This document shows positions 1 through 64,000 of a DNA stretch of 64,000 nt, piece by piece. The stretch's first letter is position 1. Each line of letters begins with the position of its first letter. A program made the position numbers and the translations under genes. The notes below the pieces were generated by a model, which had not been told where the DNA came from, searched no databases, and saw only the letters and a program-made list of their open reading frames with translations. Source of the DNA: Cladophialophora immunda (lineage: Eukaryota > Ascomycota > Eurotiomycetes > Chaetothyriales > Herpotrichiellaceae); NCBI RefSeq assembly GCF_000835495.1, contig NW_015622541.1, positions 4,464,001-4,528,000 of the forward strand. Direction: 5' to 3'.

Positions 1-669
1 ACGATGCTCATGATCCTCGCGCCTCCCGCAGGCGACGCCTTTGTAAGTCCAAAAATATCCCATTTTCGCCCCTTTGGATATAACACACTAAGATCGGAAA
101 ACCATTTGACTGACTCTTATCATTTTTCCCCCTTCCTCCAGAACTTCGTCGTCGACCTCGCCAACTACCCATCCTCCTTCTTCAACTTCCTGATGGCGGT
201 GGGGATCTACTGCGTGCGGTACCAGCGCAAGCAGCTCAACGTGCCGCAACCGTCCAAGGCGTACCGCTTCCGGGCGTGGCACGTGGCCGTGCTCTTCACC
301 ATCGCGGTCAACCTGTACATGCTGATCATGCCGTGGTACCCGCCGACGGGGGGCGCGACGGGCGGCGATGTCAGCTTCTGGTACGCCACGTACGTGGTGA
401 CGGGGATCGGCATCCTGGTCGCCTGCGCCGTCTACTACCTGCTGTGGGTGCACCTGCTGCCCCGCTGGCGGGGGTACCGCGTCCGCCACGAGAAGGTGCT
501 CCTGCACGGCGGCGAGGTCACGCACAAGCTCGTCAAGGTGGCCCTGGACAAGCTGGAGGCGTGGGACAGGGAGCACGATGCGCAGGGGAGGAAGATTGGG
601 TCCCAGGGCCGAAGCGACGACGAAATCGTCGACGTGCATCATCGCTTTGACGAGGACGAGAAGTCGTGA
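1..669 (+). CDS. Amino-acid permease (APC/LAT type), C-terminal part only
   Basis: The window opens inside this gene; only its 3' end is present. Exons are 1-42 and 142-669, separated by a GTAAGT...CAG intron at 43-141, and the joined frame reads ...LAPPAGDAF-NFVVDLANYP. The visible part has two or three hydrophobic membrane segments (SSFFNFLMAVGIY, VAVLFTIAVNLYMLIM, TYVVTGIGILVACAVYYLLW). A charged cytoplasmic tail follows. This pattern is typical of the last helices of fungal high-affinity methionine/LAT-family permeases in the plasma membrane, which import amino acids with protons. The substrate cannot be fixed from this fragment. The gene is convergent with the downstream cdc24 gene. Confidence 0.75.
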   Translation, partial: TMLMILAPPAGDAFVSPKISHFRPFGYNTLRSENHLTDSYHFSPFLQNFVVDLANYPSSFFNFLMAVGIYCVRYQRKQLNVPQPSKAYRFRAWHVAVLFTIAVNLYMLIMPWYPPTGGATGGDVSFWYATYVVTGIGILVACAVYYLLWVHLLPRWRGYRVRHEKVLLHGGEVTHKLVKVALDKLEAWDREHDAQGRKIGSQGRSDDEIVDVHHRFDEDEKS

Positions 670-1592
670 TGATTCGGGGGCCTCCCTCCAGTGTCAAAAA
701 CCTCGCTGACTCCCGGTTCTGCCAACGCCCGTCTCGCTCCTGTGCGCTCCCTTCTCGCTGTGCCTTACTTCCTACTGAAGTAGACAATCTCTGTGCCAGT
801 TACAGGCCACTGCATGACTGTCTATATATACCTCGACTCTCGAACGGCGCCAGGTGATAGCTATCTGACTTCCGTCCAGCTAGTGTATATATGCCTGAAT
901 ACAGACTTTATTGGGTCTCTCAAAGGACCTGAGTCTCGAACCTTCGGTCTTATCTTAGCAAACACTATACAGAATACAAGTATGTGAAGGGCATCGGCCA
1001 CCCCTTGAGACCCCAGCAGGTCCTTGCAGGTAAGGCTTGTCAACTTGCTGGATGGCGACGGGATTTTATGAACATACATATGACCTCATCTGAACCACAC
1101 CTGGTGACACCAATTCAGAAGTATTCAGCTTATATCCTCTCTGGGCAACAAAGGAGACGATGATAATATATTGCCAATTTCTGACAACAGGTATCGATAG
1201 AGATATTGAGTAATCTCACTCCTATGCACATGCGCCACCTCTTGTCCTCCACTGGACTTCAATATCTTTAATTCGCAGCCGCATCGCCGTTCCTCTGTAC
1301 TCCCTTCATTCCCTTGTTCCTTAACCATATCCAACATCATAACCCGTCACATCATAGCTCGTCTCAATGTACTCTTGGCCCTGTTCCTAGGGATGTGATT
1401 AGTCGGCCCGGCATGTCAATCTCCTCAGGAGGGTGTATAGATGCCTGTATGAGAATGAGGCGCTGCTGCCTTATAGTGACCTCGGCCGTTTGCTGTAAAC
1501 AGGATTGGCAAACTCCTCGACTTCGAAGAGGCTACTTCTGGTCGAAGACTTGAGCTGTCGGATTTTGCACGTTGCAGAATCTTGCTCTTATT
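670..1592. other. Convergent intergenic region
   Basis: Shared 3' region between the permease and cdc24. Only short overlapping frames without codon coherence are present. I see no RNA gene or repeat. Confidence 0.6.
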
Positions 1593-4483
1593 TCAACCAT
1601 TCACTATGGACTCGCCATGGGTAGCATGTGCAAACAACAACAGCTCTGCGTTTTGCGGATTCGCCGAATTCGCAGCATGCGTCTCACGCCAGTCTAGCAA
1701 AGCTTCATGAACCGCCTCGTCACTGTCGATAAGAATGAAATCGCCATCCTCGTCGCGGTAGCGCAACCGAACAGACCCGGAAGCAATAGAATGATTCGTG
1801 AACCGTGCTAGCTTCGCGTCGATACGATCGGCCAACGATCTGAACTGAATGTTGCTGGCGATGATCATCGAGACATAGTTCTCATCGAAGCAGACTTTGG
1901 CTTTGAGTTGACTGGGGATATACGGTTCACCATCGCTCGAGGGCGACGATACCGGAGGCGAGAAAGCCCGACCTTGCGAGAGTGAGGGTGCATGTCCAGG
2001 TCGCCTAGGATCAATGTTATACGATGGATCATAACTATAACCGTGACCTGGCATGGCAGGGCGCGGCGCAGAGGGCAGCCCAAATTGTTGATGTGGAGTG
2101 CCTCCTCGTGAGGGAGGTGCGTTAATAGGTGAATTGTTCTGACTCCTGCTTGGAGGAGCCATCTGTTTGGCCATATGAGCGGGTATAGGTGGTACGGTTG
2201 GGACATGCTCGGTCGAAGTGTACTTGCGACTTTGTTGAACCATTGGGTGCACATCAGGACTGCTCGCAGATCGCATGCGAGGTACCGGCATTCCTGGGCC
2301 AGATGACTGTCCTCGACTTCGGCCGTTGGCCAGATATGGATTTCCACTTGTTTGGCCGTTGGGGTTTCGAGCCATGGCGGGAGCAGTGTTTCGATGTGAC
2401 TCTGGAGGGTGCATGCCCCCGCCCACTGGAGTAGTCCCTCGGTGATATCCCGCAAAGGCAGATTGTGAACTCGAGCGAGCCGACATTGATGACCCCGGCG
2501 GCGTATCCCGGTCAATGGGAGAGAAATATGAGCCGCCGTTGAATTCTTGCGGAGACGCTGTGGGAAGTCCTCGAGTGTTCAGTGAAAGTGCCCCTATTTC
2601 GCCAGTCGGCACTCGCATGCGGTTAGCTGACATTTGGGGACCACTGCCTCCGCTGCCTCCCGTGGCGGACCGTGACCGAAGACTCGTACTTGAGGCGTTT
2701 CTGCTCATGCTGAATTCGGAATATCCATTTACATCAGTTCCACCATAAGTTGTGCTGGAAAGTCTGTTGTAATCGTCGTCCTCATCCTGAGCGAGATATG
2801 GATTTTCTAGGTTCGCTCCCTGCAAGGAAAGGAGATGAGTTTCCGAAATGCCTCTTGTCTTCGACTCTAGCATGCATGCCGACCGTTGAGTCTCAATCAA
2901 GTTGTGCCACTTTTGCAGTGTGTCGTCGTTTTTGAATTTGATGTTGAACGTCTCGATCCCTGATTCGCCTTTCCATGAAATCTGTAGGCAATAATTTCCG
3001 GGACTTGTCGTAGGGATGACTTGGGTGACATTGGCAAAATAGATCCGTCCTTTCAAGTTCATCTTGGGCTTGCCGCGTAGACTGAGTGCCGGTTTGTTGT
3101 TCGCCAGCCTGTTCTTCGGTTTGTTGGCATTGACATCTTTGCACATGACCAAAATCCGGCTGAAGAGGTAGATATGATATTCTTTCTCGTCTGATCGAAT
3201 GGCGCTCTCTTTCATGACACTAAACGTTCCAAGCAGGAGAAGCTCGCCAAGGGCCGCAATTTGCAATTGTTTCCAGTCGTCTATCCGCTCTTGTAGATCT
3301 TGAAGGGCGTCATCTCGAGTTTCCTTGTCGATGGAAGCATCCGCCTGCATGAGCACATCTTGAATGATGGCAATGGCACTGGTCAGATCGGACTTGAGGG
3401 TAGGGTCTTCTATTTGATTAAGCAGGTCCTGAGATGGTCAGCAACGATCTCTCAAGTCAATGATATCCCACATACCTTCAGCAGGAGAGGATATTTCGTC
3501 AGCCTCTGGAAGGGCTTGAGGAGAAATCCGTTGAGAATTGTGGGGTTCGCGAGCATCTGTTGCGTCAATGGGGATCTTGCGGTCGCAACCATTTTGTCCC
3601 ATTCCTGTTGGCAGGTGGCTTCGCATCTCCTCTGGTTGGCAATGAAAGGCTCGTACTGTCGGAAAGGATCCCTGTAGTGAACAAAAAGTCGACCCCAATT
3701 CTGTTGCTCTTCTGGCATTTCGTTTTGTTGTTCGATCCGAATCAAAAATCGTTGCGCAAAGTCCAATAGATTGTTAAGGTTGAGGAAAATGTTGTGGATG
3801 GCATCCCCAGTCAGGGCGCCTACTTCTTCCAGTTCCTTCTTCAACGCTTGCAAATTTTGCAAATGATGAACATACTGTCTCTCCGTCTCCACAAGTTCCC
3901 TTAGGATATATTGTCGTCGGGTCATTGTCTTTGGGGTCTGCTCTGGAGCGTTGGATGCGGCGTCCGTCCCGTCGCGAGAATCTTCACTGTCCGTTGATGG
4001 GTGGAGTTTGCCGCTCAACTTCAGCATGTCCAGCACCCGGTTCACCAGTTTTGTGACCTTCACAAATCCAGTGGTATTGTCGCTATACAGATCGGTCACA
4101 GTGAAGGTGTCAGCTGCCGGAATGTTCATCTGTTGCATGCATGATTTGATGAACAGAAATGCTGCTTCCTTGCCTACTCTGTCCGGCCGACTTGTATCAA
4201 CAGTAAGGTCGCCTTCTTCCGGGTTGGAAGCATTATAGATGGTGAGCAGCGGTAGGCCGCTTCTGAAACACTGCCACAGGGAAGACACCGGATCGGTCAA
4301 ACCATCGGCCTCGCGCTCTTCCATTTCCTCGAGGTACGGGCGGAACCCAGGCACACCGGACAAGCGTCGCCGAAGTTTGATACATATTTGGTAGAGCGAT
4401 TCCCCATCTCTTACATTTATAATGTTGTTTTTGTCCAACATTGGGCCATGGTCACCGTTCATAGTCTGCGGAGATGCCAACAT
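1593..4483 (-). CDS. cdc24: Cdc24-type guanine nucleotide exchange factor for Cdc42
   Basis: Two exons (4483-3476 and 3428-1593; 47-bp GTATGT...CAG intron) encode 947 aa. An N-terminal Cdc24/CH-like region (about residues 20-150, LYQICIKLRRRLSGVPGF) is followed by a DH/RhoGEF domain (about 190-370, RRQYILRELVETERQYV ... PFQRLTKYPLLLK). A PH domain (about 390-520) precedes a long Ser/Pro/Gly-rich disordered linker. A C-terminal PB1 domain (about 850-940, KVCFDENYVSMIIASNIQF) ends the protein. This order is diagnostic of Cdc24, which activates Cdc42 at sites of polarised growth and binds Bem1 through PB1. The ATG at 4483 fits the family, but the upstream sequence has splice-like sites, so a short extra 5' exon is possible. 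The gene is intact. Confidence 0.92.
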
Positions 4484-7251
4484 GATCGCTCAGGCACTTT
4501 GTGTCGCTTAGAACAGGGTAAGTCGTGCCTGATTCGAAGGCAAAGTTGTCAGCGCATTGATCGAAGCAAATTATCTGGTAAAAGAAGACTCGAGCAGTCG
4601 ATATCGTGACGAAGGCAAAAGGAGGATGTTTCGGGTTGAACGGGGGATGCCTGAAAGGCGCGTGGCGAAGTTGGGAGTAGAGATCGTGAGCGAGATCTAG
4701 GGAAGCCTCGAGGGGGTAACAAGGAGCGGACCAGCGCCGAGGACGATAACGAGGGATATCTAGGACACGATTGTCAGGTCTGTAGCAGGGAGAAAAAGGT
4801 CATGGCAGCAAGCAAGGAGGCAAATGGGAGGGACTGAACATACCACCAACGCAGGGCGAGTTGACAGTTTCTTCCCCAGGTTCCACAGATAGACAGGCGA
4901 CAGCGATAGGACAAGGACAGAGCGAACGAAGGAGGCGGGATGGTACGAGGCTCGCGGGCCAGCGTGTGGTTGCTATTGTTGGCTGTTGATCAATTCAATC
5001 AATGGCGGCGGTAGCAAGGGAGAGGTGTGGTTGGTGGCAGCGGTGCAAAGAGAGCCAATCAATGGGGTGTGAGCAAGGGATGGAAGCGCGACAAGAGGGA
5101 CAGCCCCCAGGGAGGATTTCCCAGATTCGATAGCGTCCAGGCGTACAGCAGTACGGGCAATCAAATCAATGAGATCCAAGAGACACAGACAGTCAAGTTG
5201 TGTCTCTCTGTGGCGTACGAGTGATGTGCGGATGTGCAGACGTCGGCTTGTTGTGGCGGGATTTCTGCTCCAGTGGGAGAAGAGAAAATGAGGTGTGTGG
5301 AAAGAAGCAGGAACAAGAAGCAAAGCAGTAGCAAAAAAAGCTTTGGTCTTTCGAAGCAACCCACACGCACCACACCACCGACGCAAGAGCATGTGGATCA
5401 TCGAGAAGAAGGGCCCCCCGGGTGGCAGATGCAGGTGCAGGTGCAGGTGTAGACTGACTACTCCGTACTCTACTCCGTTCAGACTGCAGCCTCCAGAAGC
5501 AGGCAGACCGGATCGATACCAAACCGCAATGAGATGTGCCAGACGTGATGGGTGGCCTGCCTTTTCCCTCTTTACTCACTCCGTACCACCACCGCGCTGC
5601 GTGCAGACAGACTCCCAACAGCCTTCCCACCTGCTTTCTCAACGAGCATGGTCCTCGATGGCGTTTCCTATCCTCCCTCCCACTCGACTCGAGACGGCCC
5701 GTTACTCTCCTCTCTCCTCAGCCCCCATCCCCCCGTATTACTCGCAAATCACTTTCCTGCTGGGATTTCCTTCTTGCAAACCCCACTCTTCTCGCCTCCC
5801 TGAACACCCCTGTTCACATTTTCCACCGGTGCTGTGCTCGAACGATTGGAAAACAATGGAACGCCCCCCAGCACATCCTTGACCCGTTCCCGCGGGATGG
5901 CGCCGCCATGTTCACGTCGTCAAACCACGCCAGGCGTTGCCTAAATAGTGCCACAAACTGCCTGACCTTCCCTGATCCAGTCGACAACGCTCCGGCAAAA
6001 ACCGCAGTAGGCGCCCAGCTTGCCGGGATGCCACTCCAGCCGGGCTATCACAGTTCTATTCCCCGAGAGTGGCCATTCCCAACGACTTTACTGATATTGT
6101 TCTAGTTCCTCGCGGCTAGAAATCTGGTGGCTTGCCGTGCTGCAACAACTGTCAGGGCCAAGCTCCTCCCTACTTGTCGTCGCATCATCCTGCACTATGA
6201 TGACCTCAAGGTTAGGAGATTATGACCAATAAAAGAAGGCTGGGATTGCCGATCGACCTGGTACGATCACACAACCTCCTACTCTCTAGGCAGGGGAGGA
6301 GTCGAACTTGGGAGACTTGGGTTGGGGAACCAGGCGTTTGCTGACCGTTGAACATACCCACGTGAAGTCAAGCCAGGTCCCAGCGGCGTTTCAGTATTTC
6401 GCGAGTCACCACGTACCGAGTAAGGGTGAGAAGCCGAACCTTCCAATGTGGAAGCTGAAGCCTTGATAAGGTTAAGAAGTATGACTTACTGGTAGGCACT
6501 CCGTCCCTAGCGAGCTACAAGATTCACAAGAGTGAATGAGTTTACAGATGACCCCTGCCTCCAATCACGGCCCCATGTCCTCGCGCCCCCCTACATTCGC
6601 GTTTCGACGTGTTTCGAACCATCCAAAAGAAGCTACCTACGTACTTGGTACCTCGTACAATAATGTTTGTTGAGCTGACAGGCACTTACTCGTATACCGG
6701 CTGCCTGGACGCCTCTCTTATCCCCACAGCGAGTTGAGGTATACTGCTGACAAGACTGGTAGGTGTTCAGCTGATATTGACAGGGCATTGGTCGAATCAT
6801 CCATCCGGATCCAGAGGCCAATCAAGGAAAGAGTCCGACTCTCGTCTCTTTGGATGCAAAGCCCACTGATTCGGATCGCGACATAGCCGGGGCAGGACAA
6901 CAACACCCCCGCATTCTCCCGTCACTCGTTATGTCCGGGCTGCGCCTCAAGAATCTCAAATGAGGGACCAGCAAAGAACTGGTAAGACGAGTACTCCAGA
7001 TGCCCGGCCCGTAATACAATGCCGAGGTCCTGGAGGGGTCTGATCCACCGGTTTCTTCGATTCTCTCGTGCCCCGCGACTGAACACGGAAGGAGGGTACA
7101 AAAGTAATATTTCATTCGAGATGCATTAATAAGACAGGCGTCCTGCCGAAAGTCATATTCTTCAGGATAATAAAGAATTACACTCTCAACCTCTCAAAAG
7201 CCCCCCTGACCTTTTCATCCCGGGGCAGAACAGACATCGACCGCTATCATC
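4484..7251. other. Long intergenic region (5' flank of cdc24 and of the esterase)
   Basis: A 2.8-kb stretch with no supported gene. The part next to cdc24 is A/G-rich on the plus strand, i.e. pyrimidine-rich on the cdc24 strand, as in long 5' leaders of fungal polarity genes. A short TGCAGG microsatellite lies near 5430. The longest frames (around 5300-6100) are Pro/Ser-rich with no family resemblance. Confidence 0.5.
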
Positions 7252-8362
7252 ATGTCGTACACAGACAAGGAGTCTCTTCTCGCCCTAGGGCAGATAGACC
7301 CCGAGCTCAAGGCGGTTTGTACACGAACAGACCTCTTCGCGGTTGCCTTCTAACAAAGCAATTCAGTTTCTGGAGAAAGCCAACCTACCTCCGCCAGACT
7401 ACAGCAGTCTCGACGACTTCAAAGCCATGGTGGACAAACGGAATGAGGACGCCATGAAACTCTTGGGCCAGCCTCCGCCGGAGGTCAAGCAGACCGAGTT
7501 AGAATATCCCACAGCAGACGGTACCAAGCTGCGTGCAAAGCTCTATCAGCCAACAAACCCACCCAAGAACGGAAGCCCTTTAATCGTCATGTACCACGGT
7601 GGAGGGTTTTGCATCGGCGCGCCGGAGGGCGAGGAGCAGACGTGTCGCAATTTTGTCCAGGCCTTCGGTGCTGTCTGCATCTCAGCCTCGTACCGCCTTG
7701 CACCGCAGTTCAAATTTCCATATGCACCCAAAGACTCTTGGGACTGCTTGAAGTGGGCTGCGGCCAACGCAAAGTCCTGGGGCGCCGATCCTTCGACCGG
7801 GTTTGTCATTGGTGGCACCTCGGCTGGAGGAAACATCACGGCCGTCCTGGCTCATGTGGCGCGAGACGAGAAATTGTCGCCCCCTTTGACTGGCCAGTAC
7901 CTCGTCATTCCCGCGGTGCTGCCTGAAGGCAAGGTCCCAGAAAAGTACAAGGAGTATTTCCTGTCGTACGAGCAGAACCGAAATGCACCAGTCCTGCCTG
8001 TTGCGGCGATCGATATGTTCATGAGAGGCTACGAGCCGGACGAAAGTGACGGAGTCTGGTATGCTCCCTTCAACCACCCTAAAGGCCACAAAGATCTGCC
8101 TACTGCCCTGTTCCAGATTGACGGTATGGACCCGCTGAGAGATGAGGCCATCATCTATGAGCGCGTGCTGCGGGAGGAAAATGGCGTCAAGACCAAGATG
8201 TATGTCTATCCTGGCGAGCCCCACGGACATTGGGGATTCTTCCCATTTTTGAAGGCAAGTCAAAAGTTCCGTCGAGAGCAGGTCGAGGGTATGGGTTGGT
8301 TGCTAGGAAGAGAGCCCGATTTCAGTAAGGTCATCACCCAGGCTGTGGCCGCGGGTGTGTGA
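7252..8362 (+). CDS. Alpha/beta hydrolase fold-3 esterase/lipase (HSL family)
   Basis: Exons 7252-7314 and 7367-8362 give 352 aa. The 52-bp intron has a CTAAC branch site and CAG acceptor, and joining it supplies the N-terminus MSYTDKESLLALGQIDPELK. The oxyanion-hole motif HGGG starts at His98, and the nucleophile is Ser173 in GTSAGG. Asp276 (DPLRDE) and His307 (EPHGHWG) are likely to complete the triad. Hormone-sensitive-lipase-type enzymes of this size hydrolyse short acyl esters and usually act in the cytosol; no signal peptide is seen. The in vivo substrate is unknown. It is convergent with utp11, 153 bp away. Confidence 0.85.
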
Positions 8363-8515
8363 AGCAGAAGCATTCCGGTATCCGGTATTGCTTGTCATAG
8401 AAGGGCGCCTAAGGGGCTCCGTCCCAGAAGAGAAGATATATCAGACCCTCTTTAGATATCATTGTTCATTACCATCTCTCGTTGTTGTGTCGTGACAGAA
8501 TTGGACCTTCTTCGC

Positions 8516-9379
8516 TTATTTCTTTCTCTCTCTAACCTTGAACCTGAGACCGTTCTTGTTCACTCCACCGACCGTTCTCGCCATCTTCGCCCGCTGTAAC
8601 TCCAACTGGTCGGCTGCGGCAAGGATTTCGCGCTGCCGGGTTTTCAGGGCCTCGAGCTTTGCCACACGCATATCCTGAAGACGTTTCCTCTTTTTCCGCT
8701 CAGCACGCAAACGGCTCAGGGTGTCTTGTTCCGCTTGAAGGGCTTTCTTGGACTTGGGTTTTGGTGGATCATCTGTGTCGTTGAGGCCGTGGATCGATGT
8801 TGTCGCCAAAATCTCAGCTTCTTGCATTGCTTGATCTGTTTCTCCCTCGAAAGATTGATCTTGGAGCACTTCCCCGTTCGATGCCCGCTTCTTGCCCCTG
8901 AGTAGGCTTCCAGTCTCATCGTCCTGAAAAGTTTGCCTCTTGGCCGGCGTCAGCTTTCCGAGCGTAACATCGTCCATGCCCACCTCTTCCGTCAATCTCT
9001 CAATCTCCCTCCTACCCTTCGCCGCTACAGTCCTCAGATATCCGGCATCCTGCGTCTTCAACAACTTGACCGCGTCGTGGCTCAATGGGACACCTTCTCT
9101 TAGTCTCTTGTTCCCATCTTCGTCCTCCACAGTCTGCTTGGATTTGTGCTTCCCCAACCCGGCCCTTCCTTGACTGATCATGCCAAAGGCAAACTCGTCT
9201 GGGTTTCGCTCCCTGGCCTTTTGTGACAGTTGGGAAAGCTTTTTCTTCTTGAGGTTATAGTCCTGCGCTCGGAGGGAGTAGTCTTTGTGTTTCTCGAGGA
9301 GGCCCCATTTTTCGCGAGAGGCGGGTTGAGCGCGTTCCTTGTGCGGACGCCGTGCAACGGCGTTGCGGAGAGAAGACAT
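8516..9379 (-). CDS. utp11: U3 snoRNA-associated protein 11 (SSU processome)
   Basis: A single 287-aa exon. The ATG at 9379 gives the classic start MSSLRNAVARRPHKERAQP, followed by REKWGLLEKHKDYSLRAQDYN and the NPDEFAFGMI block of the Utp11 family. The rest is strongly basic and coiled-coil-like. Utp11 is a nucleolar component of the U3 snoRNP/SSU processome needed for 18S rRNA maturation. The frame is open further upstream but lacks an ATG. It is transcribed divergently from cmc1, with 318 bp between the two start codons. Confidence 0.95.
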   Translation of the reverse strand: MSSLRNAVARRPHKERAQPASREKWGLLEKHKDYSLRAQDYNLKKKKLSQLSQKARERNPDEFAFGMISQGRAGLGKHKSKQTVEDEDGNKRLREGVPLSHDAVKLLKTQDAGYLRTVAAKGRREIERLTEEVGMDDVTLGKLTPAKRQTFQDDETGSLLRGKKRASNGEVLQDQSFEGETDQAMQEAEILATTSIHGLNDTDDPPKPKSKKALQAEQDTLSRLRAERKKRKRLQDMRVAKLEALKTRQREILAAADQLELQRAKMARTVGGVNKNGLRFKVRERKK

Positions 9380-9697
9380 GTTCCTTTCGGTCTCGAGAGT
9401 TTGAGGAGAGAGAGGGGCTTCGAGAGTGCGGTGGGAGGTCAAAGAACAATGATTGTGGTAAGTCAAACAAAATATTCAGTGGCATTTGGGGAAATTTCGT
9501 GCAAACTGCGAGTCCGCATCCGTAGGTTTCTCCACACCTGCTTCTCAATGTTGGTACGAGGTAGAGCTCTCCAGACCAATTTATTTGCTCACCATCAACC
9601 ACCTCATGCACGCAATCAGACCTGCCATGGATAGATCACAGTCGAATTTGTAGGGTATACTGATCAGTCCGCCGTTCATTCATTACCACTCAGAACA

Positions 9698-10207
9698 ATG
9701 GAGATGGCTTCGTCTATTATCCCTGAAGCAACACGACAACCACCTCCCACCACCAGCCGGCCACAACCTCAGAATAACCTGCACAATCCTCTGCCCCTAT
9801 CCGCCTCTCAAGAAGCCGAAGTCCGCAATCTCTTCCACAAACGCGTCCGCACAAAATGCGCCGATGTGATCAAAGATTTTGCTGACTGCGCACGCGGCCG
9901 TACCATCAGCGTCGCCTGGACCTGCCGCGAGCAACATTTGGCCATGAACAGCTGTATGATCCAATATGCTACAAAAGCTGAGGAAGATGCTGCACGGGAA
10001 GAGTGGTTTCAGGGTATCCTGGCAAGGAGGAAGCAAAGGGAGGAGGAACTTGCTGCCGTGGAGAAACGGAGGATGGAGGTTATTGAGATGACGAGACGAC
10101 AGGAGGAAAAGGAGAGGCTCGAGGCGGAAAGGAAAAAGAAGGAGCTTGAAGAAAGCAAGAAAGAGAAAGATGGAGACAAAAAGAAAGGAGCCTTTTGGTG
10201 GCGATGA
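9698..10207 (+). CDS. cmc1: Cmc1-type twin CX9C mitochondrial COX assembly factor
   Basis: An intronless 169-aa protein. The CHCH core has C54-X9-C64 and C76-X9-C86, the twin CX9C pattern oxidised by Mia40 in the intermembrane space. The segment FHKRVRTKCADVIKDFADC followed by WTCREQHLAMNSCM matches the Cmc1 family, which chaperones Cox1 during copper-dependent cytochrome c oxidase assembly. A long Lys/Glu-rich C-terminal helix (about residues 105-165), ending GAFWWR, extends beyond yeast Cmc1 and is common in filamentous fungi. Confidence 0.9.
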   Translation: MEMASSIIPEATRQPPPTTSRPQPQNNLHNPLPLSASQEAEVRNLFHKRVRTKCADVIKDFADCARGRTISVAWTCREQHLAMNSCMIQYATKAEEDAAREEWFQGILARRKQREEELAAVEKRRMEVIEMTRRQEEKERLEAERKKKELEESKKEKDGDKKKGAFWWR

Positions 10208-10700
10208 TGGACGTGTTGAGAAAACTTCGCACTGTCTGGCTCATGGAAGAGGCACTGCGGTCTTCGCAGCGACCTTAGAATGAAGCATTGAACTCGAAGG
10301 GCATCCGGCACATCGAGCCACGTCCATAACAGACCTTTCAGCAACCCCTTCGCCCATGGACCAGCGAGCTCAGCGAGACTCATCGATGGATGGCGTGCCA
10401 CGTACCACATTTCGAAGAAAGCAGCCTGCGGTACATCCTTTGTCAGAGTGCACATTGGATCTCTTCCAGCTCATCGAGCGCTGTTCTCGACATCATCCTG
10501 CAATATCCTCATACCACAGATGGCGAGACGGTCCTCCTTGCTCACAGAGTCCCACGAGTTTGAAAGCCACAGCACAACATTTTCGGCTCAAAAAAAAAAT
10601 CCACCAATTCTGATCCCTTGGTTTCTTCAGATCCTAGAACATGGGGAGCCTCAACAAACAACTCGCTGTGACGACTCTCGCCAATGAGTGGCGCAACTGT
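10208..10700. other. Convergent intergenic region
   Basis: Shared 3' flank of cmc1 and the next minus-strand gene. An A9 tract lies near 10591. Nothing else is supported. Confidence 0.5.
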
Positions 10701-11174
10701 TTACCATCTCCACAACTGTCCATAATCTCGCTCAAATTCTTGCCGGCTGGGAATCTCCATGACCTCCATTCGCTCCTCGATCTCAGAGTCGCTGTCAACC
10801 TCAACCTCCCTTGCCGCCCTCTCCTCGATCTCACCGTGCCAGTCCAACATCTCATCTTCCCAACCCTGGTCTCCATCGACCTCTTCCTGGATCTGCTGCA
10901 ATTTCCGTTTTTGCCCTCGGATCTGTTCAGGGTCCGGGTCTCTCCATTGCCTGTCTGCCTCGCTCCAGGCCCGTCTCTCTGCTTCGACTTGGGCACGATG
11001 ACGGGCCTCGAGATCCCATCTCGCTTGGACGTGAAGGTAAATTACATAGACCGCGAGGAGCCAGGTCAGAATATTGCCGATGGCAATGAAGACTTCGAAG
11101 GGTGTCGGCTCTGCATTTGCCGGTGCGTTTGTCTGCGATAAAGGTCGCCGGGGAGATCCTAGCACTGTGCTCAT
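10701..11174 (-). CDS. Small single-pass membrane protein, unknown function
   Basis: 157 aa from the first in-frame ATG at 11174 (MSTVLGSPRRPLSQTNAPAN). One hydrophobic helix (about residues 25-47, FEVFIAIGNILTWLLAVYVIYL) is followed by a long charged, probably coiled-coil tail rich in Arg/Glu/Trp (ARHRAQVEAERRAWSEADRQW). The tail ends in an acidic segment. The frame is open upstream of the ATG, so an upstream exon is possible. I do not recognise a family. A plausible reading is a type-II or tail-exposed ER or mitochondrial membrane protein. Confidence 0.6.
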   Translation of the reverse strand: MSTVLGSPRRPLSQTNAPANAEPTPFEVFIAIGNILTWLLAVYVIYLHVQARWDLEARHRAQVEAERRAWSEADRQWRDPDPEQIRGQKRKLQQIQEEVDGDQGWEDEMLDWHGEIEERAAREVEVDSDSEIEERMEVMEIPSRQEFERDYGQLWRW

Positions 11175-11689
11175 TGTGACTTTGGTCGGACTCGCGGTGG
11201 CTCGAGCGGGGACGTCGGTGACAACTGGACGGGTGCCGATTTGTGGGTGTCTTGATGGTGATATCAACCAGGGTTCTATTCGAGGCTATGGAGCCTTTTT
11301 CCAACTACTTGAGAACAGCAAGATTCGTGGCCTCCTGGTTGTCTGGAAATGGTTGCGTGGATCCAAATATACATGCCTGAAGACGTGTTTGTCCACGGTC
11401 AAAATCAAGGATCTTATGCAAACGCAAGCTTTGGAAAGGCCACGGTGACACACAGAAACACACGGAAAGAGGTGTGCAATCAAAAAGCGTCAACTAGCGA
11501 TGCTCTATTGTGACAATCAATCAATTGGCGAGAAACGCAATGGGTGAAGCTTGAACTGCTGCGTGCTGCTGTCGGGTTTGGGTTTCCACACAGAAGCGCG
11601 AACAGAGAACCACACTTTGTCCCCGTTTTGTCATGTTTCCCTTGGATGGATGGCCTTTTGTGCAAAGCCGATCGCCCTTGACGGCCCAA

Positions 11690-12366
11690 AGCTACACTCG
11701 CAGTCGTGCAAAAACGAAGCGTGTTTTTAGTCTCTTTTCGCCTTCGTCGATTCACGAGATGCCAACTGGGGGAGCTCCAGTGCCGGCTGGCTAGGGGCGC
11801 GCAGGGAACAGCTTGTCTTCTCTGTCGCGAGAAAAGCGTGGAATTTGCTGCCCTTCGTCGATGCACGCAAGTTCAAATCAAGGAGTCTTGGAGTGTTCAA
11901 TCTGGATGGTGCAAACGGACAGGCCGGTATACCGTCTGCTGGCCTGCAAAACCGACGCGGGTTGACTGAGGAGCTTTCGTCGGTTCAACGCGATCAGGAC
12001 GGGGAAAGGGGCCAGTCAGTCAGTGTGGTTCACGCAACTGGTGAGCCAGGACAGCCCAACCTACAAAAGCGACGCGGGTTGACTGAGCTTCGTCGGTTCA
12101 CAGCGATCAGGACAGGGAACAGTGTGGTTATCCAACTGGTGAGCCAGGACAGCCCAACCCTGCGAATTTCAAAGCGTGTTGCTTCTGCTCCAGCTTCGTC
12201 GGTTGACACGAGGTCAGAACCGGGATGTTTGTTAGGGCGGTCACCAGGATGGCGGTAGAGAACGCCCGTGGTCCCTGCAGAGTCGACGGCCTGTTTTTGC
12301 GGTGTTTCGTCGGTTGGCGACAAATCCAAAATTCCCCGTATCTGGCCGGCTCTCTTCAGGTGCATA
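11690..12366. repeat. Degenerate ~112-bp tandem array (six TTCGTCG landmarks)
   Basis: The landmark TTCGTCG followed by A/G-T occurs at 11743, 11854, 11976, 12089, 12195 and 12306, spaced 111, 122, 113, 106 and 111 bp. The best-preserved pair is 11953-12069 versus 12070-12185 (117-bp period). It shares CGACGCGGGTTGACTGAG, CGATCAGGAC, CAGTGTGGTT and GAGCCAGGACAGCCCAACC. Outer units have drifted far. Several frames are open through it, but none looks like a known protein. Confidence 0.7.
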
Positions 12367-12639
12367 TCGTGGCAGCTGGTCTCTTGGACACAAGGCGGAT
12401 TGTAGGGGATATGGGTCCTCCGTGGAGACCAGCCCTGGAGATAGCTCGTAGCCGGTATGAGGAAGCTTTCGAGCGTATACGAACAGAAGACTTGATGGAA
12501 TTCTGTGACAGCGGAGTAGGATCAATTTTCTCGAATAAGGGCATGTATCAGTTTTTGTTCACACTCTCATATCTCACTGCGTGGCCGATGCAATATGCGA
12601 CATGCACCATGCACCAGCTCTCGAGGACCATCTATCCAT

Positions 12640-14072
12640 TTACCACTTCAACTCCGCGTCCCACATCTCGCAAAACGTCTCAACAGCCCTCACAAACATG
12701 GCCACATGTTCCTCCGTCAGCATAATGTTGAGCGCCACGAATCCTCGGGCCGCCATGTAGATCCCTTGCTGGAGCATGTGGTGGTAAAAGAGGTCCTGCA
12801 AGGTGCCGGCCTCCGGGCCCGCGAACTGAATGGCCATGAGACTTCCCACGCCCTTGATGAACATCTTGGGCGGCCGCTGCGGGTGGTTTGGTGTGGTGTG
12901 CATCTCGTCCGTCACTGGGCTGGAGGGGATCGTGGTGCCTTGCGAGATGCCGCGTTTGGACAGCACGCTCTCAACCTCCGTCCTCATACGGTCGCCCAGC
13001 GCGTTCAGGCCGTTGATTGTCTCCGGGTCCAGGAGTCTGCAACCCGCCACCCCGGCGCTCATGGTGAAGCAGTTGTTGTTGTATGTCCCCGGATGCTGGA
13101 GCGTGCCGTCGCGAGGGTCGTACAGTTTCATGATCTCCCTCCTTCCCCCGAACGCTCCAAAGCTCATCCCGCCGCCGACCCACTTCCCGAGCGTCATGAG
13201 GTCCGGGGTTATGCCTGTTTGGCTGCCCAGGCCGTGGTAGTGAAGGCGCGAAGTCATGACTTCGTCGAAGATCAGAAGCGCGCCGTTGTCGGTCGCCAGA
13301 CGGCGGAGCGTGGACAGGAATTCGCTGCTCGCGGCGTAGCAGCCCCCAGACCCGAGCATGGGTTCCAGTAAGATTGCGGCTAGGGAATCCTTGGGCAGAG
13401 AGTTGACGAGCGATTCGGTGCCTTGGACATCGTTGTACGTGCCGACGACGAAGTCGTGCGGGAGGTTGATCGATGTTTTGTCGGAGGGAGTCCGTCCTGA
13501 AATTGTGGAACCGTGATAGCCTGAAGTGTGCATGAGCTAAAAGAGCCCGTTTTAGATGACTCTGGGAGAACGTTGGTGTTACCTTTGTAAAAGATGAGAA
13601 TCTTCTTCTTCCCAGTGAAAGCCAGCGCCGTAGCAAGTGCCATCATATTGGCTTCTGTGCCCGAGTTGACAAACCTGACCAGCTCCATTGCAGGAAACCG
13701 CTCACAGACGATCTTTGCAAGTTCCGGCTCCAGCTTGTTATGACCTCCATAGTTCCAGCCACCCTGCAATGCGGACTCCACCGCTTGTTTGATGACAGGA
13801 TGATTGTGTCCGTATATGCCTGCGGTATACTCGCCTAGAAAATCGACATAGGTGTGCCCGTCGACGGTTGTCAGAAAACACTCTTTCCCATGGTCGATGG
13901 TCAATGGGAAGGGATTTGTGTGAAGCACGGTCCGTGTATTGCCGCCGGGCATGTACTTGCAGGCTTCCTCATGGTATTTGAGAGACTTGGGATTTTTGTA
14001 CACGTATTTATCGTGAGCATGAATGATGGCGGCACGAAGGGCTACTTCCCTAGTTTCTGGTAAGGAACCCAT
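12640..14072 (-). CDS. Class III PLP aminotransferase (GSA-aminomutase-like)
   Basis: Exons 14072-13583 and 13520-12640 (62-bp intron) encode 456 aa. The correct acceptor is the TTCAG at 13521, which yields ILIFYKGYHGSTISG; the upstream TTTTAG would break the frame. Family marks are YVDFLGEYTAGIYGHNHP, the PLP-phosphate motif NSGTEANMMALA, IFDEVMTSR (Asp holding the PLP ring nitrogen), and the Schiff-base Lys276 in LGKWVGGG. Fold-type I class III enzymes of this sort resemble glutamate-1-semialdehyde 2,1-aminomutase. In fungi they act as amino-acid or amine transaminases of unassigned substrate. No targeting signal is evident. Confidence 0.85.
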
Positions 14073-14144
14073 GGCAGCGATGAGATGGAATGGCAAAGTG
14101 GCCAACAGTTCAGATTCAACCCCTGCTCACGCCGACAGTGACTT

Positions 14145-14594
14145 TCATTTGACGTTGAATCGATGTGGGATTATAGATGTGTCAAAAGCAGGTCGTTCTT
14201 GGGTGTGTATCAAAGTATCTTCAACCAGCGCCCTATGATCAACCGATAACATCGAGGTCGTCCCTGCGCTTCTGGTATTGGCTGAATCTCGGTACCCCCA
14301 CGCTGGAGATCTCTCCCGTACCATTGGGTGATACAGGTACCAGTACTTGGTGACAGTCAGCGTGCATTGCTGAGGGCCGGTAGAGCTAGGCTCAAGCAAA
14401 AGGAACGTTCTTAGGGACAAAATATCGCTGCAGATAGGCGTGACAGGAACTCGAAATTGCCATCCAACGAGGTCGGTGACTGAGGGCTGAATGTTGTTCC
14501 TAAAGGAGGAAATGGTGGATGCGGATGAGCTGAGCATCCTGAGGGCCAGTTCGGTGCCATTGACTGTTGGAGTGGGAGCTTTGTAGCTGGTCAT
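14145..14594 (-). CDS. Hypothetical 149-aa protein (possible)
   Basis: An ATG-started frame with mixed, protein-like composition (VGWQFRVPVTPICSDILSL, CTLTVTKYWYLYHPM). It lies between the two aminotransferase genes and points toward the class III one. I recognise no domain. It could be the last exon of a longer gene, since a second open frame lies just upstream (14591-14773), or it could be noise. Confidence 0.25.
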   Translation of the reverse strand: MTSYKAPTPTVNGTELALRMLSSSASTISSFRNNIQPSVTDLVGWQFRVPVTPICSDILSLRTFLLLEPSSTGPQQCTLTVTKYWYLYHPMVRERSPAWGYRDSANTRSAGTTSMLSVDHRALVEDTLIHTQERPAFDTSIIPHRFNVK

Positions 14595-14958
14595 AGGCAG
14601 ACGGTGATGTAGTTAGAGAGACATGTTGCGCCCGCAGGAAAAATTAGCCACGCAATCAAGGCACTTTCAACCCCTCCAGTAGACGACGACACGGAGACTG
14701 ACACATGCGATTTGACAGGACAATGTTCTTTCTTTTTGTCACTGCAGGTTGTAATTCCCATCTCACCGCTCACTGCAAATAAATACGGCCACGATTCCTC
14801 TGCCCCCAGCCTGAATCTCAGTGTTTGTCAAGCTCTCACTAGGCTCTCGTTTAACTAACTGGGCACCTAACTGCGAGCAGAGTTCCCCCCTGCCTCCACT
14901 GCGTTCAGCGCCGCCATTACCACAGGGCCAAGCAAGTCCAAGTCCCATCCAGTCAACC

Positions 14959-17277
14959 ATGAGCTTCTCAGCGAGACGAGTCTCGACCATGAGGTCGGCA
15001 CTGCACGCCAGTCAAGATGGTCGCCGGTTCTCCATTCACCCTGAAGATGAAAACATCTCTGCTCCACACCGAACTCTCCGCGGCCACCCGAGCCACAAAC
15101 CGCATGCCGCCCTGGACACTTCAAGAGCTTCGACTGGGGTCATTTGGTAACTGAGCGCACTCTCCTTTCTCCACAGTTTGATGTCTGACGCCGGAACAGG
15201 ACCACCGAACAAGCAGCGCGCCACGGCTTTCTTGAGGAGCCCCAGAAGTGGGCCAACCTGGGCCAAGGCGCGCCTGAAGTCGACGATGATATTGTGAGTG
15301 ATAGTCCACGCCTACACCGAGAAATTTCGGGGATTCTGGCATGGAGAATGGGATTGCTTGAATATTCATAACATACGAACGAGCACAGGAAGGCTGCTTC
15401 CCCCGCCCAACTTCAATCCCTTTGACCAACAATGGACGAGAATACGGGCCAACAGCCGGCATCAAGCCTCTTCGAGCCGCCGTGGCCAAACTGTACAGTG
15501 CGTCCTCTACCTGTCAAAGCTCTTGTCACTTCTAGACTTCTCCAATGCGCAGAAGCCTTCCCTCGAATCAATTCTGTCATGAAGCTGACCTGAGGGTATT
15601 GGAAGATGACAACTACCGCCAAGGCAAGGAGAGTCAATACTCATGGGAGAACGTCTGCATTGTGCCCGGGGGAAGAGCTGGGCTGATCAGGATCGCCGCT
15701 GTGCTGGGCAATGCGTATCTCGGCTTCTTCATTCCTGATTACACCGCATACAACGAGGTATCAACGCCGAAGAACCATAACTCCACACAGCGTGGACTAA
15801 CACGTGGTCACAGATGTTGTCCCTGTTTCGCAACTTTGTAGCCATACCCACACCTCTCTCTGCAGCTGATGGGTACCATATGTAAGTGTGCTGGCAAAAG
15901 GGGCACTTCTGTTACAAGAGCTATCTGAGGCTCACAACACTTCAGTCATGCCGACAAAATCGCCGACGAGCTGGCGCGCGGTACCAGTGTCATCTTGACC
16001 TCGAATCCTCGCAATCCCACAGGTCACTCTTTGGATCCTGAAGAGCTTGCCCTAATCCAGGATATTTGTCGGGACAGAGCAACATTGATCTTTGATGAGT
16101 TCTACGCTGGTTACAGGTACTGTTTTCTTGAGTTCATGGAGAACACGCTATATTGGCGTCATCCGCCACATGAATCTTTATCGCTGATGAATGGTAGATA
16201 CGACACAAACTGCGATGGCAGTACTATCTCAGCTGCCTCCAATGTTGTGAGTTTCACTCTTGACCCTGCGTCGACCTTGATTGCGGGCAAAATCGACTGA
16301 CAGCGATCGATAGATTGACGTTGATCGAGACGATGTGATCTTGATTGACGGTCTCACAAAACGCTTCAGACTCCCGTAAGTCTCCTGACAGACCCGTACC
16401 AGGGTTGAAACTCTCAGTGCTCTGTGTTCTCCGAAATGGGCATTCGATGCTAACCACACCGCCAGAGGATGGCGCGTCGCTTGGATTGTTGGCCCGAAGG
16501 AATTCATCAAGGCGCTCAGCTCATGTGGTAGCTACCTCGATGGTGGCTGCAACGTGCCGTTTCAGGAGGCTGCCATATCAATGCTCGATCCTCGTAAGTC
16601 CGCCTTCTCCCACGAACCAGATGATAGCCAGGGGCCAACTCATCCGACAATGTGGCTAATATGTCTGGAACAAAAGCGAAAGTCAAGGCTGAAATGATGG
16701 CCCTTCAAAGTCACTTCAAGATGAAGCGAGACTACGTTCTCAAGAGACTTGAAGAGATTGGGTTCAGATGGGGAGACCAGAACGTGCCGCAATCGACGTT
16801 TTATATCTGGTTAGATTTGTCGTCGTTGGAACCTCCTCTGCCGAAGAACAGTCCCATTGACATTTCTAATGGACTTTCGTTCTTTGACGCACTGGTATGA
16901 TCCCTGCTCATTGGAAAAGTGTTTTCATTCTGGCAAAAGCTATTGCCATCACCCCTTCTTCTAGCTCGTACAGGACTAACAAAAATCGGCAGCTCCAAGA
17001 GCGAACCATCGTAGTTCCGGGAATCTTCTTCGACCTCAACCCAGCAAAGAGACGCGACCTGTTCGACAGTCCTTGCCACCACTTTGTCCGAGTTAGCTAT
17101 GGTCCGAAGCTGGAGCAGCTGAAGATGGGGATGGACGGAATTGAGAGGGTGGTGAAACGTGCGAGGGGCGAGTACGGACAATATGACACCGCCATTCAGG
17201 ATGAGCCTGAGAGCAAGAGTCCTCACAGTCCCATTCAGTTCTGGAAGGGGCAAGGACAAGGCGAACACTTCCACTGA
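14959..17277 (+). CDS. Class I/II PLP aminotransferase, 11 exons
   Basis: Exons are 14959-15146, 15200-15293, 15389-15497, 15606-15757, 15814-15881, 15946-16116, 16198-16246, 16314-16375, 16466-16593, 16677-16894 and 16993-17277. All phases agree, giving 507 aa. The product reads GFLEEPQKWANLGQGAPEVD, REYGPTAGIKPLRAAVAKLY, TSNPRNPTGHS, FDEFYAGYR and DGLTKRFRLPGWR with Schiff-base Lys293. It continues LDLNPAKRRDLFDSPCHHFV near the end. It is a fold-type I aminotransferase of the aspartate/ACC-synthase-like group; the substrate is unknown. The first exon-2 acceptor (CACAG at 15176) runs into TGA, so AACAG at 15199 is used. The C-terminal ~60 residues are a disordered tail. The high intron density contrasts with its neighbours. 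Confidence 0.88.
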
Positions 17278-17622
17278 TCTATTGGATGAGACGAGAAATG
17301 ATTGTGAAAGGGTTCTAGGGATGGTACATTTAGAGGTACAGCTATGAGCCAGACATGCCATGGTCTCTCCAACGCCCTTTGTCCAGACTAGCTTCGGCCA
17401 TAACATTTATGATGGTTGACTAACGACATGAAAATTTGAAACTTGCTCGAACACACTTCATTATCCCCCCCCCTTTTGTCCATTTTCCGTCATAACCTGG
17501 CAAGCCCGGTGTCAGGCAGTTCGGGGAGCTTAGGTAGCTTTGGAAGCTTGGGTAATTTTGGGGCTTTCGGTAACAACTTGGGTAGCTTCGGTTTAGGCAG
17601 CTTGACTTTCGGCAGAGACAAA

Positions 17623-18504
17623 TCAAGCCCTGACGATCAATTCCTTCGTTAGCCTTTAGGACCAAATTGCCCATTACAAAAAGGGGGTTGGGACCTTCGA
17701 CTCACAGGAGTGCCAATGTCAGATCACCGTGGATGCTGGCCTTGAGTTCAATTTCGATGTCCAAGTTCAACTCCAACCGGAGCTTCAAGCCACTGTTCGT
17801 TGTGCACTCTTGTCAGCACTGTGCAACATGTCTTCAATCGTGACGGTGGTCTTCCGGAAAACGACGTACTCTTGATCCATAGGATCTTTCCCGCTGCTAT
17901 CCTTGGAGTCGATAGGTTGTGCGGTCTCAAGTGGTTGTGAGGGCGGAGGGCCTCGCCATGGGATTTCTCCCCGGATCATGCGTGCGTATGTCACCGGGCC
18001 CTGCATGGATTGCGACGGCGGTTTGATCCGTTCGAACGGTTGAAACTCTGTAATGTCGCGCTATACTTCTGTTAGCATTTCGAACGGTATCTGGAGAAAG
18101 ACTGATGTTGAGAGGTATATCTGGCCCCCACCAAGGCAATGGTCTCAGCCGGGACTTACAGGGTCGGGGTTCTTTAGCCATTGCGGATTTTGTTGTTGTT
18201 CACTGGGATGCACCTCTGTCGGCTGTGCCCGTCTTGCGACTTGCTGCTGGGGTTCGGCGCCCTCGTCGATCGCCGCCATTGAGTTTGCAGAGGCATTTCC
18301 GGTCTGAGCTCGGGCTTGGGCCTGTCTCTGTCGTTGATTCTGTCGTCTCCGTCTTCGGGACTGTGATCTGGATCGTGACTCGTAGCCTTGGTCGTCCGCG
18401 CTCGTCGTCGACTGGTCCGAGTTGCTGCGTTCCAGCCCCGGCCGACTGGGCTTCTTCCCCCCAGGTGTATTATCCGGTGTGGGTGTTTGCTGTGGCTCCG
18501 ACAT
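17623..18504 (-). CDS. Unknown fungal protein with C-terminal IHGDLTL module (copy A)
   Basis: Exons 18504-18160, 18060-17870, 17792-17706 and 17629-17623 give 209 aa. The N-terminus is Ser/Thr/Pro-rich, followed by an Arg/Gln-rich patch (SRSQSRRRRRQNQRQRQAQA) and a middle part FQPFERIKPPSQSMQGPVTY. A hydrophobic/charged alternating block then reads LKLRLELNLDIEIELKA, continuing as SIHGDLTLALLA before the stop. The second intron uses a strong GTACGT donor; the last is phase 2 and leaves a 7-nt coding exon (last base of Leu, Ala, stop). The arrangement matches the divergent neighbour at 19819. No function is known to me. The C-terminal block looks like an amphipathic membrane- or filament-binding segment, but that is inference. 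Confidence 0.7.
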
Positions 18505-19818
18505 GGTGGCCACAGGGTGATGAAGAGGAGAGAGGAAAGGTAAAGGCGACTTCGGCAAATATGGAGAGAAATAGGGATGTGTTCAAGAGGGAGAGATAGA
18601 TGAAATTAGAGCCAAAAGAAACTGGTACTGTGAGCAGGTGGGTTGAAACGGGGAGGGCAAGGTCGGAAAAAGGCATTCGGGGAAGAGGCTGCAACAACGA
18701 CATCATCGTGACCAGGGTCTGATATTCCCCAGACCGGTTCTTGCGTCGACCTACCCTCAGGCCCCGGTGCTGAGGTGGTTGAAGCGGCGGGATTGTGTGC
18801 GCCATGATCGAAGATGTTGGCGTCCACAGCGATGATCGATCTGTATGCTTGACCAAGATTTTGGGGGAGAAGCTGGGCATTGACCTAGCGTCAGAGCGGG
18901 GCATGCAGAACTTGGAAGAACCCTGGTCGGTGGGTCTGACGACATGTGGCGCCCGAGCTTGCTATTGGCAGCCTCAATGCCAAGACGTAACGTGGAGGCG
19001 GGGGCGTGATGTGGCGCACATGTGGCGTCCCACCTCCTCCAACGGGTCCCTGCTGCAAGATGACGCAAGGCTCTTGACCTGTTCGATCCTCCGCCTCGAT
19101 TACCACGGTTTCCCCCCTTCTTTGGGCGACTCGAGAAATGTCAGAGGATGAAGTAGCCTGTTACTATACAAACTTCCGCAACTCCGGAAAGGCAAAGATT
19201 GGCCGTTATGGCTCAAAGCAAGCACCACTAACGGTTGAAGAGCACCCAGACAAGCATTGATCTGGCCCTGCAACAAGGAGGCTGCTCTGGGTTGCAACGA
19301 GATCTTCACACACAGGCTGACGCCAACATCGCCGATTGAGAAAAGGGTCGGTGTCAAGTGAGTTGTCTCTTTCCCATTCTGCATTTACAACTTTCCGGCA
19401 TCCTGCCTTGATCCCTGCTCACAACAGCCACACCGCCGGAACAGTCATCCTCCTTCGCTGTCATTGGCCTGCCAACTTACTGAAACCTGGTGGTGCTGGC
19501 TTCGTTGCATTGCCCAAACCAGCCCCTCTGTTGATCCTGACGCCGATTTGTGGCGTTGTAGACACCATCTTCCTCAAAAGCAGCAACAATCGACGTCATG
19601 GGCGTGCGTGGAGAGGCACAAGCGATGTAAGTCACTACTCAGGTCGTCTACATCCTGACGTCTGTGTGGGGTGGAAACTACAATTGCAGCGATGTGTCAA
19701 CCTTGATTCCCTTCACTGGACAATAAGCCTGGTCGTCATACGTCGAGGCCCTCTTTTTGTCCGTTGATACTCCTCTTCTTCATCCTCCCTTGCACATCTT
19801 CCTTCTCAATCTCCCACC
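18505..19818. other. Divergent intergenic region between the two IHGDLTL genes
   Basis: A 1.3-kb shared upstream region of two head-to-head paralogue-like genes. I see no coherent coding frame and no clear repeat. Confidence 0.5.
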
Positions 19819-20617
19819 ATGTCGTCCGAACAAGAGACGAAGAGCACTGAAGAAACCTCAATCGGCGGAAACCTCGACGCTGCCGGCGCTGCCTCAGGAG
19901 CTGCAAACATCGGAGCAAACGCCTCTTCCAAGAAGTCGGAAGAGAGACGAAAGCCCAAAAAGCTCGGCCAGAAAGGTCAAGCAAACGGTGAAAAGGCAGA
20001 CGGCGAGGGCGAAGCGGACGGCAACCCGGACGAATCTCCAACACCACAACCCAAGATGGATCCTCAGTCATCAGCATCAGCATCAGCCCGCTCCGGGTCC
20101 CGACGGGGCAGCCGAGGTCGCGGCCGAGACTCGAGTGAGCCTCCTAGTGACGCCGACAGCGCATATCGAAGCGACGTTTCGCAGAAAGGCGGACGACGGA
20201 ACAGAAACCGGAACAGAGGCAAGGCCCAGGCCCAGACACAAGCCCAGACACAACAGCAGGGGAAGGGCGGCCTCCTCGGCGGCGGCGGCGGCGGACCCCT
20301 CGACGCAGTTGACGAGGTTGGCGACACAGTAAACGGCGTCGTCGACGGCGCCGGAAACCTCGTGAACGACACTGTCGGCAAGACCCTGAGCAAGCCCCAC
20401 GAAGCTCTGGGCGGCCTCCTCCACAGCAAAGGGGGCAAGGAAGGCGAAGGCGAAGAGAAAGACGAAGGGGAGAACGAGCAATTGAGATTACGACTCGACC
20501 TGAACCTGGACATTGAAGTCCAACTCAAGGCCAAAATCCACGGCGATCTGACTCTAGGCCTATTGTCAGTCAAGCCTCCAATCCACTGCGCGAATGCTAA
20601 CGTCTCACAGGAACTAG
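19819..20617 (+). CDS. Unknown fungal protein with C-terminal IHGDLTL module (copy B)
   Basis: Exons 19819-20564 and 20611-20617 give 250 aa. The protein is low-complexity and hydrophilic at first (Ser/Lys/Gly/Asp, RRGSRGRGRDSSEPPSDADS, then NRNRNRGKAQAQTQAQ). A Gly run leads into an apolar helical repeat, VDEVGDTVNGVVDGAGNLV. The end is LRLRLDLNLDIEVQLKA followed by KIHGDLTLGLLN. The intron has GCTAAC as branch site and CACAG acceptor and leaves a 7-nt terminal coding exon, exactly as in copy A. Without splicing the frame would run on into unrelated sequence to 21015, which I reject because the conserved family end is reached by splicing. Confidence 0.75.
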
Positions 20618-21439
20618 TGCATGACCCCGATCCGATACCGTCCTCTGAAACCCCCTCAATATACCTCTACAAGCGCAGCCATTACAGCCAACCAGCAGGC
20701 AAGAGTTGGGGAAGCTCGAACAGAGTCATTGATGATGCTTTGTTGTGTTCGGTCAACGTGATCCTGAGATTGTGTCATGGCGTCCCAGTTTCCCCATTTA
20801 CCATGGACGGCGAGATAGGGTGTTTGTGTGTATGTAATAAAAGAATGACGACCGTATCCTGTAGAACTTGTTCTGAATGTATCCATCTGATTGAAGCCGA
20901 GACTACACGTTTGTTGTCATCAGCTGCTCCCCTCGTAGATAAGACACTGGAAGACAGACTCCGCAGGCACCCATTGTCCCCAGCTCACCCAACGATCTTG
21001 CCAAGAACTGTATGACAGATGGCACTTTTACAACTGCCGGGTTAAAGCGGGCAGACGCGAATGCAAGTGCTTTGCTTCCGCTGCCGTAACACCTATTCCA
21101 AACTTATGCGCCAGCTTGTCTGTTAACTTCACAAACAAGATTCACGGAATTAGAAGGACTGAGTATATTGGCATGGTTGTTACGTGATTTAGTATATCAT
21201 TGTATACATACTCTTGATATTCTGGTTCGCGATTGTATGACTTGTTGCTACATGGAACACACCTGCATTTACTGAGTATGTCCATAAATCCCCTAATACA
21301 AACGGAAATATCTAGGTATTGTGCCAGAGAAATTTACTCACTGAACTCGGCAAGTCTGGTAGGAAAGCGAAAACGCCAGTCCAACTGTGAGATACGTGGG
21401 GGCGTTGGGAATAAGGCCCAAAAAACAACCTGAGTTCCA
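20618..21439. other. Intergenic region
   Basis: 3' flank of copy B up to the tRNA terminator. No supported feature. Confidence 0.5.
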
Positions 21440-21463
21440 AAAAAAAAACTCGAAAAAAGAAAC
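21440..21463 (-). terminator. RNA polymerase III terminator of the tRNA gene
   Basis: On the minus strand the tRNA 3' end (GGGGAG) is followed by TTTC, a run of six T (21459-21454) and, a few bases on, a run of ten T (21449-21440). This is the usual Pol III stop signal and supports the transcription direction of the tRNA gene. Confidence 0.8.
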
Positions 21464-21498
21464 TCCCCGACAGGGAATCGAACCCTGGTCTCCCGCGC

Positions 21499-21513
21499 TC
21501 GTTATTATGAAAT
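21499..21513 (-). other. Canonical 15-nt tRNA intron (position 37/38)
   Basis: TTTCATAATAACGAG interrupts the anticodon loop one base 3' of the GTC anticodon, the standard site cut by the tRNA-splicing endonuclease. Removal gives the loop TTGTCAC on the TCCGC/GCGGG stem. Confidence 0.8.
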
Positions 21514-21526
21514 GACAAGCGGAAAC

Positions 21527-21579
21527 TGAATTGGATGTTAGATGACGAACAACTATCTGCTCATATGATATGACTTACT
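21527..21579 (-). other. 53-nt spliceosomal-type intron inside the tRNA gene
   Basis: On the minus strand the segment starts GTAAGT (consensus U2 5' splice site), has TCTAAC 13-18 nt before its end (fungal branch-point consensus) and ends AATTCAG. Its length equals that of ordinary introns in this window. Clean removal restores D-stem positions 24/25. It is at the wrong place for a eukaryotic tRNA-endonuclease intron. Confidence 0.75.
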
Positions 21580-21875
21580 CATGACCACTAGACCATCGAG
21601 GACACCATACGTGTGATCGTTGGTTGTTGAGAAGATTTGCCGTTAATAAAAAGATAAAGTCAAGTAAATCTGCGGAACCACGCGCCAGCATACTTTCCAA
21701 TCAAAGACTTGCAGAGTACCCACATATCTACCTACCTGTAAGTATTCACTTACCAGGTATTCAACTCTGGAGACGTATTAACTACAAATTATTAGGTGCC
21801 GAGTCTCAGAATAATTGAAGAAAATTATTTATTGTATCCTGCCTGTCCTTCACCTGTCTATCTTCATGAGAAGCC

Positions 21876-23663
21876 ATGTGTCTACAAATCCGAGCTGCAT
21901 ACCGCGATCTTCGCGACTGGTGAGCTTATCTCAGTGAGTTCTTGGGCCGCGCCTGATATCGAGTCTTCCAGGTAGCGTGCTATTGGTTTGCGCAGCATTG
22001 GCATGCTTGAAGAACTCTCGTTTATGGATGAGCATAATGGGTCTGAAGCGCAAATACTTTTGTGTGTATTCTCCGGGATGGAACTCAGCAGGATCTTTTC
22101 TAATGCATTCACATAGGTACTAGCCCAAACCTACCACGAAAGCGACGTAAGGTCTTCCATGCCGATCGGGACATCCTTCGCGACAGAACTGGGCTTGCGA
22201 CACTGACTGGCCCCAACGAGTATGACGAGAATATCAAATTACTCCACGCTCTCGTGCTCGACTACCTCATACACAGACTGATCGAAAGCGGCCAAGATTC
22301 ACGTTTGATAACGCACGACGTGATCTTCGGGAGTAGCTACCTTACAGTGCTCGAACTTTGCGAATGGCTAAGATTCCTCGATCACCCTCTTCTCGTCTCG
22401 GTTGACTGTGTGACACACCTCCTTAACCTCAGAAGCTCGACTCTCGAGCCCGCCCCTGCAGAGCCACCGGTAGCGGTATTCTATGTACGGACATACACCC
22501 TGACTGTTGCACAGCTCAGCAAAGTAATCGATGTTTTGTTGAAGGTCGAGATAACATTCAAGAACAAGAAGGGGCTCTCAATGTCAGTATCGGTGGGGTT
22601 GTATCTTCGAGTTCAAATCTTCGCTTCAAAAAGTTATTTCAGAGTCTGGGAACAAAGTTCTTTGCTACCGCGGCAGAGATAACTCAGGAAATTTCTCCCA
22701 CTTCCCAACTGGCGGTACAGCACTATGCACAAGAGTCTGCAGTCAAAAACTATGAGCAGATAGTGGTGTCGACTACTCGAGTTGCAGATGCCACCGCATT
22801 GGCCGAAGTATTGACTGATCAGGCTACATCCAGGGTCCTGAAGAATGGTCGAGTCATACTTCTGATTGTGGGCCTTTGCCCTCCGGCGAAGTCTGTGAAA
22901 GCTCCAGTGAGCTTCTGGAAGTCCGACTCCGAGTCTTCCAGGGTATTACTAGCGATGGTGCAGCAGTTTGTAAAATGGGAAGAGGTGATTGCAGACGGTC
23001 AAGCTTCTCCGGCAGCCAATTTCGCAACGACTAGGTTCTTACCGTTTCGTCAATCTATACCCGCACGGGCGGGCTGGAGAAGATGAGACCGAGTCTGCCA
23101 CAAGTCTTCTTCAAACGTACTTACAAGCATTGCGACCGCTTATGGTTTTGTGCTTTGGTCATGATGTACGTATACTCCCGGTCCTACATCCTAACCAAAA
23201 ATGAGTTTAATCATCCACTAATAAGCAGCGATAGGTTGCAAACGCACTGTCCAAGGCATTCCCAATGAGACCCCAGCCCTTCCACTCCAGTATCGGCCTA
23301 AGCCGCCGAAAGTTCTTTTCCCAAATCGGCGAATGCAGTATCCGGAGCTATGCGAAAGCAGCAGAGCATTCAAGACATGATCAACGTCATCACTTCATCC
23401 AGCTCACATCATATCATCCAGGGGCCCTAGCGTTCGGTGCCGTTGCACAGGAGCCGATGCAGCACATTTTTCATCTGACCATGATGAAAGCTTGGCTTGG
23501 CATGTCAGAGGCTCTCAAGTACTCTGAAGAAGATCTCGACTGCCTGCAAGCATGCAGGAAACTGATCCAAGACATAGAAAGTGGACTTGGTAACACACAG
23601 TGGCACGAAACACTCCAGAATGCGAAGAACGAAGTTATGGCAAAGAATAAGGAACTACGGTGA
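21876..23663 (+). CDS. Uracil-DNA-glycosylase-superfamily-like protein, five exons
   Basis: Exons 21876-21919, 22124-22475, 22520-22969, 23016-23165 and 23235-23663 share one consistent frame, giving 474 aa. The first exon, the 200-bp first intron and the short introns (44 and 46 bp) are the least certain parts. The C-terminal half resembles family-4/6 UDG order. A strand plus loop VILLIVGLCPPAKSVKAP (about residue 245) recalls the GEAPG-type motif. FVNLYPHG (about 295) and LQALRPLMVLCFGHD (about 325) recall the 'NV..C.P ... L.P..+..LG' block. LTSYHPGALAFG (about 393) recalls the HPS/HPG motif. Typical Fe-S cysteines are not obvious. If correct, it could bind or process damaged bases. The N-terminal ~240 residues are unrecognised. 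Confidence 0.5.
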
Positions 23664-24048
23664 GAAAATGCCTACAGCTCCTCAGAGGTCGAGACTGCCA
23701 GGCCAATTGACGAGCTGGGACATGGATCCTGTGACCTGACAAGTCCTGGCTGTCGGACGTAGGCAGGACCTTAGTCCCGACATCTGGTTTAGCCCAGGAC
23801 ACCTGTCCCGGGCCAAACCAGAGTCTAGGCCTGTCTCCCCAGAGGGTGAGTCGAAAGGTGAGATAAAGGTGAGCGAAAGTGAGTCGTGAGCAGGTGGTTT
23901 TAAAAACGGGGCCGTCTAGGTGAGTGCGCCGTGAGCGCCGAGCAGATTTACCATTGCTTGAGCTGCCAAGCCTCGTTAAAGTCCTGTTCGCCCTCACCAC
24001 CTTCCGTGATTTCCATTCATCACACATCATTAGTGACGAGTTCTTCGA
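23664..24048. other. Intergenic region with a 40-nt palindrome and a GTGAG cluster
   Basis: Between the UDG-like gene and mss1. It holds a near-perfect hairpin at 23783-23822 (19-nt arms, 2 mismatches, 2-nt loop). Seven GTGAG pentamers follow at 23846, 23858, 23869, 23879, 23886, 23920 and 23931. It probably acts as terminator and promoter region; the roles are inferred. Confidence 0.6.
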
Positions 24049-26549
24049 ATGCCATGTCGCATTGGTTTCCGAAGTGTGAGCAGAAACCCTCTCCTCTTCT
24101 ACGCCTCCCGGAAATGTGCTCAACCATGTGGTTTGAGCGCGGTTCGCTTGAATGCGCCTCGAACTCATTGGCGACTCCAGTCGTCCTCGGCCGCAGTCCC
24201 TGACCTTGAAGAATGGCCCGCAAGAGCAAGCCAACACACAGTCTCTGACACAATATATGCACTATCGACTGCTCCAGGTCGAGCTGCGATAGCAGTTATC
24301 CGTATCTCGGGCCCAGCATGTCTTCCCATTTACCAACGGCTCTGCCCAGACCGTGGACCGCCAAAACCTCGCGCCGCGACGCTGCGAAGGCTGTACGATC
24401 CCAACAACCCACAATCCTCAGATCCCCGAGTCCTTGATACTGGCGCACTAGTGTTATACTTCCCCGCTCCCAACACGGTGACTGGTGAGGATGTGCTCGA
24501 GCTGCACGTCCACGGCGGCCCCGCCATTGTTCGCTCGGTTTTGGACGCCGTATCAAGATGCGGGCACTCGATGCATGAAAGAGGAGGAGCAGTGAGACAA
24601 GCCGAACCTGGCGAGTTCACAAAGTGGGCATTCTACAATGGGAGATTGGACCTTACACAAGCCGAAGCGTTGGGTGATACCCTCGCTGCTGAGACAGAAC
24701 AACAACGCCGCTTGGCTGTCAGCGGTGCAGACGGCGGACTTGCAAAAAGATACGAAGAATGGCGTACCATGTTGCTATACGCTCGAGGGGAGCTAGAGGC
24801 GCTGATCGACTTCTCCGAAGATCAGCATTTTGATGAATCGCCTATGGAGTTTGTGGCCTCGATCTCGCAACAAGTGCGCGCACTGAGGAGACAAATTGAG
24901 CTACACATTCAAAATGCCTCCAAGGGGGAGCTGCTGCGTAATGGCATCAGCATAGCTTTACTGGGTGCGCCCAATGCGGGGAAGAGCTCCTTGTTGAACC
25001 AGATTGTCGGACGAGAGGCTGCAATCGTCAGTGCCGAAGAAGGGACCACTCGAGACATTGTCGACGTCTCGATTGATCTTGATGGCTGGCTATGCAGACT
25101 AGGTGACATGGCCGGTCTCCGCGCCATTGGGGCCGTCGGAGAGGAGCAGCAACCTGTCGGCTTGGTGGAACAAGAAGGCATACGTCGAGCAAGAGAGCGG
25201 GCCCTGCAATCCGACGTTGTTTTGGTACTGTTGTCCGTGGAAATGGATAGAGATGGGAACCCGCATGTCCCTGTCAACGGGCAAGTTCTTGAGGCAGTGC
25301 AAGAATGCGATGCCGCCGGCAAAACTATTCTCGTCGTGCTAAATAAGATTGACCTGCTGGACATGGATGATGGACCAAAACAAAGAGGCATGAGAGCCTT
25401 GCAGACACAAATCCGTCAGACATTTCCAACAGTCCCCGAGCGACGGATATGCATGGTGTCCTGCAAAGGTGCTGCTCACAGCCTGGTCGGCTCTGACCCT
25501 GGAGGCATTCAAGCATTCCTCAGACAACTGACCAGCTCATTCACGGAATTAACGACAGCATCTACCAGCGAAAATATCGCGGATACGCAATTGACTGCCG
25601 CGGAACTACAGTCCTACTGGACCACGTCCCTCTCGGTCACGCATCGGCAGACCACGTACCTGTCGCAGTGCTTACATCATCTCGAGGACTTCCTTGCCCA
25701 GAGCCAGTCGCAGACTCAGTCTCACCTGCATACGGAAACAACGGAAATCTCCGATTCGTGCAATTCGGCCACTGATTATCACGCTGATCGCCACGATGAC
25801 CCTGTCGCTCCAAATATAGCACACGTCAACAGAGATGGAGATGCAGACGGTGCAGTCGATATTGTGGCTGCGGCGGAACATCTCCGTTTCGCCGCCGACT
25901 GCCTGGCCAAGATTACGGGTAAGGGAGGATCCGGCGATGTGGAGGACATCCTGGGTGTCGTTTTCGAAAAGTGAGTAGGCACCTTTCTCCTTGTTTTCTC
26001 CCAATCACTTGCTTTTGCGCTTGTTGTCATTCGTCGTGAGGAAGACTTCCTGCCAAAAGAAAATGGTCTCGAAGGTCCAAAATTGTGACATTCGTGGTCG
26101 CATGCTGATTCTGGGTATCTATCTCCAAATGTGTCTGTATAGATTCTGGGGCTCATTCTGGTGTCGCATCTGTCCTGTTGATCCACACTCTGGGCTGGCT
26201 GTGCCCATGGAAGCTCCCTGTTTCCTCCTCAACTCTCCAAAAGAATGGGGGACCATGTCCAAAAAGAAAGACTGCAAAATATTCCACTGCCAAGCCCTGC
26301 CCCCAATGCAATGCCCCTTCCTAGATGCCATTAATATCCCATATGTACCCTGAAACTCCCGAAAAATCGTCAAAATGTTTTTTGCGTTCCTGCGCCTTGT
26401 TGTTGAATCATGCTTCCGGAGCAAAGTGGTGTGATTATATGCCAAATCGAGAAAAAAGACAACTCCTGGAAATGCCGCTAAGTGTCGATGAGTGATGTGG
26501 GCAGATTGCTGAACTTTTGGTGCTGTACAGGTTCTGCGTTGGAAAGTGA
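24049..26549 (+). CDS. mss1: Mitochondrial tRNA-modification GTPase Mss1 (MnmE/TrmE)
   Basis: Exons 24049-25970 and 26531-26549 (560-bp intron) encode 646 aa. The N-terminus is Arg/Ser-rich and presequence-like. It is followed by the TrmE N-domain (TIYALSTAPGRAAIAVIRISG, GEDVLELHVHGGPA, EPGEFTKWAFYNGRLDLTQAEA). The GTPase domain has G1 GAPNAGKS (residue 306), G2 TTRD, G3 DMAG (usually DTAG) and G4 NKID. The 19-nt last exon restores the invariant C-terminal FCVGK; without it the protein would end VVFEK. MnmE with MnmG (Mto1) makes the 5-carboxymethylaminomethyl modification of U34 in mitochondrial tRNAs. A polar, low-complexity insert (about residues 560-610) interrupts the helical domain. Confidence 0.92.
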
Positions 26550-26734
26550 AATTGCCGAGAGAGAAAAAAGATGCTCGTCAAGAGCTGGGACAATGTCGAA
26601 AGAGTGGATGGTGATCGAGGCCGGGATCACGCAAGTCATATGTCACACGTCGAATAAATGGGCTGGGGCGATGGAAAACGGCTCCGTCGATGGGGTGTTG
26701 TCGTGTCAGTGAAGAAAGACGCATGGGGAACGAT

Positions 26735-26899
26735 TCAGTTGTATCCGCCACGACCTTGGGCAGCCTGCTGCCGGTTGTATCCACCGCGACCTTGGACGAC
26801 GGGGGTTCTGTTGTACCCACCACGGCCCTGTCTGTTGTAACCACCGCGGCCCTTCTGGGGAGCAGCTGGGGTGTTGTATCCGCCTCGTCCCATGGCCAT
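26735..26899 (-). CDS. 54-aa GRGGYN-repeat mini-protein
   Basis: From ATG 26899 (MAMGRGGYNTPAAPQKGR) the frame has five GRGGYN hexapeptides separated by short Gln/Pro linkers and ends GRGGYN-stop. The codons of the repeats differ (GGC/GGT, CGC/CGT/CGA), so the peptide rather than the DNA is conserved, which supports translation. RGG/YN repeats suggest RNA binding or condensate behaviour; this is inference. The frame is open upstream through a hydrophobic stretch but no ATG precedes it. The gene is just 3' of mss1 in convergent orientation. Confidence 0.5.
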   Translation of the reverse strand: MAMGRGGYNTPAAPQKGRGGYNRQGRGGYNRTPVVQGRGGYNRQQAAQGRGGYN

Positions 26900-29800
26900 T
26901 GTGAGTGCGAGGGTGGTTGGGATGAAAAACACGAGGAAATAAATGGTCGCTGTGTGTTTTGGGCTTGAAGAAGTGATTGGTCGGCGCTGGGCTCTGCGAA
27001 AATGGATGGGTGTCGCAGACAAGTTGGGGAATCGAAGAGACAGAGACAAAAGAAAATAAGGAAATAGATGGGATGGGATTGGGCTTTGGGCGGCTGCTTT
27101 TGTCGTTGGGAGTTGAGGTTGTTGGTGTGCTGCAGAAGATAGGAAAGAAAACAGAAATAAGGAAAGTACGGTCTGTACCTCAAATCTGGGGTTGGCTGTG
27201 TGCTGAACTGGAAACTCTGGCAATGCGCGAACAAAGGAAAGAGATTAAGAAATAATGAGATGATTTGCTTTTGAAGGAGTGTGTTGATGTGATGGGGAGT
27301 GAACATTCAAAATCTTTGGGAGATGAGGAAACAGATGATATATATCTCTGTAAACGTGGTATGGGGAGGTGGTATAGTAAGAAGGCGTGCGACCCACGCA
27401 GATGGGCCCGACGAGGAAACGGGTTAGAGAGTTCGATCGGTGACCCTAGACGGATCCGGGTTCCTGACCGCGATGAGGTAAATTTGGGGGCTGATGAAGT
27501 CCACACTCACCGTGCATGGGCTGCAAGATTCGCCTGTGGAAAGGGATCCATCAGCGAATAATGACGGCGGAGGGGGGGGAAACAGGCGACCAAAGGTCCC
27601 TGGGTGCTGCTGGGTCATCGTGTCCCCGACCCAGCCATGCTCGTAGGGCTGACGGGGGTTTGCCCAGCACAGAGAAAGAAAATGGACTTTTGAGAGAGGA
27701 ATAAGAACAGGAGCGGTGGAGTCCGAAGCCTCAGGCAGCCTCTTGGAGATCCTGATGGCCTTAGGGTGAGCCAGGCTTTGCATTGCCCCCTTGTCCCTAT
27801 CCATTGAATGTCCCTATCCCCTGGTCTGACACGAGGAAGCTAAGCCAGGGTTTGCAACCATTCACATAGCACAAAGGCGCGGGAGGCGTTATGTTACACT
27901 TGTCAGTGGGCAGTGAGGGTGCAAGCGACAAGCGACAGAAAGTCGGTCGCGGAATCTGGGTGGTGTGCTAAATTCAACGATTGACTCGAGGGACACGGCG
28001 GCGTGGCTTTTAGGGCTGGCTAAGGCTGCAGAGATGTGCATTAGCGGGTATAGCTGAGGTCTGGGATAGGCCAACGGTGAACATCCTGTGGGGCAGTAGC
28101 AGCGCTAGTGCTCACACTTTTGGCCGAAAGGGACGTTTCTTGGATTTTTAACCTCTTTCTGCCTAGCGCCCCTGGCCACCCAATCATCGTTCATTCTCTG
28201 CGCACCACATTCCGCACACCCAGACTTTTCGAACCACACCCACCAAGGCGCAGTTCAGGAAAGGAGGGAAATTCTCCTTTTGGATGGGGAAAGTGTCCTC
28301 TCCGGTCTCCTGACCCAATCACCTTCCCCTGTCTCGTCGTTCATGCAGTCGTATCTATCCCGTTACACTTGCTCGAGTGTTCGAAAACCCTTCGAAGTTC
28401 GAAATCACACTGGTCCTTTCTCGCCCGCGTAGGCGACCAAGCTAAACCTAGGGGGATGCAACCGCGGACAGGCATCTGAACCGTGATCGGTTGATTCTAG
28501 GATGTGCTACAGGGGCGACAGGTGTAGCAAGGCTACTACTATGCGATACGCGATGCAGGAGTCCCAGGCAATCTGGGCACGTATTGCAAGGGTGCATGTT
28601 ACGAGTTCCCAAGTGACGTGCGAACTGGAGTCACCTCACCTACACCTGCCCATGTCTAAGAAAAGGCCATGTCTGACCCGCAGGAAGTGGATTACTACAT
28701 ACGCGTGCTCAGACAAGTTACAAGTACACACATGGGGGGAAGTCTCCACACGCGCTGTAAAATGCCTCGAGTGATGATACGGAATACAAGATGTGCCGTG
28801 CTCGCAACATACCCACATGACAAATGGACCATGCATGTCTGGGCACCATGCGTTTGGTGACGGCGATGATGACAATGACGACGAACAAGTTCCTCCCGAC
28901 AATGTCCTGGGACATGTGATGAGCCATGGCTCACCGATATTCCCATATTCCCACGGGGCTGGTACTCGCCTGGGCGGGGCGCAGCGGTCCGGGACTGGAT
29001 TAACCTTTGTTCCGACTGGCCTATTGCCGCCCTCAGCACGCTCACTCCGAATCAGGCGTATTTCGCAGTAGACCTGCGAGGCAGACTCTCTCAGAACCTG
29101 TGTCCCTTTTGTCGGTCAACCGACGTGTTGGATGTTCTAGGCCCCCTTGGCCTAACACTCCACCGTCAACAGACGTTTCTCAGATCAGAGCGTTTGAAAA
29201 GAACTATCCCTTCCAGCGTGTTGATCTATGGGGAATTTCCCCGACACGTGGGAAAGCAAAAATAGAAACCTTTTTCAGGCCCGCTAAACTCTATTTGGAA
29301 AAGAACCCTTCGATCTGGGTTTCCATTTCGGGCTCCCCCCCCGCTGACGGATGCGTATCGATATCGTCCTCACTTCCTCTCTCCAGTCACTCCTCGCGAT
29401 GTACATCCTTGCTTCTGGTAGGTGTTGCATAGGGATGAACACCACACACAGTAAATCCGAGACTGAAGTTCAATCCGGGCTATTCGACCGTCCTGATAAT
29501 GCTCAACGGCGTTTCATGTGAACGTGAACTGGCCGGATGATGACCAGTGCCATCTCTCCGCGATCGATATCAGCCCCCAAACCGGTTAGGTAAGGAATCG
29601 GAGTGGCCGATCGACAGGCGAGGCTAGCCAGGGGCTACACATGGACGCCCTTCATTCAAGTCTGCAAGGCTGGTCTAGGATTTCTTATCACTCATCCAGC
29701 GTACGAAACCTGCACAAGATGTGCCAGGTCCTTTTGCCATGAACGGTTGCCTGTTCGGGCTAGCGGATTCAATATACCCCAGCCGCAAGCGAGAGGAACC

Positions 29801-31897
29801 TCCTGCCCCTGGTGGCATTGACGACGGAGCACCCAAGTCAACCTTGTCATCCGTTGTAAATGCAACGGCAGCATGATCTGGTACCGACACGGAATGCACC
29901 TCTGCAACGAAACAGTCTCTACTGCTGCTGTCATAGGACAGTGGGCCAATGCCCCTTGCACCAATGACAATTCCACTACGTGGCTTCCTTGCTGATTGGA
30001 CGATCTCTAATCTCAACACCTATATCGTCGGGACAGCACACTCAGCTCTGAAGTTTAACAAACCCCGAATATCTGCTTCGGCGCTTCGAGAGCCCGTCAG
30101 CTGTGACTCTACTCGCGTCACATATCTTGGTTGATGAGACCGGTCGTCCATGGACCGTATGACACTGCCGACAAGGTTTCCACCTGAGCGACGCTTGACC
30201 GCTATCGCGGAGACAGACACGAACTTGACCACTACCCTCTACCTATGAGCACGGTGGTAGAGTCAGCCCTCGCTTGCTTAGCCCGCAGGCCGCAGCCACC
30301 GGGGAGCCTCATTGCGGTGCCCCTGGCATGATACTTTGGTGACTTCGGCCGGACAACCGATTGACCATTCACCTGCCTGATCCAGTCGTCCAAATTCAGC
30401 TTCAGCAACTGCGGCTCACTTGGGGCCTCACGCCATTTACCATCGCCTACGCGCTGTGTGCACCTAGCGGCTTATTCCCCGAAGGTGGACTCTTGACTGG
30501 GTTTGCAAAAGTCTGTGGAGATCCCGGGAAATGGAAGAACCCGGCTTTCTGATTGCCTGGGCCTGCCTCTTTCGGCCCCTGATCCGACATCCAATTGTTC
30601 TCTCTACATCATATTTGGCCCTTGCTGGCGCAGTCGAGCTTGTTGGCGTGGAGAAACGATAACCACTCGTCGGGTCTGTCACTGTTTGTGTCTACAGTCG
30701 CCGACCACTGGAATGGCAATGTCAACTCGGCAGCTTCTTCACCCGTATGGCGGGGTCTGAAAGACGAGAATAGCACGTACTCAAGACAAGCATACAGCTT
30801 TCCGAGGGACCCCCAACAGAGAGATGCCTCGTTGACTGCGGCCAGATTCTTGAGCCACTTTACGCCCCAAAGCTATCGACCTGTTGCTGGATAGCCTGGA
30901 CCTCAACTAGGTGCGAACTTCCCGGTGAGTCGTCTTCCAATCCCGTTGATGTGATTAGAGTGAAGCATTTTGTTGGTGGTTCAATTCCTGAACTTCAAAA
31001 TAGAACATCCTGACCTCCACATGGCTAAGCCTTGTCCTCATTTCCGTGAGTGAAAACCCGTCGCTGGGGCCATGGGGCGAAGGAATCAGAATACATGCTC
31101 GAGCAAGCATATGCGTCCTCACGGCACCCTCGAAAGAGAGGATCATGGGGAGGTATGATGAGTGCGGTATACCGGGCATTTCAGTGCAGCTTCGAGCCAT
31201 GTCCCGCAAGACTTTGCAACCGATCTATTCCTTGGTGAAATAGCACCGCAGGACGTGAAAACCACCACTAAACCGAAAACCATTCATCCCCCGATCGGTC
31301 ATTGATGTATACCTCTCATGTCGCTAAATGGTCTGTGCGTGGTAGGTTAAAGAGCAAGGGATGGGTAATTGGGGGTACCGTTTTGTTGCTACAACATCTT
31401 TCGCGCGATCAACGCTATTCAGGAGCTGCCAGCCTACCTTCGCGGCCAAAGAGTTGCGTAAAGTCTCTTCATTCTAATGCTGACTGCCACACAGTGCTAT
31501 AGCAACATCTGTTTCTCACCTGAACGAGGAGCAAAGCTGGCTGGCCATGTCTTACAACTCACTGCAGATTGCCTTTCCCCTCCAGGTGCAGTCTCGGTAG
31601 TGTCGTCAACGGTAATCTTCGGCAAAGAAGGGACTCCTATCCACGGATCAGTGAGCACCATAAAACAGAGGTCTCAATGGTATGAGCTTCGACGGCCACA
31701 TACGTGCCGAGCCCGGGACCCCAAGGTTTGTTGATCGCTCTGGAATGTGGGACTTGTCGTGCCCAAATACTCGAGAATCACAAAACATGTCTTTGCGACA
31801 TCTGAATTTTGTCCTTCTTACAGATTCAACTAGTTGCCGATCTGACCACAGTCACTCATTATCTGCCTTTGCAGCTTAGTCGTTCCTTCAGCCCAAA
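26900..31897. other. Gene-poor 5-kb region
   Basis: I find no gene here that I can support. 27000-27300 is pyrimidine-rich on the minus strand, as expected for the 5' leader of the GRGGYN gene. A minus-strand frame broken by a single TAG (30232-29675) may be the remnant of a gene. No transposon ends, tRNA or tandem array were recognised. Confidence 0.45.
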
Positions 31898-32891
31898 ATG
31901 CGAGCATTAATTCCCTTGTTCCTCGTTGCAGGCGCGACAGCGCAGAGCATCAGCTTCGTATACACGGCGACTTTTACGGAGACAGCTTTTGAGTTCGTCA
32001 CCTTGACGACATGTCCCTGCCCGACGAGCACAACGGGCCTTTCGACCCTCCAAACGACTACTCCCGTCCCGACAACGACTACTACCATGAGCGGACCGAT
32101 TCTCCCGTCTGACACCATCACTCCAACCTCGTCGACTATTACTTCCGCGTCAGTATCCAATACTCCAGGCAGCTCCCTCTCTACCTTGTCCACCACAACG
32201 TCTTCCGGAATCCCCGTCGTGACCAACGACGCATACATCAACGCAGTCCTACGCCATCACAATATTCATCGATCCAACCACTCCGCTGATCCACTCGTTT
32301 GGTCATCGAGCCTCGCGGATACAGCTCGCGTGATCGCCGAGACCTGTGTATATGGACATGTCACGTAAGCCATTCCCCCAAACTCTCTGACTGCCAATAT
32401 CTTGTCCGATCTTGTTTAGCTAACGTTTCTCTTTGGCCAGAAACGTCAACGGCGGTGGGTACGGCCAGAACATCGGCGCCGGATACCCAGCCACCCCGCT
32501 GGGAATGGGCCAGTTCATCACCGAGGGGCTCTACAACAGCGAAGTAAACAACTACATCTACTATGGCACGGAGCCGAATATCAGCACGCTGAACCAGTGG
32601 GGCCATTTCACGCAGATTGTGTGGAAATCGACGAACAGCGTGGGATGCTATACGGCGGATTGCAGCAGCGGCGGGTTGACGAACGCCGGACCACCGATCC
32701 CGCCGTATTTCACGGTCTGCAATTATGCACCTCCTGGTAAGTAGAACGGAAACCCCAGGTCCGTGAAATGTGGGATAAAAAAACATGTGAGAGCTGACGA
32801 CTGTGGTTTTGATGCAGGGAATCTCATTGGATCATTTGCGCCAAATATAGGCGTGTCGATCGGTCTGGCTACAGTGTATGGGGATTATTGA
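31898..32891 (+). CDS. Secreted CAP/SCP (PR-1-like) protein
   Basis: Exons 31898-32364, 32441-32736 and 32818-32891 encode 278 aa. A signal peptide (MRALIPLFLVAGATAQ) precedes a Ser/Thr/Pro-rich, probably O-glycosylated stretch (about residues 35-110). The CAP domain follows: INAVLRHHNIHRSNHSADPLVWSSSLADTA, YGQNIGAGY, HFTQIVWKSTNSVGCYTADC and PYFTVCNYAPPGN. His and Glu residues typical of the CAP cavity are present. Fungal CAP proteins are extracellular; some bind sterols or fatty acids. The short final exon adds an apolar C-terminus. It is the first gene of the accessory block on the plus strand. Confidence 0.88.
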
Positions 32892-33657
32892 TGACTCCAA
32901 AGCATGGCATTTAGGGAGGGAGGGTGGGAGGCCGAGATGAGCCCTGTGGGAAGGGGATTGTCATGGCTGCTGGAAGGGGTAAACAAAGAAGGTACTCGTA
33001 GTAAGAGCATGAGGAGTGGGGAGGGGATGAAGTGACCAGACTCGAATCATCGCATCGATTTATTTGTTGCCGAGGCTGTTCTGAATCCTCGTTAAGCAAC
33101 TGGTCAAGGAAAGCTAGGTTCGAGGCCATCCAAAGATCAAGGAAAGGCGAGCTCAGTTTGATTTGCCAAATTGCACCGACCGCGCTGCTCGACACGGTGG
33201 TGAGACAATCAGCTCTCTCGCACCTCTTCGCAACAATATCTCGCTGGAATTAATGATTGGGCAGATAGCGACACATAGTTGATGAGCTGTAGGGGATGCG
33301 GCGCAACAAGGAATAAGTGCAGGGACCATATTCAGACATGGTCAACAGCGGGCTCCACTTTCCACTCCACTTTCCGCCCTTCGTTGCGGAGAGACCAATA
33401 GGAGGATCTTCTCGGACCCAAGCCGGGCCTAGTTCACTGGGCTTGCTTCCATCTGGGATATTAGACTCAGTTGGAACCTAGGATGATCTCGATTCCCGAG
33501 CCATCCACAATCTGGAGACACATCTGGGGTATGGGGGGAATATCATGGGCTCGATACTAAAAGGACGAGTCTTCTGTCCTCTCTGCCCGTCACGATATTG
33601 CACCGTCATTTGTTTGGGTTGGGTTCAAAAGCATCCTGTAATTTCGAGACATCCAGC
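32892..33657. other. Intergenic region
   Basis: Flank between the CAP gene and the MFS gene on the same strand. No supported feature. Confidence 0.5.
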
Positions 33658-35850
33658 ATGACGGTTGAGAGTGCGATGGGAGAAGCAGGCACTCACAAGG
33701 TCAGGACGACCCAGATTTCCGCCACCCCGACCGGTCCCTGCAAGGATGAAGGCAACAACACACAGTGGGCCCATACAGAGAAGTCCGAAGTTGGGCAAAC
33801 GGACCTGGAAACACCAGATCTGGTCTACGACAACGTCGACGAGGAACCAGAGCTTCATGCCCGTACGTACGTCGCCGTGGGCGCCATATTCACTCTGTAC
33901 CTCGTCCAAGTCATGGCGCTCCAAAGTCCGCCGGCGGTGGTGAGTTATCTCCTGCTTCTTTTCCCGGATGATCCACCTCTGTACCCCGTCAAAAGAAAAC
34001 TTTTGGGAAACACTTGCTTACCTACTGTATGTCAGCTCTCCTACATTGGCAAGGACCTCAACAATAGCTCGGCGGAGACCTGGGTCTCAAACTCCCTGAA
34101 CGTGGTGCAGGTAGTACTGTGCCCGGTCCTGTCCTCCATCGCCGACACCTTCCAGATCCGCAAGACTTTGCTTGTCGGGACGAACGTGATCTCTTTCATT
34201 GGAGCAGCCATCGCCCCAGGCTCAAATGATATGTACAGACTCATCGCGGCCCAAACCTTGATCGGTTTTGGGTTTGCCACGGTTCCCCTGATGTATTGTA
34301 TCCCCAGCGAGATTCTTCCTCGAAAGTGGAGGCCGAGTAAGTGCCAGAAAAAATACAAGAGAAGAGAAAGTGGTGGTGATCAACAGTAACACGGTGTACC
34401 CATCCGCGAATTATCACTAACTGGTCGTGCTCCTAGTGGCCCAGGCGATCGTCAACGTCGGTGCGTGTCTCGGTGCTGTGGCTGGCCCCTTGGCGATTGG
34501 AGCTCTAGTCAGGTCGAACCGCTCTCGTGGCTGGCGAACTTTTTATGTATGTATATCAGATGGGATGTTTTTCCTGCCGTTCGTAAAGGGACTGACCACA
34601 ATCATTTTTAGTGGATCGAAATGGCCCTCTTTGGAGCTGGTATCATTGGCGTCCTGGTTGGATATCGACCACCGAAGCGACACACCCGCTATGATGGTCT
34701 GTCTCTACGGCAGAAGATCGGTCGAATCGACCTTGTGGGCTCGAGTCTGCTCACCCTTGGCCTCACGTTGCTTCTGACGGGTCTGAACCTGGGCGGCCAA
34801 CTCTATAAATGGACCAACGTCCGTGTCCTAGCCACTCTGATCATCGGCATCGCTGGACTTGTGGCCTTCTCTCTGTACGAGTGGAAGGGCACCAAATCGG
34901 GGATTCTTCACCACGGTCTGTTCCAGGGGGACAATAATGCCGGTCGAACATTCGCTATCTGCGTGGGCCTGATCACAGTCGAAGGTATATTGCTTTTTGC
35001 CTACGTGATCTTCTATCCCGGCTTGTGAGTGCTGCTCCTTCTCTTCGAAGGCTCCCAGATACGGAATTTACTGATTTTGTTTGTCACTCTTTCCAGGACC
35101 GAAGCCCTCTTTGAGACCGACCCGTTCCTCGTCACCGCGCGAGGAACGCCGTTCTGGATCGCCTGCGGGCTGTCGACCTTGGTCTGGGGCTATCTAAGCA
35201 CAAGGTTCAGGACGGTTCGAGAGCTCATGTTCGCCGGCTACCTGCTCTTTACGGCAGGCATCGTCGGCATGGCCACCACGCAGCCCGACAGCTCCACCAA
35301 CCTGGTGATTTTTGCGGCACTGACAGGGATCGGATTTGGTGCTCCACTCATCCTTGTGGTCGCGGGCGTGCAGCTCTCTACGCCGCACGATCTGATCGTC
35401 ACGGCTACGGCGGTGACGATCTCAGCCAGGGGCGTCGGAGCTTCCATTTTCATCGCCATTTACTCGGCGGCTGCGACCAGTCGGCTGCAAAAGGACCTTC
35501 CGAGTTACGTTTCCAAGGCAGCTGTGGCCGCCGGTCTGCCGTTGAGCTCGGTGCGCGATTTCGTCGAAGCGCTTGTTGCGGGGGACAATGGTGCGGTGGC
35601 TGAAATCCCAGGCGTCACGTCGGCCATCGTTGCATCGGGCGTGGCCGCGATGAAACACGCCTTCGCGGACTCTCTGAGAGTCGTGTTTATCATTGCCGCT
35701 CCCTTTGGCGCGGTGGCGTGCGTCGCCTCTTTGTTTCTCATGGATCTGCGACAGACAATGAACTATCGGGTCGACGCACCGGTGGAGGACCTTCATGCCA
35801 AAGCTCACCATCCCCACCACCATCACCGTCATACGCAACATGCACAATGA
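33658..35850 (+). CDS. MFS transporter, TRI12 / siderophore-transporter-like (14 TM)
   Basis: Exons 33658-33939, 34036-34336, 34437-34546, 34612-35024 and 35097-35850 encode 619 aa. A ~70-residue hydrophilic N-terminus precedes TM1 (AIFTLYLVQVMALQSPPAV). Family marks include LSYIGKDLNNSSAETWVSNSL, SSIADTFQIRKTLLVG, GFGFATVPLMYCIPSEILPRKWRP and the central GYRPPKR loop. This order fits the fungal trichothecene-efflux/siderophore-iron H+ antiporter group. It most likely exports (or imports) a small metabolite across the plasma membrane. The C-terminus ends in a His-rich tail (HHPHHHHRHTQH). It sits beside P450, hydrolase and regulator genes, which suggests a pathway-linked pump. Confidence 0.85.
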
Positions 35851-36459
35851 GTCGCTTGTGGGATTCAGGGGGACGATATGTTTGGTGAAGTGGAAAGCTG
35901 GGGATGGGGAAGAGTCAAAGTCTTCGCGTAGTCGTAACTAGTCTTCGACTCTTCGAGACGATTGTGTCGAGGGACTCCAAACGATGTGCTTGTGAAATAC
36001 GCAGCCGCGCGAAATTGCCTTCAGATCACGTATACCTACAGAATAGTTATCGTGAAAGATCTTGGCTCCGGCACTGTCAATCTGTCACGTAAGATCATGA
36101 GTGTAATACGGAAGGGATGCGATGCCAATGATAGTGCAGCATGTCCATGCACAAGAAGAGGGGATGTAAGTGTCATGAGATGGTGTCTATTCTGTTTGCA
36201 AACCACCTCGAGTGCTTATCGAGCTGACCGTCTTCAACGAAATACCCATAATATGTGTGTCGGGGATAGTGCTTCAATCCCTTGCATTTTAGCAAGAAGA
36301 CGGAATATCGCGACAATCGTGAGAAATTATTAGGCACTATAGTCGATGAGGATACCTGTTAGGAACAGATTCGGAACAGCGTGCGCCAATACTCGTAACC
36401 GTCTCAAGGTAATGGCGCGGTCCTATCAACGCCACCGATCTGTTCTAACCCCCCAAACA
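35851..36459. other. Convergent intergenic region
   Basis: 3' flanks of the MFS and P450 genes, moderately A/T-rich. Nothing supported. Confidence 0.5.
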
Positions 36460-38250
36460 CTACACTGCTCGACGGCGAAACTGGACTGGCAGCGCAGGCT
36501 TCTCCCAAAAGACATAGTTCTTGTTCGCCTTGACCCAGTCGAGGGCGTCGTCCTTGATCTCCATGTCGAACTTCCACAGGATTTTGGCCAGAATGAGGCG
36601 CAGTTCTAACAGGGCGAGACTAGAATGCCGAGTTTTTTCTGTCAGTCAGCCATCTCCTCATAGTCACAGTCTCACGGGACAACGTCGATTGTCTTCAGTT
36701 GCTTTCATATTTTTTTCGGAGATAACTTACTGGCGGCCCAGACAGACTCTGGTACCCAGAAGAAACGGCTGACTTGCAGCTTTGTCGTCTTCGCAACCCG
36801 GGTCCAACCACCGCTCGGGGATAAAGGCGAATGCGTCGCGGAAGTTGGCCTCAATGTGGCCCGCCACCCACGTGTTGACATTCACAATGGCGCCGGGGGG
36901 CACCCAGTGGCCGTCCACGGTCTCGCCTGGGCTGACGCGAGGCAGACCGGCCGCGATGGGAGGGTATAGTCTCAGGCCCTCTTCGATGACCGCTCTCAAG
37001 TACGGGAGCTGTTCTGTGGCTCGGCCCGTGATCCGGTCGAAGTCGGCGAACGCGCTACGGATTTCTTGGGTGAGCTTCTCGTACACTCGATTGTCTCGGC
37101 AGAGGTAGTATGTGATCCCACATAGGGCGGTCGCGGTAGTCTCGCTGCCGGCGATCGTCAATAGCGTGGCTTGGGACTGCAGCTCCTGGAGACGAAGGCC
37201 CGTCCACTCCTTTTCTTCGGATATCATTCTGTGTAAAAAGTCGATCCTAGGGGGTGGGTTCGCTAGACGCCTTTTCGCGGGGAAAAATATGACAGGCCGT
37301 TTGTTAGCTAACAGGATCTTATGACTGAGCCGCGTGCGGGAATCTGCCTGTACTTACCGTGTCAGTTTCTCATCCGCATAGCTAGTCATCTTCGCCCTGA
37401 GGATGTAGACCCTGCGTGGCAGAAGTTTCATGTGGAGGGCGACGCGTAGCAGAGATCGTAGGACGGGCGAGTACTCGAATGATCTCATAAAGTTGATGTT
37501 CTTGATCGAGGCGAAGAGAATGTCGATCCAATAGTGTGGCTTCCCTGTGCGCCGTGGATATTAAACAGCCTCATTCCCTGCAAAGCGGTAGCGGTATGGG
37601 GGTTTTTGCTCACCAGATTCAAGGCACCCAAAGGCTTCTCCGAAGGCCAGCTCTCCTATGATGTCGAATGTGGCGTAGTTGTACCATCTCGTCATGTCAC
37701 CTGGTGTCTCCGTGTACCGCTTGTCGATCTGGTCGATGAGTAGATTGACGAAATAGTGGACTCTGTCTTCTTGACTGCCGAGGGCGGCGGCAGAGAAGCC
37801 ATGGCTCAGAGTCTTGCGCATAGCTGCATGGCGGCTGGGATTCGACTCTGAGACAATCTGATGGAGATCTTCCGGAAAGGGCTCGTAGAAGGATCCTTTC
37901 AAGAATGGTTTCCGGCCTGGCTTGTGGCCGTGAATGTCCCGCCAACTTGCACTGCTGCAGAACGAGAGCTGGTTGGGAGCAATCCTCACCACTGGACCGT
38001 ACTTTTCGTGCAGAGCTTTGATCTTCCACAGATTGTCGCCCGACAGCCAGTGTTTCATTGCCCAAAATGGTGCAACTGCTGCTCTCCTCGGACCGGGAAA
38101 CTTCGCCAACGGATGTATCCATATGTTGTAACCACAGTAAATGAATGGCAGCAGGAGAACCTAGTACAGTTTCATGATTAGAGCTATACCATTTTGTAGA
38201 GGGGCTTGTATTCTCCCTACGATTCCGAGACAATAGGACAGCATATCCAT
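36460..38250 (-). CDS. Cytochrome P450 monooxygenase (first of two)
   Basis: Exons 38250-38221, 38160-37614, 37544-37358, 37270-36731 and 36619-36460 keep phase throughout, giving 487 aa. The first exon supplies MDMLSYCLGI, which joins VLLLPFIYCGYNIW to form the ER membrane anchor. The Pro-rich hinge is KFPGPRRAAV. The I-helix is LLTIAGSETTATAL, the K-helix ExxR is EEGLRLYPP, the PERF-like motif is FIPERWLDP, and the heme loop is FLLGTRVCLGR (Cys thiolate ligand). The acceptor at 37271 (GCGAAAAG) rather than the nearer ACACAG restores RRLANPPPRIDFLHRM. It is an ER-bound oxidase of unknown substrate, divergent from the Zn2Cys6 gene, which suggests co-regulation. Confidence 0.9.
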
Positions 38251-38773
38251 TTTACTGATGGATGCAAACTGAGTTTGGTCGAATGCCGCCATGTTCGAAA
38301 AGCAGGAGGAAAACACCCCGGACAAAGCGGATTGTCAAACCAAGAATGTCTGAGTTGAAGAGTTAACTCGCTGTATGGCACGACCAGTGCCATCGATATT
38401 AACACCATTACCCTTCGATCATACCTGTTCACGATGCTCTCCATGGGAATACTTCGAGGAACTTGGAGCAATTTCTCGGTGTAATTTGTGATTGGATGGA
38501 CCCGAGATCCACACGCCGCTTGCAAGATTGTGGGGGAAGATGTGGGACGAGATTCCTTCTTGCAGCGCCCCGCGGACCCCAGGATCTGAATTTGAGGGGA
38601 GTGCATAGAGACAGTAGGAAAGGCTGCAGGGGCCATTTCAAGAGCACAGTGCGATTCAACCGACTTGGACGTTATCCCGAGAGCTTCAATCGCAACGAGG
38701 GATTGCTCTAGTCCAACTTCCCCCAGATTCCTCCTTTGTGACGAGTTGCAAGCGGCCTCAGGTCAGACTGGAA
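38251..38773. other. Divergent promoter region (P450 / Zn2Cys6 regulator)
   Basis: 523 bp between two divergent start codons. It probably holds both promoters. I did not find an obvious CGG-palindrome pair. Confidence 0.5.
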
Positions 38774-41413
38774 ATGTCGAATCGCGCGCCATCCCAACGA
38801 CCAGCGTCAGATGCCAGAAGAACGAACGTCGCATGTCACGCTTGCCGAAGTCGGAAGGTCAGATGCAGCAAGGAGCTCCCGTGCTGTTCAAACTGTCGGA
38901 GCATCGAACAGATATGCAATTACCCTTCGTCGATGTTGAAACCGGGTCCCAAATTAGGGAGCATCCATAAAAGGCGCCGTCTACAAGTCCAGCTTCAGTC
39001 CCAAGGTTGCTCGGACGGCGTGACAGCGACACCACCAGCAGCGAGAGTACCTCGAAATGACCAGATCCGGGCAGCTGCCACTCAAGGACCAGAGGCTCCG
39101 GTCCCGGGTTGCGAGGCGCTGCGATGTTCCCAGCATATCCAGGCAGTTACTTTCCTATGCCGGGTGTCGAACGAAGCATCCCCACCAGGGGCGACTGGAT
39201 TTGCGATGCCTGTAACAGAGGACAGCTTGGACGGACACGATTTGATTCTCACTGTATGCCATGCCTTGGGCTTCACCCTGGACACTATGAAAGAGATGTG
39301 CGTTTTCAACATTGCCAGCTGCTCTTGATCGCACTCCCTGGATCAATGCCATGCTGACTTCTCTAGAGTGCAAATATTCTTCGAGGCCTTCACATCCTTC
39401 CGCCTGTTCAGAGAACCCGTCTTTCTCGCCGAGTTAGGCCAATGTCCATCCGAGCTCGCACTTAGGGCACTCCTTGCCATCATAGTCGCCTTCGCCCGCA
39501 AGACTACGCGCGGCAAAATCTCGACGGATTATAGTCAGCTCTCGCCGGCTGACTTTGCAGACCTCGCACTCCATGACGTTGACGCCGCTATGGCCGAATG
39601 CGGCGATGAACCACCATCGCTGTGTTTACTGCAAGCTCTCATCCTAGTGACCCATTGGTTGCTGATCCGAGGCGTGCGAGGAAGGGCGTGGAGGTACCTG
39701 GGCCTTTGCATGCGCGTCGCTTTGGAGCTACGACTCTTTGCACTTGATGAGGACAAAGATCCGGATACTTACACCGCAGATGCAGAGCAGTGGTGTGAGG
39801 ACGAAGAGCAGCGACGTGCATTCTGGGCCATATGGGAGATGGACCAGTTCGCTAACCATCTCAAACATGTTCCCATGACCATAGACTGGACGCAGAGCCA
39901 CGTGTTTCTTCCCGCTGAGGATGAGAGATGGTTTCGTGGCCAGCCTCAGCAGAGTTGCTTTCTGGAACCTGACCTCATCGCTCGATCTAAGGCACTCCAT
40001 GCCACAGGGAGCAAATCTGCCAGGGCCTGGTACATTGTGCTGGCTTCCCTGAATCCTGAGGCGCACGACCTGGCTTATCCGAGCGAGGCCATTCGCTATG
40101 TCTCCAGAAGAGAGGTCACATCAAAAAAGAAAGTCGACACCAGCCGAGAGTCAGCTTGTTCGACCATATTTAGGGCAATTCAACTTTGTGTTATCCTGCT
40201 CCCTCTGGAGCTGAAGTTCTATGGGCAGTACTTGGACTTCGGCACACGAACGTTCGGTCGAAGAGCACCCTCCTCAACCCTACATTCTCAAAGCTCAATC
40301 TATCTTCTGGCGATGATGCCGGAAATAGCGAGATTGCTTGCTCTGCGGCCCTACGTGTTTGATGCCTACGCGCGAAAGCTACTCAACGTAACCGACAAAG
40401 ACCCCCATCGCAAGACGGTGCCACCGGCCTTCGCCCAGCGCGAAGGATTGGCACGAGAGATCGAGCAATGCACCGATGCTGCCGAAGCCGTGCTGAACAT
40501 CGTGGTGAACTGCCATGAGAGCCACTACCAGTACGTCAACCCGTACGTGGTCAGTGCGTCGTGGCTGGCTGCCACGACGCATTTGCTGCTGCGAGAGCTG
40601 ACCGAAGACGAGTCTGAGAAGAACGTGATCTGGGCCAAATTCGAGGTCTTGAAGGCCACCAACGATCGATTCATTCAGCATTGGGAGATGTCCACCGTGC
40701 CGAAGCAAAACCTCGATGCGCTGGCGGAGCGGCTGAAGCTGTTCCGAGCCCATTCTGAGAGCGTCACGCAATGCCGAGAGGAAACGGCAGCCGGGTCATC
40801 AACGAGAACACAAGCGAGGCCCAAGTCTCCTCCATTTGCACTTTACCCGTCATCCCACAATCGTAGGAATCGCTACTGGTCCTTTGACCGGACGAGGCCT
40901 AGCCATGGCTCGATCCCTTCGCCTGAGAAGGACACGCCTCCGCATTCCAACATTATCTCTGATAAGGTGCGAGCCGCGTCGTTGCTACCACCAAGACACG
41001 AGGCTGTCGTGGCTGCAGCTCCTGTCCAGGGTCACAATGCGGGTTTCCAGGATGGTACACAAATTCACACCCAACATCTTATCGCGACACCTAACACTAT
41101 GCCGTTTCCTAGTCAGGTTTCAGAGACTAGTATGCGAGCGAATGTGAATACGAATACCAATCTCGACAACGGTCTCGATCTAATATCCTTACACAGCCAA
41201 GATCTCAAACCCCAGAATCCGATCACCGGTACAGTCTCAGCGCTGGAATCCGCCTTTGGTACACAGTGTGAAGCCGCTGGCTTCGGTCAACCTCATGTGG
41301 ATGGAAGCATGAATGCTGATCCGCTGGACTGGTTCTCCTTGTCTTCCAACGCCGAACTTGGTGGAGACCTCTTGGACTATCTGGATGTATTCTCGGGGCC
41401 TTTTCTGGGATAA
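38774..41413 (+). CDS. Zn(II)2Cys6 fungal transcription factor
   Basis: Exons 38774-39297 and 39367-41413 encode 856 aa. The binuclear zinc cluster is Cys21-X2-Cys24-X6-Cys31-X6-Cys38-X2-Cys41-X6-Cys48, followed by a basic linker (KRRRLQVQLQ). The middle (about residues 170-560) matches the fungal transcription-factor regulatory domain: GVRGRAWRYLGLCMRVALEL and EEQRRAFWAIWEMDQFANHL are its signature helices. The C-terminal ~250 residues are disordered with an acidic/aromatic end (DWFSLSSNAELGGDLLDYLD) that could activate transcription. It is a nuclear DNA-binding regulator, and its position between P450, hydrolase and transporter genes makes it the likely local regulator; this is inferred. 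Confidence 0.93.
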
Positions 41414-41606
41414 ACTCCAGCATGAGAGCCCCATTTCCCTGTGCTGGCAGGCGAACGCCGCTTCTGGAGCCTTTTCCTTAGAAGAGAATATTTTTCTGTG
41501 ATAAGACGAGAAAAGGCTATCTGGTTCTACTGTCAATTCACATGTACAACGTCAGGCCCCCGGTTTACCAGCACTTCAATTCCGTGCCTTGCGTTTAATC
41601 CGACTT

Positions 41607-42623
41607 TCAGCTCTTGAAAAACTTCTCCAAAGCCTCCGTTGTCTCGTTCGGGCTTTCCAGGGGCCAGAAGTGACCCCCTGGAATGAACTGGACATGCACG
41701 CTTTTGGCATTTGGGATGTGTTCTGGTCCTATCGACTCGTAGAATTCGCGGGGCTGAGTTTTGCTCTCGTGGCCTTGCAGAATCATCACAGGACACTTCC
41801 AAGCGGCGAGCAGACGCTTGCGGCGCTGGAGCCACTCAGATCGGAAAGAGGAGGAGTTGAAATATCGAGGCACGGCGCGCGATACGCCTGGGTACGAGAA
41901 CTCCTGGATGGCCCTTTCTAGTTGATGCTGGGGTATCGGTCTCGTCCCAAGGCTGGCATGAGCCCACACGATAAGTTTCTTCGGGTCGTTCAGGATCCCA
42001 TTGTACGGGGCGTCCATGAAGAGATCGCCCTGGGGCGCCAACAAAGGGTGGAAGTGGAACAGGTGCTGCTCTCCCCGTGCGTATCGGAGCACTTGGTCCG
42101 GGTGGTTCGCTGCGATGAAGTCGGCTTGGACGGTGCCCCTGTCGTGCGTGACGATATTAAACCGCTCGATGCCGTCGATCAACTGAAGCATCGCGAACAA
42201 TTGCTCCGCTGCACCTTCGTGGCGGTAATCGCCTGGCCCCTTTTCGGACTGTCCATATCCTTTCAAATCCGGGGCGATGCACCGGTACGTGTTGGACAGT
42301 TTGGCCATCTGCATGTGCCACTGGTACCACGCGTCGGGAATGCCATGGAGGAAGACCACCACTTCGCCATCTCGAGGGCCTGCCTCGACGTAATGCCACC
42401 GTACCACTTCTCCGTCTCCCGGTCCTAAGATGAAGTGGTGCGTGAACGTCACTCCCTCTAGAATCTCGGTGTCGCCTTCTTTGTTTCCTGGACGAGGTTT
42501 GACATGCGCCAACGTCGCAAGTTCGTCCACAATCTGGTCTTCGGGAAGAAAGATCCCTCCCACCACTATCTTTTCCGCGCGGGCTGGCAGAGGAGTGTAT
42601 TCAAGGCTCGAAGGTGTCGCCAT
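41607..42623 (-). CDS. Alpha/beta hydrolase, epoxide-hydrolase / haloacetate-dehalogenase-like
   Basis: A single 338-aa exon. Motifs: oxyanion region VVVFLHGIPDAWYQW, cap-adjacent IAPDLKGYGQSEK, nucleophile elbow VTHDRGTVQAD with Asp161 as nucleophile, possible acid in LQGHESKTQP, and general-base His in GGHFWPLESP. Epoxide hydrolases usually have HDWG at the elbow, whereas HDRG is typical of fluoroacetate/haloacetate dehalogenase relatives. The sequence after the elbow, RYARGEQHLFHFHP, is distinctive. It probably opens an epoxide, C-halogen or other activated bond; no signal peptide. It is divergent from the carboxylesterase gene, 506 bp away. Confidence 0.85.
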   Translation of the reverse strand: MATPSSLEYTPLPARAEKIVVGGIFLPEDQIVDELATLAHVKPRPGNKEGDTEILEGVTFTHHFILGPGDGEVVRWHYVEAGPRDGEVVVFLHGIPDAWYQWHMQMAKLSNTYRCIAPDLKGYGQSEKGPGDYRHEGAAEQLFAMLQLIDGIERFNIVTHDRGTVQADFIAANHPDQVLRYARGEQHLFHFHPLLAPQGDLFMDAPYNGILNDPKKLIVWAHASLGTRPIPQHQLERAIQEFSYPGVSRAVPRYFNSSSFRSEWLQRRKRLLAAWKCPVMILQGHESKTQPREFYESIGPEHIPNAKSVHVQFIPGGHFWPLESPNETTEALEKFFKS

Positions 42624-43129
42624 GTCGAAGACAGGTAATGTGAACTATAGCGATAAGGTTAGACTAGCCACTGCTTTGAGGTCTCTTCGTTCGGCGGACC
42701 AGCTCTCTTATTAACGAATTGTTTCTCCAGTGCTCGTACCCGCATACCGTCCCACTCAACTTTGGCGGCTTAGCATCTGTCCGCTGCCTTGTCCATGTGG
42801 TCCAATTCACATTGACGGGATCGAGGAAAATCAATGCCGGCGGTGGAAGTTTTCCCCGATCGACCGTGGGCGCTGTGGGAAGACAGCCCGAGAAGATATC
42901 CCGAGAAGGCCTCCCTGTTGGTGGTCGCGGTCCTGCCTGCTTGTCTCTTGCACCGTCCCGCCCGGAATTCCCGTCGTCAAATGCTTCTGTGCCACGAGAG
43001 GCATATGGCTGTAGACCAAAGGGGTCTCGGACTCTCGAACTTTGGACTGAAACGACAGTATACTTACGGCTTCCGCGCCTTTGTCTGAGGGAGCAACCGT
43101 CGCCAGGAACTTCCTCTGAACTCTGCGAA
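42624..43129. other. Divergent promoter region (hydrolase / carboxylesterase)
   Basis: 506 bp between divergent starts. The plus frame of the carboxylesterase is open from 42719, but it has no ATG before 43130 and reads as non-conserved sequence. Confidence 0.5.
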
Positions 43130-44737
43130 ATGACACAGGCGATCCCCTTCAAACGAACCGAAGTCATTGCCACGACGAATGGACCAGTCAGGGGGTATGA
43201 GAGGGGCGGCATGAGGAGGTTCCTAGGAATGCCATACGCGGCTCCGCCAATTGGCGACCGACGATGGCGCCCACCCGTCCCGCCCCCTCGATGGCAAGAG
43301 CCTCGCGATGTGGTCGAATTCGGCGGCGTCTGCGCCCAGGATACATCATGCTTCCCTGGGTTCGGCGTCAGCAGCTCAAACGAGGACTGCCTTTACCTCA
43401 ACGTGTTCACGCCAATCCCACTCGAACATGAACGTGGAGAAAAAGCACCTGTCATGGTATTAATACCTGGTGGTGGATTCTTTTGCGGCGGCGGCAACGA
43501 CTACGACCCAGCGAGCCTCGTTGAACAAGGTCGGATTGTCTTCGTGTCACTGAACTACCGACTCGGCATTTTTGGGTTCTTTTCCCACCCTGCGATCAAT
43601 GCCGAAGACCATCCCGTGGGAAACTATGGCATCATGGACCAACAGCTCGCCCTTGCTTGGGTCCAGAACAATATCGAAGCATTCGGTGGTGACGCCCGCA
43701 ATGTTACCATCATGGGCGAGTCTGCCGGCGGGATCAGCGTCATGGTTCACCTTGCGGCACCCCAGTCAATGGGCCTGTTCCATAAGGCAATTGTTCAAAG
43801 TGGAGGATCGCCCCCAACGGTATCTTATCCAACAGTGCATTCGCTAGAGAAGAGGGGAATCGCGCTCGCTGCGGCAGCAGGCTGTGGCGAACAGACCCCG
43901 ACAAACCTGAGGCTCCTCACACCAGAATCAATCCTTGCAGCCAATGCCGTACCTGAAGGTGGCTTCGGCGTTGGCCAATTTACCGTCGGGCTCATGGAGG
44001 ACGGTGTTGTCATTCCCAGTTCACTCCGAGACAAGTTCAACAACGGCGACTTCAGTCGTGTACCCTTACTCATTGGCGTCAATCGAGATGAGTTCACTTG
44101 GTTTCAAGGCATGATGGAAATATCGACGGGCAGCGTCATCTCCGCGGCGATGTACCCCCAAGTCCTCGCAATGACACTGGAGGCTGCTGCCCAATTTCGA
44201 ATTCTCTCGACCAAGATATCGCCAGACGCGATGGAGGATGTTCTTCGGCGATATCCGCTTGATCCACGAGCGAGCCCAGGTCAAGCGATTGCCACTGCCG
44301 TGGGAGATGCCAGCATCATTTCCACGTGCGGCCGAAGGGCTGCTAGGGTTGTTGGACGGTTTTCAGACCAGGTATACGCCTATGAGTTCGATGTGCCTGA
44401 CTCACCAGTGTCCTGGCCACAGTCATCATTTCCATACGAGTCTGGTCATACCCAGGAGCTACAGTATCTATTCCCTCTCTTTTGTGGAGGCAGTGGAATT
44501 CCACGTGCACTGAACAGCGCACAGCAGGAACTCTCTAGACATATGGTGCGCTACTGGACGACCTTTGCTCGACACGGAAGACCGAGTGCGGAAGGCGCTG
44601 AAGGCGTAGCACCGGTTTGGACATCTTACACTGCTAAAGACGATAATATCATGTTACTTCGAACGCCAACCCCTTCGATGTTCAGTGGATGGGGTAGTCG
44701 CCATCATTGCGACTTTTGGGACTCTTTACATCTATAG
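43130..44737 (+). CDS. Type-B carboxylesterase
   Basis: An intronless 535-aa protein from ATG 43130 (MTQAIPFKRTEVIATTNGPV). Family marks: RFLGMPYAAPPIGDRRW, the EDCLYLNVFTP signature, oxyanion GGGFFCGG, nucleophile Ser198 in GESAGG and His440 in ESGHTQELQYLF. The acid probably comes from NRDEFTWFQ. No signal peptide is seen, so an intracellular enzyme is likely, unlike many secreted fungal type-B esterases. It cleaves carboxylic esters; the partner substrate could arise from the adjacent P450 or hydrolase steps (inferred). It is followed on the same strand by a P450 gene. Confidence 0.92.
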   Translation: MTQAIPFKRTEVIATTNGPVRGYERGGMRRFLGMPYAAPPIGDRRWRPPVPPPRWQEPRDVVEFGGVCAQDTSCFPGFGVSSSNEDCLYLNVFTPIPLEHERGEKAPVMVLIPGGGFFCGGGNDYDPASLVEQGRIVFVSLNYRLGIFGFFSHPAINAEDHPVGNYGIMDQQLALAWVQNNIEAFGGDARNVTIMGESAGGISVMVHLAAPQSMGLFHKAIVQSGGSPPTVSYPTVHSLEKRGIALAAAAGCGEQTPTNLRLLTPESILAANAVPEGGFGVGQFTVGLMEDGVVIPSSLRDKFNNGDFSRVPLLIGVNRDEFTWFQGMMEISTGSVISAAMYPQVLAMTLEAAAQFRILSTKISPDAMEDVLRRYPLDPRASPGQAIATAVGDASIISTCGRRAARVVGRFSDQVYAYEFDVPDSPVSWPQSSFPYESGHTQELQYLFPLFCGGSGIPRALNSAQQELSRHMVRYWTTFARHGRPSAEGAEGVAPVWTSYTAKDDNIMLLRTPTPSMFSGWGSRHHCDFWDSLHL

Positions 44738-45328
44738 CGAGGACGTAGCAAAGTGCCGACTAATGGATATTATGGTCGACAGGAGTTCGTCGACTCATAT
44801 TCACCAGTCATCTGTATTCTAGGTGGATGGTCAAGGCCACAGGTAGATCTCAACCAGTAATCCAAATACTGGCCCCTGCCGAACGCACTTGTCGTCAACA
44901 GTCGGCTATGAGCAGGCCTTGACCCGTTGAATGAGAATCAAGACCAAGGAACCTCCATCACTGTTGCTCTCACCGAAATCAGCCGAGAAGTTTGTCCGAA
45001 CCAATGGTTGCCGTGCAGCTACCTCGCCCTTTTGCACGCAGAAACGAGGCTGCTCGATGTATCCCGCGGTCCGATCCCCAGGAACGCTGGTTTCGAACAG
45101 GACGAACGTCCCACGAGCCTTCATGTCCTGGGGCGAGTTCGAGGTGACCATATGGAGCACCCTCCACCGTGGGGTTCCTCTAGGGACTTGGGAATCTGGG
45201 GGTTTGACTATCTATATGTTTGTTAAGAACAGGAGCTTTCGACGAAAAAAGGAGGCTCGCGATAGGTATCGATCCGCTCAGAAACACCGCAGGTATCCCA
45301 AATTTCCGCAGACTTCACTGCAACAACC
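44738..45328. other. Intergenic region
   Basis: Between the carboxylesterase and second P450, same strand. No supported feature. Confidence 0.5.
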
Positions 45329-47130
45329 ATGGAATTCGGCCTCGTAATCTATCTGGGCGTTGCGTTGATCACTGTTTTCTCGATTGCTTGTCTCCGAACT
45401 GCATTCCGAGCAGGACTACGAGACCTGCCGGGACCTCTCCTTGCCCGCTTCTCTGGCCTGTACCGTCTATCCCTGGTCTATGCTGGCAAGGCACCCCTGG
45501 AATATCGGAAACTGCACCGCAGATATGGCCCCGTCGTCAGGACTGGGCCAAACCACGTTTCAGTCGCGGATCCCGCGGCTATTCCGGAAATATATGGAAT
45601 TGGGAGCACTTATGTGAAGGTGAAGCAAGAACCTCATGCCCCATGTTGTCCATTGTCTGACTCCAATAGACCAACTTCTACGTCGTCTTCACCCCTTACT
45701 ATAAAGACGAGCCGATGGACAGTATATTTACCACCCGCGACTCGACCTACCACAAGAGTCTCAAGCGACCTGTTGCTCAGCTTTTCTCCATGACCAACAT
45801 GAAGAATTACGAGATTTACGCCGACGAATGTACCAGGATCTTCATCGACACGATGCGCGAGCTGCAGGGCCAGAGCATTGACTTGGGAGCCTGGCTACAA
45901 TGGTATGCTTTCGACGTGATCGCTTCCATCACATTTCAACGCCGGTTCGGGTTTATGGAGCAGCGTCGCGACGTGGACCATATGATTGGGGACCTCGACT
46001 TTGCCTTCTTGTATGCGAAGTTTATAGGGCAGTTTCCGGGACTCCATCGCTACCTCGTCGGGAATAAGACCCTGTTGCGAATCTTGGACAGGCTTCACCT
46101 GGCCCCTCCAGATCCCCTGGCTCGGTTCTTAAAGGTACGTTCTTCTTTCCATCGCCCTCTGTACAACGGGGTCCAAGGCGTGCTGAGATACGAAGCAGAT
46201 CACAGAGGATGAGATCAAGAGATACGATGAACAAGACAAAGAGAGCGGGAGGACCGACTTCCTGGCGCAACTGAGGGCTAAAGAGGCCAAAGACGGCCAG
46301 ATCCCTCATCGTGACATGGTGAATCACCTGGCAAACAACATGTAAGCCCACCCCGGACGAACGAGAGGTCTGGAGGACTAAACCCCTTGAATCAGCTTGG
46401 CTGGATCGGACACCACGGCGATTTCTCTCCGAGCCATCTTCTACTATCTCATGAAAAACCCGTCCACTTACGACAAACTCGTCGCCGAGATTGACGAGGC
46501 AGAGAAGAACAATCAACTATCTCCATTCATTACGTACGACGAGTGTCTGAAACTTCCATATCTGTAAGTCAGCGGTGCTGTCATCTACTCCCGAGCGCAC
46601 GTATTCCTCTCTAACATTATGCTCCTAGACAAGCGGTGATGAAGGAAGCCCTGCGGATCCATCCTGGCGTGGCGTTTCCTCTGGAGAGATACGTTCCGCC
46701 GGCAGGGGCTTCTATATGTGGAGCAACACTTCCCGGCGGCACCAATGTCAGCGTCAATGCCGCGGTGATCCACATGGACAAGGACGTCTTTGGCGCCGAC
46801 GCAGACCAGTTCCGACCGGAGCGTTGGCTGGAGGCATCGCCAGAGCAATTGAAGGCCATGGACCGTAGTTTCCTCGCTGTAAGTTGAAACTCGTGGTGTG
46901 TGGTGTGGGAGGGGATGTGAACTGACCGATATCAGTTTGGCTACGGCGCTCGGACTTGCATTGGCAAGAATATCTCGATCCTGGAGATGGGGAAATTCGT
47001 CCCTCAGGTGTTGAGGTATCTCGACATCAGATGGGCGGCTTCGGACCCTGAGTGGACAACGGACGCCGCCTGGTTTTGGCGACAATCCGGAGTCATAGTC
47101 AAGTTCACGTGGAGAGGGAAACCATTTTGA
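45329..47130 (+). CDS. Cytochrome P450 monooxygenase (second)
   Basis: Exons 45329-45619, 45670-46134, 46199-46341, 46396-46563, 46629-46878 and 46936-47130 join in phase to 503 aa. An N-terminal anchor (LVIYLGVALITVFSIACL) is followed by hinge DLPGPLLARF. Then come HRRYGPVVRTGPNHVSV, I-helix LAGSDTTAISLRA, K-helix KEALRIHP, FRPERWLEA and heme loop FGYGARTCIGK with the Cys ligand. The layout and motifs resemble fungal pisatin-demethylase-like/benzoate-type P450s that oxidise aromatic or lipophilic compounds; this is family resemblance only. Its intron pattern differs from the other P450 here, so they are not a recent tandem pair. Confidence 0.92.
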
Positions 47131-48332
47131 CCGAGACTGGTAGTTTGGTAGTCAAGTCGGCCGTTCAAAGATAGAGCACGAGGAAGCATACGGCCAGCGT
47201 GCGATAAGTACCTAAGGGACGGGGTGGACTGACTTGGCACTTCCTAGGACAGAGCTGCTGATCTCGGGGAAGGCTTGACAGACGACGATATACGTACCTA
47301 TCTAGGTACAGTACTTTACCTTGTGCACGACGCGAGGCTGTGGTCTGAAAGGGGTTGATCCTCGCCGCCTCTTGTTGCTCGGAATCTCAGGTAATCGGCT
47401 AATTGTCAGCTTTGTACATGCCAGTTAGTTTCCCAAGATCATCTCTGGCGGAAAAGACTCTGCGATTTCTGCTGGGTCATACCTGTATGGACAGCCCCAG
47501 ACCTCTGACCACGTAATCTGTCAAATTTCACTGCATTTTTAGTGTGGAAGGGCAGACAGATGCAGGCTCCCACCACCACCACCACCATTCAGACAGCTCT
47601 TGACTAGGATCTATCACGGTACGCGCTCAACACTGCAATTTTAGTCGCTTCAAGGAGAGGAACGTGTGTTGTTCTCCTGAATGCCAGGGATGAAAACTGG
47701 GGCAGCATACCGGATACCCATCAGCGCGGAGGATGGCGTAGATATCGAGTCATATTTGTGTTGCGGCGTGTTAGGGGCTTGTCGTGATAATAGGGGTTTG
47801 TCGCTGCACTGCACTTTTAGTGTCTCCGAGAAATCAGTTGGCGCGGTTTCCAGATGTCCGCAGAGATAGGGCTGAACTTGCACTGCACTTTTAGTCTTGA
47901 CGAGAAGATGGAGAGGGAAGAGGCCAATTATTAATGATATGACAGTGCACTGCAATTTTAGCCTAGACAAAGGATTGCACCGGTGGGTCACTGGCGCACC
48001 ACACCTGAGGCACTAAATTCAGCCTCGTCGACTACGACTACGCCTTATCAATTTGTGCAACGTCAGATGATCCCCGCATTCGCTTGCTTGATGGCGGCAA
48101 CACTTTTATTCGGGCGCCAGGAGATTTCCCTGAAACCTGCCCGTTGCACAATAAGGTGGTGGTGACTGATATGCGTCGCCAACCGAATATGTAGGCGAAT
48201 CGGGGCGCAATTGTGTAATAATACCAGCAAGGCTCTCGACCCAATCCGCCTCGGGCCTGAAAATTCAAACCTCCAACTTCCGTCCCATCTGCCACCAACG
48301 AATCTGTTGAATAGATTGGGCCGCGAGGACCG
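47131..48332. other. 1.2-kb upstream region of the NLR N-domain gene
   Basis: Holds the five-copy CACTGCAnTTTTAG array (described separately), a short (CAC)n microsatellite at 47570-47587 and otherwise unremarkable sequence. Confidence 0.5.
47529..47961 (+). repeat. Five direct copies of a 14-bp motif CACTGCAnTTTTAG
   Basis: Copies at 47529 (n=T), 47631 (A), 47807 (C), 47881 (C) and 47948 (A), all on the plus strand, spaced 102, 176, 74 and 67 bp. Flanks are not alike, so this is a dispersed motif, not a tandem unit. It lies 370-800 bp upstream of the ATG at 48333, consistent with binding sites for one protein. Confidence 0.8.
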
Positions 48333-50679
48333 ATGTCCGGCATCGAGCTCATTGGCCTCGCCGCCAGCATTCTCCAGATCGCCGACTTGGGATGGAAGTC
48401 AAGCTACAAGCTCTACGCCTTCTCCAAAAGGGTGCACGATGCCGGCAGGGCCATTGAACTGGTCTCGCAAGACATTGCCGCGACGGGGGCCATCCTGAAG
48501 CAGCTGGGCGAGGAAGTGCGGAAGGACGAAGAGACCACCCCGGCCAGCCGACTCGGCACGCACGGACTGGTCGTCGCCGCGTCCAAGCTCGTCGACGAAT
48601 GCCAGACTCTGTTCCGGGAGATCGACCAGGGCATCACGGGCGAAGAGGGGAGCAAGGTGATTCTGGGATTCAAGCAGAAGCTCAAATGGTCGTATCTCGG
48701 GCCCCGCGTCGACCTCCTGAGGACCAATCTGGAGCGGCTGAAGAGCTCGCTGGCCCTCATGCTCAACGTGCTCATCTACGCCGAACAGCAGCGAAGCCGG
48801 CAGGGAGCAGCGGTCCTGAAGGAACAGCAAGAGCTTGTGGCAAGTTTGGCCGAGCAGAAGAGCGACTCCGAGAAACGAATCGAAGAGTTGCAGAAAAGAA
48901 TCGAGGCGCCTGGTCCTAGAGCCCAAACCACATCAGATACCGGGACGCCATCACCTTTTCATTCGCTTGCAGAGTCGCGTGTTCAAGCCCCGAGAACAGC
49001 GATGGACGCCGCAGGGACAATGACAAGCTTGGGTGCCACCATGTCAGCTGTCCAGATCTCTTCCTTCCCCAGTGCCGACAAGTCTGCGCCACCTGCGCCA
49101 CCTTGGAGCCCGGCTGTACCTGTGCGTGCGAGAGTCACCAATGCTGCTGACCAATCTGTTCGTCATGAAACTTCGGAGGACGCCCGTCATCCTCTACACC
49201 TCGACCACTACCGTCTCCTGATCGAGAGTCTCCTCGAAGAGGTCAACTCTAGCAAGTATGCGCTGGACCACGGTCTGCGATACCGGCTCCACGACGGTGT
49301 CCTGGAACTGCACTGGCGTGAATGGCAGGCCCTGAGAGCCTCGTACGGCGATGAGATGCTGCAAACGATCTTGTCTCCGAGCCCTGTCCTCGCACGTCAC
49401 TGGTATGAGATGGCGACGAAACCTGCGGCACAAAATCCTCCCAAAACGGAATCGCGAGGGAGGAGCTACACGAGGAATTCGAGACGTGAGATCAGCAGGC
49501 CGAGACGTGAACCTCTGACTTCAGCGACCGTCGCCTCACCCAATCCTCCGGGGGTTGGTGAAGCGTATCCCTCACAGCCTGAGTTCGCGGGTTATCCCAC
49601 GGAGCAGAACTTCAATCTCGACTTCAGCTCTCTGGAGAACGATGATGTGCTGGAGAACTTTGACTTCGACGCCTTCCTAGACACCTCCAACAGGTATGCC
49701 TACCATTCTGATAGCGCCATGCTATCAATGGGCGATTTGGGTGCGACCGAGCCGATGCTTGACTCCAATGCCACAGCGACACCGCTGAAGCGCAAGACGG
49801 ACGACGTCCAGAAATATCCTCGGGATCGTTGGGGCCCTGAGCGCCGGGAGACCGATACCAGAGAGGAAAGGTATGGCCCAGGTAACAATGCTAGCCGAGT
49901 CCGAGGTGATGGGATTCGTGGATACCGAACACTTGAGCCCGAGGCGGAAGACGTGGAGGACATCACGGCACTCAGAGACGAAACAAAATTCGGGAAACAG
50001 CAAGACGATCCTTCAACGCGAAATGCTCGGAGACTAGCAATGCAAGCTGAAGAGACTGGGCGCAACACCCTCGCTCGACTCGGCGCTCAAGCTGAGCAAC
50101 TGCACAACACTGACGAAAACCTCCACCGCCAACGCCCTCAGACCGACGCTGCCGTGAACAAGCCAAGAGAGCCCAAGAGGCTGGACAAAAGCATGTTCGC
50201 TGCGTATGCGAACAACGCTCCCTCGTCAGCCCAGTCCCGCGCGCCGCGTCTTCGCATAGTCAAGGGCGGCGAAGATGGAACGGTTCCCGCGGGACAAAAC
50301 CTCGCCGCTGGACGGGTCCGGTACCAGTTCGAGCTGGACCGTGAGCGCGACGAAACCCAGGCTGAAGAAATCGACGCCAATTCGGACGAACTACAAGGAG
50401 CCGCCAAACGGCTCAACTCGCTTGCCTTTTCCCGGGCCACGGTCGAAGCACCGCGGCCGCCTGCAATGCTACGACTAAAGGTAATTTGTATCTACCTTCC
50501 GTACCAAATCAGAAGAAGATCGACTGACTTGATTTTTTTTTTAGATCGGACGCCTCGAGGATGACATGCCCTTCAGCGACGACCCTGCTGCGGCCATTGC
50601 GGATCAATTTCTCAGAGAGTGGACGACGGTCGAGCCCATGACCAATAACAACGCTAAAAGATTGAAGAGGATCCGTTAA
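48333..50679 (+). CDS. Protein with fungal NLR-type N-terminal domain (PigL_N-like)
   Basis: Exons 48333-50480 and 50545-50679 encode 760 aa. Residues ~1-165 (SGIELIGLAASILQIADLGW, VSQDIAATGAILKQLGEEV, LERLKSSLALMLNVLIYAEQQ) match the helical domain at the N-terminus of many fungal STAND/NLR and PigL-like proteins. A coiled coil follows (about 165-195, EEQKSDSEKRIEELQKRIE-like). The remaining ~560 residues are polar and disordered, with a conserved-looking patch around HPLHLDHYRLLIESLLEEVN. No NACHT/NB-ARC P-loop or repeat domain is present. It may be a stand-alone adaptor for heterokaryon-incompatibility-type signalling, or have another role. Confidence 0.7.
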
Positions 50680-51040
50680 TGGGAGATGCGCATTTGTGGT
50701 GAGGCCTTGATAATATCATGTGTGAGATACGCCCGCTTTTCGGCCAAGTAGGCACCTTCTGAGGCTTTTTTGGGGCGTTGAAAAGACCAAAAGAGGCAAG
50801 GAAGTAATCGATATTACAGTCGAATGTCAGGCCGAACAACGAAAAGATCGGAAAGCCTTGCCCGAGCTCATGTGCGACTCACCTCAGGCCGCGCCACGCT
50901 TCTGGCCGCGCCTCACGTTTCCCGTCACGACATTCGTCGCTCATGGTCAACATCCCCCCCCAGCAGCTGAATCGCCAAGATAATTAGATCTCCTTTCGTC
51001 CCTTCTTCTGCGCTGTAGTATTATACATACGCCGAGAAGG
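50680..51040. other. Convergent intergenic region
   Basis: 3' flanks of two convergent genes. GGCCGCGCC occurs twice near 50890-50915. Otherwise nothing. Confidence 0.4.
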
Positions 51041-53321
51041 TCAGTACTCCTGGTTTCTCTTGAGTCTCTTATGAGTTCCTTTCAGATCCGCATCATTCTC
51101 GAACACCATCTCCAAAGACTGGGTTTCATTTTCCAGGATTCGGATGGGCTCTCGAAAGACGCCGATCGTCTCGACCCCCGCGCTCGTGTACCTGAGTTGG
51201 GCCGGCCGTTTCGAATTGAGCGCCAAAGCCACCAGTTCCGCGACGGAATCCCAGCTGTTGGAACTGAGGCCCGAACAGATCGACCAAACCAGATGGCCAA
51301 GAGCACACGCGCAATAAAGGCCGAGGACGCATGCCGCAATCACGTCGGGGAAGGTGTCGATGCAATAACCAGTGCCGATGCCGAAGAAGTCTAGCCGAAC
51401 TCGCGTGAAGCCGGCTGTCTGTTCAGAACCACCAAGGCTCAGGGGAGCCGAGGCGTTGTGGACCGACATTGCAGTGGCGATCATGGTACCCAGCAAAGCG
51501 GTCAAGTATGGCAAAGTGTCCACGTACGGAGATGCACAGTCATCCGGAGACGGAGAACCGCATCCGCTGTCGTCAGAGGATGAGAGCATGTCGAGCCGAT
51601 AAAACAAGTCTTGGGTGGTGACAATCGATGTTAGATCGGGACCGTCGTTGGTGGTCTGAGGTGATGTCGATATGTTTGCCCATTCGACGCTGATGGGGAC
51701 AGTGGGCTCCGACCAACTCTCGCTATAGGGGTCCCCGCCGGTATTCGTGATAGGATCCCCTTCCCGAACCTCCGATGGAACGTCGCCATTGATGTAAGTC
51801 GTTCCGGAGTAATAGTCGGATGTCTTGACGTGGGACGACAGCCAGGCCGCCTGAGCACCACACGTTATGGCCGTGGTGCCACTGTCTTCGGGCCGGCTTG
51901 GTGCATAGACGGCGATAATCGAATAGTTGCTGCGTAAGGATTCAGGGGTTCGCAGCCACATCAGGTGTGGATCTGTTGTCCCATTATATGAATCCAGAAA
52001 CGCCCCCTCTGTCAGATTCAAGTTCGCGGGCAGCCCAGAAGCCTGTTGCGAGTCTGAAGAGCTTTGGCTTCCCCTTAATTGCAGGTAGGAGGAGTTGTGG
52101 TCCCCACTCACCTCTTGGACGCCGCAGAAGACTTTGACACAAGCCTGTTTGCTGAGATAGCTGGAAAACCAGCCTGTCGCGTTCGAGAGTCGCTTGTCCA
52201 AGTGTTTCCACGCCGGATTGTCCTCGGAAGTATTGTCGATATACACCGCAGCGAGACTGGGACTGCAGACAGTGTACCCTCCAACATCTTGCCCCGTGCT
52301 CACCGTATACGTAATGTTTACCTGGATGTCGTCGAACCACTCGGCGGTAATCCAAGGCGTTTCGATGAGGTCTCGGTAGAAAATCTGTTCAGCTGCTGCC
52401 AGGTTACTGTGAAACTGTTAGTACGCATTCGTGCCTGAGTTGACTTCACGCTTACGCTATGCCCGAAGCTGAAGCCGCTGTCAACTGAGACGGGAAAAAA
52501 ACCGTCTCATTGAGATAGACGTCGAGCGACCCAACTCGAGGCTGCATTCCCCTTGGTAGCATCAAGATAGCACTCGACGGCCCTACCGAAGCGGCCATGA
52601 CCAGGCTGACCAGCACAAAAGTGAAGAGTTCGAATTTTCGTCGGAGGCTGAGAGATGGAGAGGTAACGGCCCCCCAAAATTCCAACGAAAAAATCGTCGA
52701 GGTGTTCTGTACTTGACTTGCGGCGAGAAGAGCGCCAAAAGGCAAGGCTGTGTTGCCAATGAGTCCTTGCCGAATATAAGCAAGGACTATTGCCGCAATG
52801 GACGCCTGCATCAACATCTCGTGGAGCTTAGCGACAAACTGGAGAGCTGAGTAGGCGGCGTTGTATTCGACGAAGACGATTCGAAAATTGTATCCGAGGA
52901 CGACGCCGCAAGCGACCAGGGGGATGAGGTGAACACTGGCTCTCGCCGCCGCAATGCCACGACTTTTGCGAAGAGCAATCTTCGGTCCTTCAGATCCCCG
53001 CCAACCTCCCAGCGATCCAGCAATGGCAAGGCCTAGACTTCGCAAGACGACCTTCGCATAGTCATTGACGCTTTGGAGGAAACCTCTCCCGCTTTGCAAG
53101 ACTGCGGAGGCATGCTCTTTGCTATGTCGGGTGTCAGTGCTCGGAATCTGGAGAAGGGAACGATGGGGTGTGACCTCGCCTGTCGTACGTCCACCAATCG
53201 ATACCCCATCTTCCAGGGCGCAAGTAGAGACCGGGATCGGACAGATACTGTCAGAAACAGCAATCACTCTTTTTGCGCGGATACCTGGCGAATACAATTG
53301 CTGGCGTTCTGATCGCAGCAA
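51041..53321 (-). CDS. Large fungal multi-pass membrane protein, unknown function
   Basis: Exons 53321-52456 and 52406-51041 share one frame (>740 aa). The true start is unresolved: the frame runs open above 53321 without an ATG, so an upstream exon is likely. Hydrophobic helices occur at HLIPLVACGVVLGYNF, EMLMQASIAAIVLAYI, ELFTFVLVSLVMAASV and near the C-terminus (PDVIAACVLGLYCACALGHLVW). The ~350-residue region between has many NxS/T sequons and paired Cys, indicating a luminal or extracellular domain. The blocks DYAKVVLRSLGLAIAGSLGG and FVAKLHEMLMQASIAAIV recur in a widespread family of uncharacterised ascomycete membrane proteins. No enzymatic motif is visible. Confidence 0.7.
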
Positions 53322-53876
53322 AGCACCTGCGACATTCAGGTGTCGTTCAGTGGCTTGAACCCTGCGTTCAAGACGACTTCGTCCCAGTGATTTACTGTCA
53401 TAATTGATTGGGTTGAATCAAGCGGGATTGCCGAGTCTCGACGGTGTAGGCATACGCCCGCAACGAGAAAGAGTTCTCGAATAGCAAGGTGATGATAGCG
53501 AGCATATGGCATGCTCCGACACAACGGGGCTGCGTGTGAGGCAGAGCACGAGGCGAACTCTCGCTGCGACCCATGCATCAACGCCCGTTTCATGTTCCCC
53601 CTGTTGAGCCGATCAGGCTAACGCGCGGCTTTGAGCTGGCAGCTGACTGCTGGTGAGGCTGAGGGTCGTAGGCTAGGCATTCCGGTATGTGACTTGCTCT
53701 TGGTGGTAGCTTTAACTTGATTGGATCTAATTCATATGTCCCTGGTCACTGAAAGTTGCTAGGAAGTGCGTCAAGGAGGCTCACTGAGACCGAAAAGCAG
53801 GAGTGCGTAAGTGAGGATAGGATTGGATTTCGATGGAGGGACTCTTTGTTTCTTCACAAACTTGTTGATTACTCAA
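53322..53876. other. Intergenic region (upstream of the membrane protein, downstream of the MFS gene)
   Basis: May contain the missing first exon of the membrane-protein gene: a short ATG frame reading MTVNHWDEVVLNAGFKPLND lies at about 53399-53336. Not resolved. Confidence 0.35.
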
Positions 53877-56025
53877 TTAATATCCAGACTCATATGAAAA
53901 CGATCTTGACAGCGTGATATCCTGTTCTTCCCGGCTCGTAACATCGTCAAGATCCTGGTCCCTATCCTCACCTCGTACTTTGGACATGTCCTTTGATGAC
54001 TCGTGATAGCCGAACCCCTTTTCTTGGTCCTTCTCGGCCATGGCCGTCATCTCGACAGCTCCCCCTTCGACAGGTGGCTTTTCATTGTCTTCCGTCACAC
54101 ACCCATTCTCGCCAGAGCTCTCCCGGTTCAGCTTTGCCTCTTTCAGCTGCCTCGCCCTCGTCTCCCGTTCTCTTCGCTCTGTTCTCCACTTCATCCCCCA
54201 GAAATACACGGCCCAAAGCATCGGCGAAGTCGTAACTAGCCCCAAAGTCAAAAATGTAAATGTCCAGCCTCGTCCCCACGCATCGATCATGGGGATCACG
54301 GCGGCCGTGGCGCCTGCACCTAGGCCGCATCTGACAAGGTTGTTGGCTGCCGTTGCCGTCGCAGGGGCTCTAGGATAGAAATCAACCAAGAGCGTGCTCG
54401 TGACGTTGAATGCAATAGACATGCTGAAGCTCGTGAAGAAGAGGACCACCAGTAATGCCGGGAGAGGGCCATTGACATCCAGGATCCAGCCGAATGCAAG
54501 AACCAACATTGACGTAAGATACACGGCGGGAATGGCGATTTGCAGCCTCACCTTTTCAATCGGGAAATTGCTCAGGTCCTGATTTCGTCCCTTGCGGATC
54601 TTCACTCCCAGCTTCTTGCACCAACGGGCAAAGTTACGGTCCAAGAGTTGTCCATTCGTCAGGGCAGCACATAGGGACCCACAGCCGAAAGGAATAAAGC
54701 ACAAGCCGATCTGTAGTTCGTTGAAACCAAAAATCGCTTGCAGTTGAGAAGGCAAGCTGGCTGTGACATCGTAAAAGGCGGCAAACAGGAAAGCGTTATA
54801 GAAAAGAAGCAGTGCGTTCTCCTTGTCCATGATGATATGAAGAGACCGCAGGGGATTGGGGAAACGAAACTTCTTTTTCTGCCGGGTCTCGCTTTGGGAT
54901 TGATCGTCTTTCGAGGACATCTGGTCCCGAGGACGCAACTTTCGAGCTTTGCGTATTGCCAGGTAGTTCATCAGAGACATGTTCCAGCCTTTTGGTGGGA
55001 TAGAACCGTTGCCGACCTGAGTACGAGCTATTAAGTTGTCAACGACCGATTGAGCAGCGTTCTTCTTTGATCCGGCCTACCTGTCTCCGGAAAGAAAATC
55101 GCAAAGACAACCATGAAGGCAGAGCCCATGATCATCAGGAACCAGAAGATAGCCCTCCACCCCAAGAATTGGGCGAGGACACCTCCAACGACGGGGCCTA
55201 TCGCTGGACCGAGCAGAGAACCTGCAAGGGTAAAGCCCATGTATCTACCTCTTTCTGCCGCGGTGGCAACGTCGGACACAACGGCGCTACACATGGCTAT
55301 AGTGGCGCTAGAACCTGAGCTCTGGAAGCAGCGCAAGACAAATAGCGCGGCATAACTGTTTTGAAGTGCAAGACCAATGTTGGCGAGGATGTAGATAGTA
55401 AAACAAACTATTGAGCGAATTAGTTAGAAGTATTGAAACTAGACCAATGTGCGTACCGGCATATGCGGGACGCCGACCAGCAGCATCAGCAAGATCTCCA
55501 ACAAACGTAGGGGCAAGGCCTTGGAATATCTGTACGAGAGTCAAGTCAACTTCCGTGAACGACATGGCCACACGGGAGAAGATAGCGTACCATATAAGAG
55601 GTCAGAGTCAAGTTAATCAATGAATTCGAGACATGCAAATCTTTCGCTAATGCATTCAGAGCAGGGAAATAGATCTGGCCGGATACAGGGGAAAAGAACC
55701 CAGCCCACGACGCCATAAACACTATGAATAGCTTTTGGTTCTTTGTGAAGACGGAATGGATTGGTCCCCCACCCGCATCGGTTACTGTTCGTTCGGCCTG
55801 GACAGTGTTTGGCAGCTCTTCTTGAGCAGTGGGTATCCTCTCGAGGGCGCCATGTCCGTTGGTGTGAGATGCCTCGCTTTGCGACGGTGAGTGCCGCGTC
55901 TCCGCGCACGAGCGAACAGTTTGTGTTTCTTGGTGTTTGGTAGAGTCAAACGCAGAGCGGTTGCCACTTGATGATGCTGGGATCTTTGGGGCGTGTTGAT
56001 CCGCGACAAAGGAACCTCCCGACAT
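53877..56025 (-). CDS. MFS multidrug-type transporter (DHA1, 12 TM)
   Basis: Exons 56025-55591, 55529-55457, 55407-55081 and 55027-53877 encode 661 aa. A ~100-residue hydrophilic N-terminus precedes TM1 (KLFIVFMASWAGFFSPVSGQIYFPAL). Signature loops are FVGDLADAAGRRPAYAV (motif A) and GSLLGPAIGPVVGG (motif C, antiporter type). The last acceptor is TTAATAG at 55028, giving FFPETARTQVGNGSIPPKGW; the CTCAG 12 nt further on would break the frame. The family exports drugs, polyamines or organic acids from the plasma membrane by H+ antiport. The ~120-residue acidic C-terminal tail is unusually long. It is divergent from stn1. Confidence 0.87.
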
Positions 56026-57019
56026 CAAGTCCAGCCGGGGCACTCGGTGAGAAAGAGAGAGTCTCTGGCAAAAGCTTGGGTCTCGTGGGCGTGGTGGGGT
56101 TGATCGGGGATCTTGAACGCAATTTTAGGCGTGCCTATCGCCTGTTGAGTGATCATGGGCAAGCCTCTTGGCTATGGATCTCTTCTGCTTCGTAGACCAA
56201 AAGTCCAACAACGCCGGAGAAGGAGAGGAGGAGAGGAACAGAGGAGGGAAAATCGAGGTCTAAGAACCAGCCATAGCATCATAGTGGCAGATAAAAGCGT
56301 CGACAGGCATGAGGAGATCGCAGGGACAATAGCCGGTCACGGAGACCGTCAAATGCCTGGCGATGTATTGGTTCTCTGGCCATTCAGTGGGCCGGCAATC
56401 CATACCGCAGCCCTAGCGGGCCTGCAGAAAATTTTGGGCTCCGTCGTTGAGGCGATGATAGATTCATGACGATGCAGGTGTATGGTGTTTCTCGGGAGAG
56501 GAAGATGGCCTGGAAGAGGGAGGGGGTTTGGAAGTACCTCGTTTCTGTCATTCTCCCCTCTCAACCTTGAAAATGAACAATTGTTCATATCCAGAATTCT
56601 TTGCACGGCGTCATTACAACTTCAGTACCTGCCCAAGGGCAGTTGGGGGCTCAGTGGGGGTGATTGGGGGTTGCCCTCAGAGTTGCCGCTTGAGCCGATG
56701 AGCCGGACAGACTCCGGCTCTGCAGTTAGGCTCTGCCACCACCCGAGCAACCTCAACCACCACTCCCTCCCCCCCAGTGGCCCCCCTAATCTGCCTTTCC
56801 AACCCTACTGACCGCCGCCCACCGCCTCTTCTCCAATCCACAGCCTCTGTCCCGCCCTTTTCTGCCTGCCCGCGCCTTATCTCCACGCACGCGCTCTGCC
56901 ACTCACCGCCCATCGCTGCGCATATCGGCGCGTCGCCGCCGATATTCGCAATTGCCGCAACCTCCAAGATCCCTCCGCAACAACCCCGGGCTATGCACTA
57001 TGTGATGCCTCGCGGATGA
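56026..57019. other. Divergent promoter region (MFS / stn1)
   Basis: About 1 kb, pyrimidine-rich close to the stn1 start. No repeat or RNA gene seen. Confidence 0.5.
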
Positions 57020-58045
57020 ATGCAGAGACCTCATCCTCATCCTCGTCCTCGACGTGAACTCCAGAAGCATCATGTTGACGGGCCCACTGCCGAAAGCCTG
57101 ACCACGAAGGCGGCGGATGAGGGCACCCATCTGACCTTCTATCCAGCCTATGCCTTCAAGGCCTCTGCGACCTGGTTGAAATGGGTGAAACTGACCTGTC
57201 TGGACATTCACACCGTGTTGCAACGTCATGAGAAATATTCTCAGGTCACTACCTCCATAGCCGTGGAAGGTAACGACCCCCACGCACGCCAGCGTGACCC
57301 CCCTCTACTGCTCTTCTACCTCAACCATCCCGTCCAATTCGTTCAGGTGATTGGTGTGGTGGTTACTTTGGAGGACTACTTCGAGAAGTTCTGGCTTTTC
57401 AAAATCGACGATAGCAGTGGCGCAGTCATTGACGTAACATGTCCCAAGCCAGAGGAGAAGCAGGGCGAGCTGGGCGCCAGACCAAGCAACCCAGGGACTA
57501 GGCGGGCCACAGAAACTGTGAAACAACAGTTGGACCCAAGATCAAAGTCAAGGCCAAAGTTCCATCCCGCGTCTGGAGAAGATGGAGAAGCCACGGAAGA
57601 AGAACAGCTTCAAGACACCCTCTCCCTCCTCGATATCGGCACCACCGTGCAAGCCAAAGGCACCCTCACAACGTTCCGCTCGACGCGGCAACTTTCCCTC
57701 CTGCGTCTGGATATCCTCCCAACTACAACCCACGAAATGGCACTGATCGCTTCGCGCACACAATTCCTCTCCTCGACGCTCTCCAGACCCTGGGTACTGA
57801 CGCGGGAAGAACAGAGGAAATTGCGCGACGAAGCGCAGCACGAGAGGGCCGACGACATCGAGCGGGCGAAGAAGAGGAAGACGCGCGAGACCAAAAGAAG
57901 GGACAGGGAGGAAAGGCACAGGCAAATTATTGAGAAGGAGTATGAGAAGGAAGAGATACAGAGACAGAAGGAGGGACAGGAGGCTCGGAAATGGGGAGAA
58001 GTACTGAAAGGGCCCAGGAGGAAGAGGATGAAGTCTTTGGATTGA
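57020..58045 (+). CDS. stn1: Telomere-capping protein Stn1 (CST complex OB-fold subunit)
   Basis: An intronless 341-aa protein from ATG 57020. The region FYPAYAFKASATWLKWVKLTCLDIHTV followed by YLNHPVQFVQVIGVVVTLEDYFEKFWLFKIDDSSGAVIDVTC is the Stn1 pre-OB and OB-fold signature (about residues 35-145). A second strand-rich part, TVQAKGTLTTFRSTRQLSLLRLDILPTT (about 210-240), completes the barrel after an inserted polar loop. The C-terminal ~85 residues are a highly basic/acidic helix. Stn1 with Ten1 protects telomeric single strands and recruits polymerase alpha. Fungal relatives of fission-yeast Stn1 lack the long winged-helix region, as here. Confidence 0.8.
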   Translation: MQRPHPHPRPRRELQKHHVDGPTAESLTTKAADEGTHLTFYPAYAFKASATWLKWVKLTCLDIHTVLQRHEKYSQVTTSIAVEGNDPHARQRDPPLLLFYLNHPVQFVQVIGVVVTLEDYFEKFWLFKIDDSSGAVIDVTCPKPEEKQGELGARPSNPGTRRATETVKQQLDPRSKSRPKFHPASGEDGEATEEEQLQDTLSLLDIGTTVQAKGTLTTFRSTRQLSLLRLDILPTTTHEMALIASRTQFLSSTLSRPWVLTREEQRKLRDEAQHERADDIERAKKRKTRETKRRDREERHRQIIEKEYEKEEIQRQKEGQEARKWGEVLKGPRRKRMKSLD

Positions 58046-58939
58046 ATTGAGTTGGCTCATTATAATGCAGCCGGACCTCGTCGCTAGACCCGGTATTGGT
58101 GTTTGTGCCGTACAATAATATAGGCTAACAGTACTGCTGCCGCCACTCTCGATGTCTTGTTCAGCCTTTGCCCGGTGATCGCGCCACCTGTATCAGTGAT
58201 GATTACATTAACAGACCATGGCGTTTGGAACGAAAAGGTTTTGAATATTCGTCAATGTACAGTACAAGAAGGCTACCCATCCATCAAACCCACCTATCGA
58301 CCAAGGAAGCCGCTCGACGTTGAACCAACCTTCGTCGATGACAACAACCCGACGCATCAGTCTGGACTCGACAACCCGACCTAGACCCCATCTAGCTCGA
58401 GAAAGTACACCTGCTTGCTGATGATTGAATGGGTGAGATCGAAAGGGTGCGCTGGTGTCCCGTCCTTCTCCTCTCAACTCTGCCATGCTCTCCTGACGAA
58501 CAGCTCTCCATGGCAAGTCTATTTGCGCTTTTCCACCATTACTCCACGAAGCCGTAGTATGATTCCAACCAGCCAGTAGATGGAAGCCCCTTCCTTCCCC
58601 GAATTCTCAAATCAACCCTATGCATGATGTATTCTTTTGAGTAGAAACACACTCTCTATCCCGCGTTTCCGCGTGCTCGAATCGAAGGCTCGAAGTGCGA
58701 TTCTCAAATCCATGGTTGCCAAAATCCGCTGTGATCTTGCATGGACGAGAATCGAGGGGAAAAACAAACGGTCCGCTTTTTCGTTGCGCTGTAAATGCTA
58801 AACAGGTGGCTTTGCTCTCGCCGGGGTATCAATGCACATCTTTTCTTCTATCCATCCCCACAAGCGGCCGTCGGTCAAATATTAGTGTAATCGAATCGTA
58901 TTATGTTGTACACATGTTTTGATCGGGATTATGTGGCTT
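58046..58939. other. Convergent intergenic region
   Basis: 3' flanks of stn1 and the eIF4G gene. No supported feature. Confidence 0.5.
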
Positions 58940-61900
58940 TCACACGGCGTTTTTGTCCGGTGATCTCGATCGTTCTCGTTCGATGCTTGGCTGCGACTTT
59001 TGCACGGGAGGTGATGCGGGATTAGATGGCGGTGACCCAGGTCCGTCGTTCTCGAGAGCGGCAAGGGCACTGACGAAGTGTTAGCCTTTTGCACGGTTCC
59101 ATCAGACTGTCATATGGGCTTACCTGAAAGCATTTGTGCTAGACTCATCCTTCTTCTCCTTGTCTTTCTGAGCAGGGGGCGTTCCAGTTCGGCTGCTTGT
59201 CGCACTGTCATCTCCTCGCCCCAGAAGGCCACCCGGCCCAAGTCCACGACGCCCACTGTTGGTACGCCCGCCCATTAAGCTAGGCGGCCCCAAAGGACCG
59301 GGTCCAGACGTGTGGCTGGGATGGCGAGCATTGCGGTTACCAAGTTTTCTCAGGTCATCGGTACCCACACGGTTCGACGTGTCAGGAGGCGGAACTTGTC
59401 CTCCAAAGCCGCTGAAGCTTCGCGCATCACCACGGCCCATCGGCATCCGGCCTCCCCCGCCACGACCACCGGTCTGGCTCGCGAGTCTCCTGAGCTCATC
59501 CTCACGTGCCTGGCGTTCAGCCTCTTCGCGAATCTCGGTGATAGTCTTCGGGCCCTTGTTGTCTTCCTTAGAGGCCCATCCCTTAGACCGTAGATCAACA
59601 ACATCCATGAGCATAAATCTGAGGCGGCTGGGAAGTTCCGGTAGGTCAATCATGGACTTGATGCGCTCGAAGTAGAGATCCATCCGTCCTTGTGCCTTGC
59701 TCTCGGGGTTGTCAAGCTGTTTGCCAACTGTTCGCAGCAAGCTTGTCAAGCTTTCAATTTCGGCCTCATCTGGGGTTCCTTCGTAATCGACAAGCTTCTT
59801 GACGCACTCATGCATGATTCGTTCAGTCAACATTGACAACTTGAACAATTCACCAATGAATTTGACGAGACCCAAACCGCGACGCTTGGCAGCTGCCGCG
59901 ATATAATATTCGTCGGACAGCATGACAGCCTCCTCAGATTCTCCCTCCGGTCTGGGCGGCAGATTGACCTTCCAGCCACGTTCAAACTCTTCTTGGCAGC
60001 GGTTGAGGAGGTATTTCCGGAACAGATTACCACCGGTCACGACATTGCCATTCTTGTCCTTGATCCCCTCGTCTCTGATATCCGGGCTCATGCTTTCCAA
60101 CATGCGTCGGCAGAAAGAGGCGTACATGCCCGCCCAATGAGCTTCGTCGGTGGCCTTTTCAAAGGTGAGCTGGATCACTTGGCGCAGAGTTCGACCGTCC
60201 TTTTCGTGTTTGGATTGAGCCGCGATGTCCAAGATCTGGTCCGCGAGTTTGTCGAACTTCTCGGGTGTCATCTTGTTCAGAAGCGCCTTTGTCTTGCGCT
60301 GCACGGTCTCAGGGTCCATTAAGCCATCGCCACCGGGAGCAGGGCCAGATACGATGGGCTGAACGAGGCTCCTGGGTTTCCAACCAGTGGAAGAGGTCTC
60401 GAGAGCTGTGATGGCCATACCGGCAGTAAGGGGCATGGATTTGTTTTCCTCTTGCATCTGCTTTGCATTCTGCTTGGCGCGCTTGCTCTCAGCACGAGAG
60501 CCGCCACGACTTGCACCACCAACGCGAGGAGAGCCAGGAATAGGTCCAAGGGGGTTGTTGGAAGGCGTACGGCCGCCCATCGACGGCTGCATCTGACCTC
60601 CTGGACGTCCGAACTGTGCAAATGGATTCGCCGCCATGGCACCACTCCTCAAGGCGTTCGATGCAGCGAATCGCTGCTCTGAAGTTGTACCTGGCGGGAG
60701 AGTTGGTCTGTTGGGTCCGCCACCAAACGAGCCCATGGCTCCAAAGTTGCTCATAGGAGGAGGTCCGCGAGACGAAGCACTGCGGTTACCCATGCCAGAA
60801 GGAGTCCTGGCTGATGCACTCGGTCGGGCCGAAGCGTCTCCGTCACCCAACGCATCCCGAATGCGAGCATCCCAGTCAAGAGTCGGCTTCTCTTTGAATA
60901 CGCTCTGGAACTGGAGCAGGAACTCTTTGTTATATTTGAAACCGCGGTCAGCCGGTGCATTGGCGTTTAGTGCAGGGTTGGGCGAAGCGATATCTGACGG
61001 ATAAACAACCTTGGAGATATCACCGAGCTTCTTGGCAGACTGGAGGGCTTTCAACGTTGCACTTGGCTCAGGAGGCTCGACAGGCTTCTTAGTGTCGAGG
61101 GTGAGCTCGGCAGCCTTGGTACGACGACCAGGGGCCTTTGCAGGAGGAGGCATTGACACGTCCGAGACAGGTGTAGCAGTTCCGCTTTCAGCGGGCGTCG
61201 TAGGACCGGCGGGGCTTTCAACCGACGCAGGGGTGCCGAATGGATTGGGCTTGAGCTCAGCGAAGAGTTTCTTGCTGGCTTCGTCTCCTGATGCGCCGTC
61301 GACCTTTTCCTTTTGGCGGGCTAGTTCTTCCTCTTCGGCCTTGCGCTCCAGCTCCTTCATGTTGGTCTCATAAGCCGCGGCCTCTTCTTCCTCCTTCTTC
61401 CGCTGGGCTTCGCGCTGAGCAGCCTTTCTCTTGTTGTATTCTTCTTCACGTCTCAGTTCTTCTGCTTCCCTGGCAGCCTCTTCGGCCTCCATTTCAGCAG
61501 CAAGAGCATCCAAGTCAAGCTCGTCCTGCTGCGGATTGACAGACGCTGCCGGAGCCTCTGCAGCCTCTGTCTCTGCAGCCTGCTTAGCAGCTTCAGCTTT
61601 CTCTGCAGCCTCTTTGGCCTCCTTCTCCATGGCCTCCGCCTTGGCTTGAGCCTCGGCGGCCTCCCGCTCGGCCAGCGCTGCGGCTTCTTTCTCCATCTCC
61701 GCCTTTTCGGCCATTTCCTTCTCCAGTTTCAGCCTGGCTTCATCTTCGGCGATCTTCTTGGCAACAGCTTCCTGCATTTGCTTCTTCACCTCCTCCGCAG
61801 TTTTTGTGCTGACGCTTTCTGTTCGGCTGTGAGCATTGTCGGCGGCGCTGGCAGTCCGACTAGGAGGCGTGGGCGCAGATTGTGGGGGCACTGTAGCTGA

Positions 61901-63821
61901 GACAGGAGTCGGGTTCGCAGGCGACGCAGGGGACTTGTTGAAGGAGACGACCTCGCCTGCAGTATTCTTGATTGTGATGGCGGCACTCTTCTTCGGGGGG
62001 ATGGTGTAGTTTGATTTCTGCGAAGACACACTCGGGGCTCGATTGGCTGGATGTGGGGGGCCAGTAGGGCCTGGAGTCGGCGGCTGTTGGCCAATGCTGG
62101 AACCGGGTCGATCGGGAGCAGATATTTGGGACGACTGCCTCGACATCGAAGGCGGCGGGCCGCCCTGATTGCTGTACGAAGGCTGCATGCTAGGTGCATA
62201 CATGCCTTGGTTGAAGTGCGGGCGAGGAGATTGAGGCTGCATGCCGTATTGGGGGTTGTATTGAGCCTGCATGGCACCCGGGGCATACATTTGTTGCAAA
62301 TACATTTGCTGAATACTAGGATCAGCCTGTGTCATGGGGAACGCCTGTGCTCTCGCAGTCAGAAAGTGTTCTGAAAAACGTTCAAAATTGCCAGACTCGG
62401 GGGATAAGTCAGGGTAAGGAAGTACACTGGGAGCATTTGTGACAACGTGAACAGGGGGCTGCCCAAGTTCGGGGACAACTTGAACAGATGGATGCGCGAG
62501 ATCGGGGCGATAGTAGTCCGAGGCTGGATCTTTGCTGTAGAACGTTGATCCCTCCTCGTGTCCACCTCTACCAGGGCCTTTACCGCGACCAGCTCCACGA
62601 CCGCCACGGTTCCGACCTCTCGTAGGCTTGCCTCTCTCTCTTGTGGGTTCTCTGGCGGGATCACGGGAAGAAGAAAATGGTGGGTGGTTCTTTACATGTT
62701 GGGGTCCCATATAATATCCATTGGGTTGAGGCTGCATCCCGGGCTGCACCATATGTATTTGACCTCCCATATTCGGCGTTCCTGGTTGGGCGTTAACAAG
62801 AGCAGGGCTGCGGGTGCCCATCGCGGGAGATCCTTGATAAGGTAGTGGTTGACCTCGGCCTTGATATCCAGTTTGGAACGAGCGTCCGTTCGAGGTAGGT
62901 CGGAATTGTTGTTGGGGAGAGAAATGCATGGGTTGTTGCTGGTACCCAGGATTGAATCCTCTTCCACGGCCTGGACCGCCTGGAAAGCCTCCACGGGTTG
63001 GGCCAGCTGGGATACCCGGGCCACCAACGTCGCTGTGGATCGATTGCGAAGAGCCTCGTCTCATATGCTCTTGTTGAGGTCCAAATTGTAGCTGAGATAT
63101 CGGCCTAGTCATACCCTGCGGGAAAAGGTCAGAAACTGGTGAAAACAACATGATTTGATCTTACACTTGGGTCATTCTGATCACCCGAGAGAGTTCCAAA
63201 TGTATATCCATTTCCTTGACCCTGAAAACCGGTAGGAGGGCGACCACCACTGACGGAAGCAGGTTGAGGAATTGGTGATGGAGAATTTGAAGGAGACGTT
63301 GCGCGAGGATTCAGTTGGCTGACACTGAGATTTGCAGAGTTTTGATGCGCCAACGAAGGGGGTGTGCCCATCGCCGGGGAACCAGCAGGGTTGGCCACTC
63401 CCAACGAGCCAAACTGAATATTTCCCGTCTTGTTCTGAGTGCCACCAGGACCACCGCCGTTTGCCGCAAAGCCGGTGGCGCCTGCTGGTGTAACTGTCAT
63501 TGACGGTTTGCGCGTATGGTCAGGAAGTGAGACGCTTCCGTTGACAGAAGGGATGGCGGGAATGGTGGGATTTCTTCCGTTTACAGAATCGCTATGCCCA
63601 TGGGCGGGCGGAGCGCCTCCAACTGCTGCAGACATGTTGGTGGGCTCCGATGCATTTGGTGTAGAAGGAGGTTTGGAGGCGGAGGGAAACGAGGTTCGGC
63701 CTTGATTAGCCAAATTCGACCCAGTCGCAAAATGGGAGGCTGTGGGTTGTTGTGGGCCTACTGCAGCAGCGAAAGAAGGTTTTGATCGAGTAGAGGAGGA
63801 CTGCTGAGGATTCGATGTCAT
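58940..63821 (-). CDS. tif4631: Translation initiation factor eIF4G
   Basis: Exons 63821-63165, 63115-59124 and 59069-58940 encode 1592 aa. A long Gly/Pro/Ser/Gln-rich N-terminus holds RG motifs. An Ala/Glu/Lys-rich helical block (about residues 580-800) follows. The eIF4E-binding motif YNKEFLLQF begins at Tyr947. The MIF4G HEAT domain (about 1150-1395) includes LLNKMTPEKFDKLADQILDI and TLRQVIQLTFEKATDE. It scaffolds eIF4E, eIF4A and Pab1 on capped mRNA in the cytoplasm. The large exon runs into GTAAG; splicing to 59069 replaces an early stop with SALAALENDGPGSPPSNPAS. The ATG at 63821 (MTSNPQQSSSTRSKPSFAAA) matches usual fungal starts. Confidence 0.95.
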
Positions 63822-64000
63822 CAGAGGTGATGAAAAGACTTCAGGCAGCGATTCGGATATGTGAGGTTGACTGGAAGGCTGAAACCCAGCGGATGACAAA
63901 CGTAGCTCTGAGTGAAGGTTGGAAAAAAAAAAAGTTCCCGAGCCCGCAGGTGATTGTAGGGTAGCGAAGGAAGAATTGAGGGTGAATGAACCACTTTGCG
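63822..64000 (-). other. 5' leader of eIF4G with a probable 5'-UTR intron acceptor
   Basis: On the minus strand a T11 tract is followed by CCAACCTTCACTCAG ending at 63908, a strong 3' splice site. The frame is open from there to the ATG. This suggests an intron in the 5' UTR (or, less likely, a further coding exon) whose start lies outside the window. Confidence 0.55.

Follow-up and report, generated by a model that had tools for sequence, protein, structure and literature searches.

Introns of apparently spliceosomal type in nuclear tRNA genes of the black-yeast fungus Cladophialophora immunda

Can a nuclear tRNA gene carry an intron of the kind that the spliceosome removes from mRNA precursors? 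Textbook accounts keep the introns of nuclear tRNAs apart from spliceosomal introns; the canonical tRNA introns, at position 37/38, are removed by the SEN endonuclease and tRNA ligase. The question is raised here by a tRNA-Asp(GTC) gene within the window, by which we mean the whole stretch of 64,000 nt that was analysed (contig NW_015622541.1, positions 4,464,001 to 4,528,000). A sequence-only reading of this DNA had noticed a 53-nt insert, GTAAGT...TTCAG, between tRNA positions 24 and 25, and had offered three options for it: an intron removed by the spliceosome, the mark of a pseudogene, or an intron cut out by SEN at a non-canonical site. The insert proves to be real, its anatomy and an uninterrupted paralogue being in agreement, and it belongs to a genome-wide phenomenon rather than being an isolated oddity.

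A tRNA-Asp gene with two introns

The gene lies on the minus strand, one base below the span 21464-21603 first given for it, and is laid out as follows in window coordinates.

21463-21602, minus strand: tRNA-Asp(GTC) gene including both introns, 140 nt, recognised by its cloverleaf and by a second Asp gene with an identical mature form
21579-21602, minus strand: exon 1, tRNA positions 1-24
21526-21578, minus strand: 53-nt intron of spliceosomal type at 24/25, missing from the paralogue
21573-21578, minus strand: 5' splice site GTAAGT
21537-21541, minus strand: putative branch site CTAAC, its A 12 nt before the end of the intron
21526-21528, minus strand: 3' splice site CAG
21513-21525, minus strand: exon 2, tRNA positions 25-37, with the anticodon GTC
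21498-21512, minus strand: canonical tRNA intron at 37/38, 15 nt (21 nt at the same site in the paralogue)
21463-21497, minus strand: exon 3, tRNA positions 38-73
21585-21595, minus strand: A box TGGTCTAGTGG, intact
21474-21484, minus strand: B box GGTTCGATTCC, intact
21453-21462, minus strand: T-run resembling a Pol III terminator

The separate 15-nt intron, the intact A and B boxes and the terminator that had been described are thus all located. The insert has the frame GTAAGT...CATCTAACATCCAATTCAG, contains CTAAC and ends in TTCAG. As had been claimed, its removal restores a cloverleaf: with the 15-nt intron taken out as well, the product is a 72-nt tRNA-Asp(GTC) with a complete set of invariant bases and a cloverleaf score of 26.1, equal to that of the intact paralogue. 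This second tRNA-Asp gene (L002/L034), at C5:1943782-1943874, has a 21-nt intron at 37/38 and nothing at 24/25, and once GTAAGT...TTCAG and the 37/38 introns are removed the two mature forms are identical at 72/72 nt. Because the mature paralogue is identical and lacks the insert, the flanking bases fix the boundaries of the insert exactly and allow a single placement. When deletions of 44-71 nt were scanned in the window gene, 1,712 gave scorable cloverleaves, and one alone reached the top score, that of GTAAGT...TTCAG. Among 5,280,000 random genomic segments of 49-69 nt, only 124 (2.3e-5) combine GT, G at +5 and AG with a CTRAY placed 10-15 nt before the end. Folding of the Asp RNA gave the spliceosomal-intron reading no help: the minimum-free-energy structure of the spliced form departs from the standard cloverleaf (z = -0.96), and before splicing the RNA is more stable than its shuffles (z = -2.77).

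Tools that leave the insert in place overlook or misread this gene. Over the whole window, ARAGORN in bacterial mode reports no tRNA gene and Rfam at the gathering threshold no match, while a permissive Rfam scan of 21300-21800 yields weak partial matches only. ARAGORN with its intron option calls a false tRNA-Met. Elsewhere in the window, an MnmE-like protein is encoded at 24037-25974, and a PDB search with an esterase from the window returned nothing relevant.

Interrupted tRNA genes across the genome

How far does this arrangement extend beyond one gene? We searched the 42.2-Mb genome (39 contigs). An Rfam tRNA search, in which 63 of 935 candidates were scored, gave 23 matches and led to three further insert-bearing genes (Glu-TTC, Arg-TCT and Ile-TAT); more genes came from B-box patterns, applied with and without a T-run requirement, and then from sequence stretches around a subset of the matches. 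In this incomplete census 18 of the 42 recognised tRNA genes carry one to three GT-AG inserts, 26 inserts in total. By anticodon, the interrupted genes are Asp, Glu-TTC, Glu-CTC, Arg-TCT, Leu-TAG, Leu-TAA, Leu-CAG, Pro-CGG, Pro-AGG, Pro-TGG, Ile-TAT, a second Ile-AAT gene, Ala-AGC, Asn-GTT, Val-AAC, Ser-GCT, Phe-GAA and Lys-CTT. The 24 insert-free genes comprise 20 of the 23 Rfam matches (L039-L056, L058, L059), the second Asp gene, Leu-CAA (L088), Ala-CGC (L119) and Val-TAC (L121). With a plain B-box pattern that is blind to introns (84 places), half of the recognised genes, eight of 16, are interrupted. No gene for Tyr, Trp, His or Gln was recognised in this incomplete census, where split B boxes escape the patterns and a subset of matches was fetched. 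Among the interrupted genes, the two for Glu (CTC and TTC; L107 and L144) lie about 0.7 kb apart within C7:3601900-3603150, both with introns of spliceosomal type at differing positions. The tRNA-Lys(CTT) gene (L070; C3:2714900-2715500, minus strand) apparently holds three GT-AG introns beside a short 37/38 intron; one of the three sits in the 3' acceptor strand, and the last base of the gene is T. It is also the least clean of the genes, with an anticodon stem of 4/5 pairs and a third intron that was placed by eye and missed by the automatic search.

Several of the introns (those of Leu-TAG, the second Ile-AAT, Ala-AGC and Glu-CTC, and the D-stem intron of Ser-GCT) were first seen by eye, and all of these were later reproduced by script. 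We wrote our own cloverleaf scorer because ARAGORN, applied to spliced sequences, gave spurious alternatives and missed Leu-TAG, the second Ile-AAT, Ala-AGC and Glu-CTC; Leu-TAG and the second Ile-AAT were missed because their donors fell outside the search pattern. After intron removal 17 of the genes score 25.7-27.0 and the 18th scores 27.0, and 20 uninterrupted genes score 25.1-27.0. An automatic search that allowed one or two GT-AG introns with YTRAY recovered 17 interrupted genes and no further spliced tRNA among the 185 different B-box-like sites that the fetched stretches contain (the central parts of longer loci).

The same 185 sites permit a scan that makes no assumption about intron ends. 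At the 164 sites with a raw score below 25, we considered any deletion of 45-72 nt that lay upstream of the B box or reached it, with unrestricted ends, and counted a site as repaired at a score of at least 25.5. Ten of the 164 can be repaired; a GT..AG deletion restores all ten, and the next best pair of ends, TA..GG, six. For introns in loops many neighbouring deletions restore the fold equally well, so that from 1 to 134 end pairs serve at a given site. In scans of individual introns the proposed GT-AG deletion is unbeaten in 19 of 22; in the other three (Ala-AGC, the second Asn intron and the Ser variable arm) other deletions do better by 0.3-1.0 points. Twelve of the scans, in two-intron genes, are dependent because one GT-AG intron had already been removed.

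Could these genes simply be dead? The insert would then make the window tRNA-Asp a pseudogene, the intact Asp gene sufficing, and the remaining interrupted genes would likewise be pseudogenes. An intact Asp-GTC gene and an intact Ile-AAT gene (L044) do exist, and short insertions within the tRNA genes of eukaryotes are for the most part taken as signs of pseudogenes (PMC4090602, available part). The sequence-only reading had asked whether all Asp-GUC genes carry the insert, and they do not; it had named several intact copies elsewhere as a ground for doubt, and one was found, so that this doubt holds in part. Since that gene exists, the window copy could be dispensable. Against decay, however, stand the undamaged mature Asp sequence, with its boxes and T-run kept, and the scale of the loss that would follow: of the 42 genes recognised, 18 would be without function, including those for Phe-GAA and Asn-GTT, of which no other copy was found. 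Nor would random decay have kept splice signals in all 26 inserts. BLAST of 16 spliced tRNAs (all except Asp and Glu-CTC) against the genome hit 16 places, 15 of them the queries' own genes and one the intact copy of Ile-AAT. For 14 of the 16 the own interrupted gene is the sole match, with Ile-AAT matching the intact copy as well; the sensitivity of this search is limited, Ser-GCT not being recovered and a similar Leu-CAA gene not being reported. To our knowledge Phe-GAA and Asn-GTT are the sole decoders of their amino acids, and, given that limited sensitivity, both seem to exist only as interrupted genes. Decay is thus possible for the window copy, yet it leaves 18 full cloverleaves unexplained, and as a general account we regard it as very unlikely.

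Anatomy, removal and transcription

The inserts have the anatomy of introns in mRNA. All 26 have GT..AG ends and lengths of 49-69 nt; the 5' splice site is GTRNGT-like, with G at +5 in 25 and A or G at +3 in 24. The branch site reads CTAAC in 22, CTAAT in two, CTGAC in one and TTAAC in one, hence CTRAY in 25 of 26, and in every case 10-15 nt separate the branch A from the end of the intron. Script detection demanded GT, AG and YTRAY near the end, and neither CTAAC nor the tight spacing, although where several YTRAY motifs occurred the script chose CTAAC. The inserts are spread over the tRNA: at 3/4 (2), 7/8 (2), 8/9, 9/10, 13/14, the D loop (5), the 3' D stem including 24/25 (3), 26/27, 29/30 (2), 32/33, 42/43, 43/44, the variable region (2), 52/53, 53/54 and 68/69. 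For comparison, the window contains the following introns in protein-coding genes.

3429-3475, minus strand: mRNA intron of a Cdc24-like gene, 17/17 junction residues matching P0121
55530-55590, minus strand: first mRNA intron of an MFS transporter gene, 17/17 residues matching P0241
55408-55456, minus strand: second intron of the MFS gene, with a CTAAC branch site, 17/17 residues matching P0241
55028-55080, minus strand: third intron of the MFS gene, 17/17 residues matching P0241

In this small sample all four protein-verified introns are GT..AG, 47-61 nt long, with CTRAC-like or TTGAC signals, which bears out the earlier remark that the insert resembles the mRNA introns of the window in ends, branch site and size. 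Runs of five or more T are absent alike from 25 tRNA-resident introns and from 12 predicted mRNA-type introns. The canonical 37/38 introns, which lie inside the same genes as the inserts, are of another kind: among the 36 of at least 8 nt (38 genes tested), which measure 8-57 nt, none has GT..AG ends.

Might SEN nevertheless remove the inserts, at non-canonical bulge-helix-bulge (BHB) sites? Non-canonical and multiple BHB introns are known in tRNAs of crenarchaea and of the red alga Cyanidioschyzon (PMC4090602, available part). In the simplest form of the BHB, however, the 4-bp central helix is complete in one of our 26 inserts and reduced to a single pair in 13, with two of four pairs for the window intron; the canonical 37/38 introns mostly reach two or three pairs (three in 15 of 36, four in one of 36). 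All 26 inserts, moreover, have GT, a branch site and AG. We know of no need for any of these three features in BHB introns. We therefore reject BHB splicing of the inserts, which fail this simple test and in which archaeal-type splice motifs are not enriched; the SEN option of the sequence-only reading is extremely improbable.

Its spliceosomal option, by contrast, is strongly supported by the sequence, 26 inserts in 18 genes being alike in 5' splice site, branch site, spacing and size. Our analysis suggests that the window insert is very probably a U2-type GT-AG spliceosomal intron gained by a nuclear tRNA gene, and that it belongs to a set of at least 26, found in at least 18 such genes of this fungus. 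The best reading is that the spliceosome would remove the GT-AG inserts and leave the 37/38 intron to the tRNA endonuclease. RNA polymerase III would transcribe the interrupted gene and terminate at the T-run; nuclear U1 and U2 snRNPs would bind GTRNGT and CTAAC, and the spliceosome would take out the GT-AG intron or introns as lariats, whereupon, we propose, the cloverleaf could form. The ends would be trimmed by RNase P and RNase Z, and the short 37/38 intron cut out by SEN and tRNA ligase, presumably in this order. The sequence evidence that tRNA genes here contain spliceosomal introns is very strong; we infer the removal of these introns and the polymerase at work.

As for origin, the introns may have arisen by independent gains, for instance by reverse splicing. 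They could instead be copies of one mobile family spreading in the genome, as introner-like elements, which reportedly occur in fungi. The introns of Asp and Glu-TTC and the first of Lys do all start with GTAAGTCAT, but an all-against-all comparison of 25 tRNA introns finds just four 10-nt matches, and these lie over splice motifs. On this comparison among tRNA introns a one-family introner origin is not supported, and it seems improbable to us.

The polymerase deserves separate attention. Twelve of the 26 introns lie within or 5' of the A box, where they would weaken the internal promoter. This counts against the mechanism just proposed and would suit a variant in which the spliceosome removes the inserts from capped precursors made by RNA polymerase II; it is on Pol II transcripts that spliceosomes normally act. 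Yet even 3' splice sites leave the B-box sequence unchanged, the AG of the Pro-TGG (L140) intron supplying G53, and a run of 5-8 T starts 1-23 nt past the gene in all ten interrupted genes that were found without a T-run filter; by comparison, TTTT turns up within 35 nt of 598 random positions out of 6,600. U6, in addition, is an example of a Pol III RNA that undergoes splicing (PMC10484740, available part). Transcription by Pol II is thus unlikely. A simple scan finds an upstream TATA-like element in 10 of the 18 interrupted genes, in 8 of 20 uninterrupted genes tested (of 24) and at 67 of 1,320 random positions, so that both classes of gene have promoter features in common; upstream of the window Asp gene, whose A box is intact, the same scan finds none. 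We infer Pol III transcription, with upstream elements lending help in genes whose A box is split.

Some further loci were seen in passing. The U6 snRNA gene (L138:85-185; C3:4237770-4238149, minus strand) matches Rfam RF00026 over the full model length at 89 bits; we see no intron in it, TATATATTT lies upstream, and a B-box-like motif lies downstream of its T-run, a layout that is also that of budding yeast. Three other loci (L122, L132 and L137) have B-box-like motifs downstream of T-runs and no Rfam match at the gathering threshold, and may be Pol III genes, so far unannotated, whose B boxes are external; in L132 the motif has upstream of it a long inverted repeat, formed by TCGTAGTGGTTGCTGCTAGACCC and its complement. 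A lone 5' piece of tRNA-Asp (L035; C3:2775572-2775594, minus strand), with 22 of 23 bases, stands in unrelated surroundings, again with no Rfam match at the gathering threshold.

Consequences and known systems

What would follow if this reading is right? Our analysis suggests that in this black-yeast fungus the machinery of mRNA splicing is also needed for making tRNAs. The spliceosome would be able to process very short transcripts of Pol III, in which the internal exons go down to 6 nt (Lys) and 11 nt (Val); it could be essential to tRNA supply; and spliceosomal introns would have been gained inside a highly structured RNA. Intron gain would become testable at a site whose intron-less sequence is known from a paralogue. 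The tRNA annotation of such fungi would also be incomplete. We lean towards the view that decoding requires the spliceosome, tRNAs such as Phe-GAA and Asn-GTT coming solely from Pol III genes that need spliceosome and SEN in one molecule, and that the trait is common to related black yeasts, whose tRNA counts would be partly low as standard finders miss such genes.

Published counts, cited here from the available parts of the papers, stem in the relatives from various tools. The C. immunda genome paper gives 52 tRNAs, 28 of them spliced, by tRNAscan and Infernal, and mentions six RNA-seq runs, which belong to another assembly (PMC5595782). In relatives the numbers are 38 for E. mesophila, 64 for E. 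lecanii-corni and 73 for E. dermatitidis (PMC8709033), 30 for F. erecta (PMC5640708), 78-79 for Knufia obscura (PMC11133487), and 37-76 for domatium fungi against 143-208 for carton fungi (PMC8900376); in an annotation of E. dermatitidis every tRNA except Trp was found (PMC4463862). The low counts fit under-detection and prove nothing, several of the counts not being low.

Among the matches listed in the open-licence literature, a scope outside which subscription papers and most preprints fall, there is no report of spliceosomal introns in tRNA genes. The word stem "spliceosom" is absent from the available part of a review of tRNA introns (PMC4090602), and a 2026 review, as far as its text was available, has tRNA splicing rely on specialised protein enzymes and not on the spliceosome (PMC13149111). 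Several introns per tRNA gene are nonetheless familiar from crenarchaea, nucleomorphs and Cyanidioschyzon merolae, and non-canonical positions in archaea include 3/4, 25/26, 29/30 and 53/54. Those introns differ from ours in being of BHB type or, in the Guillardia nucleomorph, 3-24 nt long with a mechanism given as unknown (all PMC4090602, available part), whereas the present ones are GT-AG introns of 49-69 nt with a branch site.

Parallels also come from other structured RNAs. Fungal U3 snoRNA genes have ordinary spliceosomal introns in a structured non-coding RNA, likewise inferred computationally and with experiments for two species only; U3 is not a tRNA, however, and 133 of 138 U3 introns lie in the 5' half (PMC5832005, available part), whereas those described here are spread over the tRNA. 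The U6 snRNA of fission yeast and other fungi offers a further likeness, an mRNA-type intron, thought to derive from reverse splicing, in a Pol III transcript that must fold (PMC10484740, available part). U6 differs as a single snRNA gene at the heart of the spliceosome, whereas here many tRNA genes are concerned, each also with an endonuclease-type intron at 37/38. The kind of intron is thus already known, and U6 is a precedent for a spliced Pol III RNA.
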